Shown here piece by piece: positions 1 to 64,000 of a stretch of 64,000 nt of DNA. Made by a program: the position numbers and the translations under genes. Under the pieces are notes generated by a model, which did not search any database, had not been told where the DNA came from, and saw nothing but the letters and a program-made list of their open reading frames with translations. Each line of letters begins with the position of its first letter. Position 1 is the first letter of the stretch. This DNA is from Candidatus Hydrogenedentota bacterium (GTDB lineage: Bacteria; Hydrogenedentota; Hydrogenedentia; Hydrogenedentales; JAEUWI01): positions 124,001 through 188,000 of the forward strand of contig JAHBVV010000010.1 in NCBI GenBank assembly GCA_019637335.1, in the 5' to 3' direction.

Positions 1-1
1 C

Positions 2-325
2 CTGGAGGAGTTCATCCTGCTGCTCGCGCCCTTCGCACCCCACCTGGCCGAAGAAGTCTGGCGGCGACTCGGGCACGATGGCACCCTCGCCTACGCGCCG
101 TGGCCCGGCTGGGACGAGGCCCTGCTCGTGGAAGACGCCATCGAGCTTCCGGTGCAGGTCAACGGCAAGCCCCGCGCGACCATCAGTGTACCCAGGGACG
201 CAGACAAAGAAACGATTCTCGCCGCCGCCAAGTCCGAGCCAAAGGTGCAGGCCCAGATCGACGGCAAGACACTCGTCAAGGAGATCTACGTGCCGGGGAA
301 GATTGTGAATTTGGTGGTGAAGTAG
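2..325 (+). CDS. leuS: Leucyl-tRNA synthetase, C-terminal fragment
   Basis: Charges tRNA-Leu with leucine in the cytoplasm. Only the last 107 residues are inside the window; the gene runs in from the left edge. The fragment starts within the anticodon-binding domain (LEEFILLLAPFAPHLAEEVW, typical of class Ia leucyl enzymes) and ends with the small C-terminal domain (LPVQVNGKPRATI and VPGKIVNLVVK), the usual end of bacterial LeuS. The frame is open from base 2 to a TAG stop. Identification by recognised motifs is strong. Nothing downstream on the same strand looks co-transcribed, because a short GC-rich hairpin follows and the next gene has its own promoter. Confidence 0.93.
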   Translation: MEEFILLLAPFAPHLAEEVWRRLGHDGTLAYAPWPGWDEALLVEDAIELPVQVNGKPRATISVPRDADKETILAAAKSEPKVQAQIDGKTLVKEIYVPGKIVNLVVK

Positions 326-361
326 CCTGAAATGGTACAAATCAATTGATTACGTTGATCT

Positions 362-377
362 CCCGGGCCTGCCCGGG
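362..377 (+). terminator. Possible leuS terminator hairpin
   Basis: CCCGGG-CCTG-CCCGGG forms a short GC-only stem 37 bases after the leuS stop and is followed by TTAAAG rather than a clear T-run. It could act as a weak intrinsic terminator. No other function is visible. Confidence 0.35.
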
Positions 378-449
378 TTAAAGCATTGAGGAAAGCCCCA
401 CGGCATTACATTTATCGGCGTGTGCTGCAGGGATCGCGACGGGGGCTGA

Positions 450-478
450 TTGACCCTGGGCGATATTCGGACTACAAT
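450..478 (+). promoter_or_regulatory. Sigma-70-like promoter of the AbrB-type antitoxin
   Basis: TTGACC at 450-455, a 17-base spacer and TACAAT at 473-478 match the vegetative consensus in 5 of 6 positions for each box. The predicted start of transcription is near 485, about 40 bases before the antitoxin ATG. Confidence 0.6.
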
Positions 479-525
479 GATTTGGGTAGGTAGGAGAGAC
501 ATCGTTCATCCGGAAAGGCGCGAGT

Positions 526-759
526 ATGGAATGCACCATCATGCGGAATGGGGAAATTTCATTGCCCAGGCAATTTCTGGATGCCCTGCACCTGAAGCAG
601 GGAGACAGATTGATACTGGAGCAGCGCGACGACGGATGCTGGCTTCTTCGCCCCAGAACGCGCCCCGTTGAGTCATTGAAGGGGCTCATTCCGTATTCCG
701 GCCCAACGAAGACCATTGAAGATATGGATCGGGCAATTGCAGAGAATGCTGGAAAGTAG
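526..759 (+). CDS. AbrB/SpoVT-family antitoxin (VapB/MazE-like)
   Basis: A 77-residue swapped-hairpin AbrB-fold protein, as used by VapB and MazE antitoxins to bind their own promoter and neutralise the toxin. The N-terminus MRNGEISLPRQFLDALHLKQ is the typical beta strand-helix start of the fold, followed by GDRLILEQ. The C-terminus (about 50-77, MDRAIAENAGK) resembles the flexible toxin-wrapping tail of VapB. The start at 526 follows GGAAAGG; an in-frame ATG at 541 is an alternative. The gene has a good promoter, and a remnant of a PIN-domain toxin begins 5 bases after its stop, so this was a type II toxin-antitoxin pair whose toxin is now broken. Confidence 0.8.
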   Translation: MECTIMRNGEISLPRQFLDALHLKQGDRLILEQRDDGCWLLRPRTRPVESLKGLIPYSGPTKTIEDMDRAIAENAGK

Positions 760-764
760 CCTTC

Positions 765-872
765 TTGTTTGCTCTGGATACCAATGTGCTTGTTCGTTAC
801 ATCGTTCGTGATGACGAGCGCCGAATACAAGACGTAACGCGAATCTGGAACCTGCAAATCCGGCCACATTAA
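765..872 (+). pseudogene. Truncated PIN-domain (VapC-like) toxin
   Basis: The frame starting at TTG 765 encodes 35 residues beginning LFALDTNVLVRYIVRDDERR, the unmistakable start of a PIN-domain RNase with its first catalytic aspartate in DTN. It then hits TAA at 870-872. PIN toxins are normally about 125-140 residues, so the catalytic centre, which needs three or four acidic residues spread along the chain, cannot form. I saw no continuation of the toxin in another frame downstream, which suggests deletion of the 3' part rather than a simple frameshift. It sits 5 bases after the AbrB-type antitoxin, in the normal VapBC order. Confidence 0.75.
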
Positions 873-946
873 TGCCAGCCTTTGTAGGGTTACCCACCCA
901 ACCCAGCCACTAAGTTTTGTGCCGCGCCGACGGCTACCCCCACATA

Positions 947-976
947 TTGCGGTAACGGGCTCCCGTCGTGTATGAT
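947..976 (+). promoter_or_regulatory. Possible promoter of a small hydrophobic ORF
   Basis: TTGCGG at 947-952, an 18-base spacer and TATGAT at 971-976. The -10 is good (5 of 6) and the -35 is weak. It would start a transcript about 75 bases before the GTG at 1058. The stretch 873-1057 otherwise contains nothing that I recognise. Confidence 0.3.
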
Positions 977-1057
977 CAGGGTGGGTCCTTCAGCGCGCCA
1001 TGCCCGTTGCGGGTGCGCTGTGGCAGGGGCTCAGTCCAATCGTAAGGGTTTCTCGCC

Positions 1058-1165
1058 GTGGGTCTCCTCGAGCTTGTAGTCAGCATATTCGCCAGCATCA
1101 TTCAGTTTTTTGTCTTCACCGCGCAGGCCATTCTCACTGTTCTGTTCGGCACGTCCGCGCAGTAG
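1058..1165 (+). CDS. Small hydrophobic protein, 35 residues (putative)
   Basis: Starting at GTG 1058, this frame encodes 35 residues that are almost wholly hydrophobic (MGLLELVVSIFASIIQFFVF and then TAQAILTVLFGTSAQ), with a single Glu at position 5. That looks like one or two amphipathic or membrane helices. An in-frame TAA at 1043-1045 lies just upstream and overlaps a plausible Shine-Dalgarno AAGGG (1044-1048, 9 bases before GTG), and a promoter-like pair lies further upstream. It could be a small membrane protein or a peptide toxin. I do not recognise a family, and a short hydrophobic frame in GC-rich DNA may arise by chance, so this is a hypothesis. Confidence 0.35.
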   Translation: MGLLELVVSIFASIIQFFVFTAQAILTVLFGTSAQ

Positions 1166-1198
1166 GCGCCCGCGATTCCGAAAGGCCCTGCGGGGTGT

Positions 1199-1648
1199 TC
1201 AGGGCTGTTCGGGAAGGTCCTGCTTCACGTAGAGCCAGGCCGCCTCGGGCCCGAGGGGCGTTTCCACGCACGCCAATACGCGCTGGTACAGTGAAGGGCC
1301 GCCGGGCTCGAATTCCTCGTAACGGTCGAGCCGGGGGAGGGCGTGCGCCGGGTCGCGCAACACCGCGAGTTCCCCCTCCACCCACGTCCAGTCGCCCGGC
1401 GGCGTCACCACCTCGGCCCGCCTGACGACCCATGCGAGCGCCGCGTCGGCCAGCGGATCCGCAGTTCCCTCCGCCAGCACCGCCTCGGGTGGGATGCGTA
1501 GCGCGGGGTAGCCTGCGGGAAGCCGGTGAAGCCGCCCGGGAATTCGGGCTGGCTTGACGGATTCAAGAAACGGCGCGACGAGGGCGTGGCCGGGTTCTCC
1601 GGTGCGGAGGGTGCCGTAGAAGAAGAGGGGGATGCCATTTATCGGCAT
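1199..1648 (-). CDS. Gamma-glutamylcyclotransferase (GGCT/AIG2)-like protein
   Basis: A 149-residue protein of the GGCT/AIG2 fold, whose members cyclise gamma-glutamyl amino acids or release 5-oxoproline. The motif FFYGTLRTG at residues 9-17 is the family signature loop, and VEGELAVL in the middle supplies the conserved acidic strand. The length is typical for a single domain. I chose ATG 1648 because GGAAAG lies 7 bases before it and because the longer frame would overlap the preceding DoxX-like gene. It is the last gene of a leftward set metallophosphoesterase - DoxX-like - GGCT-like with short gaps. The exact substrate cannot be inferred from sequence. Confidence 0.75.
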   Translation of the reverse strand: MPINGIPLFFYGTLRTGEPGHALVAPFLESVKPARIPGRLHRLPAGYPALRIPPEAVLAEGTADPLADAALAWVVRRAEVVTPPGDWTWVEGELAVLRDPAHALPRLDRYEEFEPGGPSLYQRVLACVETPLGPEAAWLYVKQDLPEQP

Positions 1649-1664
1649 GCCGCAGCTTTCCATG

Positions 1665-2528
1665 TCAACTCGCTGCGCCGGGCGCATGGTCTTGTACACC
1701 TCGATCGCGTGGAATCGCGCTCAGGATGCACAGCACCGCGAGCGGCGCGAGGAAATGCGCGCTTCGGACGAGGACCTCGTGGTGGTGTCCCACGCCAAAA
1801 GTCGTAACGCGCGCCAGTGCGGTGACGAGTCCCCAGAAGGCCATCCAATAGAGGACGGCGGGTCGGGGGCGTACGAGCACCAGCACGGCCACGAGAATAT
1901 CCACCACCCCGATGGCGCGCATGATTTGAACTGTTACGAATTCCGAGAGAAAATGCCCGGTGAAATTGTAGGCCGTGCCGATGATATAGTCGATGAAGCG
2001 GGGGTGCTGCATCAGCGCTTCGATGCCGTGCACCGTGAACACGGTAGCCAGGGCCGCCCGCAGCAGCCAGGCGGTGAGGCTGAGATGCCGGTGCGGCCCG
2101 AGGCCGCGGCTCAGGAGTCCGATGTAGAGCACGGCAAGCGCGGCGGGCGCGCCGTAGCGCAGGGCATGGGCGTAGAGCGTCCACTGCGAAAACGGGAAGC
2201 CGGCATTGAAGTATTGCGCGGCGGCTTCGAGGGTGACCAGCAGCGCGATAGGCAGTGCGAGCGCCCAGTGGGGCCGGAGCAGCGCGGCGATGGCGAGGGC
2301 CAGCAGCAGCCAGGCGGCCAGCCGTTCCACGGGGGCGACCTGTGGGTGGGTGAAGCCCCATTCCAGGAAAAAATACGTCCCGAGGCCACTGCCCAGCTTG
2401 CGCTGCACGGCGGAGACCATGCCGATGGCGTAGCCCAGAACCGCCAAGCGCAGCAGCCAACTGGCCACGGCCACGCCGGCCGGGCCGCCGCGAAAAGCGC
2501 GCGGTGGGCCAGAATCAATTGCGCGCAT
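1665..2528 (-). CDS. DoxX-like integral membrane protein
   Basis: A 287-residue protein with about seven or eight hydrophobic helices and short loops. A characteristic segment (VFTVHGIEALMQHPRFIDYI, about residues 165-184) resembles the DoxX/DUF-type membrane proteins linked to quinone or thiol redox at the membrane. It starts at ATG 2528 after GGGAAG, 12 bases beyond the stop of the metallophosphoesterase, so the two are very likely co-transcribed. Arginine-rich ends lie outside the membrane part. The actual biochemical role of such proteins is not settled, and I assign no pathway. Confidence 0.6.
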   Translation of the reverse strand: MRAIDSGPPRAFRGGPAGVAVASWLLRLAVLGYAIGMVSAVQRKLGSGLGTYFFLEWGFTHPQVAPVERLAAWLLLALAIAALLRPHWALALPIALLVTLEAAAQYFNAGFPFSQWTLYAHALRYGAPAALAVLYIGLLSRGLGPHRHLSLTAWLLRAALATVFTVHGIEALMQHPRFIDYIIGTAYNFTGHFLSEFVTVQIMRAIGVVDILVAVLVLVRPRPAVLYWMAFWGLVTALARVTTFGVGHHHEVLVRSAHFLAPLAVLCILSAIPRDRGVQDHAPGAAS

Positions 2529-2540
2529 GGTGTCTTCCCG

Positions 2541-3827
2541 CTATTCGGCCGCGACTGTTTCCAGAACCTGCACGGGGATGGTGAAGTCGTCGTGGATTTC
2601 CCCTTCCATCCCGTAGGCCCGTCCGCGGAGGCTCTCCTGCGTGAATTCCAGCAGATGCACGTGAAATTCCGACTTGGCCAGGCCGGGGCTCTGCAGGTAC
2701 CAGCGCGCCGGATCCGGGGTGCGCAACGGGACGCCGAGGCCGCCATCGCCGATATAGGTGATGCCTTGCTCGTGGGGGCCGCCATCGCGGATGGGCAGGG
2801 TGCGCTTCAGGGCGTGATCGTGCGACTCGGTGACGATGTCCACGTTGTACTTCTCGAATAGCGGAACGAAGTAATGGCGCCGGTCCTCGCCATCGGTCCA
2901 TCCGCGGACGCTGGGATAGGAGGGCTTGTGGTACTGAGCATAGAGCCAGCGGTTCTTCGGTCGCAGCTCCTTGAGTTGCGCATCGAGCCAGATGCGCTGC
3001 TCGCCCGCCAGGCTGATTTCGGTGTTCAACGTGACCAGGGCGATCTCGCCGGTGAGTTGCGTAACGTAGTAATAGTCGTGAGCGCGCTCCGGCCACCAGA
3101 ACATCTCTTCGAACCCGATCGCGCGATCATGGTTCCCGCGTACGGGGACGATCGGGATGATCCTGCCGCCGTCGGTGATGGTCAGCTCGTGGTCGGTCAA
3201 CCAGGGGCGCATGTAGCGCAGTTCGGCGCGCTGGTAGAAGTCGCCGCCGTGACAAAACGCGATTATGTCGCCGTCCGCCTCGGCCAGGGCCTTCATGCGC
3301 TGGTTCATCCCGCGCCGGTCCTTGTGCAGGTATGGTTCCGATCCGCCGATGCGCGAATCGCCGCCAAAGAGAATGCTGACATTGCGGCCGTCGTCGGGCG
3401 CGGTAATGAAATGGTATTCGCGGGAGTGCTGGCCCTGGCTGGAGATGACGAAGAAGTACGCCTTGGCGGGTTCCAGCCCGGAGAGATAGGCGTGGTGGTA
3501 GTAGAGCGGCGGCTCGCCATAGGCCAGGTCGTCTTCGGTTCGGGTGAACTCGCCGCTGTGAACGTCGCGCACGTGCATCGCGTAGGCGTCCAGATCGCCG
3601 CCCCGCGATTGGGTGTCGTAGGAAACGCGGTTACCGGTGCAGGGCGCGGTGGTCGACCAGGATATGACGGCCTCGCGCTGCGGGTTTTCCATCCAGGTGA
3701 TGCGGACGTGTCGCGGTTCCGTGGAAACCGGCAGGACTTCGGATTTTTCCAGGGCCTCCTGGGCCAGGGCGGATCCCGCGAAAAGCAGCGACAGCGCGCA
3801 GAGGGGGCGAACGATATACTTCATCAT
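2541..3827 (-). CDS. Secreted purple-acid-phosphatase-like metallophosphoesterase
   Basis: A 428-residue exported phosphoesterase. A Sec signal peptide (MMKYIVRPLCALSLLFAGSA) precedes a fibronectin-like N-terminal domain (about 25-135, with VRITWMENPQREAVISWST and YLSGLEPAKAYFFVI) as in purple acid phosphatases. The calcineurin-like catalytic domain follows, with GGDSRIGG, HGGDFYQ, RGNHDR, YHKPSYP and ESHDHAL in order; these are the five metal-binding motifs. It probably hydrolyses phosphomonoesters or diesters in the periplasm. The start at 3827 keeps GGAA about 7 bases upstream; an immediately following ATG (3824) is equivalent. It heads a likely three-gene transcript with the DoxX-like and GGCT-like genes. 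Confidence 0.82.
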   Translation of the reverse strand: MMKYIVRPLCALSLLFAGSALAQEALEKSEVLPVSTEPRHVRITWMENPQREAVISWSTTAPCTGNRVSYDTQSRGGDLDAYAMHVRDVHSGEFTRTEDDLAYGEPPLYYHHAYLSGLEPAKAYFFVISSQGQHSREYHFITAPDDGRNVSILFGGDSRIGGSEPYLHKDRRGMNQRMKALAEADGDIIAFCHGGDFYQRAELRYMRPWLTDHELTITDGGRIIPIVPVRGNHDRAIGFEEMFWWPERAHDYYYVTQLTGEIALVTLNTEISLAGEQRIWLDAQLKELRPKNRWLYAQYHKPSYPSVRGWTDGEDRRHYFVPLFEKYNVDIVTESHDHALKRTLPIRDGGPHEQGITYIGDGGLGVPLRTPDPARWYLQSPGLAKSEFHVHLLEFTQESLRGRAYGMEGEIHDDFTIPVQVLETVAAE

Positions 3828-3986
3828 GCATTGTTCCATGGTCGGGATTGCCGCAAACGGGCAATCACTTCGCTTCAGGCCGAAGTGCGGCTCAACAGCC
3901 GCACCGTAACGGTTTCCGGCGGTCAATTGCAAGCCGTCGCGCGTTCGCACACCCCGATGCGAGACCGTCCCGCCGAAGGCCGCCAA

Positions 3987-4943
3987 CTACCGGCTATGCA
4001 GCGCGAAAAACTCCCAAATCGCCCGGCTGGCGTCGATATCCCGGGACGTGCGCCCGACGCCGGCCGGCGTCTCGATCCAGGATGGCGCGCTGCCGGGCCA
4101 CGTGTGCCCGCCCCCATGGATCCGGTAGAAGTGGACGGGCGCACCGTCCTGTCCGGCGCGGTAGCGTTCGACAAGGACGCGTGTCCCGTCGTTTGGGTCG
4201 GCGTCAGGCCACAGCATGATATTGGGGGGACTCACCGCGCGGTTCGATTCGACCCAGTACCCGATAGCCTCGCGGGCCGAAAGGTAGGTGCGGGCGTTCG
4301 CGGGGCCCTGCTGAACGGCTCCGCCTTCCCACGGGAAGAAGGGGTCCTCCGTCCCAAATAGGATCAGCATGGGGATTGGGGATTCCGGCGCGCATGCGTT
4401 GTCGAAGCCCTCGGGCAGCGTGATCATGACCGACGCGGCGGCGGCAAAGCGATCGGACAATTCGCACGCGAGCCGCTGGGCCATCAGGCCACCATTGGAC
4501 GCGCCGCACACGTAGACCCGCGCGGGATCAATGGGATACTCGGCGAGGAGGTGATCCAGCAGCGCGCCGATAAAGCCGACATCGTCCGCGTCCTCTACGA
4601 GGAGTTGTTTACCGGACTCGTCCGTGGGGTCGCCGTTCCAGAGAAAGCTTACCCCCTCCGGATAACAGACGATGAAGCCCTCCTCGCGGGCGATCAGGTC
4701 GAAGCCCGTCGTAATGGCGAAGCTGTCGCCCGTGCCGGCGAAGGGGTGCAGGGCCAGGATCAGGGGAACAGTCTGATCGGGCGGGAGCGCGGGGGGGACA
4801 TAAAGCAAATACCCACGTTCGCGCCCGTCGTGCTCCAGGGTGTGACGGATTCGATCGGGTGTGGCGGGGCAGCCCACGAAAATGATAGCACTGGCCGCGA
4901 CTGCGGCGACACGGAAAACTAGGGCGATTGAATGGCTATGCAT
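3987..4943 (-). CDS. Esterase of the PHB-depolymerase/LpqC type, lipoprotein
   Basis: A 318-residue alpha/beta hydrolase of the polyhydroxybutyrate depolymerase/feruloyl esterase group. The signal sequence ends in IIFVGC, an acceptable lipobox, so it is probably a lipoprotein facing the periplasm. The nucleophile elbow is CGASNGG (GxSxG), the acid lies in LFGTEDPFFPW, and the catalytic histidine is in HGGGHTWPG near the C-terminus, which is the hallmark order for this group. ATG 4943 was chosen because it places the signal peptide at the N-terminus; the longer frame adds 50 non-conserved residues. The substrate is probably an ester of plant or polymer material, but this is not determinable here. 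Confidence 0.8.
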   Translation of the reverse strand: MHSHSIALVFRVAAVAASAIIFVGCPATPDRIRHTLEHDGRERGYLLYVPPALPPDQTVPLILALHPFAGTGDSFAITTGFDLIAREEGFIVCYPEGVSFLWNGDPTDESGKQLLVEDADDVGFIGALLDHLLAEYPIDPARVYVCGASNGGLMAQRLACELSDRFAAAASVMITLPEGFDNACAPESPIPMLILFGTEDPFFPWEGGAVQQGPANARTYLSAREAIGYWVESNRAVSPPNIMLWPDADPNDGTRVLVERYRAGQDGAPVHFYRIHGGGHTWPGSAPSWIETPAGVGRTSRDIDASRAIWEFFALHSR

Positions 4944-5175
4944 GGACTTTGTCCCGGGCGCTGCCTGGTTCCGGCGGCCAGCTCGAAGGGGCGCTGCCAC
5001 TATATTCGCGGCGCGCCGAAAATGAATCAACGGCGACTTTTTCCCCCGAAACCCGGATTCGATGGCTATGCTATAGTGATTAGCGTGGCGCAAGCCAATA
5101 TGGGCTCTACGTGCCGGTTGCAGCTGGATACCGTCGGTGCCCCAGGATGTTCGTTCAACTCAGGAGGTACAAACG

Positions 5176-6159
5176 ATGTCGATGAACCGCAGAAGCTTTC
5201 TTGGAACCTCGCTGGCCGGCGCCGCGCTCCTGGGTGCGCCCGCCTGGGCCGAGAAGCGCGAGGGCATGCCCTACCGCGACTTGGGAAAGACCGGGGAGAA
5301 GGTGTCCCTGCTGTGCGTGGGCGGCGCCCACATCGGCATGAAGGACGTCACGGACGAGCAGTCCATCGCCATCATGCGCGCCGCGGTCGACGAGGGGGTC
5401 AACTTCTTCGATAACGCGTGGGCCTACCATGGCGGGCGCAGTGAGACCCTCATGGGCCAGGCGTTGAAGGATGGCTACCGCGACAAGGTCTTCCTGATGA
5501 CAAAGGGGCAGGCCTGGAACGCGGATCTGGCCCGGAAATACCTGGAAGAGAGCCTGCGGCGGCTCGACGTGGATATGATTGACTTGTGGCAGGTGCACGA
5601 GGTGGTTCGACCAGAGTACCCGGCGCAGGTGTACACCGAAGGCGTGCTCGAATACCTGCTGAAGGCGAAGGAGGAGGGCAAGATCCGGTACATCGGCTTT
5701 ACCGGACATCACCTGACCAGCATACACCTCGAAATGATTGATCGCGGCTTCCCCTTCGATGCGGTGCAAATGCCCATGAGCGTCCTCGACTACCATTTCT
5801 GGAGTTTCCAGCAGAAGGTGCTCCCGCTGGCCCTGGAAAAGAATATGGGCATCATCGCCATGAAAACGCTCGCGGGCGGCGGCGTGATGCAGGCGGGAAC
5901 GGCGTCCGTCGCCGAGTGCCTGCGCTACGCCATGTCCCTGCCCGTGTCCACTGTGGTCTCCGGCATGCAGTCCATGGAAGAACTAAAGCAGAATCTGGCC
6001 GTGGCGAAAGCCTTCACGCCCATGGACGAGGCCGAAATGGCGGATTTGCGCGAGCGCACGAAACCCTCCGGCGAAGACGGGCGCTTCGAGGCCTACAAGA
6101 CTGCCTGGCACAAGGATGTTCAGGAAAAAATGATCGCGGAGGGGCTTACACCGGGTTAA
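5176..6159 (+). CDS. Tat-exported aldo/keto reductase
   Basis: A 327-residue member of the aldo/keto reductase superfamily with an N-terminal twin-arginine signal (MNRRSFLGTSLAGAALLGAP, cut after AWA), so it is exported folded with its nucleotide. The TIM-barrel core begins MPYRDLGKTGEKVSLLCVGG. Conserved catalytic context is seen in FFDNAWAYHGG (Asp and Tyr), FLMTKGQAW (Lys) and DLWQVHEV (His). An AGGAGG site 8 bases before ATG 5176 sets the start. It ends 4 bases inside the convergent gene at 6156. Periplasmic members of this kind are common beside Gfo/Idh/MocA sugar enzymes; the substrate is unknown. Confidence 0.85.
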   Translation: MSMNRRSFLGTSLAGAALLGAPAWAEKREGMPYRDLGKTGEKVSLLCVGGAHIGMKDVTDEQSIAIMRAAVDEGVNFFDNAWAYHGGRSETLMGQALKDGYRDKVFLMTKGQAWNADLARKYLEESLRRLDVDMIDLWQVHEVVRPEYPAQVYTEGVLEYLLKAKEEGKIRYIGFTGHHLTSIHLEMIDRGFPFDAVQMPMSVLDYHFWSFQQKVLPLALEKNMGIIAMKTLAGGGVMQAGTASVAECLRYAMSLPVSTVVSGMQSMEELKQNLAVAKAFTPMDEAEMADLRERTKPSGEDGRFEAYKTAWHKDVQEKMIAEGLTPG

Positions 6160-7001
6160 TCCGCAAACCGGGCCAACACGGGAAGATGGTCGCTCAGCGC
6201 GAACGAACCGGGGTCGTCCGGATTCGTCCGAAACGCGCCTTCGAACAGCACCCGGCAATCGCGAATGCGGGAGGCCAGCGCGCCGCCCGCCCAGATGTAG
6301 TCGATGCGCCGCGACGGCTTGTCGCTCCGGATGGTCATCCCGGGCGCGTCACTTGCGCGGGTGGCGGCGTCGACCAGCCCCGCGGCTTCCCATCGTGCGT
6401 ATTCCGGCCCGTCGGGCGCGTGGTTCAAATCGCCTTGGAATAGGACCGGTCCCCCCGCGTCCAGCGCGGGTTTCATAGCTTCGAGTATCGCGGTTACTTC
6501 TCGCTCCCGCACGGCCGCATCGCTGGGGTGTAGGTGTGCGCTGAATAGCGTAATTTCGCCGTCGGGGTGGCGAAGGGAAGCCTGGCAGAAATGGCGCGTG
6601 AACAAATCCGCTGGATGGCTATCGTCGGTTTTGGAATGATTGACACTGTTCGATATCGGAAAACGGCTGATTATCGTGCCCGGAAAGCCCCCGGGAAACC
6701 ACGCATGCGACAGGCCCAATGCGTTAGCAATCTGTTCGGCGACCGCTTCCGCCGGTGACTCCTGAAACGTCACGATGTCCGGCGAATACAGCGCCAACTC
6801 CATGGCGACGCGGTCCGCCATCTGAGCGGCGGCCCGGGCTCCGCGTTCCGTGTCGGTGTCCAGGTAGGGATAGCCCCGGCAGGCCAGCACGTTGTAAGAG
6901 ATTGTGGTGAATCCCCCGGCGGGTTGGGCGGGGGCGCGAAGCGGCGCGCCCAGGAAGGCGCTCGCGGCGGCGCTGGTGACGAGGAAGGCTCGGCGGTTCA
7001 T
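6156..7001 (-). CDS. Exported endonuclease/exonuclease/phosphatase-family hydrolase
   Basis: A 281-residue DNase I-like metal-dependent phosphoesterase. It has a Tat-type signal (MNRRAFLVTSAAASAFLGAP). The fold motifs follow in order: TISYNVLA, TFQESPAEAV with the metal-binding Glu, FSAHLHPSD, FQGDLNHAPD with the catalytic Asp-Asn, and SDHLPVLARF with the final Asp-His. An AAAGGA site lies 7 bases before the start. Secreted relatives act on nucleic acids, phospholipids or inositol phosphates, and I cannot choose among them. Its stop overlaps the stop of the convergent aldo/keto reductase by four bases, leaving no room for a terminator between them. Confidence 0.85.
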   Translation of the reverse strand: MNRRAFLVTSAAASAFLGAPLRAPAQPAGGFTTISYNVLACRGYPYLDTDTERGARAAAQMADRVAMELALYSPDIVTFQESPAEAVAEQIANALGLSHAWFPGGFPGTIISRFPISNSVNHSKTDDSHPADLFTRHFCQASLRHPDGEITLFSAHLHPSDAAVREREVTAILEAMKPALDAGGPVLFQGDLNHAPDGPEYARWEAAGLVDAATRASDAPGMTIRSDKPSRRIDYIWAGGALASRIRDCRVLFEGAFRTNPDDPGSFALSDHLPVLARFAD

Positions 7002-7209
7002 CGGTGTTTCCTTTCATGAATTGACTTTCTGCCGTCCGGCGAATACAGCGTAGACGGATCGCGTCATGGAAGGCAATGCGTCGCATCCCCTATAATTGAT
7101 GCTCGCGGCGCGCCCGGCAGCAGTGGCGTCGTGCGCCGATCCGTTTGCGGCTCGGATCGCCTGTGATCGGCTCGTGATCAACTCAAACCTACACAAACAG
7201 GAGTAAATC

Positions 7210-8628
7210 GTGAGAAAAATTCTATTCGCCGCCATCGTCGCATGCCTCTTTCTGCCCGCGTACGGGGCCTTCGCACAGCCCGGACCCGATGGGAAAGCCC
7301 TCTACGGCCAGTACTGCGCGCAATGCCACGGCGCCGAGCTACAGGGCGGCAACGCGCAGAGCATGCTTGACGGCGTATGGCAGTTTGGTGAAGGGAAGGG
7401 ATACGTGGCGCGGAATATCAAGCATGGCATTACGCACCTGGGCATGCCGGCTTACGAGTCCACCCTGGACGATGCCCAGATTGAGGCGATCACGGATTTC
7501 ATCCTGAATGCGGAAAAAGAACGCGGGGTCACGCGACCTGCGCCGCCTTCGGAGGTTCAGACCCTGGACTATGTCGTGGACGTCGAGCAGTGGGTCACCG
7601 ATCTGGAGATTCCCTGGGGCATCGCGTTTCCCGATGAGCGTACCGCGCTGGTGACCGAGCGGCCCGGCCCGCTTCGGATCGTGAAGGACGGGAAGCTTGA
7701 TCCGAAACCGGTATCCGGGACACCGGAGGTGGTGGTCGAGGGCCAGGGCGGCATGCTGGAGGTGGCTGTGGATCCGGGCTACGCGGAAAACGGCTGGGTG
7801 TATCTCGCGTACAGCCACGGCCTGACCGGCGGGTCTGAACGTGTTCCCTCGATGACGCGGATTGTGCGGGGTAAGGTTGAGAATGGCGCCTGGACGAACG
7901 AGCAGGTGGTCTTCGAGGCGCCGCGCGAGAGTTATCTGACGGGGCGGGTGCACTTTGGTTGCCGGATCGTGTTTGATGACGCGGGACGCCTCTACTTCTC
8001 GATCGGGGATCGCGGATCGCAGGATATGGCGCAGGATCTGAGCGTGCCGAACGGCAAGGTGCACCGCGTGAACCGCGACGGATCCATTCCGGCGGACAAC
8101 CCCTTCGTGAACACGCCCGGCGCGATGCCGTCGATTTTCAGCTACGGAAACCGGAACCCGCAGGGCCTGGCGTGGCATTCCGGCGACGGCCTGCTCTGGG
8201 CCAACGAGCACGGCCCGATGGGCGGCGACGAACTGAACGCGATTCGGGCGGGCAAGAACTACGGGTGGCCGGTGATCACGTACGGTCGGAATTACAACGG
8301 CACCGAAGTCTCCTCGATCCGGCGGAAGGAAGGAATGGAGCAGCCAAGCTTCTACTGGCTGCCGTCGATCGCCGTCTGCGGGATGGACGTGTACTCCGGT
8401 AGCCAGTTCCCCGAGTGGGAGGGGGCCTTGCTGGTCGGCGCCCTTAAGTATGAATCGGTCGCCGTGATGCAGGTGGACGAGGACCGCGTCATGCACGAGG
8501 AGGTCATCCTGAAAAACGCCGGTCGCGTGCGCCAGGTGGTCGCCGGGCCGGACGGCGCGGTGTACGTGCTCACGAACAGCCCCGACGCCATCCTCAAGCT
8601 GACAAAGAAATCCGACCGGACCTATTGA
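7210..8628 (+). CDS. Cytochrome c-PQQ-dependent aldose sugar dehydrogenase fusion
   Basis: A 472-residue periplasmic protein with a signal peptide (to about residue 22). A class I cytochrome c domain follows (about 25-100) with haem site CAQCH at 36-40 and a later methionine ligand candidate in LGMPAYES. A six-bladed propeller of the soluble glucose/aldose dehydrogenase family (YliI/Asd type) covers about 115-472, with LEIPWGIAF, GGMLEVAVDP, YGNRNPQGLAW and EHGPMGGDELN. The reaction is oxidation of an aldose by PQQ with electrons passed to the attached haem. GTG 7210 is supported by AGGAG. A TATAAT box at 7091-7096 lies upstream without an obvious -35. Confidence 0.87.
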   Translation: MRKILFAAIVACLFLPAYGAFAQPGPDGKALYGQYCAQCHGAELQGGNAQSMLDGVWQFGEGKGYVARNIKHGITHLGMPAYESTLDDAQIEAITDFILNAEKERGVTRPAPPSEVQTLDYVVDVEQWVTDLEIPWGIAFPDERTALVTERPGPLRIVKDGKLDPKPVSGTPEVVVEGQGGMLEVAVDPGYAENGWVYLAYSHGLTGGSERVPSMTRIVRGKVENGAWTNEQVVFEAPRESYLTGRVHFGCRIVFDDAGRLYFSIGDRGSQDMAQDLSVPNGKVHRVNRDGSIPADNPFVNTPGAMPSIFSYGNRNPQGLAWHSGDGLLWANEHGPMGGDELNAIRAGKNYGWPVITYGRNYNGTEVSSIRRKEGMEQPSFYWLPSIAVCGMDVYSGSQFPEWEGALLVGALKYESVAVMQVDEDRVMHEEVILKNAGRVRQVVAGPDGAVYVLTNSPDAILKLTKKSDRTY

Positions 8629-8647
8629 TCCGGCTGCGGAGCGTTTT

Positions 8648-8677
8648 CGCCGCCATGGGCTCAGGCCTGTGGCGGCG
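8648..8677 (+). terminator. Intrinsic terminator of the PQQ dehydrogenase gene
   Basis: CGCCGCCA (8648-8655) and TGGCGGCG (8670-8677) form a perfect 8-base stem followed by TTTCTATTT on the plus strand. It ends the rightward transcript and overlaps the last codons of the convergent purE gene. Confidence 0.65.
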
Positions 8678-9176
8678 TTTCTATTTGCATCTCCTGAACC
8701 TTCTTCCGGAGGGATTCCTTGTACTCATGGAGCCGTTCCAGGAGCGCGAGATTGGGAGACTCGCCCCCCGCCGCGAGGATTTGGGCCGCGATCAGGCCGG
8801 CGTTGAAGGCGCCGCCGATGGCGACGGTGGCCACCGGCACGCCGCGGGGCATTTGCGCGATGGAAAGCAGCGCGTCCATCCCGCTGAGGTGTCCAATAGG
8901 CACCGGGACGCCGATGACGGGCAGGGGCGTGTGGGCCGCGACCATACCGGGAAGGTGGGCGGCCCCGCCGGCGCCCGCGATGATCACGCGGATGCCGCGA
9001 TCCGCGGCCTTCAGCGCGAATTCGGCCATTTCAATCGGGGTGCGGTGCGCGGAGACCACAGCCATCTCATAGGCTACGCCGAGCGTGGCGAGGGCGTCGC
9101 CCGCTTCCTGCATGACGGGCAGGTCGGACTTGGAGCCCATGATAATGGCGACGCGCGCCGGCGGTGTGGTTTCCAT
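8661..9176 (-). CDS. purE: N5-carboxyaminoimidazole ribonucleotide mutase PurE
   Basis: A 171-residue class I PurE, which moves the carboxyl group of N5-CAIR to C4 to make CAIR in purine synthesis. Signature stretches are [17 protein letters not shown] (phosphate and CO2 pocket), VVSAHRTP with the catalytic His, and [17 protein letters not shown]. The length is standard. It is the last gene of the leftward run, 31 bases after cysN, although its enzymatic partner PurK lies at the far side of cysD and cysN. Class I PurE works with PurK, so the pair is functionally complete within this cluster. Confidence 0.95.
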
Positions 9177-9207
9177 GTGTCTCTCGCTTCTGGGGCGTTT
9201 GCGCGGC

Positions 9208-10488
9208 CTACAGGATCATCCCGGCGGCAACGGTCTCGTTGGTGAATTCGTCGATCAGGATAAGGCTGCCGGTGGCGCGGTTTCTGGCGTAGGGGTCATA
9301 CATGAGTGGTTGCGACGCCCGGATCTGGATTCGACCGATATCGTTCATTCCGATGGCGATGTCATCCGGAACGCGGTGCAGGGTGTTGATGTCTATTTTG
9401 TAGTGTACCTGCTTGATAATGCAACGCGCATCGCGGGTGGTGTGTTTCAGGGCGTACTTCCCGCCCGGCTGCAGGGGCTTCGGATTCAGCCAGCAGACCA
9501 TCAGGTCGAGGTCCTGGCCGGTGCTCGGCTGATTGGCGGGTTTTACGAGCATGTCGCCGCGGCCGAGATCGATTTCGTCCTCAAGCAGGATCGTCACCGA
9601 CATCGGCGCGAACGCCTCCTCCAGCGGGGTGTCGAACTGCTCGATGGCGCGGATCCGGCTCTGCTGGCCGGAAGGCAGGGCAAGCACTTCGTCGCCCGGC
9701 TTGAACACGCCGCCGTGGACGCGCCCGGCGTAGCCGCGAAAATCGTGAAAGGCGTCAGACCGCGGCCGGATCACGTACTGTACGGGAAATCGCGCGTCCA
9801 CGTGGTTGTGGTCCGCGCTTACCTGCACCGTTTCCAGCGTGTACAGGAGCGTCGGGCCGCCATACCACGGCATGTTCGCGGAGGGCTCCACGACGTTGTC
9901 GCCCTGCAGCGCGGAAATGGGGATATAGCGGATGTCGGGAATCGCCAGCTTGCTCGAGAAGGCGCGGAAGTCCCGGCAGATCTCCTCGAATCGTTCCTCG
10001 CTGTACCCGGCGAGGTCCATTTTATTCACGCATAGCACGAGATGCTGAATGCGCAGCAGCGAGGCGATGAACGCGTGGCGGCAGGTCTGCTCCACAATAC
10101 CCTTGCGCGCATCAAGCACGACAATGGCGAGATTGGCCGTCGACGCGCCCGTCACCATGTTGCGCGTGTACTCGATGTGGCCCGGGGTATCGGCAATAAT
10201 GAATTTGCGGCGTGGCGTGGCGAAATAGCGGTAGGCGACGTCGATGGTAATGCCCTGTTCGCGTTCCGCGCGAAGGCCGTCGGTGAGCAAGGCGAGGTTC
10301 GGCCCATCCTCCCCGCGCAGGCGGCTGGTGTGCGTGAGGGCGTCCAATTGGTCCTCGAAGATGGACTTGGAGTCGTAGAGCAGGCGCCCGATCAGGGTGC
10401 TCTTCCCATCGTCCACGCTGCCCGCGGTCGTAAACCGCAGCAGCCCCATCTGACTGTTGTCCACCTGATCCAGTTCCTTGAGCAACAT
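9208..10488 (-). CDS. cysN: Sulfate adenylyltransferase GTPase subunit CysN
   Basis: A 426-residue EF-Tu-like GTPase that drives sulfate activation to APS together with CysD. G1 is [18 protein letters not shown]3 is DTPGHIEY and G4 is NKMD. Beta-barrel domains 2 and 3 follow to the end, and no APS-kinase (CysC) domain is fused, unlike CysNC of many bacteria. ATG 10488 follows GGAG by 6 bases; the longer frame adds 34 unlike residues. It lies 102 bases after cysD. No PAPS or APS reductase gene is visible in the window, so whether APS goes to assimilation or to sulfation of a product is open. Confidence 0.93.
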
Positions 10489-10590
10489 AGCTTCTCCGGC
10501 TGGGGTTTCAAGAGCTTGAGTGATCGCGACCCTGGATGTCCACGCTCGCGGGGATGGGGGAACCTGTCTTAAGCGCAACGGCCGCCGCAC

Positions 10591-11496
10591 TCAGAAGTAC
10601 CCCGCCTTCTTGCGGTCTTCCATCGCGGATTCCGAACGGCGATCGTCCGCGCGCCCGCCCCGCTCCGTGACGCGCGCGGCGGCCACCTCGCGCACGATCT
10701 CTTCGAGGGTGCTGGCGTTCGATTCAATGGCGCCGGTGCAGGTAATATCGCCCACCGTGCGGAAGCGAACGACACGCTCTTCGACATACTCGTTTTCGAG
10801 GCGTTGCAGCCAGGGCGAATCGGCCATCCAGAGCCCGTCGCGCTGAAAAACTGGGCGGCGGTGCGCAAAATAGATCTCGGGGACGCGCAGTTCCTCGCGC
10901 GCGATATACTGCCAGACGTCCATCTCAGTCCAGTTGCTCAGCGGGAACACGCGGAAGTGTTCTCCCGGGTGCTTGCGCCCGTTGAACAGACTCCAGAGCT
11001 CGGGCCGCTGGTTTCTCGGGTCCCATTGCCCGAATTCGTCGCGGTGGCTCAGGAAGCGTTCCTTCGCCCGCGCTTTTTCCTCATCGCGCCGCGCGCCGCC
11101 AAACAGCGCGTCGAACCGGCGCCGCTCGATGGTTTCGAGCAGGGTGGCGGTCTGGAGCAGGTTTCGGCTCGCCCTCGGGCCCCGCTCTTCCTGGACGCGA
11201 CCGGCGTCGATGGTCTCCTGCACATGCCCGACAACCAGGGTTGCGCCGAGGTCCTCGACCAGCGAATCGCGGAATCGAATGGTTTCCTCGAAATTGTGCC
11301 CGGTATCAATGTGGACCAGCGGGAACGGAATTGGCGCGGGATAAAACGCCTTCTGCGCCAGCCGGACGAGGGCGATGGAGTCCTTGCCGCCCGAAAAAAG
11401 AAGGGCCGGCCGCTCGTGCATGGCCGCTACTTCGCGAATTACGAATAGGGCTTCGGATTCGAGCTGGGCGAGGTGGGGGAGATCGTAGGCGTGCAT
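10591..11496 (-). CDS. cysD: Sulfate adenylyltransferase catalytic subunit CysD
   Basis: A 301-residue ATP-pyrophosphatase-fold enzyme forming APS from sulfate and ATP. The PP-loop is LLFSGGKDSIALVRLA at about residues 32-47, followed by VHIDTGHNFEETI and the PAPS-reductase-like core RRDEEKARAKER. The conserved C-terminus ends DRKKAGYF. ATG 11496 matches the usual start MHAYDLPHLAQLESEA; a TTG nine codons upstream would overlap the purK stop. It lies 23 bases beyond purK on the same strand, so the sulfur-activation pair is embedded in a purine transcript. Confidence 0.94.
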   Translation of the reverse strand: MHAYDLPHLAQLESEALFVIREVAAMHERPALLFSGGKDSIALVRLAQKAFYPAPIPFPLVHIDTGHNFEETIRFRDSLVEDLGATLVVGHVQETIDAGRVQEERGPRASRNLLQTATLLETIERRRFDALFGGARRDEEKARAKERFLSHRDEFGQWDPRNQRPELWSLFNGRKHPGEHFRVFPLSNWTEMDVWQYIAREELRVPEIYFAHRRPVFQRDGLWMADSPWLQRLENEYVEERVVRFRTVGDITCTGAIESNASTLEEIVREVAAARVTERGGRADDRRSESAMEDRKKAGYF

Positions 11497-11519
11497 ATTC
11501 AGTAAGGTCCTTTGGGGGC

Positions 11520-12743
11520 TCAACCTGCCTGGCGCATGGCGGCGAGGTTGGACCAGAGACGGTCCTCGTAGGAGCGCATGGCGGCGAGGAGCTGTTTCAG
11601 TTCGGCGGCGGTGGCGGCGCGCCCGGTAAGATGCCCCATTTTTCGGCCGGGGGATACGGTGCGTTTATCATACCAGTGCAGCTCGATCCCGTCGGGTGGG
11701 GGGAGGGTCGGCCTCGCGCAGGGTAGGCTGGGCGCGATGTTCGGCGGGCCGAGGATGTTGCGCATCGCGGCGAGGGCCTCGACGGCCGGCGCCGGGACGA
11801 CGTCGTCCATCACGGCCCGGACGTGCAGGTCAAATTGGCTCGGCTCGTCCCGGTAGAGGGTGTAATGGCCCGAATTGTGAACGCGCGGGGCCATTTCGTT
11901 TATCAGGAGCTGCCCGTCGCGGCTGAGGAAGAATTCGACGGCCAGGGTCCCGCGGAAGTCCAGGTCATCGGCAATTCTCGTAATCGCTTCGGCGGCTTCC
12001 CGCGCCAGCCGGGGCTCCACGCCGAGCCGCAACGCCGGCCCGGAAACTTCCCGGCAGATTCCGCGCTCCTGCACGCTTGCCACGAGCGGGAAGCACTGGG
12101 AGCGTCCCTCGCGCGTCCGGGTGGCGACCATGGCGAGTTCGGCGGTAAAATCGACGAATTGTTCCGCATAGATCGTCGAGCCGACCGCGTCCGCCGCGCC
12201 GCAGAACTGCGCCAGGTCCGACTCCTGAATCGGGGCGCCGGGGCGTACGGGGAAATTACCCCGCCCGTCGTAGCCGAAGCGCGCGAATTTAAGCACAAAG
12301 CCCTCGGGGAAACGCTGGCGAAGCCGCGGAAGCTCCTGCGCCAGGGCGGTCGTTTCCACAACTTCGTACGCGGGCGAGTCGAGTTCAAGCCGCGCGAAGA
12401 GTTCCTTTTGCGCGAGTTTGTCCTGGGCGGTTGCGATGCTCTTCAGACCCGGCGCCAGCGCCACATCAGGATGGGCTTCAAGCACACCGCGCAACAGGGG
12501 AACATCGAGAAACTCATTTTCAATTGTGACTACATCGGCGCGGGCGAAGAGCTGGTTCAGGGCGTCCCGATCATTCAGCGCGCCGCAGACCCACTGAACG
12601 CCTTCGATGGCGGCGGGCTCTTCGCGCGACGCCGCGAGCACAATGGGCTGAAGGCCATCGCGCAGGGCCGCCTGGGCGATCATACGGGCAAGCTGGCCAC
12701 CGCCAAGGATGCCCAGCCTTATTTTTCCATCCTGAATAGACAA
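11520..12743 (-). CDS. purK: N5-carboxyaminoimidazole ribonucleotide synthase PurK
   Basis: A 407-residue ATP-grasp enzyme that carboxylates aminoimidazole ribonucleotide with ATP and bicarbonate. The N-terminal preATP-grasp domain shows LGILGGGQLARMIAQAA. The ATP-binding core includes FVLKFARFGYDGRGNFPV and LAVEFFLSRDGQLLINEMAP, and the PurK hallmark VHNSGHYTLYRDEPSQFDLH follows. A TTG at 12743 is the start: AGGAG lies 6 bases before it, and the nearby ATG in another frame stops at once. A GC hairpin (12765-12771 with 12787-12793) lies between dabA and this gene. Directly following a bicarbonate/CO2 accumulation pair is notable because bicarbonate is its substrate. Confidence 0.95.
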   Translation of the reverse strand: MSIQDGKIRLGILGGGQLARMIAQAALRDGLQPIVLAASREEPAAIEGVQWVCGALNDRDALNQLFARADVVTIENEFLDVPLLRGVLEAHPDVALAPGLKSIATAQDKLAQKELFARLELDSPAYEVVETTALAQELPRLRQRFPEGFVLKFARFGYDGRGNFPVRPGAPIQESDLAQFCGAADAVGSTIYAEQFVDFTAELAMVATRTREGRSQCFPLVASVQERGICREVSGPALRLGVEPRLAREAAEAITRIADDLDFRGTLAVEFFLSRDGQLLINEMAPRVHNSGHYTLYRDEPSQFDLHVRAVMDDVVPAPAVEALAAMRNILGPPNIAPSLPCARPTLPPPDGIELHWYDKRTVSPGRKMGHLTGRAATAAELKQLLAAMRSYEDRLWSNLAAMRQAG

Positions 12744-12815
12744 TCCATACTCCTGTCGTACCGCCGGGCGCGCGCCGTCGAATCTGGCGCCCGCCGAACA
12801 GGCTCACCACCGATT

Positions 12816-15350
12816 TTACGCCGCCACGACCCGAAGCCCTTCGGAGGCTTTGACCTCATCCCAGCGCCCATCGCCGGCGTAGCGATGCCGCACTACGCCC
12901 TGTTCATCCATGGCGTAGAGGCATATCCAGCCATGATCGAGGAGATTGCGCAGGTTTTCGTGCTTCTCAATAACGCTCCCCATCGCTTCCACGGGCGCTT
13001 CAATAATCGAAGTGAGTCGCAAGGGTTCGTGCATCAGGCGCTCGCCATCGTGAATCGACTGCCACGGCAGGCCGACCCGCAGGTCCCCGCCATTGCCCTC
13101 GAACACGCCAAGGGCGCCCGTAACATTGTGCAGGGTCTTGTTCCCGCTTCCGAATACCCGGTTGTCCACGGCGGAGCCGTAATACTGCAGGTTGATCCAG
13201 CTTGCGACCACCAGGGGAGCGGTCATTATCAACTCAAGAATACCAAAGTTCTCGTCCTGGCTCCAATCGTACGAGTGGAGAAAGGCCCGACCCCCAAGGT
13301 CCAGATTGCGGGTGCGGCGCCGGGGCGCGGCGATGAACGACGCGCAACCCGCCAGGCCCCATTCCGGGCGCACCTGGCTCCAGTCACGGCCCCGCCGCGT
13401 CAGGGCCTGTTCCAGCGCCGGGTGCGCGTCAAGTCCCAGCCGAGGCGCACGCTCACGCCGCACCTTGCGGGAGGCCGCTTCGAGCCGCGAACGGAGCGTC
13501 TGAAGGTCGTCCGCATGGGATTCGGGGACCAGGCCGGTGTCAAACAACGTAATCGTGTCCGTGGTGGTATCGTGAACGGCGCCCACGAATACCGTGTCCG
13601 CGGGCAGCTCAACGCCTTGAGTCTTGAGGCCCGCCCGGACTTCCGGGTCATTCAAGAGGGATACCAGGACGCGTACGTTGGCCTCGCCGCTGTGACCGCC
13701 ACAGGCCCCGCAATCGAGTCCAGCGGCGTGGGGATTATTTACCGACGTGGAACCGTGTCCGGCCAACATCACGATCCGCGCGATGTCTTCGCGCAGCCCC
13801 ATGGCCTTCAGGATGCCGGCGGCGAGTTCGACCCGCGTGTCGGGCTCCAGACCGTATGGCTGACCGCCCTGGTTTGCGGGAGCCAGGCACGGCGTCAGAC
13901 GTTTGCGGAGAGCCGCCGGGAGCCCCGCTCCTTCCGGGCGCGGCGTCGTACGCGTAAGGCCCAGCGAGTCCGTGACCAGCTTAACCGCGAACGAAATTCC
14001 GAGGGTTTCCACGAAGCCAAACGAGGCAACCGCGCCGAGCTTAAACGACTTCCATGCCAGCTGGGCCCTGCGCCAGGCGCGGTGCTGCCGCCGGGTATCC
14101 GCTTCTTCTCCCGGGGCCGCGTTCGCCAGGGTCTCGCATACCGTGAAGCGCGGCGCAAGCAAGGCGGGGCACTGGGGCCGGGCTTCCGGCTGGGCCAGGG
14201 GCTTGTACGCCATGGGGAGGCCGAAGAAACCGGCGAAACCGATGGTCTCGACATCCCTTCCGGTTGCTTCCAGAGCGCGCCGGTATACCTCGGAGCGGAC
14301 GTCAATGCAGAACGCGGCCTGGATCGCGGGCCGGTCCGCGGCGCGGGCGGCGGACTGGGGCTTGAAGCCCGCGACAATCTGCTTCTGCCAGCCGAGCTCG
14401 TAGGCTCGCTGCAAAATGACTTCGAAAGCGAACGCGTTCTTGCCTTCGTCGCCGGAGACGGACAAGCCCGGGCGCAGGTCGCGCCAGGTTTCCTGAATTC
14501 CCTGGCCAGCGAGGCCGGTGTACAGGATAAGCTCCCAGGCCAGCCGGATCGCGAGGAGTTCCGCCAGTACTTCGGGCTTCTCGCCGCGAAGTTCACGCTG
14601 CCAGTCCAGGTAACGGACGTAGGCGGACCAGCCTCCGTGCGTCATCAGGAGCCGGTGAAAATAACGTTCCATGCCGTCCTCGGGAATTCCCAGGACGTGA
14701 ACCGCCTGGTGGATCAGGTCCTCGGGCGTCTCCGGAAGGAATGCGGCCGCGCCCCGGAAACCGGGCAGGCCGAGCAGCGCCGGCGTCCGGTCGTGGATCG
14801 CCTCGGCGCGCCAGGCCGCATAAGGCGCAAGATTGCGAAAGGGCGAGGGCAGCAGGGCCTGGCCTTCGTCGAAATACCGGCCTGCCCAGCGGGATACGTG
14901 TTCCGTCACGTACTCAACCCAGGGCGCGCCGGTGCAGTCCGCCGCCGCCGCGCTGACGGTTGGTAGCGGCGCGGGGGGCGCGCCGGCGGCATTGTCGCGC
15001 AGGATGGCGACCCGTAGGGCATGCAGGTCGCCGACGGCGCGCGCCGCTTCAGGTTCCATAGCGAGCGCATTGGCCAGGTCCTCGGTGGAGATTCGACCGG
15101 ATGAAATTGCTTCGGCGTAGAAACTGCGCGGCATGAACAGGCGGGCCCCCGCGGCGCGCGCCAGGGTCTCCGCCGCATCACCGAAGGACCGGTCGATCAC
15201 GCCGAGGAAGGGGTTTACGGCCACGAAATCCTTCAGCGGCCAGCAGGGCGCCACGGCATTCGCCGCGCGCCGCACCGCCTTCCGAATCCGGGGTGTGGCG
15301 GGGGGCGGTGTCGTCGTGGCAACAGGCACAGTGGGGGTGGCGTCAATCAA
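12816..15350 (-). CDS. dabA: DabA, carbonic-anhydrase-like subunit of a dissolved inorganic carbon accumulation complex
   Basis: An 844-residue DUF2309 (UPF0753) protein. In Halothiobacillus DabA a zinc is held by Cys, Asp, His and Cys in a beta-carbonic-anhydrase-like site. Here the same set appears as CID (C348, D350), H532 in LAGHGSTSVNNPH and C547 in LDCGACGG. The Cys-Asp and His-Cys separations (2 and 15) equal those published for the Halothiobacillus protein as I recall them. It would hydrate CO2 at the inner membrane, coupled to ion flow through DabB. TTG 15350 follows AAAGG by 7 bases. It lies 18 bases after dabB, so the two are co-transcribed. Confidence 0.93.
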   Translation of the reverse strand: MIDATPTVPVATTTPPPATPRIRKAVRRAANAVAPCWPLKDFVAVNPFLGVIDRSFGDAAETLARAAGARLFMPRSFYAEAISSGRISTEDLANALAMEPEAARAVGDLHALRVAILRDNAAGAPPAPLPTVSAAAADCTGAPWVEYVTEHVSRWAGRYFDEGQALLPSPFRNLAPYAAWRAEAIHDRTPALLGLPGFRGAAAFLPETPEDLIHQAVHVLGIPEDGMERYFHRLLMTHGGWSAYVRYLDWQRELRGEKPEVLAELLAIRLAWELILYTGLAGQGIQETWRDLRPGLSVSGDEGKNAFAFEVILQRAYELGWQKQIVAGFKPQSAARAADRPAIQAAFCIDVRSEVYRRALEATGRDVETIGFAGFFGLPMAYKPLAQPEARPQCPALLAPRFTVCETLANAAPGEEADTRRQHRAWRRAQLAWKSFKLGAVASFGFVETLGISFAVKLVTDSLGLTRTTPRPEGAGLPAALRKRLTPCLAPANQGGQPYGLEPDTRVELAAGILKAMGLREDIARIVMLAGHGSTSVNNPHAAGLDCGACGGHSGEANVRVLVSLLNDPEVRAGLKTQGVELPADTVFVGAVHDTTTDTITLFDTGLVPESHADDLQTLRSRLEAASRKVRRERAPRLGLDAHPALEQALTRRGRDWSQVRPEWGLAGCASFIAAPRRRTRNLDLGGRAFLHSYDWSQDENFGILELIMTAPLVVASWINLQYYGSAVDNRVFGSGNKTLHNVTGALGVFEGNGGDLRVGLPWQSIHDGERLMHEPLRLTSIIEAPVEAMGSVIEKHENLRNLLDHGWICLYAMDEQGVVRHRYAGDGRWDEVKASEGLRVVAA

Positions 15351-15368
15351 TTTCAGACCTTTCGGGAA

Positions 15369-16946
15369 CTAGTTTCGTGCGTCAGCCGCAAAACTCGGGG
15401 AGCGCATCAGGCCATTCAGGAGGGTGTTGGCGTAGAGGCCATTGGCGAGGTGCACATACACACTTGGAAAGCGGGGAAGCCAGTGGGCCGCGTAGAGCTG
15501 GGCAACGCTGATTCCGCCGAACAGCAGGACAATGGTGGCCGTGGCGGCCAGGCCGAACGTATCGAGCGGGACCGCGGCGGGCACAACCCCGTTCAGGATC
15601 CAGGATGCCCCCGCTTGCAGGCCGAAGTAGGCCATCGAGAGCAGGGTCACGCCGGTCAGCAAGCGCGCCGGGAAGTGATCGCCGTTGGCGCCGGCAAGCC
15701 CCCGGGCCAGGAGATGCGTCAGGCCCATGATGAGCACCGCGCCGAGCGCTACGATAGCGGGTTTTTCCCGCGGGGAGACGCCCCAGAGCGCGCCGCACGC
15801 CAGGAATATCAGGGTTGCGATCAGCGCCGCTGCGGCCAGAACCGCGGGGCGCGGGCCGCGGCAGGGGGCGGTCGCGGGCAGGGCGGCCGCGGCGTCGACC
15901 GCGCTCCCCGCCGAGAGGAACGCATGGGCCTTATAGACCGAGTGCGCCACAATGTGGAGGGCGGCGGCGGAAAATGCGCCCAGGCCGCACTGGAGCAGCA
16001 TGAAACCCATCTGCGCGATCGTGGACCACGCCAGCGCCACCTTGACGCTGGTTTGGGTGAGCATCACCGCCGTCGCGACGAGGGCGGTCACGCCGCCCGC
16101 GACAATCAGAAGGTACATCGCCGGCGGACAGATGACCAAGACATCGGCCATCCGAACCATCAGAAATCCGCCCGCGTTTACGATGCCCGCGTGAAGCAGC
16201 GCCGACACGGGGGTCGGCGTTTCCATGACCTCCGTAAGCCACCCGTGAACGGGAAACTGCGCGGATTTGAACAGGGCCGCCATGACCAGTGATAACGCGG
16301 CGGCGACCGCGGATGTGGGCGCTTCGCCGGATTCGGACATTTCCCGGGCCATCTTCAGCATCTGCGCAATATCGCCCGTGCCGAAGGCGGCGTAGAGCAG
16401 TATCGCCGCCAGCACGAGGAAGGCGTCGCCAATGCGGGAGCAGATAAACTTCTTGCGGGCCGCCAGGACGGCGCTCGGACGGTCCTGATAGTAGAGCAGA
16501 AGGCGGTGGAGCGCGACGCTCGTCCCGATCCAGGCCAACACAAGCTGGAACAGGCTACCCGCGAGAACCAGAATCAGCACCGTTCCCAGGGTAAGGCACA
16601 GCCGCCCGGTGAACCACCCCTGACGCGGGTCACCGTCCACGTAGTTCCGGCTGAACTGGACCACCACGGCGCCGATGAACGCCACCAGCAAGAGCATCGT
16701 CACGCTGAGCGCGTCCAGCCGGATGGCCAGGGAGAACGGCCCCCAACCGGTGATGTGCCCCGTGGCCGGACCGGCGAGCGCGGTGTAGGCGGCGCTGCCG
16801 AGGGCGACCAACAACGCCACGGCGGTGGCGATTCGGCTCGCGAACAACACAATTCGCGGCCCGCCGCCACTGAAGCGCGCCAACAGGGCTACGCTGGCCA
16901 GCAGGGTGGGTCCGGCGAGGGTCATGATGAGGATGATTGGATTCAT
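15369..16946 (-). CDS. dabB: DabB, NuoL/MrpA-like cation channel subunit of the DAB complex
   Basis: A 525-residue polytopic protein of the proton-conducting antiporter family (NADH dehydrogenase subunit 5 type) with about 14 hydrophobic helices. Family signatures are RLCLTLGTVLILVLAGSLFQ, FICSRIGDAFLVLAAILLYA (the SRIGD helix) and FPVHGWLTEVMETPTPVSAL with its conserved His and Glu. Next to a DUF2309 gene this is diagnostic for DabB rather than respiratory complex I; no other nuo or mrp genes are present. ATG 16946 has GGAAGG 9 bases upstream. It is the first gene of the leftward dab-pur-cys run and is divergent from lysR. Confidence 0.92.
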   Translation of the reverse strand: MNPIILIMTLAGPTLLASVALLARFSGGGPRIVLFASRIATAVALLVALGSAAYTALAGPATGHITGWGPFSLAIRLDALSVTMLLLVAFIGAVVVQFSRNYVDGDPRQGWFTGRLCLTLGTVLILVLAGSLFQLVLAWIGTSVALHRLLLYYQDRPSAVLAARKKFICSRIGDAFLVLAAILLYAAFGTGDIAQMLKMAREMSESGEAPTSAVAAALSLVMAALFKSAQFPVHGWLTEVMETPTPVSALLHAGIVNAGGFLMVRMADVLVICPPAMYLLIVAGGVTALVATAVMLTQTSVKVALAWSTIAQMGFMLLQCGLGAFSAAALHIVAHSVYKAHAFLSAGSAVDAAAALPATAPCRGPRPAVLAAAALIATLIFLACGALWGVSPREKPAIVALGAVLIMGLTHLLARGLAGANGDHFPARLLTGVTLLSMAYFGLQAGASWILNGVVPAAVPLDTFGLAATATIVLLFGGISVAQLYAAHWLPRFPSVYVHLANGLYANTLLNGLMRSPSFAADARN

Positions 16947-17005
16947 ACGGGCTGCCTTCCATAAAACTGGCGAAAGTTTACCCGGATTGGTAATCATTAA
17001 TAAAA

Positions 17006-17018
17006 TTCAAAGATTGAA
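17006..17018. promoter_or_regulatory. LysR-type operator (T-N11-A palindrome)
   Basis: TTCAA-AGA-TTGAA is a perfect 5-base dyad fitting the T-N11-A rule for LysR-type regulators. It lies in the AT-rich 102-base gap between dabB and the divergent lysR gene and overlaps the lysR -35 box, so binding should repress lysR and could activate dabB. Confidence 0.6.
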
Positions 17019-17042
17019 ACATATCGTTCTGTTTTGTAGAAT
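17014..17042 (+). promoter_or_regulatory. lysR promoter giving an apparently leaderless mRNA
   Basis: TTGAAA (17014-17019), a 17-base spacer and TAGAAT (17037-17042) closely match the vegetative consensus. The expected first transcribed base, 7 after the -10 box, is the A of ATG 17049. No Shine-Dalgarno sequence precedes the ATG, which fits a leaderless transcript. Confidence 0.6.
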
Positions 17043-17048
17043 GATTGT

Positions 17049-17918
17049 ATGTCGCGTCTAAACTACAATCACCTGCGTTATTTCTGGGCCGTGGCCCACG
17101 AGGGCAATCTCACGCGGGCCGCGGAGCAACTCTACGTCTCGCAGTCCGCGCTCTCGATTCAGATACAGAAACTGGAGGCCTCCCTCGGCCACGCCCTGTT
17201 CGAGCGCCGCGGCAAGCAGCTTATCCTCACGGAAGCGGGGCAGATTGCGCTGGACCACGCGGACGAAATCTTCGCGATAGGAAACGAACTGCTGGGAACG
17301 CTCGCGCACCGCGGGGAGGCGGCGCGCCGTGTATTGCGTGTGGGCGCCCTGGCCACGCTGTCGCGAAATTTTCAGATCCAGTTTCTCAAGCCGCTTACAC
17401 ACCGCGATGACGTGGAGATAATCCTTCGCTCGGGCAATTTTGGTGAATTGCTGCGGGATTTACGGGCGCATGTGATCGATGTCCTGCTCTCAAACCACGC
17501 CCCGGCCCGCGATGCTGCCACGCCGTGGATCGCGCACCTGATCGACAAGCAGCCCGTCAGCCTGGTGCGCCACAAGTCCCGCCGCATTCCGAAGGCCCCG
17601 CTGGAGGAGTTGCTGGCGGAGCAACCGCTGGTGGCGCCGAGCGCCGAGAGCAGCATTCGGACCGGTCTTGACGCGATGATGGACCGGCTCGGCATCCGCC
17701 CGCATTTCGCCGCGGAGGTCGACGACATGGCGATGCTGCGTCTTCTGGTACGAGAAGACACGGGGCTGGCAATCGTACCGCCGATCGTGGTGCGGGAAGA
17801 GCTGCGCACGGGCCTGATGGTGGAAGTGGCATGTATTCCGGATTTGGTGGAGACCTTCTACGCCATCACCCTGGAACGACGATTCCCCAACCCGCTGCTG
17901 CGCACGCTGATTTCGTGA
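17049..17918 (+). CDS. LysR-family transcriptional regulator divergent from dabBA
   Basis: A 289-residue LysR-type regulator. The winged helix-turn-helix occupies about residues 1-65 (LNYNHLRYFWAVAHEGNLTRA and VSQSALSIQIQKLEASLG, then ALFERRGKQLILTEAG). A periplasmic-binding-protein-like effector domain covers about 90-289. The arrangement with a divergent target operon and an intervening T-N11-A palindrome is the classic LysR layout, so the likely target is dabBA and the genes behind it. Its effector may be an inorganic-carbon or one-carbon signal, but this is only inference; the DNA-binding part also resembles NhaR-type regulators, which respond to cations. Confidence 0.88.
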   Translation: MSRLNYNHLRYFWAVAHEGNLTRAAEQLYVSQSALSIQIQKLEASLGHALFERRGKQLILTEAGQIALDHADEIFAIGNELLGTLAHRGEAARRVLRVGALATLSRNFQIQFLKPLTHRDDVEIILRSGNFGELLRDLRAHVIDVLLSNHAPARDAATPWIAHLIDKQPVSLVRHKSRRIPKAPLEELLAEQPLVAPSAESSIRTGLDAMMDRLGIRPHFAAEVDDMAMLRLLVREDTGLAIVPPIVVREELRTGLMVEVACIPDLVETFYAITLERRFPNPLLRTLIS

Positions 17919-17933
17919 ATGGCCGGCCCCGGG

Positions 17934-19184
17934 CTACCGGTTCTCGATCCGGTAGAGCGCTTCCTCCGTTCGCAGGAAAATGGCGTCCCCGCTCGGCGCG
18001 ATCGACGCGAAGGTGCGCTCGCCCAGGTCATTTCGCGCCAGGGCGCGAAACGCGGGGCCGTCCTCAAGAACCGTGGTGACGCCGTCCTCGCTGGTGGCGT
18101 AGAGGCGGCCCGCCGCCAGGACGAGCGAGGCCGAGTAGTTGCCGTCGAGGCGCTCCCGCCAGTGCAATTCGCCCGTGCGCGCGTCCACGCGTGAGAGTTC
18201 GCCCTTGTCGCTCAGGAAATACAGCGCCTCACCGGAAACTATCATCGATGGCGTGTGGGGCGCGCCCTCGCCCAGGCGCCAGGCAATGTGGGAATCGGTG
18301 ACGTCCCCCTGCCCGCCGGTGCGCACCGCGATGACCTCGCAGGGCCGGGCAAAGCCGGTGGTGACGTAGACCAGGCCATGCGCGAACACGGGCCGGGGAA
18401 CAACGGAAAAACCGTCGCCATAGCGCACGCGCCAGATTTCCTGGCCCGTGGCGGTGTCGTAGGCGGCCGCCATGCCGCTGCCCGCGCTCACGGCCAGCGC
18501 GCGGTTGGGCTCCTGAAGAATCAACGGTGTGCTGAAGGAAAACTTGTTCGCCGCCTCGGTTTCACGGGAGGTTTTCCAGGCGATCCCTCCAGTCTGCACG
18601 TCCAGCGCAACAATAAACGGGGCGCCCGCATCGTCGGCGCTGATGATCAAACTGCCGTCATGCAGGGCCGGGGATCCGCCGTTGCCGTGGGGTGTCTTGT
18701 AGGACAGTTCGGACTGGCGCCAGACGGCCTGGCCCTCGAGGTCGAGGCAGGAGGTTCCCAGCGGTCCGTAGTGCACGAAAACCCGGTCTCCCGCCACGAT
18801 CGGCGTTGGACTCGCGAAACTGTTCTTCGGGTGCTTCGGTGCGCGCCCGCTTACGGGGAACACTTCCACGTCCCAGCGTAGCGCGCCGTCCTCTGCGCTC
18901 AGCGCGATGGCGCGCAGGCTGGTCGGCTGTTCCTGATCGTCGAGAAGCGCGGTGGTCAGGTAGATTACGCCATTCTGGAGCACCGGTGAAGACCATCCGC
19001 TGCCGGGGAGGGGCGTGCGCCACGCGATGTTCCGATCCGGGCCCCATTCGAGAGGCGGATTCGCCTCGGGCGCATGCCCCTGGCCTGTGGGTCCCCGGAA
19101 TTCGGGCCAATCCCCGGTAAAAGCGCTCTGCGAAACGAAAAATGCGCCGAGGGCGATCATCAAGGCGAACGGGCGAATGTGCAT
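17934..19184 (-). CDS. Secreted PQQ-like beta-propeller protein
   Basis: A 416-residue protein with a Sec signal peptide (cleaved after about residue 22) followed by WPEFRGPTGQGHA, the typical opening of outer-membrane PQQ-like (BamB/quinoprotein-type) repeat proteins of Planctomycetes. Repeated blades carry the W-type docking motif: DGALRWDVEVF, TGGIAWKTSRE, TGQEIWRVRY and TGELHWRERL. No haem site is present. These proteins are usually annotated as PQQ-binding-like, but most probably act as binding or scaffold propellers. It starts after AAAGGA and runs toward the lysR stop with a 15-base gap. Confidence 0.8.
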   Translation of the reverse strand: MHIRPFALMIALGAFFVSQSAFTGDWPEFRGPTGQGHAPEANPPLEWGPDRNIAWRTPLPGSGWSSPVLQNGVIYLTTALLDDQEQPTSLRAIALSAEDGALRWDVEVFPVSGRAPKHPKNSFASPTPIVAGDRVFVHYGPLGTSCLDLEGQAVWRQSELSYKTPHGNGGSPALHDGSLIISADDAGAPFIVALDVQTGGIAWKTSRETEAANKFSFSTPLILQEPNRALAVSAGSGMAAAYDTATGQEIWRVRYGDGFSVVPRPVFAHGLVYVTTGFARPCEVIAVRTGGQGDVTDSHIAWRLGEGAPHTPSMIVSGEALYFLSDKGELSRVDARTGELHWRERLDGNYSASLVLAAGRLYATSEDGVTTVLEDGPAFRALARNDLGERTFASIAPSGDAIFLRTEEALYRIENR

Positions 19185-19283
19185 GGGGTATCCTTTCTGC
19201 GGATAGACGGCTGATCATAATCCAACCGAACGCATTCGCGCCACGATTGTGGCGAACCGCCAGGACGGAATGGAGGACAAGCG

Positions 19284-20798
19284 ATGGATATCGGGCGTGG
19301 AGTATCGGGACTGCTAATCGCGGGCGCCATTCTACTCCCGCCCGCTGTGGCGGCGGAGCCGGTGCGCCTGTATTTTGAGGTGCGCGGCGCGGACGGTGGC
19401 CTGCTTCCCTGCCGGATACACGTGAGCGATGGGAGCGACACACTTTTCGCCCCGCCGGGCCTGCCCGCCTTCAAGAACCATTTCTCCTGCCCGGGAACCG
19501 CGGAGCTCGCGCTGGAACCCGGGGTCTACGACTTCACGATCGAGCGCGGACCCGAATTCAGGCGCGCGGTGGGCCGGATCACGCTCTCCGAGGGTGGGGG
19601 CGGGGCCGCGGTTCGCGTCCGGCTGTCGCGCCTCGCCAATATGAAGTCCGAGGGCTGGTGGTCCGGCGATTTGCACGTGCATCGACCCCCGGAGGACATG
19701 GAAGCCATCATGCGGGCGGAGGATCTGCATGTGGCGCCCGTAATCACCTGGTGGAACGAGAGAAACCTCTGGCGTGATCGCCCGCTTCCGGACCCGGTAC
19801 TCCTGAATTTCGACGGCGACCGCTATTGCCATCTCATGGCCGGCGAAGACGAGCGGGGGGGCGGCGCGTTCATGTTCTTCAACCTCGAGTCCCCGGTCGA
19901 TATAACGGGCGCGGATCGAGAGTACCCGAGCCAGACGCATTTCCTGCCGGCGGTGAAATCCCGTGGCGGCTGGGTGGATCTCGAGAAGCCCTTCTGGTGG
20001 GATGCGCCGATCGGAATCGGACTTGGCCTCGTAGACTCCATCGGCATCGCCAACAATCACATGTGGCGCCACGGGATGCTGGACAACGAGGCCTGGGGCC
20101 GGCCGCGGCCGAGCGAGACCGAGCCGCCCGCGTACGGCGGGGGCCTCTGGACGCAGGAAATCTACTACCACGTGTTGAACGCCGGACTGCGAATACCGCC
20201 GTCGGCGGGGAGCGCTTCCGGCGTCATTCCCAATCCGGTGGGCTACAACCGCGTCTATGTGCAGCTCGACGGGCCGATGGAGCACGCCGCCTGGTGGGAA
20301 GGGCTCCGGGCCGGACGTTCCTTTGTGACCAACGGGCCCCTCCTGCGCGTGACGGCGGACGGCCAATGGCCGGGCCATGTGTTTCGGGGCGCCGGCGGCG
20401 CGCCAGTCTCCATCGCGCTGGCCGGCGTGTTGGATTCGGACGATCCGGTGCGCACCATTCAGCTGATTCGAGACGGAAACGTCGAACAGGAGTTCAGCCC
20501 GGAAGCGTTCATGGCCGCCGGGGCGACCATGACATTCGATCGCAGCGGCTGGTTCCTCGTTCGGGCGATTGCGGACCTGGACCACACCTTTCGCTTCGCA
20601 TCCACCGCGCCGTGGTATGTGGAAATCGGCGGTGAAGGGCAACCAGTGCGCCGCGAATCGGTCGAGTTCTTCCTGGACTGGATCGATAGGCGGAAGGCCG
20701 CCCTGGAACTGCCGGAAGGTCAAAAAGCCGAAGTGTTGATGGACCACGACCGGGCGCGGGCCTTCTGGAGCAAAAAACTCGCGGGGGCTACGCGATAA
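19284..20798 (+). CDS. CehA/McbA-type metallohydrolase-like protein (PHP fold)
   Basis: A 504-residue exported protein: signal peptide (1-23), an N-terminal beta domain (about 25-115) that may be a carboxypeptidase-regulatory-like fold, then the hydrolase part opening with WWSGDLHVHRPP. The HxH of that motif is the metal site of the PHP-type CehA/McbA family named from carbaryl and ester hydrolases. Later motifs include IGIANNHMWRHG and AWWEGLRAGRSFVTNGP, the latter very typical of this group. GGAGG precedes the start. The end overlaps the convergent DUF1501 gene by 11 bases. The physiological substrate is unknown. Confidence 0.78.
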   Translation: MDIGRGVSGLLIAGAILLPPAVAAEPVRLYFEVRGADGGLLPCRIHVSDGSDTLFAPPGLPAFKNHFSCPGTAELALEPGVYDFTIERGPEFRRAVGRITLSEGGGGAAVRVRLSRLANMKSEGWWSGDLHVHRPPEDMEAIMRAEDLHVAPVITWWNERNLWRDRPLPDPVLLNFDGDRYCHLMAGEDERGGGAFMFFNLESPVDITGADREYPSQTHFLPAVKSRGGWVDLEKPFWWDAPIGIGLGLVDSIGIANNHMWRHGMLDNEAWGRPRPSETEPPAYGGGLWTQEIYYHVLNAGLRIPPSAGSASGVIPNPVGYNRVYVQLDGPMEHAAWWEGLRAGRSFVTNGPLLRVTADGQWPGHVFRGAGGAPVSIALAGVLDSDDPVRTIQLIRDGNVEQEFSPEAFMAAGATMTFDRSGWFLVRAIADLDHTFRFASTAPWYVEIGGEGQPVRRESVEFFLDWIDRRKAALELPEGQKAEVLMDHDRARAFWSKKLAGATR

Positions 20799-22221
20799 TG
20801 TCGTGCACCACGTTGCCGTGCACGTCGGTGAGGCGGAAGTTGCGACCGGCGTAGCGGTAGGTGAGCGCTTCGTGGTCAAAGCCGAGGAGGTGGAGCATCG
20901 TCGCGTGCAAGTCGTGCACGTGGACGGGCTTTTCGATGGCCTTAAAACCAAACTCGTCGGTGGCGCCATGGATGTGTCCGGCCTTGACGCCCCCGCCAGC
21001 CATCCACGCGGTGAAGCCGTAGTGGTTGTGATCGCGGCCCTTGGGCTTGCCGATGTTGATGCCTTCGCGCTGCACCTCCACCGTTGGCGTGCGCCCGAAT
21101 TCGCCGGTGCAAAGAATGAGCGTGTCCTCCAGCATGCCGCGTTGCTTGAGATCGGTGATGAGCGCGGCGATACCCCGGTCGCACTGTCCGGCGAGGCGCT
21201 TGTGGGAGTCCACAATATCGTCGTGGCTGTCCCACGGCTGTCCGGGGCCGTGCCAGAGCTGCACGAAGCGGACCCCGCGCTCGAGCAGGCGCCGCGCGAT
21301 CAGGAGTTGCCGTGACTGTTCGGTGCTGCCATACATCTCGCGGATATGCTCGGGTTCCTGCCCGATATCGAACGCATCGGTGGCGTCCAGCTGCATCCGG
21401 TAGGCCAATTCAAAAGACTGGATGCGGGATTCAAGCGCGCTGTCGCCCTCGCGGGCGCTGCGGTGCATTTCGTTGAGTTCGCCCAGCAGATCGAGTTGCC
21501 GGCGCTGCCCGCGCGACGTCGCAAAATGGTTCTTGATGTTTTCGATGAGCTTCTCGACGTCCGTGTGCTGCGAATCGATGTAGCTGCCCTGGTAATTGCC
21601 GGGGAGGAAGCCCGACTGCCAGTTTTGCGCCTCGGCGATCGGGTAGCCGCCGGGGCACATGGTGATGAAGCCCGGGAGATTCTGGTTTTCCGTCCCCAGG
21701 CCATAGGTGACCCACGAACCGACACTGGGCCGGGCCAGGCGCGCGTCGCCGCAGTTCATCAGCAGGAGCGAGGGGCCGTGGACCGGATTGTCGGTGTACA
21801 TCGAGCGGATGATGCACATGTCGTCAACGCAGCGCGCGGTGTGGGGGAAAAGCGTGCTTACGGGGATGCCGCTCTCGCCATGCTGGTTGAAGGGGAATTC
21901 CGATGCGTAGGCGCCGCCCGTCGGGCGCTCCGTCATCAGGGTCTCGGCGCCCGGGAGGTCCTTCCCATCGTACTTCGCCAACATCGGCTTGGGGTCAAAG
22001 GTATCCACCTGCGACATGCCGCCGTTCAAAAAGATGTGGACCACCCGTTTGGCCCTGGGTGCGAAATGGGGGGACTGCGCGGCCATCGGGCCTTTCGTGG
22101 CGGCGGCGAGATTAGGGCCCGCGAGTGTCGCGAGACCGAGCGCGCCGAAGCCCATGCCCGTCCGGCGGAGGAAGTCGCGCCGGTTTAAAATGAAGTCGTT
22201 CAATGTCCGTTCGTGGTGCAT
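20788..22221 (-). CDS. Exported DUF1501 protein (sulfatase-like fold)
   Basis: A 477-residue DUF1501 protein, alkaline phosphatase/sulfatase-like in fold. It has a Tat signal with LNRRDFLRRTGMGFGALGL. Family motifs are VVHIFLNGGMSQVDTFDPKP, SVGSWVTYGLGTENQNLPGF, GRTPTVEVQREGIN and GRDHNHYGFTAWMAGGG, and the C-terminus TYRYAGRNFRLTDVHGNVV is diagnostic. It follows the PSCyt/DUF1553 gene by 19 bases, the usual arrangement in Planctomycetes and relatives, where both are thought to act on complex substrates in the periplasm. ATG 22221 is chosen over a TTG that would overlap the preceding gene. Confidence 0.88.
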   Translation of the reverse strand: MHHERTLNDFILNRRDFLRRTGMGFGALGLATLAGPNLAAATKGPMAAQSPHFAPRAKRVVHIFLNGGMSQVDTFDPKPMLAKYDGKDLPGAETLMTERPTGGAYASEFPFNQHGESGIPVSTLFPHTARCVDDMCIIRSMYTDNPVHGPSLLLMNCGDARLARPSVGSWVTYGLGTENQNLPGFITMCPGGYPIAEAQNWQSGFLPGNYQGSYIDSQHTDVEKLIENIKNHFATSRGQRRQLDLLGELNEMHRSAREGDSALESRIQSFELAYRMQLDATDAFDIGQEPEHIREMYGSTEQSRQLLIARRLLERGVRFVQLWHGPGQPWDSHDDIVDSHKRLAGQCDRGIAALITDLKQRGMLEDTLILCTGEFGRTPTVEVQREGINIGKPKGRDHNHYGFTAWMAGGGVKAGHIHGATDEFGFKAIEKPVHVHDLHATMLHLLGFDHEALTYRYAGRNFRLTDVHGNVVHDIIA

Positions 22222-22240
22222 GGTTCCGTCCCGTCCCGCG

Positions 22241-25174
22241 TCAATCGACAAACATGAATTCGTTGCTCATCAGCAGCACCTGCGCGTATTGCTCCCACGG
22301 CTGCAGGGGCACGGCGGGCGCCGGGGGCGGCCCCTCAAAGTCGAACCGCGAAATCCAGTCCTGCCGCGCGAAGCTGCTGGCGTTTTCGCCCGTAAGGTAG
22401 ATGCGCGGGTGCCACCGGAAATGGTCCTCCTGGTCGTCTTCCTTACAGGTGACCACCAGGTCGATGGTGTCGCCCGCGCGGATCTCGCTGTCGTCCACCA
22501 CCGTGGGGAGCATCTGGTCCTGAAGGTCGCCCTGCCAGAGGATGCCCGAGCGGCTGGAAATGACGTAGGCGCGGATGCCATCGCCCGCCGGGGAGAAATG
22601 GAAGAGTTCGCCGACGAGGGATACCAGGGAATCGGCGGGGGAGATCCAGCGGCGGATCACGGCGTGTTGCGGCCCGCCGGGGCGGCCGCCGAGCCGGTTG
22701 AGCATCGCATAGCCGATCGCCGCGTCCGGCAGTGTCTCCCCGCCCTGGTAGGCTTCGCCGGTCCAGTGGGGAAATTCGGTGAAGGAGGTAACCTGGCCGG
22801 TAGCCTCGTCGATCGCGCCGTAGCCATACAGCCAGCGCGGGGGCTGGCGCTCGGGAATATGGACATCGGCCACGTCCTGGCCGTCGACAAAGAAGGTGCC
22901 AAGCTCCACCTCCCGTCGCACGGGCTCGCGCGCCAGTATCGCCTGGTACAGGGCGCGCACGCGTTCGGCGGGCGCTTCCTTCGACGCGACTTCCGGGAGG
23001 GCCGCCGCCAGGCGGGCCTGCTCCGCGACGAACGGGCTGTTCATGAGGTAGAGGGCCTGCTGCGGGACCGTGGTTTCAAATCGCACCGGCGTATGCGTGG
23101 CCGGTGTCGCAAAATCGAATATGCGGAACATCGCGGGCAGCGCCTCCCGATCCACCTCCGCGTAAACCGTTCGCCGGTTGGCGAAGGGCGGCTCCGTAAT
23201 ATTGTCCGCGGCCCCGCCCATGCGCAGGTCGAGATTTCCCGATGCGGCAAGCAGCCGGTCACGCATGACTTCAAATCCCAGTCGGCGGCGATTTTGCCGC
23301 CAGATCAGCTTATTCTCCGGGTCGGTCGCCTGCCCCGCATCGCTGGCGTCGCTCGACTGCTGGTAGGCGCTGGAAAGCATGATCTCGCGGATCAACGTTT
23401 TTGTGGACCAGCCCGAGTCCATGAATCGCGCCGCGAGATAGTCCAGGAGTTCGGGGTGGGTTGGCTCCTCGCCCTGAAGGCCGAAATCGCTCGGCGTGCC
23501 CGCCAGCGGCGCCCCGAAAAGGTGCATCCAGACGCGGTTGGCGAATACGCGCGCGGTGAGCGGGTTGTCCTTGCTCGCAATGGCCCGGGCCAGCTCCAGG
23601 CGCCCGCTGTCTTCGGTCCACGGCGTGCGGTCCGCGTCGAGCACCGCCAGGAACTGTCTGGGCACGGCCTTGCCGGGGATGCCCGCGTCGCCGCGCACGA
23701 AGATGACCGGGTCGTACAGCTCGGGAGCGTCCTCCAGGGCCATCGCGCTGTCGGGGCGCGCCGGATGGGTGTTCCGAATCCTATCCACGGCGGTGTCGCG
23801 CTGCCGAAGGCGCACGCGGTCGGGCTGGTCAATGTATTTCAAGAACCCGTTGCCCTGGACGCTTTCGAGGGCCTCGGCCTCCGAGGCTGCCTTGCCGCGA
23901 GCCGTTTCGAGCGCTTTGGCGCGCAGGGCCACAGCAAGATCGTCCCGCGCGGCTTCCGCCTCGGCGAGGCGCCGCTCGAAATCCCGGTACGCCGGTGAGC
24001 TCGTGTCGGGCGCCGCAATAACCGGAAGGCGCTCGGGCTCGCGCGAACTGCGGAACACGCCATACAACGAATAGTAATCCGCCGTGGGGATCGGGTCGAA
24101 CTTGTGGTCGTGGCAGCGCGCGCAATTGACGGTCATCGCGAGGAATCCGCGCGTGACCACGTCGATCCGGTCGTCGATGCGATCGTGAATACTCGCGCCG
24201 CTCACCTTGCCGAGCGTGAGGAAACCCAGCGCCGCCAGGGGGCGCTTATCGTCGCCGAGTTCCAGCTTGTCCGCCGCCAGCTGGTGGAGGATGAACTGAT
24301 CGAAGGGGAGATCCACATTGAATGCGCGGATAACGTAGTCCCGGTAGGTGTAGGAGAAGGGGAAGAGGCGATCATCATTGAAGGCGGAGGCCTTGGTGTC
24401 GCTGTAGCGCGCCACATCGAGCCAGTGGCGGCCCCAGCGCTCGCCGAAGTGCGGCGATTCGAGCAGCCTGGCGATCAGCCGATCATAGGCATCGGCGGCG
24501 GGGTCATTCTCGAAGGCTTCGATCTCGGCCAGCGTGGGCGGAAGCCCGATCAGGTCGTGGTAGGCCCGCTGGACCAGGGTGCGGCGGCTCGCGCGCGGCG
24601 CTGGCGACAATCCCGCCTTTTCAAGTCGCGCCAGGACATAGGTGTCGATCGGGGAGCGGGGCCACGCCGTATCGCCGATCGCGGGCAGCGCGGGCTCGGC
24701 GACGGGCCGGAATGCCCAATGGTTCCGGCGGGCGACCGCGATGAGTTCATCCATGCTGAGGCGCTGGTAACTTTTTTTCGCGCGCGCGGGCCACGGCGCG
24801 CCGCGCCCGATCCAATCGAGGAAGGTCTCGCGTTCGGCGGCGCTCAATTCCACCGGCGGGTGCGACGGCGAGCGATTCTGAAGCACTTCGCGCAGGGCGT
24901 CGGTGGAGAGGGCCGGCGGTGCGTCCAGGCGCAGGCCGCCGCCGGGGTCATCCGGCCCGTGGCAGCTCAGGCACATTTCAACCAGGAGCGGGCGCACGCT
25001 GCGCTCGAAGAACTCCGTGTCCCCGGCGGGCGCGGAAGGCATCGCGCCCGCTTGAGCGGCGGAGCCCGCGCAGGCGAGCACAATTGCGGTGGCGAAAGGG
25101 GCAATAAGGCAAATCAGCCGCCATGAGACGGCACTCCACTGCCCTCGCCCAATGTAGGGTCTCTCCACTACCAT
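22241..25174 (-). CDS. PSCyt1-DUF1549-DUF1553 cytochrome protein with an internal extra domain
   Basis: A 977-residue exported protein. After a signal anchor comes a planctomycete-type cytochrome c domain with haem site CLSCHG (C68-H72), then DUF1549 (from about 170, WPRSPIDTYVLARLEKAGL) with a second CARCHDHKFDPI motif, then DUF1553 (PLTARVFANRVWMHLFG). A stretch of about 200 residues near the C-terminus (including FTEFPHWTGEAYQGG and RAYVISSRSGILWQGDLQDQ) interrupts DUF1553 before its final EQYAQVLLMSNEFMFVD. The 806-residue relative at 28245 lacks this insert. ATG 25174 coincides with the predicted transcription start of a promoter, suggesting a leaderless message. Electron transfer coupled to substrate modification is the family hypothesis. 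Confidence 0.87.
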   Translation of the reverse strand: MVVERPYIGRGQWSAVSWRLICLIAPFATAIVLACAGSAAQAGAMPSAPAGDTEFFERSVRPLLVEMCLSCHGPDDPGGGLRLDAPPALSTDALREVLQNRSPSHPPVELSAAERETFLDWIGRGAPWPARAKKSYQRLSMDELIAVARRNHWAFRPVAEPALPAIGDTAWPRSPIDTYVLARLEKAGLSPAPRASRRTLVQRAYHDLIGLPPTLAEIEAFENDPAADAYDRLIARLLESPHFGERWGRHWLDVARYSDTKASAFNDDRLFPFSYTYRDYVIRAFNVDLPFDQFILHQLAADKLELGDDKRPLAALGFLTLGKVSGASIHDRIDDRIDVVTRGFLAMTVNCARCHDHKFDPIPTADYYSLYGVFRSSREPERLPVIAAPDTSSPAYRDFERRLAEAEAARDDLAVALRAKALETARGKAASEAEALESVQGNGFLKYIDQPDRVRLRQRDTAVDRIRNTHPARPDSAMALEDAPELYDPVIFVRGDAGIPGKAVPRQFLAVLDADRTPWTEDSGRLELARAIASKDNPLTARVFANRVWMHLFGAPLAGTPSDFGLQGEEPTHPELLDYLAARFMDSGWSTKTLIREIMLSSAYQQSSDASDAGQATDPENKLIWRQNRRRLGFEVMRDRLLAASGNLDLRMGGAADNITEPPFANRRTVYAEVDREALPAMFRIFDFATPATHTPVRFETTVPQQALYLMNSPFVAEQARLAAALPEVASKEAPAERVRALYQAILAREPVRREVELGTFFVDGQDVADVHIPERQPPRWLYGYGAIDEATGQVTSFTEFPHWTGEAYQGGETLPDAAIGYAMLNRLGGRPGGPQHAVIRRWISPADSLVSLVGELFHFSPAGDGIRAYVISSRSGILWQGDLQDQMLPTVVDDSEIRAGDTIDLVVTCKEDDQEDHFRWHPRIYLTGENASSFARQDWISRFDFEGPPPAPAVPLQPWEQYAQVLLMSNEFMFVD

Positions 25175-25180
25175 GGAAGC

Positions 25181-25209
25181 AGAATACGGCAACCGGGCGT
25201 CCGGATCAA
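25181..25209 (-). promoter_or_regulatory. Promoter of the PSCyt/DUF1501 pair, apparently leaderless
   Basis: Read leftward: TTGATC (25209-25204), 17-base spacer, TATTCT (25186-25181). Seven bases on lies the A of ATG 25174, and no Shine-Dalgarno site precedes that codon. Confidence 0.45.
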
Positions 25210-25327
25210 GCAGTTTTTTGCGCGTCCGTTTCACGTGCGCTGGACGTTCGCCAGGGCAATCGCATTTAAACTTTCAACTCGAGCCGAGCGCCACATGAAC
25301 CACCTTCAATGTTAGAAAGGGCGCGTG

Positions 25328-25393
25328 TTGGAGCGCTGGCATTTCGCCTGCGGCGAATCCCTGACCTTGCCGGCACAGATGCCGGCGCTCCAA
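25328..25393. repeat. Inverted repeat ending in a GGAGCGC-type hairpin unit
   Basis: TTGGAGCGCTGGCAT (25328-25342) and ATGCCGGCGCTCCAA (25379-25393) are inverted copies matching at 14 of 15 bases. The right arm contains its own hairpin GCCGGCA-CAGA-TGCCGGC. A similar GGAGCGC-plus-hairpin unit occurs at 47681. This is probably a dispersed palindromic repeat. The rest of 25235-25498 holds nothing else I recognise. Confidence 0.55.
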
Positions 25394-25498
25394 AACGCTC
25401 ACTATCGTTGATTCAAGGTTCCAAATCGACTCAAGTTTACGCCCATATCCCGAGATCGAGTTTAAATGCGACTGCCCTGGGACGTGCGCGGGTACTGA

Positions 25499-25527
25499 TT
25501 GACGAAGCCCCGCGCTCCTTCTATAAT
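25499..25527 (+). promoter_or_regulatory. Strong promoter of the formaldehyde dehydrogenase gene
   Basis: TTGACG (25499-25504), a 17-base spacer and a perfect TATAAT (25522-25527). This is the best vegetative promoter match in the window. Transcription would start near 25534, leaving a leader of about 138 bases before ATG 25672. Confidence 0.7.
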
Positions 25528-25671
25528 GGCTGCTGGGTTGCGTCCGCCGGTTGGAGCCGGGTTTGCCCGGCCGAGGTGCAGGCTGTGCCGGCGGAACGCG
25601 GGCAGCCATGCCTGTTCGCGTTGATCGCAGCGAGGCTGTGTATTGAACCGAGTTGAGAGGAGAGGCGTGTC

Positions 25672-26859
25672 ATGGCAGGAAACAGAGGCGTTGCGTATAT
25701 CAAGCCGGGCGTGGTCGAAGTGCAGAGCATCGACTACCCCAAATTGGCGCTGGGGAATCGCAAATGCGAGCACGGCGTCATCCTGAAGATTGTATCGACG
25801 AATATCTGCGGCAGCGACCAGCACATGGTTCGGGGCCGGACCACGGCGCCGGAGGGGCTCATCCTCGGCCACGAAATTACCGGCGAAGTCATTGAATGCG
25901 GGCGCGACGTGGAATTCATCAAGGCGGGGGATATCGTTTCCGTCCCGTTCAACATTGCCTGCGGTCGCTGCCGCAACTGCAAGGAAGGGCGCACCGGCAT
26001 CTGCCTCAACGTAAACCCCGCGCGCCCCGGCGCGGCCTACGGCTACGTGGACATGGGCGGCTGGGTCGGCGGCCAGGCCGAATACGTGATGGTGCCCTAC
26101 GCGGACTTCAACCTGCTCAAATTCCCCGATCGCGATCAGGCGCTGGCCAAGATCAAGGACCTCACGCTGCTCTCGGACATCTTCCCGACGGGCTACCACG
26201 GCGCCGTGACGGCGGGCGTGGGACCCGGCACGATCGTGTATGTCGCCGGAGCGGGTCCGGTCGGGCTCGCGTGCGCGGCCTCATGCCATCTGCTTGGCGC
26301 GGCCTGCGTCATCGTGGGCGATATGATCGACGAGCGCCTGGCGCAGGCCCGCAGCTTCGGCTGCGAGACGGTGGATCTGAAAAAGAGCGCGTCGCTCGCC
26401 GAACAGATCGAGCAGATCGTCGGCGTGCCCGAGGTCGACGCCGCCGTGGACTGCGTGGGCTTTGAAGCGCGCGGCCATGGGGACGGCCACGTGAAGGAGC
26501 AGCCGGCGACGGTGCTGAACGCGGTGATGGAAGTGACGCGGGCGGGCGGTTCCATCGGCATTCCCGGGCTTTATGTCACGGGCGACCCGGGCGGCGTCGA
26601 TGATAACGCCAAAGTCGGCAACCTGGGCATCCGCATCGGGCTGGGCTGGGCCAAGTCGCACTGCTTCCACACCGGCCAGTGCCCGGTGATGAAGTACCAC
26701 CGTCAGCTGATGCAGTGCATCCTGTACGACAAGATCCAGATCGCGAAGGCGTGTAACGTGGAAACCATTTCGTTGGACGAGGCCCCGAAGGGCTACCAGG
26801 ACTTCGACAAGGGCGCCGCGAAGAAGTTTGTGATCGATCCGCACAAAATGATCGCGTAG
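25672..26859 (+). CDS. fdhA: Glutathione-independent formaldehyde dehydrogenase (zinc alcohol dehydrogenase family)
   Basis: A 395-residue zinc- and NAD-dependent dehydrogenase of the FdhA type, which oxidises formaldehyde (and acts as an aldehyde dismutase in some species) without glutathione. Catalytic zinc ligands are C46 (TNICGSDQH) and H67 (LGHEITGEV). The structural zinc knuckle is C97, C100, C103 and C111. The nucleotide loop is VYVAGAGPVGLACAASC. FdhA-specific stretches include ATVLNAVMEVTRAGG and FHTGQCPVMKYHRQLMQ. GGAGAGG precedes the start. It is a single gene with a strong promoter and a terminator-like hairpin, which suggests housekeeping detoxification of formaldehyde. Confidence 0.9.
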   Translation: MAGNRGVAYIKPGVVEVQSIDYPKLALGNRKCEHGVILKIVSTNICGSDQHMVRGRTTAPEGLILGHEITGEVIECGRDVEFIKAGDIVSVPFNIACGRCRNCKEGRTGICLNVNPARPGAAYGYVDMGGWVGGQAEYVMVPYADFNLLKFPDRDQALAKIKDLTLLSDIFPTGYHGAVTAGVGPGTIVYVAGAGPVGLACAASCHLLGAACVIVGDMIDERLAQARSFGCETVDLKKSASLAEQIEQIVGVPEVDAAVDCVGFEARGHGDGHVKEQPATVLNAVMEVTRAGGSIGIPGLYVTGDPGGVDDNAKVGNLGIRIGLGWAKSHCFHTGQCPVMKYHRQLMQCILYDKIQIAKACNVETISLDEAPKGYQDFDKGAAKKFVIDPHKMIA

Positions 26860-26881
26860 CGTGAACGAGAGGCGCGAAGCC

Positions 26882-26915
26882 GCCGCCGGGCACGCTAATC
26901 GGCGCGCCCGGCGGC
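26882..26915 (+). terminator. Hairpin after fdhA
   Basis: GCCGCCGGGC (26882-26891) and GCCCGGCGGC (26906-26915) form a perfect 10-base stem with a 14-base loop, 22 bases after the fdhA stop. There is no T-run, only CGACTTCTCT. The rest of the gap to 27231 contains no convincing gene. Confidence 0.5.
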
Positions 26916-27231
26916 CGACTTCTCTGGGCAGGCGCGTGGATTGGCGGGCGAGTGCCCGGCGCGGCAGTCGCGTCACGCCAGGATGCTGAAATACAGGAAA
27001 AGTGGGCGCGGGTGGACCGCCGTCATTCCCCTCGGCTGGGTATGTGGCCGGAAACCACCTGTATGGAGTACGGCCTCGGCCCTCGCCTGCCTGGACGTTT
27101 GGAACGGCTGTGCTGCTCAGTGCGCGATCTTTTTCCCCGGGCGAATAATTTGAAACGCCCGGCGGTATGGTGTAAACGAACAGGCGTGTAGGGTGTTATT
27201 GGGAGCCGACGCCGCACGGGGAGGATTTTCC

Positions 27232-28122
27232 GTGGATGCTCAGGAAAGCAAGCAGAAATTCCAGCAATCAGACCAGCTCTACCGCGCGGGCCGTTACGAG
27301 GAAGCCCTGAGCCTGCTCGATGAACTGAACCGGGCGTACCCCAACGCCAGGAATGTCCTCTATCCAGCCGCGTTGTGCCTCCAGAAGCTGGGCCGGGACA
27401 GGGATGCGCTCCCAATCTGCGAACAATTGATAGCCCAGTTTCAAGATCCCCGGGCGCAGAAGCTCAAGGCGAAGATCACCGCGGGCCAGACGGCGGGCGG
27501 TGATGTCGAATCCACTGCACTGGCCGACCTCGGGCTCACCGGGGCAAGTGATATTCTGGGCGACGCGCCCCCGCGCCGTGCGCACCCCTATACACCCGTG
27601 GAAGAAGGGTCCGAATGGCTCAAGTACAGCCTTATCGGGCTGGGCGTCGTGGTGCTGCTGGCCATTCTGATCGTGCCGCCCCTGATGTATGAAGCGCCGC
27701 CGGAACCGCCCCCGGGAAGTGCCGCGCAGAGCGAGCAAGGGCAGGCGTTCGACCCGGATTCCGTCGCCGGGCTCATTGGTATCGGCGCCATACTGGCTGT
27801 AATTATTTGCGGTTACGTGGGCCACATTCTTGGCGGGTACCTGGCCTTGGTCGTGCTCAATCAACTGCCGTCCGACGACCTGCTGCAAAACGTGCTATCG
27901 CTTGCGCTGACCTTCTTTCTTGCCTATCTCGTATCACTAATCCCGTTTGTCGGCTGGATAGCAGCCATTGTCATCGTCAGTAGCCGATACGAGTTGGGCT
28001 GTGGCGGGCTCCTGGCCTTCCTCTTCATTTCCAACGTGTGTTCCACCATCTGCGCGATTGTTCCCTTCTTGATGATTGGCGGATCGCTCGCGGCCTTTGG
28101 TGAACTCATGGGCGCGGCGTAG
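27232..28122 (+). CDS. TPR-containing multi-pass membrane protein
   Basis: A 296-residue protein. Residues about 10-80 are one to two tetratricopeptide repeats (SDQLYRAGRYEEALSLLDEL, then AALCLQKLGRDRDALPICEQ). A linker follows, then a single helix (about 130-150, LIGLGVVVLLAILIVPPL), an acidic/proline linker (PPEPPPGSAAQSEQGQ) and about four further hydrophobic helices to the end. The GTG at 27232 is supported by GGGGAGGA 6 bases upstream; the annotated-length alternative 13 codons earlier has no such site. It probably tethers a protein-protein interaction module to the inner membrane. No named family was recognised. Confidence 0.65.
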   Translation: MDAQESKQKFQQSDQLYRAGRYEEALSLLDELNRAYPNARNVLYPAALCLQKLGRDRDALPICEQLIAQFQDPRAQKLKAKITAGQTAGGDVESTALADLGLTGASDILGDAPPRRAHPYTPVEEGSEWLKYSLIGLGVVVLLAILIVPPLMYEAPPEPPPGSAAQSEQGQAFDPDSVAGLIGIGAILAVIICGYVGHILGGYLALVVLNQLPSDDLLQNVLSLALTFFLAYLVSLIPFVGWIAAIVIVSSRYELGCGGLLAFLFISNVCSTICAIVPFLMIGGSLAAFGELMGAA

Positions 28123-28244
28123 TTCCCGGCCGTCCACCCATAGGACGCGATTTCCCGCAATGGCCCTCACTTGATCCGTAGCCGCTCCCTCTGGTGTAGT
28201 AGCGGGAAGTCAGGGTTGGCAGACATTTCCCGGGAGACAGTGCT

Positions 28245-30665
28245 TTGATTAAGGTCTTGCGTGCAATGCGGCATGTCGTTTTGGTGGCGGCCTTGCTGTG
28301 GAGCGCCGCGTCCGCTTCGGGAGAGGAGCCGCTGCCCGATCGGGTGGAGTTTAACCGGCATATCCGCCCGATACTCTCCGACAATTGCTTCCAATGCCAC
28401 GGTCCCGACCGGAACACCCGCGAGGCGGGGCTTCGCCTCGATGTGCGCGGCGAGGCCGTCGCGGACCGGGGCGGTTTTCGCGCGGTAGCGGCGGGCGATC
28501 CGGATGCGAGCGAAATCATCCACCGCATTCTCGCGGAGGACCCCGGCGACAAGATGCCGCCGCCCGAATCGAACCGGCATGTTTCGGAGCGCGAGCAGGC
28601 GCTTTTGCGGCGCTGGATCGCGCAGGGCGCGGAATACGAGGCGCACTGGGCGTACATCCCGCCCGCCGCGCACCCGTTGCCCAACGTCGAAAACGCCGCC
28701 TGGCCGCGCAACGACGTCGATCGCTTCGTGCTTGCGCGGCTGGATCAGGAAGGGCTTCGCCCATCTCCCGAAGCGGGCCGCGAGACGCTTATCCGGCGGC
28801 TGTACTTCGATCTCATCGGTTTGCCCCCGACCCCCGCCGAGGTGGGCGCCTTCCTGCTCGACAATGCGCCCGACGCCTACGAGAAGCTCGTTGAACGTCT
28901 TCTGGCCTCGCCGCACTTTGGAGAACGCCTGGCGGTCTACTGGCTCGACCTCGTGCGCTACGCCGACACGGTGGGCTACCACGGCGATCAGGTGCGCGGC
29001 GTCGCGCCCTACCGGGATTATGTCATCGCCGCCTTCAACAGCAACATGCCCTTCGATCAGTTCACGCGGGAGCAACTGGCGGGCGACCTCTTGGAGCGCC
29101 CTACGAAGGAGCAGATCATCGCCACGGGCTACAACCGCCTCAACATGGTCACCCGCGAGGGCGGCGCGCAGGAGATGGACTACATCGTGCGCTATGCCGC
29201 CGACCGAACGCGGACCACGGCCTCGGTGTGGCTCGGTTCTTCGATGGGCTGCGCGCAGTGTCACGATCACAAGTTCGACCCCTTCACCATCGAGGATTTC
29301 TACCGCTTCAGCGCGTTCTTCGCCGACATCAAGGAAAAAGGCGTACAGAGCGAAGCCGGCAACGAGGGCCCCTTCCCGCCGTACCTGCTCTTCCCGGAAC
29401 CAGAGCAGAAAGTGGAGCACGACGCGGTGCTCGATCGCCTGGCGAGCCTGCAATCCTTGTTGGAGACCTTCGAGGAGGGGGAGAGCGTTGAAGGCGGCGA
29501 AAGCCCCGCTACCACGGACGATCTTAATAAGCAACTGCGCGAGGCGGAGCGCCGGAAGTTCAGCCTGGAGCAACAGATCCACAGCAGCGCCATCACCGAA
29601 ACCATGGAGCCCCGCGTCACGCGCGTCTTGCCGCGCGGCAATTGGATGGACGAGTCCGGCGCGGTGGTGGAGCCGGCGGCGCCCGCCTTTCTGGGCGGGC
29701 TGTGGCTCACCGGCGCGCGTCCCGACCGGCTTGATTTGGCGAACTGGCTGACGGATCGCAACAACCCGCTCACCGCGCGTGTCTTCGCGAACCGCCTCTG
29801 GAAGCTCTATTTTGGCACGGGCATCTCACGCGTCCTCGACGACCTGGGCTCGCAGGGCGAGTGGCCCGTGCATCCCGAATTGCTCGACTACCTGGCGATT
29901 GCCTTCATGGACAGCGGCTGGGACGTCAAGCACATGGTCCGGCTCCTCGTCACGAGCAGCGCCTACCGGCAGTCCTCCATGGCCGACGCCGCGCTCAAGC
30001 ACATCGACCCGGCCAACCGCCTGATCGCGCGCCAGTCGCGTTTTCGCCTGGAGGCCGAGTTCGTGCGCGACAACGCCTTGAAGGTGAGCGGCCTGCTGTC
30101 GGAGAAGATGGGCGGGCCCGCCGCGAAACCCTACCAGCCCGCGGGCTATTACAAGGAACTGAACTTTCCGACGCGCGAGTACGAGCCGAGCACAGGTGAA
30201 GAATTGTACCGCCGCGGCGTGTACACCCACTGGCAGCGGACCTATCTCCATCCGAGCCTGTTGGCCTTCGATGCTCCAACCCGGGAGGAATGCACCGCCG
30301 AGCGCACCATATCCAACTCGCCCCAGCAGGCCCTGACGCTGCTTAACGATCCCATATTCGTTGAGGCGGCGCGCGTTTTCGCCGAGCGAATCCTCCTGGA
30401 AGGCGGGGACACGGCCGACGATCGCATCCGCTGGGCCTGGCGCGAGGCGCTGTCCCGGGATCCCGTCCCCGAAGAGCACGAAATCCTCGCGGGGCTGTAC
30501 GCGAAGCACCTGGCGCAGTTCGAGGCAAACCCGGCATCCGCGGCGGACTTCATCGCCATCGGAGAGAAGCCGGCCCCCGCGGGCGTCGACCCGGTCCAGC
30601 TTGCAGCCTGGAGCTCGGTGAGCCGGACCATCATGAATACACACGAGATGATTTATCGGTATTGA
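28245..30665 (+). CDS. PSCyt1-DUF1549-DUF1553 cytochrome protein
   Basis: An 806-residue exported protein with signal peptide, cytochrome c domain (VEFNRHIRPILSDNCFQCHG, haem site CFQCH), DUF1549 (WPRNDVDRFVLARLDQEGL) with a CAQCHDHKFDPF motif, a coiled segment (about 385-445) and DUF1553 (NPLTARVFANRLWKLYFGTG to NTHEMIYRY). TTG 28245 is preceded by GGGAG; ATG 28266 is the alternative. It is the upstream partner of a DUF1501 gene, but here a DUF433/DUF5615 pair stands between them. The usual view is that the cytochrome and the sulfatase-like partner act together in the periplasm; their substrate is not known. Confidence 0.87.
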   Translation: MIKVLRAMRHVVLVAALLWSAASASGEEPLPDRVEFNRHIRPILSDNCFQCHGPDRNTREAGLRLDVRGEAVADRGGFRAVAAGDPDASEIIHRILAEDPGDKMPPPESNRHVSEREQALLRRWIAQGAEYEAHWAYIPPAAHPLPNVENAAWPRNDVDRFVLARLDQEGLRPSPEAGRETLIRRLYFDLIGLPPTPAEVGAFLLDNAPDAYEKLVERLLASPHFGERLAVYWLDLVRYADTVGYHGDQVRGVAPYRDYVIAAFNSNMPFDQFTREQLAGDLLERPTKEQIIATGYNRLNMVTREGGAQEMDYIVRYAADRTRTTASVWLGSSMGCAQCHDHKFDPFTIEDFYRFSAFFADIKEKGVQSEAGNEGPFPPYLLFPEPEQKVEHDAVLDRLASLQSLLETFEEGESVEGGESPATTDDLNKQLREAERRKFSLEQQIHSSAITETMEPRVTRVLPRGNWMDESGAVVEPAAPAFLGGLWLTGARPDRLDLANWLTDRNNPLTARVFANRLWKLYFGTGISRVLDDLGSQGEWPVHPELLDYLAIAFMDSGWDVKHMVRLLVTSSAYRQSSMADAALKHIDPANRLIARQSRFRLEAEFVRDNALKVSGLLSEKMGGPAAKPYQPAGYYKELNFPTREYEPSTGEELYRRGVYTHWQRTYLHPSLLAFDAPTREECTAERTISNSPQQALTLLNDPIFVEAARVFAERILLEGGDTADDRIRWAWREALSRDPVPEEHEILAGLYAKHLAQFEANPASAADFIAIGEKPAPAGVDPVQLAAWSSVSRTIMNTHEMIYRY

Positions 30666-30701
30666 GTACAATATATTCCAGTCGACCTGGGGTTTCTTGA
30701 T

Positions 30702-30929
30702 ATGAAATTTGCGCGAATAACAATCAATCCCGAACAGATGGGTGGCGTGGCCTGCATACGGGGATTGAGAATCCCCGTTTCCACGGTGGTCTCCATGGTG
30801 GCGGATGGAATGTCGGATCCAGAGATTCTGGACGCCTATCCAGACTTGGAAATCGCGGACATTCACGAGGCGCTTCACTTTGCGGCGGAGGCGGTTCGAG
30901 AGCGCGAGTTGCCAATACTGGCCCCGTGA
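30702..30929 (+). CDS. DUF433-family antitoxin-like protein
   Basis: A 75-residue DUF433 protein, a small helix-turn-helix-containing family often found as the antitoxin beside PIN-like DUF5615 proteins. Signature: RITINPEQMGGVACIRGLRI, then PVSTVVSMVADGMSDPEILDAYPDL, with the winged-helix-like core. It overlaps the next gene by four bases (GTGA). An AT-rich TACAATATATT at 30666-30676 could hold a -10 box, so the pair may have its own autoregulated promoter. Binding of its own operator is family knowledge, not shown here. Confidence 0.85.
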   Translation: MKFARITINPEQMGGVACIRGLRIPVSTVVSMVADGMSDPEILDAYPDLEIADIHEALHFAAEAVRERELPILAP

Positions 30930-31300
30930 GGTTCTTAATTGACAACGCGATTTCTCCCAAAGTTGCGGGTGTGCTTTGTGCGAGAGGCTTTGATTGTGTG
31001 CATGTCCGGGACGTGGGAATGGCGGAAGCCACCGACTTGGAGATATTCGAACGAGCAGCAATAGAACAGCGGGTACTGGTTTCCGCCGATACGGATTTTG
31101 GGACGCTTCTCGCGACCTATCAGGCAACCGAACCGTCGCTGATTCTGTTGCGGAAGGTGGCGACTCACCGTCCCCTGGTTCAGGCGGAACTGATTCTCGC
31201 TAATCTGGCCGCGTTGGAGGAGTCACTGGAACGTGGGTGTGTTGTTGTGATTGATGAGGCCCGCATCCGAATCAGAACGCTGCCCATTCTGGAATCGTGA
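30926..31300 (+). CDS. DUF5615 PIN-like toxin
   Basis: A 124-residue PIN-like protein. It begins MRFLIDNAISPKVAGVLCARG, with the first acidic residue in DN. A central VSADTDFGTLL gives the second acidic cluster, followed by LILLRK. These are the family's probable RNase residues. The GTG start overlaps the DUF433 stop as GTGA. The stop TGA at 31298-31300 again overlaps a GTG of the downstream frame, so translation of the whole string may be coupled. The toxin appears complete, in contrast to the broken PIN gene at 765. Confidence 0.82.
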   Translation: MRFLIDNAISPKVAGVLCARGFDCVHVRDVGMAEATDLEIFERAAIEQRVLVSADTDFGTLLATYQATEPSLILLRKVATHRPLVQAELILANLAALEESLERGCVVVIDEARIRIRTLPILES

Positions 31301-31356
31301 GTACAGCGCAACCCGAGCCGCCGGCAATTAAGTCATCAATGAACGGAAGTGCAATC

Positions 31357-32802
31357 ATGGACCCTCTTCAAACCTACGTGCTCCAGCAGACCCGCCGCCA
31401 ATTCCTCGGCCGGGCGGCTAAGGGCATCGGCACGATGGCGCTGGCGTCGCTGCTTAATCCGGGCGTCTTGTCCGCGGGCGCCACGGCCCCGGACCGCTGG
31501 ACCGGGATCACCAATCCGACGCACTTCAAGCCGCGCGCCAAACGCATTATCTACCTCTACATGGCCGGCGGTCCCTCGCACCTGGAGACCTTTGACTATA
31601 AGCCGGCCCTGCGCAAGCTCGACGGCGCGCCCATGCCGGAATCTTTCACCAAGGGCGAGCAGCTCGCGCAATTGCAGGGCGCCGAGCTCCGCTGCATGGG
31701 GTCGCAGTTCGATTTCGCGCGACACGGGAAATCGGGCCAGGAGATCTCCTCGCTTCTCCCCAATATCGCCACGCTTGCCGACGACATGTGCATTATTCGC
31801 TCCATGCAGACGGATCAGATCAACCATGACCCCGCGCACACGTTCATGAACTCGGGGACGGCCATCTCCGGGCGCCCGAGCATGGGTTCCTGGCTGCTCT
31901 ACGGCCTCGGAAGCGAGTGCGAAAACCTGCCGGGCTTCATTGTGCTCACGTCGCTCGGCGATGGCCGCAGCCCCCAGCCGCTCTCCTCGCGCCAGTGGCA
32001 CAGCGGCTTCCTGCCCAGCAAATTCCAGGGCGTGAAGTTCAATTCCACGGGCGATCCGGTGCACTACGTGAGCAGTCCCGACGGCATTACGCACGGGCAG
32101 CAGCGCGATATCGTCGATGCGGTCCAGGCGCTGAACGGTATACACGACGCGCACGTGGATGAGGGCGAAATCGCCACACGCATCAGCCAGTACGAGATGG
32201 CCTTCCGCATGCAGACCAGCGTGCCGGATCTGGTCGATATCTCCGACGAGCCCCAGCATATTCTCGACATGTACGGCACGCAGGGCGCCGACGGCACTTT
32301 CGCGTTCAACTGCCTGCTCGCGCGGCGCATGGCCGAGCGCGGCGTGCGCTTTATCCAGCTCTACCACCGCGACTGGGATCACCACAACGACCTCAAGCAC
32401 TATATGCAGGGCTGCGCGAAGGACGTCGACCAGGCGACCGCGGCGCTCGTGAACGACCTGAAGCAGCGGGGCATGCTGGAGGACACGATCATTATCTGGG
32501 GCGGCGAGTTTGGCCGCACACCGATGGTGCAGGGGAACAAAGGCGGGCCCGGCCGCGATCACCACATGAACGGGTTCTCCATATGGATGGCGGGCGGCGG
32601 GATCCAGGGCGGCATCACACACGGCGCCACCGACGAACTCGGCTATAAGGCCGTTCAGGACGTCGTGACGGTGCACGACTTCCACGCGACGCTGCTGCAC
32701 CAGATGGGCATCGACCACAAGAAGCTGACCTACCGGTTCCAGGGCCGCGATTTCCGCCTGACCGACGTGCATGGCAACGTGGTAAAGAGCATTCTGGTCT
32801 GA
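31357..32802 (+). CDS. Exported DUF1501 protein (sulfatase-like fold)
   Basis: A 481-residue DUF1501 protein with a Tat-like signal (QQTRRQFLGRAAKGIGTMAL). Conserved blocks are IIYLYMAGGPSHLETFDYKP, SMGSWLLYGLGSECENLPGF, WGGEFGRTPMVQGN, GRDHHMNGFSIWMAGGG and the end YRFQGRDFRLTDVHGNVVKS. GGAAG lies 7 bases before ATG 31357, which I prefer to the GTG at 31297 that overlaps the toxin stop. It is related to, but clearly diverged from, the DUF1501 protein at 20788. It is the expected partner of the PSCyt protein that ends at 30665. Confidence 0.87.
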   Translation: MDPLQTYVLQQTRRQFLGRAAKGIGTMALASLLNPGVLSAGATAPDRWTGITNPTHFKPRAKRIIYLYMAGGPSHLETFDYKPALRKLDGAPMPESFTKGEQLAQLQGAELRCMGSQFDFARHGKSGQEISSLLPNIATLADDMCIIRSMQTDQINHDPAHTFMNSGTAISGRPSMGSWLLYGLGSECENLPGFIVLTSLGDGRSPQPLSSRQWHSGFLPSKFQGVKFNSTGDPVHYVSSPDGITHGQQRDIVDAVQALNGIHDAHVDEGEIATRISQYEMAFRMQTSVPDLVDISDEPQHILDMYGTQGADGTFAFNCLLARRMAERGVRFIQLYHRDWDHHNDLKHYMQGCAKDVDQATAALVNDLKQRGMLEDTIIIWGGEFGRTPMVQGNKGGPGRDHHMNGFSIWMAGGGIQGGITHGATDELGYKAVQDVVTVHDFHATLLHQMGIDHKKLTYRFQGRDFRLTDVHGNVVKSILV

Positions 32803-32829
32803 CCGAACATGAAGCCGAGCACGCGGCGC

Positions 32830-35121
32830 TCAGCTGGCCTGGGCGCGCCCGTCCAGCACAGTCCGGATCGCCTTGGAAAGCTCCGAGGTAACCATGGGCT
32901 TCATGACATGGGCGTTAAACAGTTCATCGGTGTTGGGGCGGCGGTGTTGCGCGCCGGAGAACCCGCTATAGAGAATCACCGGAATCTCCGCATTGATCTC
33001 GCGGACTGCCGCGAGCAGCTCCGACCCGCGCATCTGCGGCATCATCTCGTCGGTTATGATCACGTCGTAGCCCTGCGGCGCCGCGCGGAGCAATTCCAGC
33101 GCGCGCGCCGGGTTCGACACCGTGGTGGCGCGGTAGCCCAGACGCTGCAATGCCTTCTCCGCGAAGCGGCAGATACTGGCCTCGTCGTCCACGAACATAA
33201 CGTGCTCATTGCCGCCCCGGGCCGTGTCGTCCGCCGCCGATTCGGCGCCCTCCGCGCCCGCGGGGGCAATGGGGAGCACGATCGAGAAGGTGGATCCCAG
33301 CCCGGCCTCGCTGTAGACGTGTATCGCGCCGCTCAGGTCGCTCACGATGCCGTGGACGGTTGCCAGCCCGAGCCCCGTGCCGCCTACCTGGTGCTTCGTG
33401 GTGAAGTACGGCTCGAAGATCCGCTGCCGCACGTGTTCCTCCATGCCGTGGCCCGTGTCGCTTACGTCGATCCGCGCGTAGCGGCCGGCCTCCAGCTCCG
33501 GATGGCCCTGAAGTTGGTCGTGATCGATCCACGCGTGCGAGAGCCGGATGCCAAGCACGCCGCCGGCTTCTTCCATGGCGTGGTACGCGTTCGTGCAAAG
33601 ATTCATGAGAATCTGGTGTATCGCCGTCGCGTCCGCAAGTACCGGCGGGCAGGATTCGTCCAGATCCGACCGGATCTCAACCGTGGGCGGGATCGTTCGC
33701 CGGAGCAGCCGGATGACGTCCTCGATGGCGTCGTTCAGGTGGATCGTCCGAATCTTGAATTCCGACTGGCGTCCGAAAGCCAGAATCTGGCGCACCAGCT
33801 CGCGCGCGCGCTCGGACGCGCCGGCCACTTCGCGCAGATTCGCGCTGACCTCCGTGCCCGGCGGCAAGTCCTCAAGCGCCAGCTCGGTGAACCCCGAAAT
33901 CGCCGCGAGCAGGTTGTTGAAATCGTGGGCGATCCCGGCGGCGAGCGTACCGATAGCTTCCATTTTCTGTGATTGGCGGAGCTGATCCTCCAGCCGGAGC
34001 TGGAGGGAAATGTCGCGCGACACGGCAATGTAGCTTTCTATTTCGCCCTGGCTCCCGCGAACCACCGAGACGTGGTGCTCTTCGGTAATGCGCGCGCCGG
34101 CGGGCAGCTGCCGCGCCGTGCGCCCGTGCCACGTGCCTTCTTGCGCCAGGGCCTCGCGCACGGGGGCGTGCTCCGGATCTTCGCTGAATAGCGGCAGCCG
34201 CTGGCCGCGGAGCTCGTCCCGGGCCGCACCGTGGGCCTGTTCCCAGGCGTGATTAACGTAAACGATGGCGCCGTCCGCGTCCGCAATGGCGATGGCGTCG
34301 GGCGCCTGCTCGAGCGCGGCCGCCAGGCGCGCGCGATCCTCGTCGGCGCGGCGCTGGTCGGAGACGTCCTCCACGAAGACGGCGGCGTAGGGATCGCGGT
34401 TCGCGCTGATCACAATGCGCGAAGACCGCGTCCGCAGCCAGCAGTTTTCGCCCTCGGGGCGGCTCCAGCGGACATTCCGCGCCGGAGACTCGGCGGCCCC
34501 GTCGCGGAGCTGCGCAAGATCCTCGGCCAGGGCCGCGCCCAGTTCGGAGCCCAGGAGGTCGGGCGCGTTTCGCCCGATCAGGCGCTCGTTGGGGATGCCG
34601 AGCATTTCGCAGAAGCGGCGGTTCGCCGCGAAGACGCAACCGTCCAGGTGCGCGTGGAGAATTCCCGTGGCGGCCTGCTCGAAACTCGCGCGAAACCCGG
34701 CCCGGTTCTCCGCCAGTAGCCGGTGCGCCATCAATTGGGTGTTGACGCGGACGCGGACCTCTTCCAATTCAAACGGCTTGGAGATATAGTCGGCCGCGCC
34801 GAGTTCGAAGGCGAGCACCTTGTTAAACGTCTCGCCCAGGGCGCTGAGGAAAATGATCGGGATGTCGGAAAACGCTTCGCTCTCCTTCAGGCGGCGGCAC
34901 ACCTCGTAGCCGTCGAGCACCGGCATGTGGATATCCAGCAGGACGAGCTCCGGCGGTTCGGCCTCCACGCTGTCCAGCGCCTGCTTCCCGTCACGCGCGG
35001 CGCGGACATTGAAACCCTGCTCGACCAGGAAATTGCCGAGAACCTTGAGGTTTTCCGGGTTGTCGTCCACGATGAGAATGTCATACTGGGTGGGGTCGAT
35101 GTCGCGCAGCGCGTGTTTCAT
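32830..35121 (-). CDS. Hybrid sensor kinase: REC-PAS-PAS-HisKA-HATPase-REC
   Basis: A 763-residue soluble signalling protein. The N-terminal receiver has its phosphoacceptor Asp at 63 (LVLLDIHMPVLDG). Two PAS domains lie at about 143-255 and 265-375. The kinase core has His399 in GIAHDFNNLLAAISGF, the N-box LMNLCTNAYHAMEE, and G-boxes DTGHGM and GGTGLGLATVHGI. A C-terminal receiver has Asp691 (VIITDEMMPQMRG). There is no membrane segment. ATG 35121 overlaps the stop of the upstream kinase (ATGA), so synthesis is coupled and phosphotransfer between the two is likely. No DNA-binding output domain is present in either protein. Confidence 0.9.
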   Translation of the reverse strand: MKHALRDIDPTQYDILIVDDNPENLKVLGNFLVEQGFNVRAARDGKQALDSVEAEPPELVLLDIHMPVLDGYEVCRRLKESEAFSDIPIIFLSALGETFNKVLAFELGAADYISKPFELEEVRVRVNTQLMAHRLLAENRAGFRASFEQAATGILHAHLDGCVFAANRRFCEMLGIPNERLIGRNAPDLLGSELGAALAEDLAQLRDGAAESPARNVRWSRPEGENCWLRTRSSRIVISANRDPYAAVFVEDVSDQRRADEDRARLAAALEQAPDAIAIADADGAIVYVNHAWEQAHGAARDELRGQRLPLFSEDPEHAPVREALAQEGTWHGRTARQLPAGARITEEHHVSVVRGSQGEIESYIAVSRDISLQLRLEDQLRQSQKMEAIGTLAAGIAHDFNNLLAAISGFTELALEDLPPGTEVSANLREVAGASERARELVRQILAFGRQSEFKIRTIHLNDAIEDVIRLLRRTIPPTVEIRSDLDESCPPVLADATAIHQILMNLCTNAYHAMEEAGGVLGIRLSHAWIDHDQLQGHPELEAGRYARIDVSDTGHGMEEHVRQRIFEPYFTTKHQVGGTGLGLATVHGIVSDLSGAIHVYSEAGLGSTFSIVLPIAPAGAEGAESAADDTARGGNEHVMFVDDEASICRFAEKALQRLGYRATTVSNPARALELLRAAPQGYDVIITDEMMPQMRGSELLAAVREINAEIPVILYSGFSGAQHRRPNTDELFNAHVMKPMVTSELSKAIRTVLDGRAQAS

Positions 35122-38100
35122 TCGGAAGTTTCCTCGTCCCAAAGGGGCCTCAATTCGTCGAGTACGAAGCCCTCCGTATACTCTTGTACCAGATTCGCGA
35201 GGCGCGTGTCTTCTTGTTGAAGTTCGGGAAGCAGCGCAAGCGCCTCGTTGATGGCCCCGCGCCAGACCGTGTGGCGGAGGCGTTCCGCGAGCGAGCCGGG
35301 CAGGTTGCGAATCGCTTCGCGCGCCTGCGCCATGGCATACGCGGGCGCGGCGGCGCGGCCCGGTTCAGGCGCATCTTCGTAGTCGTATTCGATTCCGGCA
35401 TGAATCCGCATTTCTTCGAGGAGCTCGTCGATCCGGAAGGGCTTCCGGAGGAACGCGTCCGCGCCGTAGGCCAGGACGGTTTCCCGTTCCTCCGCGAGCG
35501 TGCTGGCGGTGAGGGCGATGACGCAGGCGCGCGGTCCGGACTCCGGAAGCGCGCGGATGCGGCGAATCGCCTCGCGCCCGTCCATGACGGGCATGACGAG
35601 GTCGATGAGCACGATGTCGTGACGGCGCGCGGTGTAGGCGTCGAGCGCTTCCTGCCCGTTGCATGCGGCTTCCACGCGGAATCCGAGCGGGGTAAGCATA
35701 CGGGAGACGAGATCGCGGTTGGTGTCGCGGTCGTCCACCACGAGCACGCGCACCGGGCCGTTGGCGTTGCGGACGGCCTTCACGGCGGCGGCGGGGGCCT
35801 CATCGACGATTTCGGCCTCGTCGCCGGGCTCCACCGGAACGGAAAACACGAACTGGCTGCCCGAACCGGGGGCGGATGTGACGGTAATGTCGCCGCCCAG
35901 GATCCGGGCAAAGTTGCGGCTGATCGCCAGGCCGAGTCCCGCGCCCTCCTGGCGCGCATCGCCGGATTCGGCCTGCTCGAAGCTTCCAAAGATGGATTCC
36001 AGCGCCTCGACCGGGATCCCGCAGCCGGTGTCCTCCACTTCGAAGCGCAGCGGAATTCCGCCGGACGGCGCCATGGACTCGGGGGCGCGCCGCACCCGTA
36101 CGGTAATACGGCCACGTTCCGTGAACTTTATCGCGTTGCCGATCAGGTTGATCAGCACCTGCTTGATACGATTGAGGTCGGCGCGGACACAGGAGGGGAT
36201 TTCGGGCGCGATATCCACCTCCAGCAGCAAGCCCCGTGCGTCGGTCCGAACGCGGAACATCATCTCAAGGTCCTGGAGCATCAAGGGCAGATTGAACGAC
36301 ACAGGCTCAATCTGGACGTGTCCCGCCTCAATACGGGAAAGCTCCAGAATGTCGTTGATCAGCGCGAGCAAATGGTCGCCGCTCCGGCGAATCGCCACCA
36401 GCGCGTGCTTCTGGTCCGCGGAGAGGTTGGGGACGCGCTGGAGGAGCTGGGTGTAGCCGAGCACCGCGTTCATCGGCGTGCGGATCTCGTGCGACATGTT
36501 CGCCAGAAAGGCGCTCTTCGCCCGGTTGCCCGCTTCCGCGGCCTGCATGGCCTCGCGGAGGCGCGCCTCCGCCGCTTTGCGGTCGGTTACATCGTCCGCG
36601 ACGACAATGGCGCGCGGCCTGAAGTCATACGTATCCGTAAACGGGTACATCGTAACTTCACAAATGCATTCCCCCCGCGCCGGAAGTTCAATCGCGGACT
36701 CGTACGCTACGCGCTCCCCCTGAAGGCAGCGGGTGAGCCGGGGCATGATGCCGTTTCGGGCCGCTGCCTCGCCCCAGATGTCCGCGACGGACTTGCCCAC
36801 GGCCGTCTCGCGCGGCACGCCGGTGGCAACGCACCATTCGTCGTTGACGGCTTCGTAGCAGCCATTGGAGTCGATAACGCTCATCATCGAGCGAACCGTG
36901 TTCACGATGAATTCGTAGCGCCGTAGGGTGTCGGCGGCGCGGCGCTGCTCCGTTACGTCGTTGCCAACGCAAAGGATTTCCTGCACGCTGCCGCCGGCGT
37001 CGTAGAGCGGGCAGTTCGTCCACGCGATCCAGACCCGGCGCCCGTCGCGGGTGATGTTTTCATTCTCGTGGACGGAAAAGGCGTCGGGGTTCCGGCCAAG
37101 CTGCGTCATGGCCGAAGCGAGATCTCGCCCGCGGTGATCCGTCGCCGGGACGATGGTGCCAACGATGTTCTGGCCGATAATCTGGCCCGACGGATAGCCG
37201 AAAAACTGTTCGCCATACCGGTTCAGGAACCGAACTTCGCCCGCAGGCGTCATCCGCAGAATAATGCTGTGGGCATTCTCGACCAGTGTCCGGTAATTCT
37301 CCTCGCTCTCGCGGAGCGCCGATTCCGTCTTGATACGGGCCGCCACTTCCCGGTGGAGCCGCCGGTTGTGGTAGGAAATGAGCCCCAGTATCGGCAGGAA
37401 CACCGCAACGATGGCCGCGAGGAGGCCGATCGCGCGGCGGATGTCGAGGCCCGTCTGCATTTCGATGTCGATCCACTTCTGCCGGATCTCCAGGGCCTCC
37501 TCCTCCGTGACGGAAGCGATGCCCTTGTCGAGGATGCGCGCGAGCTCGGGCCAGTCCTTCCGCACGCCGAAGTGCAACTCCTCCACGCCCTCACCCGCGG
37601 GCACCGCGAGCCGGAGATTGGAGAGGCCCAGCCGCTTGATCCAGTAGGCGGTGGTGGCCGCGTTGCCGATCGCGCAGTCCGCCTCCCCCCGCGCCACCGC
37701 CGTCAGCGCCTCGCGGAAGGTCGGATGAAGCACGGGAGACAGGCTGGATTGCTCCGTGACAAAGGCGTGGTGCGACGTGTTCTGCTGCACGGCGACCCGC
37801 AACCCGTGAAGGTCCTCCAGCCCGCCCACAAAGGGGTTGTCGAGGCGCGTGATGATAACGCGGTGAAAGGCGAGGTAGGGCCGCGAGAATTCCAGGAATT
37901 GATCGCGCTCGATGCTGCGGCCCAGGCACGGAAGCACATCCAGTTCGCGCTCCCGGGTCAAACGTACAGCCTCGTCCCAACCCTCCGTGTGTACGATCTG
38001 CATATTGATTCCGAGACGCGCGTTGAGCAGCTGGACATAGTCCGAGGCCATGCCCAGATAGGTCCCGTCCTCCCCGGCGTACTCGAAGGGGGCGAATTCC

Positions 38101-38996
38101 GGGTCGATGCCCAGCCGGATCACCGGGTGTTCCCGGATCCACGCGTGCTCCGCCTCCGTAAGGGGGATACGCTCGGGGGTGGTGATATAGCGGCGGATAA
38201 TCTCGCGTTTTTCATGCGCGGGGAGCGCCGCGATGGCCTTGTTCAGAATCTGGACGAGGATCGGGTAGTCCCGGCGAACCCCGATCGAGAGTTGGAGCGG
38301 CCCCAGGTCGGCGTACGGCCCTATCTCGATATTCGGCAGCACATTGTGATCGATCAGGTAGGACGAAACGGCCACGTTGCCCACGTACGCGTCGGCCTCC
38401 CCCCGGGAAACCGCGAGCAGCGCGGCCAGCGAGTTGTCCACCTCGACAAGCTGAAAGTCCGGGTGGTTTGCGCGCAAGTATTCGTGTTCGTAGTATTCGC
38501 GCTCCACCGCCACGCGGCGTCCCGCCAGATCTTCGAGGCGCTGGATCCCGGTTTCCCCCGTGCGGTGGTAGATGGCGTGCGGGAAATCCAGAATCGGGTC
38601 GGTGAACGCCAGGAAGCGCCTGCGCTCGGGCGATGCCTGCATGCCGGGGCCGAGATCGAGCTCGCCTTCCCGCAGCATGCGGTAAAGCTCGGGCCACGGC
38701 GCGGTGACCGGCTCGATCTCGAAACCGGCCATTTCCCCGAAACGCCGCAGGAGATCGGCGTCGATGCCGCGGTACTCGCCGCCGCTCGTTACGAAGTCAA
38801 AGGGCGGCCAGTCGGGCGTGGCGGCGCTCCGCAACACGGGGTGCTGCTGCACCCACGCGCGCTCCTCCGGCGTCAGGTTGATACGGCCTGGCGAACCGGG
38901 AGGCTGCGCGTGCGCCGGTCCGAGCAGCGCCAGGGCGGCGAGGAGGGCGAGTGCGGCCCACCGCGCGAATCCGCTGGTAAAGGGCTGAGTTGTCAA
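35118..38996 (-). CDS. BvgS/EvgS-type hybrid sensor kinase with two periplasmic binding domains
   Basis: A 1292-residue membrane kinase. After a signal segment there are two tandem family 3 solute-binding (Venus flytrap) domains (about 41-275 and 278-515), one membrane helix (about 522-545), two PAS domains (about 566-685 and 693-810), HisKA with His836 (ANMSHEIRTPMNAVLGY), HATPase (GNAIKFT, DTGCGI, GAGLGLAISR) and a receiver with Asp1132 (VLIDLVMPVMDG). The C-terminal 110 residues resemble no recognised HPt. TTG 38996 is chosen because GGAGG lies 6 bases before it and it places the signal segment at the terminus. The ligand may be an amino acid or a nicotinate-like small molecule, by analogy only. 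Confidence 0.88.
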   Translation of the reverse strand: MTTQPFTSGFARWAALALLAALALLGPAHAQPPGSPGRINLTPEERAWVQQHPVLRSAATPDWPPFDFVTSGGEYRGIDADLLRRFGEMAGFEIEPVTAPWPELYRMLREGELDLGPGMQASPERRRFLAFTDPILDFPHAIYHRTGETGIQRLEDLAGRRVAVEREYYEHEYLRANHPDFQLVEVDNSLAALLAVSRGEADAYVGNVAVSSYLIDHNVLPNIEIGPYADLGPLQLSIGVRRDYPILVQILNKAIAALPAHEKREIIRRYITTPERIPLTEAEHAWIREHPVIRLGIDPEFAPFEYAGEDGTYLGMASDYVQLLNARLGINMQIVHTEGWDEAVRLTRERELDVLPCLGRSIERDQFLEFSRPYLAFHRVIITRLDNPFVGGLEDLHGLRVAVQQNTSHHAFVTEQSSLSPVLHPTFREALTAVARGEADCAIGNAATTAYWIKRLGLSNLRLAVPAGEGVEELHFGVRKDWPELARILDKGIASVTEEEALEIRQKWIDIEMQTGLDIRRAIGLLAAIVAVFLPILGLISYHNRRLHREVAARIKTESALRESEENYRTLVENAHSIILRMTPAGEVRFLNRYGEQFFGYPSGQIIGQNIVGTIVPATDHRGRDLASAMTQLGRNPDAFSVHENENITRDGRRVWIAWTNCPLYDAGGSVQEILCVGNDVTEQRRAADTLRRYEFIVNTVRSMMSVIDSNGCYEAVNDEWCVATGVPRETAVGKSVADIWGEAAARNGIMPRLTRCLQGERVAYESAIELPARGECICEVTMYPFTDTYDFRPRAIVVADDVTDRKAAEARLREAMQAAEAGNRAKSAFLANMSHEIRTPMNAVLGYTQLLQRVPNLSADQKHALVAIRRSGDHLLALINDILELSRIEAGHVQIEPVSFNLPLMLQDLEMMFRVRTDARGLLLEVDIAPEIPSCVRADLNRIKQVLINLIGNAIKFTERGRITVRVRRAPESMAPSGGIPLRFEVEDTGCGIPVEALESIFGSFEQAESGDARQEGAGLGLAISRNFARILGGDITVTSAPGSGSQFVFSVPVEPGDEAEIVDEAPAAAVKAVRNANGPVRVLVVDDRDTNRDLVSRMLTPLGFRVEAACNGQEALDAYTARRHDIVLIDLVMPVMDGREAIRRIRALPESGPRACVIALTASTLAEERETVLAYGADAFLRKPFRIDELLEEMRIHAGIEYDYEDAPEPGRAAAPAYAMAQAREAIRNLPGSLAERLRHTVWRGAINEALALLPELQQEDTRLANLVQEYTEGFVLDELRPLWDEETSE

Positions 38997-39086
38997 CGGC
39001 AACCTCCATGACCAGGCGCGGACACCTGCCTGCCCCTCCAGCGGGCGCCGCCAAACCGGGGGCTGCCTGTCGCGCTGCTTTTCATG

Positions 39087-39116
39087 GGTATAGCACGGCC
39101 CGAAACGCGGACGCAA
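39087..39116 (-). promoter_or_regulatory. Possible promoter of the sensor kinase pair
   Basis: Read leftward: TTGCGT (39116-39111), 18-base spacer, TATACC (39092-39087) preceded by TGC, which gives an extended -10. Transcription would start near 39080, about 84 bases before TTG 38996. Confidence 0.4.
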
Positions 39117-39144
39117 GCACAATTTTTCCGGCGCCGGGCCGCGA

Positions 39145-41685
39145 TCAGTCGATCCGGACGCGCGCGAGATAGATGCTCGTCTTGCCCTCGTGGGAGGCGT
39201 AGTAGCTGACCCAGAGAAGGCCATCGTGCCATACGAGACCCGGATAGCTGGTGTCCCCGCCGGACGGGAGGGCCAGGAACTCCGTCAATTTGCCCGTGTC
39301 CGGGTCGATCCAGCAGAGCGAGGTGCGGGTTCGCTCGTCGTAGAGGCGCACCGCGGCCACCAGGCGGCCATCCGGGATCTGGATCATCGCGGGGCCACCG
39401 GTTCGCGCGCCGGTGTCGCGCCAGGTCCAATCGGTGTAGGGCGGCTGGGCCGTTCCGAAGAGCCCCGTGGTTTCCCGCGGGGCCTTTTCGTCGCGCCGCA
39501 GGAGGCACCAGGCGGTACCGTCCTCCGCAAACACGATCTGGCTCTCGTTCGTGTACTCGTTGTCGCGGAGCTTGTCCACGAGCACCTCGAAGTTCACGCC
39601 GTCGTCACTCTTGTAAAGGCGCGTGAAGCGGCTGGGCCACTTGTCGCCCGTCGAATAGCCGATGCCGTAGGCCGTGTCGCCATGCCAGGTGACCCGCCAC
39701 AGCCACAGGTCCTTCTCGCCGATGGGGACGCCCTCGGTCCAGGTGAAGCCGTCTTCGGAGAAGTACGCCATGGTCTGGTGCCGCGCGTCCGCAGGCTGGT
39801 GGAGCGCGGCGGCCCCGGTGAGCATCAGGCGGTTGTCCGGCGTGATGCATATCTGGGCGTCGCGCAGGTCCGCCGTTTCCGAGGTAATCCGCGCGGCGGA
39901 GGTCCAGGTTTCGCCGTTTTCGGAGGTGATGACGCGCAGGGCGCCGTCGGCCGAGACGTGCCCCTGGCCTTCGCGGAAGACGCAGAACCAGCGATCCTGG
40001 AAGCGGATAAGGTTGGTGAAGGCGTTGTGCGGCGCTTCATCCCAGATCCGCGCGTAATCCACCAGCGTCGCGCCTGGGACCACGCCCCGATCCACCGGCA
40101 TGAAGTGGATGCCTTTGGAATTCGCGAGAAAGCGTTTCGCCCGGATATTGGAACCCGCGCCTTCCTCGTAGTAGACGATGAGAACCGTGCCATCCTTGAG
40201 GTTCACCATGGAAGGATAAGCGCCGATGAAATCGTCCACGAACACGTTCTCGCTCCAGGTGTCCGCTTCGTCCAGGCTGTAGTGCAGGCTGGTCTGGGGG
40301 AGGCGGTGCGCCAGGAGGATCACGTCGTTCAGCGTGCGGTGCAGGTACGGCGCGTGGCCCGGGAAGCCGTAGGGCGCCGAGACGCTCCACGTCTTTCCCC
40401 CGTCCCGCGATTCCGACCAGGCCATGGTGTCGCCCGCGCTCCGCTGGGCCGCGTGCAGCGTGCCGTCCTTCAGCTCGATAAGATCGGTTTCCGCGTCGAG
40501 CGGCATCCCGTTGTTGTCAATATCGGCCGGCGCGCCCCAGGTCATCCCGCCGTCCTCGGAGAACACGACCGCGCCATGGCTGAGGCTATCCGTTTCCTTG
40601 TAGAGGCCCAGCGCCAGCCGGCCATCCGAAAGTTCGCGGATGGGGCTGCTGCAATAATAGCCCGCGGTGATTTGCCGCGATTCCGACCAGGTCGCGCCGA
40701 GATCGTCCGAATACACCATCCACGTGCCCAGCCCGGTCCACGGCGGCGAGGCGCCATCGGCCCGGCGCAGCGAGAAGAAGTTGCAGATCAGGCGGCCGCT
40801 GGCAAGCTGGACAATCGACGGATCGCGGTCGTCGTCGGGTCCATCAAACAGCGTGCGCGCCTCGGTCCACGTGCGCCCTTCGTCGCTGGAGAGGCAATAG
40901 GAAATCCGGCCGCCCTTCGGCAGCTGTTCGTTCGGCAGCGCCACGTGGTCGTAGCCCGCGTAGAACACGCACATCAGCCGCCCGTCGCTCAGGCGGCACA
41001 CATCGGGAAAGGCTTCGTAGCCGCCGGCCCCGGCATCCGTGCAAACATACGTGAAATCGGGCGGTGGCGGCGCGGGCAGGGTAAAATCGTGTTCGGCATT
41101 CGCCGGCGCGCCGCTGACGGTGATGTCTTTGACGCGCGCGCGGCCCTGGTTCGCGTAGAACCCGATGCGGCCCTGCTTCAGGGTGGCGTCCTTCGCCTCG
41201 AAAAGCTTCGCGCCGTTCAGGAAAACGCGCAGCGTATCGCCCTCGAACCGAAGTTCGCCCGTGTGCCACGCGCCGGCGGGCTTGTCCAGGCCGCCAGCCC
41301 GCGCGATCTCGTTCCACGACTGGCCCTTATCCGATCGGCACAGGATGGCTTGGGTCTTGTCAAAATGCACGTAGTAATAATGGCTCGCATCCGCCGCGCG
41401 CACGACAAATCCGCAGGCCAGCACCCCATGATCCTGCGGGTCGACCTGAAACGACGCCTTCAGCGATCCGTCGCCCCATTCGAGGGGAAGATAGAACGCC
41501 CGGGCCATCGCCTGGCGCCCGTCCAGCACCAGTTCGCCGTTGTCGATGCGCGCGCTGTCGCTGCCGAAGGTCCAGGCGGCGGAATCGGCCAGATCGAGGG
41601 CGGTATCCGCCGTGAAGGCCGGACCCGCGATCAGGGCGGCCAGGAGCGTGAGAAGCGTGGCGTAGGAGCAGGTAAAACGGGCCAT
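39145..41685 (-). CDS. Exported protein with LamG-like domain and sialidase (BNR) propellers
   Basis: An 846-residue exported protein. The signal peptide ends near residue 26. A DUF1080/concanavalin-like jelly roll (about 27-190, with FQVDPQDHGVLACGFVVRAA and GRIGFYANQGRARVKDITVS) is followed by sialidase-type repeats. Asp-boxes S-x-D-x-G-x-T-W are seen in SSDEGRTW, SDDLGATW, SEDGGMTW and SRDGGKTW, and again later in SENGETW and SEDGFTW, so two propellers are probable. True sialidase activity needs an arginine triad that I did not verify; many such proteins in this group act on other glycans. It starts at ATG 41685 after TAAGGA. Confidence 0.78.
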   Translation of the reverse strand: MARFTCSYATLLTLLAALIAGPAFTADTALDLADSAAWTFGSDSARIDNGELVLDGRQAMARAFYLPLEWGDGSLKASFQVDPQDHGVLACGFVVRAADASHYYYVHFDKTQAILCRSDKGQSWNEIARAGGLDKPAGAWHTGELRFEGDTLRVFLNGAKLFEAKDATLKQGRIGFYANQGRARVKDITVSGAPANAEHDFTLPAPPPPDFTYVCTDAGAGGYEAFPDVCRLSDGRLMCVFYAGYDHVALPNEQLPKGGRISYCLSSDEGRTWTEARTLFDGPDDDRDPSIVQLASGRLICNFFSLRRADGASPPWTGLGTWMVYSDDLGATWSESRQITAGYYCSSPIRELSDGRLALGLYKETDSLSHGAVVFSEDGGMTWGAPADIDNNGMPLDAETDLIELKDGTLHAAQRSAGDTMAWSESRDGGKTWSVSAPYGFPGHAPYLHRTLNDVILLAHRLPQTSLHYSLDEADTWSENVFVDDFIGAYPSMVNLKDGTVLIVYYEEGAGSNIRAKRFLANSKGIHFMPVDRGVVPGATLVDYARIWDEAPHNAFTNLIRFQDRWFCVFREGQGHVSADGALRVITSENGETWTSAARITSETADLRDAQICITPDNRLMLTGAAALHQPADARHQTMAYFSEDGFTWTEGVPIGEKDLWLWRVTWHGDTAYGIGYSTGDKWPSRFTRLYKSDDGVNFEVLVDKLRDNEYTNESQIVFAEDGTAWCLLRRDEKAPRETTGLFGTAQPPYTDWTWRDTGARTGGPAMIQIPDGRLVAAVRLYDERTRTSLCWIDPDTGKLTEFLALPSGGDTSYPGLVWHDGLLWVSYYASHEGKTSIYLARVRID

Positions 41686-41907
41686 CGATAGGGTCCTTAC
41701 ACAAAAGGGGGGTTGGGTTGCCGGTCTAAGCTCCCTACCGTACGACAGATCCGGCTGATGTCGCAAGTGGACGAAGCGGGCCTCACCTCAATGTTCTCAG
41801 ATGGGTTGGCAGGAACCGTTGGCCACGCATCAAAATCCGCGAACCCCGGCGGCGGCGAATCGTCGCGGGCTGCCGGGGTGCTGACGCGACAGGCCGCACA
41901 ACGCGCC

Positions 41908-41950
41908 GCCGGGCCCGGATGCGCCAATCAAGGCGAAATCCGGACCCGGC
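41908..41950 (-). terminator. Long nested hairpin after the first DUF1559 gene
   Basis: GCCGGGCCCGGAT (41908-41920) pairs with ATCCGGACCCGGC (41938-41950) at 12 of 13 positions, and inside it CGCC-AATCAA-GGCG forms a second stem. It lies 31 bases beyond the DUF1559 stop at 41981. No T-run follows, so it may be a factor-dependent terminator or an mRNA 3' stabiliser. Confidence 0.45.
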
Positions 41951-41980
41951 TGTAAAACGGCGCTTACGCTATAGAGGAGA

Positions 41981-43048
41981 TCACGGCGCGTTGCGCAAAT
42001 TGCTGCTCTGGACCGCCGTGGTCATCACATACGCTTTACTTCCTACGGGCTGCGGGTACTTGGCGAATTCAACGTGTCCGTCCATGTACAAGATATTGGC
42101 CCCGCCCGGAACGTGATTGAAGTTGCCCGAACCTTGAAGGGCGCCCGCGGTGGTAAACGAATTGTCCCACATTATCGCCGAGTTGGATTGGGAGGTGGCG
42201 GCGGCTCCGGGGTTGTTGATGTCCGTGATCAAGAAGCGCTCCACGCCTTCGCGCAGTGGCTGGGCCGTCACGACTTGCCCCGTGCTGATGGTGAACGTGG
42301 CCGGGAGGCCGCGGTTCTGATAGAGGCCGCGGGCATTGGGAGAGAGGGTCCCCGCGGCGGCGCTCGTGCTCGTGTTCAGCGCATGGTCACCCGCGCCTTC
42401 CGCGTAGGTCTGGCCGAAGAACAGGGCGACGTCATCCGGGGTCTGAAACCAGGCGCCGTCGACAACTATTGCCCAGTAATTGTAGGACCAGTATCCGCCG
42501 TGGTAGAAGCAGTGCAGTGCCGGGTCATAAATAGACGGATCGCAGTTCCGGTTCCCGCCATTCGGGTGGGCGATTTTGCCCCGCATGATGGGATCGCCGG
42601 AGTTCTCCCAGCCGGACCCGATCGTGCGGTGCATATTGGCTCCTTCGGGGCTCCAGAGAAAGTTATCGAGTTTTGAGCGGTGAAAATCGCCGTCGGACGG
42701 GCAGAACTGGATGTGGAAGTCCGTCAGATATTCCGGGTACAGGTCTTCCGTCGAGTACGCCCGTTCGAGGGTCACGCCCATCCCCGCGCCGTTGGGGTAG
42801 TTTTGCGCGTAGCGGACGGCGCGCGGCGGAAACATTTCGCCCTTGCTCTCGCTCGAAAACATCTTGAATATCACGCCGTGCTGTTTCAGGTTGTTCTGGC
42901 AGCTTGCGCGGCGCGCTGCCTCGCGCGCGCGCGCCAGCGCGGGGAGCAGTATCGCCGCCAGGATTCCGATGATGGCGATGACTACCAGCAGTTCGATGAG
43001 CGTAAAGCCCCGGCGCCTTCCGCCTGGTGTAAAAGGTCGGTGGTTCAT
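41981..43048 (-). CDS. DUF1559 pseudopilin-like protein
   Basis: A 355-residue type IV pilin-like protein. The prepilin peptidase site is at [20 protein letters not shown] (cleavage G/F), followed by [19 protein letters not shown], the Planctomycete-type hydrophobic and amphipathic N-terminus. The large C-terminal domain ends with [19 protein letters not shown], the H-x-G-DG motif of DUF1559, and contains [12 protein letters not shown]. It would be inserted in the inner membrane and assembled, or retained, in the periplasm. There are no other pilus genes nearby. It is transcribed from a strong promoter 260-290 bases upstream. Its closest relative in the window is the gene at 50974. Confidence 0.88.
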
Positions 43049-43311
43049 GGGTATTCTCCTTAAAAATTAAGTGGGGATAGCATAGTTACTAAACCGAAAA
43101 ACTAGTCTTTAGGACACATGGAATTCGTGCGGGTATCCGGGAGCCCTGGTGGAGCCGATGCAGGTTGCACCCCGCCGCGCTGCCGCATGATCCGCATGCC
43201 TGTTTAAACGAATCAGCCCATGTTCTGCCCTCGCTTTCCTGCCGGGTGGTACGTCGGCGCGGGCGGTCGTAATGTTGTCCACTATGATCGCCCGTTGCGT
43301 ATCGTGCTAGC

Positions 43312-43340
43312 ATTAAACCATCTCTACGTAGATTTGTCAA
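43312..43340 (-). promoter_or_regulatory. Strong promoter of the first DUF1559 gene
   Basis: Read leftward: perfect TTGACA (43340-43335), 17-base spacer, TTTAAT (43317-43312). It predicts a transcript starting near 43305 with a leader of about 257 bases before ATG 43048. Confidence 0.65.
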
Positions 43341-43690
43341 CACATTAATCGCGGTGTCGTAGAGCGTAGATCATTGCGGCGATCGCGCGGAGGCCCCACA
43401 GGGCACCCGCCGAACCGCGTGCAGGGTACGCGGGCGCTGTTAGGCGCGCATGAGATTGTCGTTATTCTTCGGTGGCGTCGGGCCGCCGGATCGCGGGGGT
43501 TGGTACAGGACGGGACGCGCCGCCACAGGTTGCCGCCAGACCTTCCTGGATCCCGTGCTTCGTCGCGACACTCGTTCAGCAAAGAAAAGATTCGATTGTG
43601 GTGTGGAAGTGGAGGTTGGGTTGGGGAGTTGGCGCCAGCGACGCAACGGTAATGTATGGGCTCCCCCCGCTATGGAGGCAATTCGGCACG
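43341..43690. other. Non-coding interval
   Basis: No gene is convincing here. Frames of 92-115 codons run through the stretch, but they lack a Shine-Dalgarno site, overlap each other in several frames and show no recognisable domain. It separates divergent promoters of the DUF1559 gene and the Gfo/Idh/MocA gene. Confidence 0.5.
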
Positions 43691-43719
43691 TTGCGATTCG
43701 GGAAGGGCGGCAGTACACT
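43691..43719 (+). promoter_or_regulatory. Possible promoter of the Gfo/Idh/MocA gene
   Basis: TTGCGA (43691-43696), 17-base spacer, TACACT (43714-43719). Each box matches at 4 of 6 positions, and transcription would start about 87 bases before ATG 43813. Confidence 0.3.
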
Positions 43720-43812
43720 GTATGGCAATTCAGTAGCGGGCCCCGGCAATATGGTGCAGTTACCGTGAACGGCGGCCCGCGGCTTACAGCGTATTGACGC
43801 GGAGTGTACCGA

Positions 43813-45153
43813 ATGAGCAAGACCGTTTCCCGAAGAACTTTCATGAAGCAGGCGGCGATCGCCAGCGCGGCCCCGCTCGTGCTGCCGCGCCTGAGCTTCG
43901 CACAACCCGCCAACAGCCGGCTGCAACACGCCGCCATCGGCGTGGCCGCGCAGGGCAAGCACGACCTGGGCAATATCGCGAGCCACGACATGGTCGATGT
44001 GGTGGCGCTGTGCGATATTGACGCCGTGAGCCTCCAGCGCGCCGCGGAGCTCTATCCCAATGCCCGGCTCTACCGGGACTGGCGCGAGATGCTGGCGCAG
44101 GAGGAGGGGAAAATCGACTCCGTCAGCGTGGCGACCCCCGATCACACACACGCGCCCGCTTCCTATTCCGCGATTAAGCAGGGGCTGCACATTTTCTGCG
44201 AAAAGCCGCTGACGCACGAGGTCTACGAGGCGCGCAAGGTCACTGTGGCGGCGCGCAAGGCGGGCGTCGTGACCCAGATGGGCAATCAGATCCATTCCCA
44301 CGAGTACTACCGCACCGCGGTGCACTGGGTGCGCGAGGGCGCCATCGGCAAGGTGAAGGAATGGCATTCCTGGGTGGGGCCCGGCGCCATTTTCACCACG
44401 GACGACAAGAAATACCCCGCGGGAACGGACGCGATCCCCGAGCACCTCGATTGGAACCTCTGGTGTGGCACGGGACCACTGATCCCCTTCAAGGAAGGCG
44501 AGTACCACCCGTTCTGGTGGCGCCGCTACCGGGCCTTTGGCGGCGGCGCGGTGGGTGATTTCGGCTGCCACATCTTCGACCCCGTTTATTCGGCGCTGGA
44601 CATCACCAACCCGCTCCAGGTGCTGGGCCGCGCCGAGAGCTACAGCGACGAGGTGCACCCGGCGTGGTCGGTAATCAACTACACCTTCCCCGGCACGCCC
44701 ATGACGGCCTACGGCACCATATGCGCGACCTGGCGCGACGGCGGGCTCAAGCCGGACAAGCTGCTCTCGCCCCACCTGGCGGAGGATTACGAATTGCCGC
44801 CCAGCGGCTCGATGCTCGTCGGCGAGGAAGGCACGCTGATCATCCCGCACGTGGGCAAGCCCCAGCTGCACCCCGTGGCGGACTTCGAGAACTACCCCGT
44901 CCCGCAACTGGAGGAGCGCAGCCACTACCACGAGTTCGTGGACGCCTGCCTCGGCCGCGTGCAGACGACGGGCTCCAACTTCGATTTCGCGGGCCCCATG
45001 GCGGAGGCCGTGCTGCTCGGCAATATCGCCAACCGCCTGCCGGGACAGGCCTTGGAATGGAACGCGCGGCGCTGCCGCTTCAGCAACAACAGCGACGCGA
45101 ACAAGCTGCTGCGCCGCTCCTACCGGGACGGCTTTGAGGTGCGCGGGCTGTAG
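43813..45153 (+). CDS. Tat-exported Gfo/Idh/MocA-family oxidoreductase
   Basis: A 446-residue NAD(P)-dependent sugar oxidoreductase. Its Tat signal (VSRRTFMKQAAIASAAPLVL) precedes a Rossmann domain (HAAIGVAAQGKHDL, VVALCDID, VSVATPDHTHAPAS) with the family motif GLHIFCEKPLTHEVYEAR. The C-terminal beta-sheet domain contains FGGGAVGDFGCHIFDPVYSA, whose Asp/His pair is the typical catalytic or metal position. Exported members act on free or polymer-linked sugars in the periplasm and often sit beside DUF1080 genes, as here (46582). ATG 43813 is supported by GGAG 9 bases upstream. Confidence 0.87.
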   Translation: MSKTVSRRTFMKQAAIASAAPLVLPRLSFAQPANSRLQHAAIGVAAQGKHDLGNIASHDMVDVVALCDIDAVSLQRAAELYPNARLYRDWREMLAQEEGKIDSVSVATPDHTHAPASYSAIKQGLHIFCEKPLTHEVYEARKVTVAARKAGVVTQMGNQIHSHEYYRTAVHWVREGAIGKVKEWHSWVGPGAIFTTDDKKYPAGTDAIPEHLDWNLWCGTGPLIPFKEGEYHPFWWRRYRAFGGGAVGDFGCHIFDPVYSALDITNPLQVLGRAESYSDEVHPAWSVINYTFPGTPMTAYGTICATWRDGGLKPDKLLSPHLAEDYELPPSGSMLVGEEGTLIIPHVGKPQLHPVADFENYPVPQLEERSHYHEFVDACLGRVQTTGSNFDFAGPMAEAVLLGNIANRLPGQALEWNARRCRFSNNSDANKLLRRSYRDGFEVRGL

Positions 45154-45158
45154 GGCGC

Positions 45159-46511
45159 ATGGATTGTTGTGAACACACCACGCCCCCTTCCGGACCGCCG
45201 CGCGCGGGCCGGGAGGGGGCGGCGCTATTCGTGCGCGCGGCCTGGGCGCTGACCGCCGCGCTGGCGTTGGCGCTCCTCGCCGCCATGGACGCCGCAGCGC
45301 AACCCGCGCGCTGGTCCGCCGAGGCCTGGCGCAAGGATCTGCGCGTATTGCGCCAGGTCGTCCGCGTGGCGCACCAGAACCCGTTTCACACCGCCGACAG
45401 TCAGGCCCTGGAAGCCGCCTTTGACGATCTCCACGCGCGGATACCGGCCCTGACCGATTTCGAGATCGCGTTCGGCATGCACCGCATCATGGCGTCCCTG
45501 GGCGACGGCCACTCCTGGCTTACCTACTACGGCCGGGACCTCTCGCGCTACTTTCCCTTCGATGCCTGGGAATTCAGCGACGGCCTCTACCTGACCCATG
45601 CCGCGGCGGGCCATGATCGGGCCGCGGGCGCGCGGGTGCTGGCGATTGACGGTGTCCCGCTGGAAGAAGTCCGCGAGCGGCTTCGCCCCTGGATCAGCCT
45701 CGACAACGAGATGGAGGTGTTGCGCCAGGTTCCGCTGATGTTGCGGCAGCCCCTGGTGCTCCACGCGGCGGGAATCACGCGCGAACGCGACCGCGCCGAG
45801 TTCACGTTGTTGGGCCCCGATGGCCGATCGTTCGAGGAGACCTTTCGCGGGCGGGATTTCGCTGCATACAAGACGTGGCGCGAAGGCCAGCGGACGCCGG
45901 AGGAAGAGGTTCGACACCTGCGGAGGCGCAACGAGTTCTTCTGGTACGAGACGCTCGCATCGGAAAACGCGATCTTCTTCCAGTTCAACTGGTTCGACGA
46001 CATGCCCGGAGAGCCCTTTGAGGAGTTTCTGGACGGGTTGTTCGCGGATCTCGATTCAAGGCCGGACGCCTGCCTCATCCTCGATGTGCGCCACAATGTC
46101 GGCGGGCGGATCGCGCTGGTCGATCCGCTCGTGGAGCGTATCCGGCGCCGTCCCGATCTGGCGCGCCGGGGTCGGCTCTACGCCATCACCGGGCGCGCGA
46201 CCTTCTCGTCGGCCCTGATGCTCGTGGCGCGTCTGGAGCGCCACACCGGGGTGGTCCTGGCCGGCGAGCCGGGCAGTGGCAAGCCGAACAGCTACGGGCA
46301 GTACACCCCGTTCAAGTTACCGGAAACCGGGCTCGAAGGCAGCATTTCCACGCATTTTCATCAGGAAGGAGAGGCACTCGACACCCGTGACCGCATTGAG
46401 GTGCAACTGGAGGCGGTTCCGTCATTCGCGGACTACCGCGCCGGCCGTGATCCCGCGCTGGAGGCCGTGCTCGATCACTGGCGCGCCGCCCGGGAGTCCG
46501 GAAGGCCGTGA
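45159..46511 (+). CDS. Secreted S41-family (tail-specific protease-like) protein
   Basis: A 450-residue protein of peptidase family S41. After an N-terminal signal region (about 20-48) there is a helical cap with HRIMASLGDGHSWLTYYG, a PDZ-like section (GARVLAIDGVPLEEV) and the catalytic fold with LILDVRHNVGGRIALVDPLV and GRATFSSALMLVARLE, in which the first Ser after TF is the expected nucleophile. GEPGSGKPNSYG continues the fold. It probably cleaves peptides in the periplasm. It begins 5 bases after the Gfo/Idh/MocA stop, so the two are likely co-transcribed, although a functional link is not obvious. Confidence 0.8.
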   Translation: MDCCEHTTPPSGPPRAGREGAALFVRAAWALTAALALALLAAMDAAAQPARWSAEAWRKDLRVLRQVVRVAHQNPFHTADSQALEAAFDDLHARIPALTDFEIAFGMHRIMASLGDGHSWLTYYGRDLSRYFPFDAWEFSDGLYLTHAAAGHDRAAGARVLAIDGVPLEEVRERLRPWISLDNEMEVLRQVPLMLRQPLVLHAAGITRERDRAEFTLLGPDGRSFEETFRGRDFAAYKTWREGQRTPEEEVRHLRRRNEFFWYETLASENAIFFQFNWFDDMPGEPFEEFLDGLFADLDSRPDACLILDVRHNVGGRIALVDPLVERIRRRPDLARRGRLYAITGRATFSSALMLVARLERHTGVVLAGEPGSGKPNSYGQYTPFKLPETGLEGSISTHFHQEGEALDTRDRIEVQLEAVPSFADYRAGRDPALEAVLDHWRAARESGRP

Positions 46512-46581
46512 GCGGGCTTGGTTCGGGAGGGGTCCCGGTGTTACCCTGCCGACATAGCAGCCAACACGGAGATTCCCCGCC

Positions 46582-47322
46582 ATGTACCGAATATTGTTCT
46601 CAATCTGTCTTGCCCTGCCGCTACTTGCGGCGAATCCCGCACTTGCCGAGGCGACCGGAGCGGATGGATTCGTCGATTTGTTCAATGGGAAGGATCTCAC
46701 CGGCTGGGTGGACGTCAACACGAGCCCGGAAACGTGGCGTGTGGAGGATGGCCTGCTCATCTGCGCGGGCCAGCCCATCGGCGTCATGCGGAGCGAGAAG
46801 CAGTACGAGAACTTCATCCTCCGCATCGAGTGGCGGCACATGGAGGCCGGAGGCAACTCTGGCGTATTCATCTGGAGCGAGGGCACGGTGCCCGAGGGGC
46901 GCCGCCTGCCCAAGGGGATGGAAGTGCAGATGCTGGAGCTCGAATGGCCCTTCCTGAATCCGGAAAAAGACGGTACGCCGCGCCCGATAGCCTATGTGCA
47001 CGGCGAGCTGTTCGGCGCCAATGGCCTGACAACCGTGCCCGACAACCCCCGTGGCGAGCGCAGCAAATCCATCGAGAACCGCTGCCTCGGCAAGGGCGAG
47101 TGGAATTACTACGAAGTCGTAGCCGTCGACGGGGTGGTGAAACTCTCGGTCAACGGGAAATTCGTGAACGGCGTCAGCCAGTCCTCGGTGAAAAAAGGAT
47201 ATCTTTGCCTGGAGTCCGAAGGCGCGGAGATCCATTTCCGCAAGATCCAGATACTCGAACTCCCGCCCGGCGTCACCACCCCGGAACAGATCGCGCCGGT
47301 GGTGGGGGAGACGGCGGATTGA
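46582..47322 (+). CDS. Secreted DUF1080 (3-keto-disaccharide hydrolase-like) protein
   Basis: A 246-residue exported protein: signal peptide (1-22) followed by a concanavalin-like DUF1080 domain, with [20 protein letters not shown] at its start, [20 protein letters not shown], and [18 protein letters not shown]. Family members are described as 3-keto-glycoside hydrolases working with Gfo/Idh/MocA oxidoreductases, and the neighbourhood fits, with such an oxidoreductase two genes upstream on the same strand. It starts 70 bases after the S41 gene. Catalytic residues were not assigned. Confidence 0.85.
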
Positions 47323-47445
47323 CCCGCCGAAACCGCCCCAGCAGACGGCGTCGAGAATTCACGACCGGGCTTCCACTCAGCAGCCACATGGAATGGGTTT
47401 GGATGATACGGGATTTCAGCCCTGGCCGAGATTGTCGTCCTTTTA

Positions 47446-47590
47446 CCTGGGCCTTCGGCCCAGGCTGATTTGATCTGCGCCTTCGGCGCCGAAGAAATGG
47501 GATTCAGGGCCGAAGGCCTGCTTCATCCCAGCCTGGGCCAAAGGCCCAGGAATAGGGGGTCGTCAGGGATTCAGGGCTGAAGGCCCGCTC
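47446..47590. repeat. Cluster of five triloop hairpins
   Basis: Five small hairpins in 145 bases share GGCC arms and a three-base loop: CCTGGGCC-TTC-GGCCCAGG (47446-47464), GCGCC-TTC-GGCGC (47477-47489), CAGGGCC-GAA-GGCCTG (47505-47520), CCTGGGCC-AAA-GGCCCAGG (47532-47550) and GGGCT-GAA-GGCCC (47574-47585). The first and fourth share identical 8-base arms. The cluster lies between the DUF1080 and cupin genes, whose 3' ends face each other, and may stop transcription from both sides. Confidence 0.6.
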
Positions 47591-47680
47591 CATAGCCCTT
47601 GTAATGCACCGGTGTAATGAATACGGCGCCTCATGCAAACCAAGATACAGCATGCCCAAAAAAGGAAGCGTCCAAGGCTG

Positions 47681-47720
47681 GGAGCGCAGGCGTCCCCGCC
47701 TGCCAGGCGGCGAAGCCGCC
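47681..47720. repeat. GGAGCGC-type double hairpin repeat
   Basis: GGAGCGCAGGCGTCCCCGCC starts a unit with two hairpins: GCAGGCG-TCCC-CGCCTGC (47686-47703) and GGCGGC-GAA-GCCGCC (47706-47720). The GGAGCGC head followed by a GGC-rich hairpin also occurs at 25379-25393 in inverse orientation, which suggests a dispersed repeat family. Confidence 0.5.
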
Positions 47721-47786
47721 GTCCATTTTCATCCTTAACGGGTGACCCAACGCGTTATGAATGGCTGCACCCCGATCGCGCAGCAA

Positions 47787-48281
47787 TCAGCCCATCGGCC
47801 CCTCCGGGCGATCAATAATAATACCGTACTTCTCCGCGGTCTCGAACAGCCGCTCAATCATCTCCGGCGTCATTTCCGGCGGCCCCGTATCTTCGGCCCC
47901 CACCGGCGCCCCCGCCTCCGCGAAGAACTCCTCCAGACCGGCCGGCGTCGAGTGAATGAGCATGTGCGCGGTCTCGCCGCTCTCGTTCCAGAACGTGTGC
48001 TTCACGTTCCTGGGCAGCATGACCGTACTCCCCGGGCCCGCCTTCGATACCTGGCCATCCAGCATCACCGTGATCTCGCCGTCCAGGACGTAGAAGACTT
48101 CATCCTCCCGCGTGTGTATGTGGGGTGGCGCGCCCGGCGCGTGGGGGATGGTCGCATGCACCATCGCCATCCCGCCGCCCGTGTCCGCGCCGCGAACCTT
48201 GAATACGTACTTGTGCCCCACCAGCCAGTAGGCCGCGCCGGCCTCCGGAGCCCGGACCCCGGGCGCATACGTTTCGATCAT
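47787..48281 (-). CDS. Cupin-domain protein
   Basis: A 164-residue single-domain cupin. Motif 1 fits the consensus exactly: H54-x-H56-x4-E61-x6-G68 within PHIHTREDEVFYVLDGEI. Motif 2 has P90 and H95 in VMLPRNVKHTFWNES. The four ligands would bind a divalent metal. Members of this quercetin-dioxygenase-like group do varied chemistry, so no substrate is assigned. The C-terminal 40 residues are helical and negatively charged. ATG 48281 has AAGGAG 10 bases upstream; the longer open frame upstream of it is a shadow. Confidence 0.85.
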   Translation of the reverse strand: MIETYAPGVRAPEAGAAYWLVGHKYVFKVRGADTGGGMAMVHATIPHAPGAPPHIHTREDEVFYVLDGEITVMLDGQVSKAGPGSTVMLPRNVKHTFWNESGETAHMLIHSTPAGLEEFFAEAGAPVGAEDTGPPEMTPEMIERLFETAEKYGIIIDRPEGPMG

Positions 48282-48358
48282 CGTGCTGCTCCTTTTATGT
48301 CTGCGAATTGAACGCGCGTAGTGTACCGAAACGGAAATGGCGCGACAAGGGTATCTAT

Positions 48359-49402
48359 TTACTCGTAGAACCACGCCTCGGGCAGGATCTTGAGTTCCAG
48401 CGGGAGCCCGTTGCCCGCGTAGCTGAAATACGTGAGCAGCGCGTTCCCATCCACCCAGGTAATCGCCGGGTAGGCCCAGCTTCCCGCCGGGCCCTCTTCG
48501 ATATTCCGAAAGTGCGTCCACGTGGCCCCTTCGTCCGTCGAAATCGCCGAGGTGAAAGGGTTGCGCCGGTCCGAATCGGGATTGTGGTTCCAGACCGCGA
48601 GCAGGTGGCCGCCCGCGGGGGTGCGCGTGATGCACACCGGCGCGGCGGGGCCCTTGAGCCCGGAGGGTTCCGGGTCGCTCCACGTTTCCCCGCCGTCGGT
48701 CGAAAAACTCTGGTATTGCGCGCCCAGCCCCGTGCGCATCAGCATCAGCACCCGCCCGTCCTTCAATTCAATTGCCGCCGGCTCCCAGCAGCCATCGCCC
48801 GGGCGCACCCGCGCTGATTCCCGCCACGTCTTGCCATCGTCGTCGGAGAGGTAGCAGTAGCTGTCGTTATTCTCCCAGGCCTCCAGCAGGATCCGGCCGG
48901 ACTTCAGGCGCAGCGACCGCCCGTTGGTCAGGCCGGTGTACTTGCCCGCGGGACTCATCTGCAGCGCCTCGCTCCACGTCTTCCCTTCGTCGCTGGAGGT
49001 GCGCATCATCACGCGGCAGTCCGTGCTCTCGGTGTTCTTCTGGCAGTAGAAAAGGTGAATTCCCCCGTCCAGGCTGCGCAGGAAGTTCACCTCCATCACG
49101 TTGCGCCCGCCGTCGTTCTCCACGAGCGTGTACTTCTCGCCCCAGGTCCTGCCGCCATCCCGCGAAATGAGCCCGGAAAGGCGCGCCGGACCGTGGTCCT
49201 CGCCGTCGCCCGCGTAAAACTCGGTCCAGCCGAGCAAGAGGGACCCATCCTTCAGCGGGATGATGGCGGCCTCGCTGTTGCGCGGGTTCTCCGGACCAAT
49301 GGGAACCACGGTTTGCTGATGGATAGGCTCGACCGCTGACGCGGCGCAGCAGATCAGTCCCGCGAGCGCGGCGGCGAAGAGGAAGCGTGGGCATGGGTGC
49401 AT
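48359..49402 (-). CDS. Secreted sialidase-family (BNR repeat) protein
   Basis: A 347-residue exported six-bladed propeller of the exo-alpha-sialidase type. After a signal peptide (to about 23), blades carry Asp-boxes SRDGGRTW, SSDEGKTW, SDDDGKTW, STDGGETW and STDEGATW. An N-terminal arginine motif (GPENPRNSEAAIIPLKDG) matches the family's FRIP-like start. Whether the complete arginine triad and nucleophilic Tyr are present was not proved, so release of sialic acid is only one possibility. It is half the size of the protein at 39145 and lacks the jelly roll. Confidence 0.8.
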   Translation of the reverse strand: MHPCPRFLFAAALAGLICCAASAVEPIHQQTVVPIGPENPRNSEAAIIPLKDGSLLLGWTEFYAGDGEDHGPARLSGLISRDGGRTWGEKYTLVENDGGRNVMEVNFLRSLDGGIHLFYCQKNTESTDCRVMMRTSSDEGKTWSEALQMSPAGKYTGLTNGRSLRLKSGRILLEAWENNDSYCYLSDDDGKTWRESARVRPGDGCWEPAAIELKDGRVLMLMRTGLGAQYQSFSTDGGETWSDPEPSGLKGPAAPVCITRTPAGGHLLAVWNHNPDSDRRNPFTSAISTDEGATWTHFRNIEEGPAGSWAYPAITWVDGNALLTYFSYAGNGLPLELKILPEAWFYE

Positions 49403-49505
49403 GTTACGGAAATCCTTTTAGGGTTACAGACCGCGCCATCATGGGGCATGGGACAACCGCGCCGCAACCCGTCATACCCGCCGATGGGCCGTCTCGCGTC
49501 TCGAA

Positions 49506-49536
49506 TTGCCCGCACGGCGCCGGGCTCGTTTATACT
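49506..49536 (+). promoter_or_regulatory. Possible promoter of the SGNH hydrolase gene
   Basis: TTGCCC (49506-49511), a long 19-base spacer and TATACT (49531-49536). The -10 box is good, but the spacing is not ideal. Transcription would start about 35 bases before ATG 49578. Confidence 0.35.
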
Positions 49537-49577
49537 ACCGTCCTTTGCCAGCGAAAACCCGTGGGGATCCCGCTTCC

Positions 49578-50909
49578 ATGATTAACGCATTACTTCACGC
49601 CGCCGCCTTTCTTGCGGGCGCCAGCCCGGAACTGCTCAACGCCATGCCCCTTCACGCGCCGGGGGGCTGGCAGGTCGATGTCGGGCCCGGATCCGTCTCG
49701 ATCGCGGGCCGGGAGATCGCCCTGCCCGACCCGGTGCGCCTGATTGTGCCCGAACCAGCGCCCGTGACGGTGCGCGGCGAGGCCCAGATGCTGCCCCTCT
49801 TCAACCCGCAGGCGGGCGGCTGGCTGAAGGGAGCCCGCCTGAAGGCTCTGATCGCGCAAGAGTGCACCGCAACCGGACTGCTTCAGCCGGAAACGGTCGT
49901 CGTGCGGAGCGCCAGCGGCGTCCCATTCGCCCGCGACGTCGACTACGCACTCGACCCGCTCTGGGGCACGATCGGGCGACTCGAAGCCGGCAGCATCGGT
50001 GCGGATGAGTCCGTGCTGATCGACTACACCTGGAGTCCGGCGCGCCTGGACGCGATCGTGGTGAACACTTCGGGCCAGGTGCGCCTGATTGAAGGGACGC
50101 CCGGGCTGGGCTTTGACCCGCCGCCCGCGCCCGGAGTGGGGGAGTTCGCCATCGGTTCCGTGTGGAATCCGGGCAACGCGCCGGACCTGACCGCCGAAAA
50201 TCTCTTGCCGGTGGAACATTCCGTCGCCGAGCCGACTCCGCCGGAGTACTACGCCGCCGAACAGTTCCTGCCAAAGACGCTGGCGAAACTGGAAGCGGGG
50301 GAGCCGGTCACCATCGTGGCGTGGGGCGACAGCGTGACCAACGGCGGGGGCGTGGGCGGCGACACCGCCCTCTGGTACCAGAACCAGTTCGTGGACCGCC
50401 TCCGCGCGCGCTATCCGGACGCCGATATCAAGCTGCACACCGCGGCGTGGCCCGGGCGCGGCAGCCGGGACTACCTCGAAGCGCCCCCCGGCGGCCCGTA
50501 CGACTTCCAGCGCGACGTGTTGGATCGCAAGCCCGATCTGGTGACCGCCGAGTGGGTGAACGACGCCTACCTGCGCGGCGAGGCCCTCACCGCGCACTAC
50601 ACCACCATCCTGGAGCACCTGCGCGGCGCGGGGGCGGAACTCGTCCTGATCACGCCGCATCTGGTCCGCCCGGACTGGATGGGCGTGGACACGCTCAAGT
50701 TCGACGAGGACCCCCGCCCCTATGTTCAGGGCCTGCGGGCCTTCGCGGAGGCCAACGATGTGGCCGTGGCGGACGCTTCCCGAATCTGGTGCGGACTCTG
50801 GCGCCGCGGCATCCCCTATACGACCCTGCTGGCCAATGCGATCAACCACCCGGATGCGCGCGGCCAGGCCATCTTCGCGGACGCGCTCATGGCGCTCTTT
50901 CCGGAATAA
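49578..50909 (+). CDS. SGNH/GDSL-type hydrolase
   Basis: A 443-residue protein with an N-terminal beta domain (about 20-220) and a C-terminal SGNH esterase domain. Block I is VTIVAWGDSVTNGGGVGG, with the nucleophilic Ser in GDS. A block II-III region follows (AAWPGRGSRDYLE and TAEWVNDAYLRG with the Asn), and the final block is in NAINHPDARGQAIFADALM, with the catalytic DxxH replaced by the family variant NHPD. Esters on polysaccharides or sugars are typical substrates. The N-terminus is weakly hydrophobic, so export is uncertain. The end faces the second DUF1559 gene across a strong hairpin. Confidence 0.78.
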   Translation: MINALLHAAAFLAGASPELLNAMPLHAPGGWQVDVGPGSVSIAGREIALPDPVRLIVPEPAPVTVRGEAQMLPLFNPQAGGWLKGARLKALIAQECTATGLLQPETVVVRSASGVPFARDVDYALDPLWGTIGRLEAGSIGADESVLIDYTWSPARLDAIVVNTSGQVRLIEGTPGLGFDPPPAPGVGEFAIGSVWNPGNAPDLTAENLLPVEHSVAEPTPPEYYAAEQFLPKTLAKLEAGEPVTIVAWGDSVTNGGGVGGDTALWYQNQFVDRLRARYPDADIKLHTAAWPGRGSRDYLEAPPGGPYDFQRDVLDRKPDLVTAEWVNDAYLRGEALTAHYTTILEHLRGAGAELVLITPHLVRPDWMGVDTLKFDEDPRPYVQGLRAFAEANDVAVADASRIWCGLWRRGIPYTTLLANAINHPDARGQAIFADALMALFPE

Positions 50910-50910
50910 T

Positions 50911-50952
50911 ACGCGCGGGCCGGCGCAACCATGGCCACGCCAGCCCGCGCGT
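50911..50952. terminator. Bidirectional terminator between the SGNH and DUF1559 genes
   Basis: ACGCGCGGGC (50911-50920) pairs perfectly with GCCCGCGCGT (50943-50952), and GGCG with CGCC extends the stem inside. It fills most of the 64-base gap between two convergent stops. On the minus strand it is followed by ATTATT. Confidence 0.6.
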
Positions 50953-50973
50953 TCGCTTCGGGATACACTGGGA

Positions 50974-52026
50974 TCAACCGTGGCCGCCCATAAGCCAGTT
51001 AATTCCGGCGATCTGGGTCACCAGCGCCATGGGATCCTGGGCTTTAATGATAAGCGGGGCCTTGGTTTCGTATCGTACGAACTCAACGTGCCCGTCCATG
51101 TAGAGCACATTCGAACCGCCCGGAACGTGGTTGTAAAACGCAACGCCCAGCGCGATCGGCAGGCCGAGATCATCCGATAGGTTGTCGGTGTTTGCCCAGG
51201 CGTCGTACATCACAAAGACCTCGCTCTGGGCCTTGGCGCTGGCGCCGGGGTTGTTGATATCCGTGATGAGGAATCGTTCGATCCCCTCGCGCAGGCGGTA
51301 ATAGGAATTGGGCAGCGGCGCGCCGTCGTCATCCAGCCAGCCGCTGGATCGCGGGCTGAAACTGTTCACCAGCCCGCTGCTGATGTCGTTCACGTTGACC
51401 TCGTCTGTCACCCACATGCCGATATCCGGGCATCCCGCCGCCGCCAGCCCGCCAACGCCCGTGAAGCCAATCGGGCTCACCGTGGTCCACCAGCTCGCGC
51501 GAATCCAAACGGAGTCCATGTACTGCGAGGCCGTTCGGGCCATGTACGGGTTGTAGATGTAGGAAACCGGCAGCGAGAGGAATAGATTCAGGCAGTTATT
51601 GCTGCCCGCCACCGTGGCCTGTTCAGCCAGGCGCGTGATCTGGCCGCTGTAGTCCTCCTCCACGCCCCAGCCGCCCGTGCCAAACGGGTCATAGTCCGTC
51701 CGGCTGTCCGACGGGCAAATCGCGGTGGCCGGATCGGTCCAATACTCCGGGTAGATGGACTCGCCCGAGATGCCGTTGAGCCAGCTCAGCACCCAGGCGC
51801 CATTGTGGGGATAGGTCGTATTGCCCGGGGGGAACCGTTCTCCCTCCGACTCGTTGGCGTACATCTTGAACACCAGGCCCCATTGCTTGAGGTTGTTCGC
51901 GCAATTGGCGCGCCGTGCCGCCTCCCGCGACCGGGCCAGGGCCGGCAACAGTATCGCCGCCAGAATGCCGATAATGGCAATCACTACAAGCAATTCGATC
52001 AAGGTGAAACCGTTTCGTTTCTTCAT
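50974..52026 (-). CDS. DUF1559 pseudopilin-like protein
   Basis: A 350-residue relative of the gene at 41981. The prepilin site is [20 protein letters not shown] (cleavage G/F), followed by [19 protein letters not shown], and it ends with [19 protein letters not shown] and contains [13 protein letters not shown]. The middle domain differs strongly between the two, as expected for surface-exposed variable parts. AGGAG lies 8 bases before ATG 52026, which was preferred to the longer frame. There is no adjacent pilus or type II secretion machinery. It is a single gene with its own promoter and terminator. Confidence 0.88.
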
Positions 52027-52130
52027 GGGGATGCTCCTCTTCACAGATCTGCCCGTGGTTGTTGGAGAAGCCCCGACGTGAACCGCCCGCCGCGCCCGGG
52101 CCCCTGGGACGCTAACACTTGCCTGACCCC

Positions 52131-52159
52131 ATCCTAGCGCAATTCGCCCGATTTGTAAA
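52131..52159 (-). promoter_or_regulatory. Promoter of the second DUF1559 gene
   Basis: Read leftward: TTTACA (52159-52154), 17-base spacer, TAGGAT (52136-52131). It predicts a leader of about 98 bases before ATG 52026. Confidence 0.5.
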
Positions 52160-52184
52160 GGCGGTTTCGCACCTTGCCGGGAGG

Positions 52185-52213
52185 TTGACAGGCGGCGTGA
52201 AATCCCGTACTGT
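52185..52213 (+). promoter_or_regulatory. Promoter of the metallophosphoesterase lipoprotein, near-leaderless
   Basis: Perfect TTGACA (52185-52190), 17-base spacer and TACTGT (52208-52213), a weak -10. The predicted start of transcription is at 52220, two bases before ATG 52222, which has no Shine-Dalgarno site. Confidence 0.4.
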
Positions 52214-52221
52214 TCACGCCG

Positions 52222-53733
52222 ATGTACAAATTTCCGAAATATAACGTCGCGCGCGCCTTGCGTTTGCGGGCGGCGCCGTTCGCCGCGCTCGCCATCGTCC
52301 TCGCGGGCTGCCCGCCGCTGGAGACACCGGATCTATCCCCCCGCCCGGCGCCGGGGGAGCGCCATCTCGTCCGCCTCGCGCATATCACGGACCCGCAGAT
52401 CGTGGACGAGGAGAGCCCGGCGCGTTCGGTCCGGACGGAGGACGTGATCAGCGTTTCCTGGCGCCCGCAGGAGGCCTGGGCGGTGCATACGCTGGACGCG
52501 ACCTTGCAGCGCATCAACGCGATTCACGCGGCCGGCCCGCCGGTGGATTTCGTATTGATGACGGGGGACCTGGTCGATCTCGCGCAGTACAACGAATTGC
52601 AGTGGTTTGTGGACACGATGAACGGGAAGGTGGTGACGGCGGATTCGGGGGCTCTGGACGGCGTCGATCGGCATCCGGATCCCGCCATCAACCCGAAATT
52701 GCCCTATCGGGCGGCGGGGCTCGACCCCTCCATCCCCTGGTATACGTGTTACGGGAACCACGACGGCCTCGCGGTGGGGAACTTCCCGATCGATCGCACG
52801 GCGCCGCGCCCATCGGACTGGTTCGCGCCGCTATTCCCGATCGCCGCGGAGATGATCGGCTATCACCTGATCGACCCCGCGTGGAATTTCATGCTCCCGA
52901 CCGCCGATGTCAGCCCCGCTGTGATTCTCGGGAGCGGCCCGCCGCTGGCGCCCGGTTCGCAGCAGGTGGACCTTTCCGCCCTGGAAGCCGGCCCGATCCC
53001 GCCGGATCCCGCGCGGCGTTTTCTGGCGCCGCGCGATTTCGTGGCGCTGCATCTCGCGAGCCCCGGTCGGCCGGCGGGTCACGGCTTCACGCGCCGGGCC
53101 CTGACGCGCGGCGAAACGTGGTACAGCGCGCGGCCAATTCCGGGCGCCCCGCTCCGGCTGATCGTGTTCGACACCGTCGCCGCCGGGCCGCACTATGGCC
53201 TGCCGCTGTTCTACGGCGCGCTCTTGCGGGAGCACTTCGAAACATTCGTTGTGCCGGAGCTTGAGGTCGCCCATCGCGCGGGAGATTGGGTCATTCTGGC
53301 CTCCCACCACCCGTCCGTCGAGTTTTCGCTGCCTTTTCCCGGCGAAACGGTATCCACCGAAGAGTTCCGCGCGGCCCTGGCGAAGTATCCGGGGGTGCTT
53401 ATGCACCTGGTGGGCCACACGCACCGCAATCATGCGTCGATCATACCCGGGACAAATCCGTATCTGGAGATCGAGACCGGCGCCATCATCGACTACCCGC
53501 AGGAGGGGCGGATTCTCGACGTCTTTATCGCCGCCGATGGCGAATCCGCGCGCGTCGAAAGCCGGATGTTCAGCCACGCCGAAAATCCGACCACCCACTC
53601 CGCCGAGAGTTACCGCCGCGCGCGGATCGACTGGGGGCTGCGGAAATACGAACCCGCGGCAAGCGGGCGGACGCGTTCGGACTCGACCGGGTCCCCGGGG
53701 GACCGCGCCTTTACGGTGACGCTGCGGCGCTGA
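52222..53733 (+). CDS. Metallophosphoesterase lipoprotein
   Basis: A 503-residue calcineurin-like phosphoesterase with lipobox LAGC at the end of its signal peptide (Cys about 30). Metal motifs in order: AHITDPQIV (the usual DxH is DxQ), [28 protein letters not shown] and [10 protein letters not shown] large insertion between the GNHD and SHH motifs (about 190-365) distinguishes it from short phosphodiesterases and is seen in actinobacterial-type exported homologues. It probably hydrolyses a phosphodiester at the cell surface. The substrate is not inferable. It is unrelated in architecture to the purple-acid-phosphatase-like gene at 2541. Confidence 0.82.
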
Positions 53734-53746
53734 GCCGACGCCGCGT

Positions 53747-55552
53747 TCAGTCGTTGAACCAGCGGGTGTCCATCCGTGCGGTGAGGCCGTCCGCCTGCAT
53801 CAATCGCGTTGCGAGCCCGGCGGTTTTCGGGAGCTCGTAGCGGAAAAAATACTGGCAGGTGACACGCTTGCCCAGGTAGAAGTCGCGATCGGCGTCGTTT
53901 TCGAAGTCGGCCAGCGCATTTTCCGCGGCCGTGGCCTGGAGCAGCCACTGCCACGCCATGGCGATGATGCCGGTGTATTCGAGGTAGAGCGTGGCGTCCG
54001 CCAGGAAGACGTCGGTCTGGCCCTCCCGCCCCAGATCGACGAGAGAGCGCGTGACGTCCTGGTACTGTTTCAGCGCGGCCGTAAGCAGCGCCACCTTGTT
54101 GCGGAGCGGTTCAATGCCCCGCGCCGCCTCGATGGCCCGGCCGACTTCCTCGACGAAGGCGTTAAACGCCGCGCCCTCCCGCATGGTGACCTTGCGCCCG
54201 AGCAAATCGATTCCCTGGATGCCGGTAGTCCCCTCATGGATGGGGTGGATGCGGATGTCCCGGTAGTATTGCTCCAGCGGAAATTCATCGCAGTAGCCGT
54301 AGCCGCCGAGGCACTGGAGGCCCGCGCTTACGGAAACGATGCCCATTTCCGAGGGGTACGACTTCGCGACCGGGGTCAGGAAGTCAAGAAGCAACGCATT
54401 GCGCGCGCGATCTTCCTCGGGACCCGCCCGGTGTAGATCGAGCAGCTTCGAGCAGTAGACTATGAGCGAAAGCGAGCCCTCGGCGATGGCGCGCTGGAAG
54501 AGCAGCATGCGCCGGATGTCGGCGTGCTCAATAATGGGTACCGGTGGCGCGGCCGGGTCCTTCCCGTTGATGGGGCGGCCCTGGCGCCGTTCGCGCGCAT
54601 ACCCGAGCGACGCGTGGTAGGCCGCCGTCGCGATGGCCGTGGCGCCCATGCCCACGCCCACGCGGGCGTCGTTCATCATCTGAAACATGTACCGCAGGCC
54701 CTGGTGCGCCTCGCCCACGAGCCAGCCCCGGCAGTCGCCATGCTCGCCGAGTTCAAGCTGGGTGATGGGCGCGCCTCGGTAACCGAGCTTATGGAAGACG
54801 CCGGTGCACGCGATGTCGTTGCGCTCCAGCCCGCCGCCCGCCGTCGGGCGCCACTTGGGCACAACGAAGAGCGAAATGCCCTTGACCCCCGGCGGTGCGC
54901 CCGCGATCCGGGCCAGCATCAGGTGGACGATGTTGTCCGCAGCGTCGTGATCGCCGCACGAAATGAAGATCTTCTGGCCGGTAAGCAGGTAGTAGCCGTC
55001 CCCGGTCTCGCGCGCCTCGGTCGTGAGATCCGACAGCGAACTCCCCGCATGCGGCTCCGTCATGGCCATCGTGCCCTGCCACCGCCCCTCAAAAAGCGCG
55101 GGCACGTATGTGTCGGCCAGCTCTCTCGACCCGAATGAGAGGATCAACTGCGCCGCGCCGGTGCTGAGAAACGGATAGACACTGGCGGAGTAGTTTGCCG
55201 CGGCGAACAGGAAGCGCAGCGCCACCAGCACCGTGTCCGGCAGTTGCTGGCCGCCCTCCTCGTAGCCGGCGTGCGCGCCGATCCAGCCGCCCTCTCCGCA
55301 ATGCCGCAGCAGGTCGCGCACCTCGGGCAACACGCGCACCGCGCCATCCTCAAACCGCGGCGGCTCGGCGTCCATCCTCTTGAACAGCGGGTACAGCTCT
55401 TCCTTTGCCAGTTTCGCTCCCGCATCAAGCACGAGGTCGAAGGTTTCGGCGTCGTGATCCGAGAAGCGGGGCAGGGCGCACAGCGATGCGGCGTCCAGGA
55501 CCTCGTAGAGCAGGAAGCGAAGGTTGCGAAGGCTGGCGAAGGACTCGGCCAT
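53747..55552 (-). CDS. Acyl-CoA dehydrogenase, long (~600-residue) type
   Basis: A 601-residue FAD-dependent acyl-CoA dehydrogenase of the group with an extra C-terminal domain. Motifs: TMAMTEPHAGSSLSDLTTEA (flavin/substrate loop), GQKIFISCGDHD, MMNDARVGVGMGATAIATAAY, QCLGGYGYCDEFPLEQYYRD and HEGTTGIQGIDLLGRK, whose Glu is the usual catalytic base in this subgroup. It removes two hydrogens from an acyl-CoA and passes electrons to ETF. It is a single gene here, with no other beta-oxidation gene in the window. GGAG lies 8 bases before the start. Confidence 0.9.
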   Translation of the reverse strand: MAESFASLRNLRFLLYEVLDAASLCALPRFSDHDAETFDLVLDAGAKLAKEELYPLFKRMDAEPPRFEDGAVRVLPEVRDLLRHCGEGGWIGAHAGYEEGGQQLPDTVLVALRFLFAAANYSASVYPFLSTGAAQLILSFGSRELADTYVPALFEGRWQGTMAMTEPHAGSSLSDLTTEARETGDGYYLLTGQKIFISCGDHDAADNIVHLMLARIAGAPPGVKGISLFVVPKWRPTAGGGLERNDIACTGVFHKLGYRGAPITQLELGEHGDCRGWLVGEAHQGLRYMFQMMNDARVGVGMGATAIATAAYHASLGYARERRQGRPINGKDPAAPPVPIIEHADIRRMLLFQRAIAEGSLSLIVYCSKLLDLHRAGPEEDRARNALLLDFLTPVAKSYPSEMGIVSVSAGLQCLGGYGYCDEFPLEQYYRDIRIHPIHEGTTGIQGIDLLGRKVTMREGAAFNAFVEEVGRAIEAARGIEPLRNKVALLTAALKQYQDVTRSLVDLGREGQTDVFLADATLYLEYTGIIAMAWQWLLQATAAENALADFENDADRDFYLGKRVTCQYFFRYELPKTAGLATRLMQADGLTARMDTRWFND

Positions 55553-55644
55553 CGGGATTCTCCATAGAGGGTGGTTTTCCGGTGAAGCGGGAGTTTAGCG
55601 CAGCGGGGCCGGAGGGTCAACCACGAGGCGCGTCCACCGAACGC

Positions 55645-57600
55645 CTATTCCGCGCGTTCCCGGAAACGCTCCAACGCATGGCGGACGATGCTCCGCGCCA
55701 GTTCCTCCTCGCCGAGGAATATCTTGCCGGCTTCCTCCTGCTCCAGGAGCCGGCTCTCCACTTCGCTGTGCGATCGGATGAGCACCTCGACTTGTGGATT
55801 GATCTTGCGCGCCGTTTCCACCATCTGTCGCACCTTCATGGTGTCCGGCGTGGCGATGATCAGCATGGCGGCCCGCGCGATGTGCGCCTGCGCCAGCACG
55901 ATGGGGTCCGAAGCGTCGCCGACGACGGCGGGGATACCGTCTTCCCGGAGCTTCTCCACGATCTCGCGGCCTTCTTCAACGACGACATACGGGATGCCGC
56001 GTTCGAGGAGGTAGTGCGCGATGCGGCGTCCAACGCGCCCATAGCCCACAAGCACGACTTGGCGCGAGAGGTATTTCTCGTCGGTCGTGTAGGGCAGGGC
56101 GGCCAGCGGGTCCGCCGGCGCCTTGATCGGCTTCGGGCGCGCCGGCGGCGAGAGAATGGCCTCGTTGGCCTCTTTGAGTTTCTCCTCCTCGCCCAGCAGG
56201 AGGAGGGTATCGTACGGTTCGATAATCGTCTGACCGCGGGGCACGACGAAGCTTTCCCCGCGACCGATGAGCAGGATCAGGACTTCGGCCGGGATCTCCA
56301 GGTCGGCGACCGTTCGCCCGACCGCCGCCATGTTCGGTAGAATCTCCACTTCGCGCGTGTTGCCCTGCGCCTGCCCGTGCCGCTCGATGGCCAGGGAGAA
56401 CGCCGGCCTCGACTTAAGGGGCTCGTCCACCCCGAGAAAGCGGGCCACCGGCATCAGAAGCGTGCCCTGGATCAATACCGAGGTCAAAACAATGAAGAAA
56501 ACCACGTCAAAGATAAGCGCCGAGTGCTCGTAGCCCGCCATGAGCGGGAAGGTGGCCAGGACAATGGGCACGGCGCCCCGAAGCCCGGTCCACGCGACCA
56601 GGAGGCGCTCGCGGCGGCTGAATTCGCTCCCGGCCAGCCCAATGGCCACGGCAACCGGACGCGCCACGAGCATGAGAAAGGCGGAGGCGGACAGCGCCAT
56701 CAGCGCGACTCCGGGTAGCTGTGAAGGGAATACGAGGAGCCCGAGCGTCAGGAACATGCCGATCTGCATCATCCAGGCGAGCCCGTCGTGGAACTTCACC
56801 ACGTTGCGCTTGTGGGCGAAGTCGTTGCCATTCAGGATCACCCCGGCGATATAAACCGCGAGAAAGCCGTTGCCCCGCAGAAACTCGGCCAGGCCAAAAG
56901 TAAGGAGCACGAGGCTCATGCTCAGGACCGGATAAAGGCCCTCGTAGTCCATGCGGATCCGGTTGAACGCGACCGCCGCCAGGCGTCCCGTTCCCGCGCC
57001 GACAAGCGCCCCCGCGAGCATATTCACAAAGAACGCCGGCACAAGCGAGGGCCAGCTGAATTCGGGGGTGGTGAGAATCTGGGTCATCCCCAGGGTCAGG
57101 AAAATGGCCATCGGATCGTTGCTGCCGGATTCCAGTTCCAGCAGCGGCTTGAGGTTGCCCTTGAGGCCCACCCCGCGGCCGCGCAGCACGGAGAACACCG
57201 CTGCGGCGTCGGTCGAAGAGATGATCGCGCCCAGCAGAAGGCCCGCCGGCAGGGAGAAGCCGAGCGCAAGCCAGGCAAAAATGCCCACGAGACCCGCCGT
57301 GATCGCGACGCCGAGTGTGGACAGGATGACGCCGCGCCCAAGCACGGGCCGGATGATGCGCCAGTTCGTGTCCAGCCCTCCGGAGAAGAGGATGAAGGCG
57401 AGGGCGATCGTACCGATGAAGCTGGCGGCTCTCGGATTCGCGAATTGGATGCCGCCTGGCCCGTCCGAACCCGCGAGCATCCCGATGCAAAGAAACACCA
57501 CCAGCGCGGGCAGCCCGAGCCGATCGGATATGCGGCTGGCCACAATGCTGGCGAACACGAGCAGACCCGTTACAAACAGGATCAGCGACGGTTCAAGCAT
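55645..57600 (-). CDS. Monovalent cation/proton antiporter with TrkA-C and TrkA-N domains
   Basis: A 651-residue CPA1/CvrA-like antiporter. Residues about 1-385 form 12-13 membrane helices, with IISSTDAAAVFSVL and ESGSNDPMAIFLTLG, the ND ion-binding motif of electroneutral exchangers. A TrkA-C domain (about 405-475, VEILPNMAAVGRTVADLEIP) and a Rossmann TrkA-N domain follow (about 500-620, VVLVGYGRVGRRIAHYLLE), which would bind nucleotide to gate transport. Having both domains at the C-terminus suggests a K+/H+ antiporter involved in pH or potassium control. AAGGAG precedes the start by about 10 bases. Confidence 0.88.
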   Translation of the reverse strand: MLEPSLILFVTGLLVFASIVASRISDRLGLPALVVFLCIGMLAGSDGPGGIQFANPRAASFIGTIALAFILFSGGLDTNWRIIRPVLGRGVILSTLGVAITAGLVGIFAWLALGFSLPAGLLLGAIISSTDAAAVFSVLRGRGVGLKGNLKPLLELESGSNDPMAIFLTLGMTQILTTPEFSWPSLVPAFFVNMLAGALVGAGTGRLAAVAFNRIRMDYEGLYPVLSMSLVLLTFGLAEFLRGNGFLAVYIAGVILNGNDFAHKRNVVKFHDGLAWMMQIGMFLTLGLLVFPSQLPGVALMALSASAFLMLVARPVAVAIGLAGSEFSRRERLLVAWTGLRGAVPIVLATFPLMAGYEHSALIFDVVFFIVLTSVLIQGTLLMPVARFLGVDEPLKSRPAFSLAIERHGQAQGNTREVEILPNMAAVGRTVADLEIPAEVLILLIGRGESFVVPRGQTIIEPYDTLLLLGEEEKLKEANEAILSPPARPKPIKAPADPLAALPYTTDEKYLSRQVVLVGYGRVGRRIAHYLLERGIPYVVVEEGREIVEKLREDGIPAVVGDASDPIVLAQAHIARAAMLIIATPDTMKVRQMVETARKINPQVEVLIRSHSEVESRLLEQEEAGKIFLGEEELARSIVRHALERFRERAE

Positions 57601-57683
57601 CTAATTGCACTCCTTCAGGTGTCGCCAGCGGACTTGTTGCCGCCCGGGGCCCGAGATAGGAGCGGATTTCGCGCCGAGCGGGC

Positions 57684-59093
57684 TTAATACAACGTAACGT
57701 TGGGCTCCGTGCCCGCCGGTGGGGGTGTCTCTGGACGGGCGCCGCTTTCGTTCCGATAAATAAAGGCCCGATCCGGGGTCACGAGGATCGCGTCCTGCCG
57801 CCCGTCGCCATCACAGTCCCCGAGCAGGATGCTCATTTCGAACGAGGGTTCGCCGTCCTGCCGGGCGCCGGGGATCGCCAGCGTAGCGATTCGTGCGCCG
57901 GAGGCATTGTAAATCGCGCGGTTGTCCCCATTCAAAATCTCGGCGAATCCATCGCCCGTCCAGTCCACCAGGCGGTGATGCCGCGCGTACCGCGTCATGA
58001 TCTGTCCAAGCCGGTTGCCCTCCGCATCGAAGACCCAGAGCGGACCTTCGCCCGGCGGGCGGTGGTCGATGTCGACCAGGATCTGCGGCCCCGGAAGCCC
58101 CGGGACGATTTCCGCCAGTTGCAGCGATTCGAAGTGGTGGCCCGCATACTCCCAGATGGGGCGCCCGCGCCCATCCACGACGGCGATATTGTTCGCGCCG
58201 CAGCACGTTAGCGCAATGCGAACTTCGTCGAGGTTCTCCGACATCGCCATGAGCCGCGCGCAGTCCAGGTGCCCCCGGTGCAGATCCGTCGTCTTCGATT
58301 CATAAACCCAGCGCACCGAGCCGTCGGGGTTCAGCATCGCAAACCCCGCCATGATCTCGTCGCGCCCGTCCCCGTCAATGTCCATCGGGCGCGGCTGGTG
58401 CGCGGTCCGGTAGCCGCCGGGCAGGTTCACATGCCAGAGCAGTTCCCCAGCCTGGTTGTACGCCCAGATGTTCTCGTAGCGGTCTTTCACCAGCACATCC
58501 GAGGCGCGGCCCTTGCCCGCCAGGTCGCAGAACACGATACAATCCGTCGCGCCCTTTTCAATCGGGATGCGCCGCTTCTCCGCGCCCGTCGCGCCATCGA
58601 TCTCCACAATGTCCGATTCGTCGCAGACCACCACCTCGTTCCGGCCGTCCCCGTCCCAATCGGCGATCTGGCAGGCCACATCGTGGTGCCACGTCTTGCG
58701 GCCGATCTCCGGGCGGCCCCACGTCCAGATCGTGGATCCATCCAGGCGCTGCGCCGCCACCGCGCTCGTGAAGTGTACATCGCCCTCGTTGAAGTTTTCC
58801 GCACTGACGATGTCCACCGCGCCGTCCCCGTCCACATCGCCCGCGACGAGCCACTGCCCGCCGAAATCCGCCTCCAGGGCGATCGTTTTCCAGGGCTCGA
58901 TCTCCGGAACGTTGGCCGGCGGCGGCCCGTTGTCCACCACGTCGAACAGGGCGAATGGGGGAGCGTCTTCCGCGGACGCGACCGCCGCGGCCAGGGCGCA
59001 GACCGCGAAAATGGCCCGAAAAATCGGGGCGCGCCGGGCCGGCGTGTGGCGTGGTGAATTGCTGCCAATCCGTGTGCTAGGATTCCGCGCCAT
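57684..59093 (-). CDS. Secreted FG-GAP/VCBS-repeat protein
   Basis: A 469-residue exported seven-bladed integrin-like propeller. Calcium loops of the D-x-D-x-D-G type recur: DVDGDGAVDIVSA, DWDGDGRNEVVV, DIDGDGRDEIMAG, DWTGDGFAEILNG and DCDGDGRQDAILV. The signal segment is near residues 25-43 (AIFAVCALAAAVASA). ATG 59093 is fixed by an excellent GGGAGGAG site. That site lies inside codons of the divergent DUF486 gene, whose ATG shares two bases with this one. The role may be binding or rhamnogalacturonan-type polysaccharide cleavage, but no catalytic signature was recognised. Confidence 0.8.
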   Translation of the reverse strand: MARNPSTRIGSNSPRHTPARRAPIFRAIFAVCALAAAVASAEDAPPFALFDVVDNGPPPANVPEIEPWKTIALEADFGGQWLVAGDVDGDGAVDIVSAENFNEGDVHFTSAVAAQRLDGSTIWTWGRPEIGRKTWHHDVACQIADWDGDGRNEVVVCDESDIVEIDGATGAEKRRIPIEKGATDCIVFCDLAGKGRASDVLVKDRYENIWAYNQAGELLWHVNLPGGYRTAHQPRPMDIDGDGRDEIMAGFAMLNPDGSVRWVYESKTTDLHRGHLDCARLMAMSENLDEVRIALTCCGANNIAVVDGRGRPIWEYAGHHFESLQLAEIVPGLPGPQILVDIDHRPPGEGPLWVFDAEGNRLGQIMTRYARHHRLVDWTGDGFAEILNGDNRAIYNASGARIATLAIPGARQDGEPSFEMSILLGDCDGDGRQDAILVTPDRAFIYRNESGARPETPPPAGTEPNVTLY

Positions 59094-59433
59094 GATCAAA
59101 CTCCTCCCATTAGCCTTGCTGGTCATTTCCAATATCTTCATGACCTACGCCTGGTACGGCCACCTGAAGGACTTCAAAGACAAGCCCCTGCTCCTGGCCA
59201 TTGTCGCAAGCTGGTCCGTCGCCTTTCTGGAGTATTGCTTCCAGGTACCCGCGAACCGGATCGGACACCAGCATTTTACACTGGCCCAACTCAAAATCGC
59301 CCAGGAAGTAATCACGATGGGCGTATTTGCCGTATTCAGCGTATACTACATGAAGGAGAAGATCACGCTCGACTATCTCTGGGCGGGCATCTGCCTCGCG
59401 GGGGCGGCCTATTTCATGTTTCGCAACGCCTGA
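59092..59433 (+). CDS. DUF486 small multidrug-resistance-like membrane protein
   Basis: A 113-residue DUF486 protein with four membrane helices and the family blocks LVISNIFMTYAWYGHLK, SWSVAFLEYCFQVPANRIG and LKIAQEVITMGVFAVFS. It is related in fold to the small drug/metabolite transporters. ATG 59092 and the divergent ATG at 59093 form a single CATG. A weak AGGA lies about 9 bases upstream. The 3' end overlaps the convergent diguanylate cyclase by 25 bases. The exported substrate is unknown. Confidence 0.85.
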   Translation: MIKLLPLALLVISNIFMTYAWYGHLKDFKDKPLLLAIVASWSVAFLEYCFQVPANRIGHQHFTLAQLKIAQEVITMGVFAVFSVYYMKEKITLDYLWAGICLAGAAYFMFRNA

Positions 59434-60683
59434 GGCGCCTGCGCGGACCGTACCACAATCCGGTTCCGCCCGTTGCGCTTGGCCGCGTACAGGGCGTCAT
59501 CGGCAAGCTTCAGCAGTTCATCGCCGTCGAAGCCGGTACTGTCCTCCGCGATCCCAACCCCCAGGCTGACGGTAACGGCGAACATTCTTCCTTCCGCCTC
59601 GATCGGGGTTGCGGCGATCTGCTGCAGGTAGCGCTTCGCCGCCGATTCCGCGCCGGGGCCGCTGCCCGCCGCCAGCACGACGAGAAACTCCTCGCCGCCG
59701 TAGCGCCCGACGGTATCCCCGCGGCGCGCCACCTCCTCGAAGCGGCGGGCCACTTCCCGCAGCACCGCATCGCCCGCAAGGTGCCCGTGCGCGTCGTTTA
59801 GTTCCTTGAAATGGTCGATGTCCACCATGATGGCGGCGGCGCTCTTGCCGGAGCGCTTCGCGCGCGCAAGCTCCTCCTCCATGAAATCCTGGATCGTCTT
59901 TCTGTTCCAGAGCCCCGTCAGGCCATCGTGCGTGGCCTGGTGCTGGAGTATCTGCCGGGCCTCGAGCAGTTCCGAGTTAATCTGGAAAAGCTCCTCGTAC
60001 AGGCGGCTTTTCTCGACGATGACCGAGAGCTGGGCCGCAATGCGGCGGAACACGTGCTGGTGCACGTTGCGGTACGTGCCCTTCTCCCGGCTGGAGAAAA
60101 AGAGAAAGCCGAGCGGCTTGCCCAGCGCCACGAGCGGGCATGTCAAGCTGGATCGAATGCCCTCGTCCAGCACAAGTCTCGTGGAATGCGACTTGGGATT
60201 CGCCGCGTAGTATGCCTCCAGATCGTTGATGACACGCGGCTCGCCGGTCAGGATGACGTGATTCAGGCTGCTGCCGTTAAGGCGCTGGGCATACCCGTTT
60301 TTCAGCCGTATCTTAATGTCGTCTGCTCGGGCCCAATGCGCTTTCAGGGTCGTGCCGTCGTCTTCGAGAAGCGCGAACCCGATCCGGTCGTAGGGGATGA
60401 GCGGGCGAAACGTCTCGTAGACGTGATCCATCACCTCGTTGATGAAGAAGCCCTGGTTCACGCGCTCGGTGACATCGAGCAAATGGGCCTGCTCCCGGTA
60501 ATGGCGATCCAGCGCGCCTGCGAGCGCCACGAGCTCCCTCCCCAGGCGGCCGAGCGCATCATCCTCGTCGCCGAAGTCCTCTTCCGGAAATTCCAACTGT
60601 TGCATACACACAACATAATTGGTGTATTGCTCCACCCGCGGGTCGCACGACTCATCAAGCACGAAAAGAGTCTCCCCCGGCAT
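59409..60683 (-). CDS. GAF-GGDEF diguanylate cyclase
   Basis: A 424-residue soluble diguanylate cyclase. A GAF domain spans about 90-250 (YDRIGFALLEDDGTTLKAHW). A short coiled linker leads to the GGDEF domain (about 260-420) with the intact active site GRYGGEEFLVVL and, five residues before it, the inhibitory RxxD site in RRGD. It should make cyclic-di-GMP in response to a small-molecule or redox signal. ATG 60683 gives a plausible N-terminus but has no clear ribosome site, so an inner start is possible. The longer frame adds 27 unlike residues. Confidence 0.87.
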   Translation of the reverse strand: MPGETLFVLDESCDPRVEQYTNYVVCMQQLEFPEEDFGDEDDALGRLGRELVALAGALDRHYREQAHLLDVTERVNQGFFINEVMDHVYETFRPLIPYDRIGFALLEDDGTTLKAHWARADDIKIRLKNGYAQRLNGSSLNHVILTGEPRVINDLEAYYAANPKSHSTRLVLDEGIRSSLTCPLVALGKPLGFLFFSSREKGTYRNVHQHVFRRIAAQLSVIVEKSRLYEELFQINSELLEARQILQHQATHDGLTGLWNRKTIQDFMEEELARAKRSGKSAAAIMVDIDHFKELNDAHGHLAGDAVLREVARRFEEVARRGDTVGRYGGEEFLVVLAAGSGPGAESAAKRYLQQIAATPIEAEGRMFAVTVSLGVGIAEDSTGFDGDELLKLADDALYAAKRNGRNRIVVRSAQAPQALRNMK

Positions 60684-60857
60684 GCGCCGGCACACGGTTC
60701 CCAAACCCACTGACACCCCAGTTACAGTGACATTCCCAAGGCTTTGAACTGGGGGCGTCACCAAAACTGAACGCTATCTTAACGATCCGGGGCGAAATAT
60801 TCCACAAGTTTGGCGAAAAATTTCGTGCCGTCTTCCCCGGCCGCCGCCCGTGTATGT

Positions 60858-62246
60858 TCAGGGGGCGAAAAGGTGCTGGAGGATCGCGTCCCGCACCGCT
60901 GTGCATGGGAGCGTCTCGTCCCCGTGCCCCCGCTCGCCCGAGGTGAGGAGCAGTGGCTTCAGGGCGTCGTCGAGCGCGTGCCGGCCATGAGATCCCCGCA
61001 CCAGCGCCGTGTCGAGTGGGATCAGGTCCATAAGCGTGCGGAAGCCGAGCTTCTTCTTGAGCAGGCGCCACGCGATGTGGGCCGGGGGCAGCTTCAGGGC
61101 GGGATTCAGAAAGAGTTCGACGGGATCGTAGCCCGGCTTCCGGTGGATGTCCACGCAGCGCGCGAAATCGGGCGCGCGCGCGTCGTCCAGCCAGTAGTAA
61201 TAGCTGAACCATCGGCGGGGCTCGCTGAGGAGCACCAAATCCCCGGACCGTGGGTGATCCAGCTCCAGCGCCGCCTGCTCCGCGCGATCCAGCACCCGCT
61301 CCACCCCCGGAACGCCGCGAAGAAGCTCGGCGTAGTAGCCGATGCGCCCCGGATCCTTCACATACACGTGGGCGCACTGGTGATCCGCCACGGCGAAGGC
61401 GTCGCTCGCGCCGGCGTCCAGCAGTTCGAGCCCTTCCTCCACGCGGAGGCTGATCGCGCCCGCTTCGCGCAGGATGCGGTTGGGGTGGACCGCGTCGTCG
61501 ACCGGCATAATGCCGTACTCGCTGGCGATCATCGGGCGCACCCCGGCCCCCTCGAAGTAATCCAGCAGTTGCCCCACCACGGCGTCAAGCTCGGCGACGT
61601 ATTTCGGGATGTCCGGGTGTTCCGGGCCGAGTTTCTGGAGGCAATAATCGAGGTGGGGGAGATAGACCAGGGTCAGGCCGGGCCGGTGTTTCCGGTGCGC
61701 GTAAACCGTCGCGTCCGCGATCCACTGCGTGGACTTAATCGACGACGCCGGTCCCCAGAAATTGAAGAGCGGAAACGTGTCCAGTTCCGCCTGCAATTCG
61801 TCGCGCAGGTCCTGCGGGTGCGAATAGCAGTCCGGAATCTTGCGCCCGTCCGCCTTGTAGATCGGGCGCGGCGTGACGGAGAAATCAACGGAGGAGTACA
61901 TGTTGTACCACCAGAACATGTTCAGCGTGGTGCACGACGGATCCCGCTCGCGCGCGATCTCCCAGACCTTCGGGCGCTCCACGAGGTGGTTGGACTGCTT
62001 CCAGAACTGCACCTCCGCCATCTCGCGGTTGTACCACCCGTTCCCCACAATCCCGTGCTCGCGCGGGGGCGCGCCGGTGAGCATGGAAGACTGCACCGTC
62101 GTGGTGACGGCGGGGAAGCTCGGCTCCAGGTACTGCCGGCGCCCGCCGCGGAGAAACGCCTGGATGCGTGGGCAAGCCTCGGAAATCAGGGATTCGGTCA
62201 GCCCGACCGCGAGCAGCACGGCGGTGGGATGGTGCGACGTGGTCAT
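60858..62246 (-). CDS. eboF: EboF-like alkaline-phosphatase-fold phosphodiesterase
   Basis: A 462-residue protein of the nucleotide pyrophosphatase/alkaline phosphatase superfamily. The nucleophile region is PSFPAVTTTVQSSMLTG (Thr nucleophile), followed by GIVGNGWYNRE and LVYLPHLDYCLQ. The first metal-ligand position, usually DG, reads GLTES here; as I recall this is common in EboF. It overlaps eboC by four bases (ATGA), so the pair is translationally coupled. In cyanobacterial and Pseudomonas clusters EboF is encoded with EboA-E; its substrate is unknown. The start is ATG 62246, as the longer open frame runs into eboC. Confidence 0.82.
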   Translation of the reverse strand: MTTSHHPTAVLLAVGLTESLISEACPRIQAFLRGGRRQYLEPSFPAVTTTVQSSMLTGAPPREHGIVGNGWYNREMAEVQFWKQSNHLVERPKVWEIARERDPSCTTLNMFWWYNMYSSVDFSVTPRPIYKADGRKIPDCYSHPQDLRDELQAELDTFPLFNFWGPASSIKSTQWIADATVYAHRKHRPGLTLVYLPHLDYCLQKLGPEHPDIPKYVAELDAVVGQLLDYFEGAGVRPMIASEYGIMPVDDAVHPNRILREAGAISLRVEEGLELLDAGASDAFAVADHQCAHVYVKDPGRIGYYAELLRGVPGVERVLDRAEQAALELDHPRSGDLVLLSEPRRWFSYYYWLDDARAPDFARCVDIHRKPGYDPVELFLNPALKLPPAHIAWRLLKKKLGFRTLMDLIPLDTALVRGSHGRHALDDALKPLLLTSGERGHGDETLPCTAVRDAILQHLFAP

Positions 62247-63118
62247 GTGCCGGCAATCCTCCGGTGGCCCCAGACCGTCACCGCGAAGCACGCGAGCGCG
62301 GCCAGCGACAGCCCGGGGAAGGGGGTAAGGGTCAGAAAAAAGGCGTCCAGCAGGGAGATGCCCGCGAGCCACCCGAGCACGGCGGGCACGACTTTCGGCG
62401 GGGCCTGCCAGATGAAGCGCGCGGACCGGATGAGCCAGAGCAACAGCAGCGGGCCCACAACCATGGTCCAGCGCCAATCGCCGCCGCCCGTGAACAGGAG
62501 CACGGTGAAAGGGAGAAAGATCATGGCCACCGCAAGCCAGCGGCGGAAGCCAAGCCGGCCCGCCGCTTCTTTCTGCGCGACAACGGTCAGCCCGATGATG
62601 TAGAGAGCGATCAAGCCGCCGAAAAGCGCCACCCCGGCGATGGAATCCAGCCGCGATCCGGCGGCGATTGCGGCCGCCAGCGCATAGACCAGCGCGCGGC
62701 ACAGGCCCATGAACACGAGGGAGGCGTTCCAGCGCTTGTGGAGCACATCGTAGGCCACAATGGCGCCGATCAGCGCCAGGGCGACGTAGCGGGCCCCGGG
62801 CGCAAAGACGAGCGTCAGAATGAGGCCCGATCCGAAGCACATGAACGTGAAGCGCGTGACCTCGCGAACGGAAAGCGCGCCGGACGGAATGGGGCGTCCG
62901 GGCCGCTCGCTTGCGTCGATGTGGCGGTCGAGCAGGTCGTTCAGGGCCATGCCGCCGATATAGAAAAGCGCCGAGATCACCGCCGCCAGCAGGGCCTTGG
63001 GCCACTCTAGCGCGCCACCGCCCGCCGCAAGCGCAAATCCTACAAGCACATTGGAAAACACCGTGGGCAGGTTGGAAATGCGCGAAAGTTGCAGATACGC
63101 CTTGAGCTTTGACGGCAT
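62243..63118 (-). CDS. eboC: EboC-like UbiA-family prenyltransferase
   Basis: A 291-residue membrane prenyltransferase with about nine helices. The first aspartate motif, NDLLDRHIDASERPGRP, carries the N-x3-D-x3-D pattern that binds prenyl diphosphate with magnesium. A second-loop motif is seen at YDVLHKRW. The N-terminus SRISNLPTVFSNVLVGFALA is characteristic of the EboC branch. It attaches a prenyl group to an acceptor whose identity is not known for this cluster; in scytonemin-producing cyanobacteria EboC is needed for export of the scytonemin monomer. A MITE-like element lies 50 bases upstream. Confidence 0.85.
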   Translation of the reverse strand: MPSKLKAYLQLSRISNLPTVFSNVLVGFALAAGGGALEWPKALLAAVISALFYIGGMALNDLLDRHIDASERPGRPIPSGALSVREVTRFTFMCFGSGLILTLVFAPGARYVALALIGAIVAYDVLHKRWNASLVFMGLCRALVYALAAAIAAGSRLDSIAGVALFGGLIALYIIGLTVVAQKEAAGRLGFRRWLAVAMIFLPFTVLLFTGGGDWRWTMVVGPLLLLWLIRSARFIWQAPPKVVPAVLGWLAGISLLDAFFLTLTPFPGLSLAALACFAVTVWGHRRIAGT

Positions 63119-63169
63119 TCAGATTCTTTCTATGAATGAGTGAGGTGGAATAACATTAGATACTAGGTT

Positions 63170-63391
63170 TTTAGCCACAAAGCGCACAAAGAACACAAAG
63201 AAAAAGGGAGCGGAAGCGCTGCAAGCCTTCGTTCCGTTGAGGAGTCACCCGTGAAAGGTGGCATCCCAGAGCATCCTCACGCAACGGCGAAAAAGGGTTC
63301 GATAGGTTTTTTGAAAGCGCCCTGCAATGCATCGGCAATATCAAAATGACACCCGATACTTTTTGTGCTCTTTGTGTACTTTGTGGCTAAA
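63170..63391. mobile_element. MITE-like element with 30-base terminal inverted repeats
   Basis: TTTAGCCACAAAGCGCACAA begins the left terminal repeat (63170-63199). Its inverse at 63362-63391 matches at 27 of 30 positions, with ends TTTAGCCACAAAG and CTTTGTGGCTAAA. The 222-base unit has no gene. Inside, CCGTTG (63234-63239) and CAACGG (63282-63287) form a further stem. No clear target duplication was seen. It separates eboE from eboC. Confidence 0.72.
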
Positions 63392-63417
63392 GAATAGGCT
63401 TCCGCGCCGCTTCGGTT

Positions 63418-64000
63418 CTACGTTCTACTGCCGTCCGACGCATCCAGCACCCACTGCATCTCCCGCGCGATGCCCTCCGCGAGGTCGTCCACCCGAAGCG
63501 ATTCCGGCAGCACGTTCCAGGCATAGGTCTCCACCTCAAAATGGCGGCAGTCCGACAGCGCGCCGATGCTCTGCAGGCACTCGCGGACTTCCTGCTGCGT
63601 CGCGCGCAAATACCCGAACGTATCCAGAAAAAGCGGCACGTGGAAATGCGTCCGCAGCGTGTATTCCATCAGCGGCCGATCCGCGATGGCGTCCAGCGCG
63701 ATCGGCAAGTCCTCGTAGAGCCGCGTCTCCTCGCCATCCACCGCGTGGCGGACCATCGTCTGGTGCAGGTAGCGCGGCTCCTGGAAGGTGAACAGCTGAT
63801 CGAGCGCCAGCGATCCATCGTTGACGTCCAGCCGCGTAAAATCCGCCTCCACCGCCGACGAGAGCTGGACCTTGCCGACACGCAATCCCGCCGACCGGTA
63901 GGCCAGGAGCACATCCGCCTGCGACTCGCCCATCACCGCCGCATGGCAGACGTCGTGGCAGACCCGAAGATAGCGCGCGAAATGCTCCTCGTTGCCGCGT
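63418..64000 (-). CDS. eboE: EboE-like TIM-barrel (xylose isomerase-type) protein, 5' truncated
   Basis: The right edge of the window cuts the N-terminal part of this gene. The visible 194 residues are the C-terminal half of a xylose isomerase-like TIM barrel. They include FARYLRVCHDVCHAAVMGES, where the C-x-D-x-CH cluster is typical of EboE metal sites, then AYRSAGLRVGKVQLSSAVEA and, later, TYRTHFH-like strand residues (LRTHFHVPLFLDTFGYL). It lies 299 bases upstream of eboC on the same strand, with a mobile element in between. In other clusters the remaining ebo genes follow upstream, here beyond the window. Confidence 0.8.
   Translation of the reverse strand, partial: RGNEEHFARYLRVCHDVCHAAVMGESQADVLLAYRSAGLRVGKVQLSSAVEADFTRLDVNDGSLALDQLFTFQEPRYLHQTMVRHAVDGEETRLYEDLPIALDAIADRPLMEYTLRTHFHVPLFLDTFGYLRATQQEVRECLQSIGALSDCRHFEVETYAWNVLPESLRVDDLAEGIAREMQWVLDASDGSRT

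Follow-up and report, generated by a model that had tools for sequence, protein, structure and literature searches.

The ebo Clusters Described So Far

The system to which the locus reported here belongs is already known: it is the eboG variant of the ebo cluster described by Yurchenko et al. (2016, PMC5133447), who recorded eboG-type groups in Deinococcales, Acidobacteria, Herpetosiphon and Thermithiobacillus, and who described eboG, in the Deinococcus group, as a replacement of eboA. The eboA-type operon is found in Cyanobacteria, Bacteroidota and the plastids of eustigmatophytes, and related operons, of the SCO3242 type, occur in Streptomyces. None of the ebo clusters has a known product, in line with what an earlier note on the present DNA had said. 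A function has been proposed from experiments on Nostoc, where every ebo mutant tested retains the monomer of scytonemin inside the cytoplasm (PMC6282210). Homologues of the prenyltransferase EboC have been found to farnesylate quinoline acids in vitro (PMC9235831).

The window, i.e., the whole stretch of 64,000 nucleotides that was analysed, spans positions 124001-188000 of a contig of 192,493 bp (C10) in a Hydrogenedentota genome (G000). At its right end lie three adjacent genes on the minus strand, in the order eboE, eboC, eboF (60858-64000). Our slightly favoured reading is that they form one half, E-C-F, of an eboG-type locus (D-G-B ... E-C-F) in Hydrogenedentota and that this locus works through a prenyl-cyclitol carrier. 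The two parts of this reading are not equally firm, membership in the eboG-type family being close to certain and the mechanism as stated an even call, with an order of enzymatic steps that we infer.

The Three Genes in the Window

The earlier note had recognized genes for a TIM-barrel protein, a UbiA prenyltransferase and an alkaline-phosphatase-fold protein, and these are indeed eboE, eboC and eboF, the products of the last two belonging to the Pfam families PF01040 and PF01663. All three reading frames are intact, with only the 3′ half of eboE inside the window; contig C10 continues beyond it, and the complete gene begins with an ATG at L002:5605 (Table 1). There is a 4-bp overlap between eboC and eboF. 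The spacer between eboE and eboC measures 299 bp, so co-transcription of eboE with eboC and eboF is uncertain. This spacer holds a 30-nt inverted repeat, TTTAGCCACAAAGCGCACAAAGAACACAAA, whose arms bracket 162 nt and are the only two copies in the window; it resembles a small element of mobile or dispersed type. Just upstream of eboE there is also a tandem array of a 45-bp unit (L002:5718-5899, ~64718-64899 in window numbering), the 29-bp core of which, GGACAGCCGGGACGGCTATCCTACATTTG, has 126 copies in the genome with at most 2 mismatches (the reversed control gave 0) and was not found inside the window. The neighbours of eboF in the window encode a GAF-GGDEF protein, an FG-GAP repeat protein, a Na/H antiporter and an acyl-CoA dehydrogenase, none of which is an ebo gene.

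Table 1. Positions of the ebo features in window numbering.
Feature	Position	Strand	Remarks
eboE, 3′ half	63418..64000	-	193 codons in window; full gene 395 aa, to ~64605
CHDVCH motif of EboE	63943..63960	-	read from translation
30-nt inverted repeat in the eboE-eboC spacer	63170..63391	.	arms 63170-63199 and 63362-63391
eboC, UbiA-superfamily prenyltransferase	62243..63118	-	291 aa, ~8 hydrophobic segments, NDxxDxxxD; PF01040 75.7 bits
eboF, alkaline-phosphatase-fold protein	60858..62246	-	462 aa; PF01663 190.7 bits

Against NF035939 (TIM_EboE), the complete EboE protein reaches 436 bits, 186 bits over the cut-off of 250. The CHDVCH site pointed out in the earlier note lies where it was said to be, and the pattern C-H-D-x-C-H is invariant across 43 EboE sequences. 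By sequence, EboE has no match in the PDB. The AlphaFold2 model of a close relative's EboE (pLDDT 94) is a TIM barrel whose fold matches there are UlaE, IolI, xylose isomerase and AsbF; the match extends to the xylose-isomerase-like superfamily in general, so a specific reaction cannot be named from it. In the phylogeny that the earlier note had proposed as a check, the window EboE grouped with EboE proteins, apart from ordinary sugar isomerases, and EboC among EboC proteins, apart from the genome's three other UbiA proteins; the two, like EboB of the same genome (see below), are each placed beside other Hydrogenedentota. EboC also keeps its prenyl-diphosphate motif (Table 1).

Could a sugar isomerase, a UbiA enzyme and a phosphodiesterase, from unrelated families, simply have come to lie side by side? 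The observation in favour is that EboC reaches 107 bits against the curated model NF035940 and so stays under its cut-off of 250. The same cut-off is also missed by EboC from annotated ebo clusters of Deinococcus, Azospirillum, Ketogulonicigenium and Mycetohabitans, and it therefore covers one subtype only. With this, with the score of EboE and with a gene order that is conserved in several phyla, adjacency by chance was rejected and has a negligible probability.

The Second Half of the Cluster

The earlier note had called the cluster partial, and had advised looking for eboA, eboB and eboD to the right. Only E-C-F is present in the window; the partial look arises because the window and the contig ends cut the cluster. 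A search of the genome for sugar-phosphate cyclases returned 2 genes. One, on contig C1, is clearly aroB; the other, distinct from it and close to the left end of C11, is eboD (476 bits to NF004852). In the same direction as eboD, C11 carries a gene of ~100 codons (eboG) and eboB, the two overlapping by 4 bp; EboB is a TatD-like protein (PF01026, 36.1 bits, cut-off 27). Of the three genes named in the note, eboD and eboB are thus present, eboA is absent from the genome and the unrelated eboG stands in its place. The genome holds six intact ebo genes, as two half-clusters on two contig ends.

The half-clusters are oriented correctly for the left end of C11 to follow the right end of C10. The two ends share no exact overlap of at least 15 bases, and the join in this genome is therefore one that we infer. 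Relatives show both the compact and the split arrangement. One (G028) has an uninterrupted D-G-B-E-C-F on a single contig, and another, of the same genus (G002), has D-G-B, ~3 kb and then E-C-F, both halves being on one 13-kb contig. In G003, eboB is followed on the same contig, at a distance of 2.7 kb, by a Gfo/Idh oxidoreductase gene, and the orthologue of this gene in G000 and in G001 is immediately upstream of eboE. The contig ends, the orientation and the flanking Gfo/Idh gene agree with a single locus into which cargo has been inserted between eboB and eboE. G003 keeps D-G-B and eboE was not found in it, which means either that the assembly is broken or that the halves can be lost separately.

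Defence genes seem to insert between eboB and eboE in this genus: the interval contains a Gabija pair in G001 (L013:1367-5331; GajA 744 bits, GajB 707 bits) and a candidate defence gene, PDC-S13, in G000 (L009:1980-2870). G001 also has a second, partial copy of eboB elsewhere (C17:103843-104103), which covers residues 181-267 only.

With just three genes in the window, and with many planctomycete loci in which eboE lacks neighbours (in Pirellulales, it is mostly alone), E-C-F might be taken for a decayed or stand-alone remnant with some other role. Against this stand the other three genes in the same genome, the intact state of all the reading frames and the relatives that keep all six; moreover, in 6 of 9 Pirellulales-type genomes with a lone eboE, a diverged eboG lies directly before eboB elsewhere in the genome. 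The remnant explanation is largely refuted by these observations and is very improbable.

Distribution of the eboG-Type Operon

A scan for EboE in about 85,000 species gave 332 relatives. The best 80 of these 332 were mostly from Planctomycetota, and among them were 18 loci with all six genes on one contig in the order D-G-B-E-C-F, plus several more that are cut by contig ends. Altogether, about two dozen loci among these best 80 have the eboG operon, in Planctomycetota, Acidobacteriota and Omnitrophota; in the Omnitrophota locus, eboD was not detected. The same D-G-B-E-C-F order is found on Deinococcus plasmids. Of the 68 Hydrogenedentota genomes, 4 encode EboE and 5 encode a full-length EboB; one further genome has a fragment of EboB, located at the edge of a contig.

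The host was described in the earlier note as planctomycete-like, which is not correct, since it belongs to Hydrogenedentota, as does its relative G002, a public Candidatus Hydrogenedentota genome, and the finding was said to broaden the range of the cluster. Planctomycete ebo genes have been known since 2016, as unclustered genes (PMC5133447), and to that extent the range is not new; the eboG operon in Planctomycetota refines the statement made then. As far as the cited papers show, what is new is the occurrence of ebo in Hydrogenedentota and the operon form in Planctomycetota.

Compared with the described eboG-type operon, the host has the same genes, with eboG for eboA, in the order of the Deinococcus plasmids, but it is a member of Hydrogenedentota, and cargo genes interrupt its locus after eboB and before eboE. 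Its EboB, EboC, EboD, EboE and EboF are homologous to those of the eboA-type operon, from which it differs in having no gene for EboA, in its gene order and in its EboB, which a split with full support sets apart.

EboG, EboA and Their Pairing with EboB

The EboA model NF035938, which does detect EboA in other genomes, found no match anywhere in the host genome, and an EboA profile found nothing in the related loci. (A side result from a distant genome, L095 in G165:C178, is an EboA-domain match interrupted by one internal TGA, which may be a pseudogene or a recoded stop.) The small protein of ~100 residues is EboG, judging by its position and by its homology to the protein encoded between eboD and eboB in Deinococcus rather than by the published eboG sequences. 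It is predicted to fold into three helices (pLDDT 79, core helices >90), and neither by sequence nor by fold does it match the PDB. That EboG might be a shortened EboA was considered and rejected, a profile-profile comparison being negative (probability 0.6%); Yurchenko et al. (2016, PMC5133447) likewise obtained a negative result for these two proteins.

The position of eboG is constant: it adjoins eboB in 27 of the 27 operon loci measured, and in every locus read, including those in which the remaining genes are arranged differently, either EboA or EboG is encoded directly before EboB. In the EboB tree, the A-type and G-type sequences are separated by a split with 100/100 support, the host EboB being on the eboG side; the same split was present in the authors' own sequence set in PMC5133447. 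For other members of the cluster, a grouping of all A-type clusters is rejected (EboE, p 0.0005; EboF, p 0.005), the EboE test being weaker when Streptomyces is left out (p 0.026). Because EboA or EboG always precedes EboB, and because the A/G split follows EboB, the simplest reading of these comparisons is that EboA and EboG would be alternative partners of EboB.

The Altered Metal Site of EboF

EboF shares its fold, its sequence family and the position of its threonine nucleophile with the nucleotide pyrophosphatases/phosphodiesterases (NPPs) and phosphonoacetate hydrolase. Its register was set by alignment to the structures of phosphonoacetate hydrolase (PhnA) and of the Xanthomonas NPP. 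The pattern so defined (V14, T48, then DYxLQ, SEYGI and SHGR) is kept in 34 EboF proteins from nine phyla, and it is identical in the eboA-type operon. The aligned positions include D54, H214, D257 and H258 of the Xac NPP, which we take to be metal ligands. In EboF, these four are changed, D to V, H to Q, D to E and H to Y, and V, Q, E and Y stand in all 34 proteins, the first altered position being V or A and never D. All 34 retain the NPP residues T90, D210 and H363. On the presumed ligand identities, EboF therefore lacks the complete two-metal ligand set of the NPPs. In PMC5133447, EboF is predicted to be a phosphate-ester hydrolase; a mention of its active site was not found in that paper.

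A Proposed Mechanism

EboD has as its best PDB match 4p53, which is ValA/EEVS (PMC4426668). The SCO3242-type cluster of Streptomyces is one operon that, like the host, encodes EboE, EboB, EboF and a prenyltransferase resembling EboC, but it differs in possessing an inositol-3-phosphate synthase, EboA and an extra sugar isomerase, and in the absence of EboD. In 4 of the 4 intact Streptomyces clusters, the gene for the inositol-3-phosphate synthase comes first in the operon, and the annotation of the stretch lists no eboD. That the same role is filled by two unrelated enzymes, both forming cyclitols, favours a cyclitol core, and we regard this as good circumstantial evidence for a cyclitol product. 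Four Streptomyces plasmids (L101, L129, L130 and L131) carry such ebo-like operons with inositol-3-phosphate synthase and the SCO3242 prenyltransferase, and in two of them a gene of the ScyD/ScyE family lies just upstream.

In the proposed scheme, EboD would form a cyclitol, which would be modified by EboE, as a metal-dependent TIM barrel, and by EboB, which has a metallohydrolase fold, keeps the metal set H-x-H, E, H, H, D and would have EboG as its dedicated partner. The membrane enzyme EboC would prenylate the cyclitol, and EboF may bind or process a phosphorylated intermediate via its changed metal site. The resulting prenyl-cyclitol lipid would help to bring small metabolites into the periplasm, in the way that ebo serves the scytonemin monomer of Nostoc; a need for ebo in the export of a small metabolite is known from the Nostoc mutants only. 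What counts against this scheme is that the in vitro substrates of the EboC homologues are quinoline acids, not cyclitols.

The same enzymes could instead make and secrete a prenylated cyclitol as a secondary metabolite with a protective or antimicrobial role, the scytonemin effect in Nostoc being indirect. This was the proposal of Yurchenko et al. (2016, PMC5133447), and it draws on the combination of a sugar-phosphate cyclase with a UbiA enzyme, on the plasmid-borne copies and on the patchy distribution. No such product has been detected, and it is the same scytonemin monomer that is found in the cytoplasm of every Nostoc ebo mutant tested (PMC6282210), which favours a carrier or cofactor role. 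The secreted metabolite is thus a possible explanation on the doubtful side, and we favour the prenyl-cyclitol lipid that assists translocation.

A further, tentative proposal, to which we give not quite even chances, concerns the family as a whole. EboF may be a conserved, repurposed family and not a two-metal phosphohydrolase of the usual kind; EboA and EboG may be unrelated and interchangeable partners of EboB, with A-B and G-B as modules that travel through otherwise shared ebo clusters; and the cyclitol-forming step may be swappable between EboD and inositol-3-phosphate synthase.

Implications

An ordinary phosphodiesterase role for EboF should not be taken for granted, and EboA and EboG can now be tested as partners of EboB. 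The ebo genes occur from plastids to soil bacteria, and the compact six-gene order that is common to Hydrogenedentota, Planctomycetota, Acidobacteriota and Deinococcus offers a minimal set for reconstitution.
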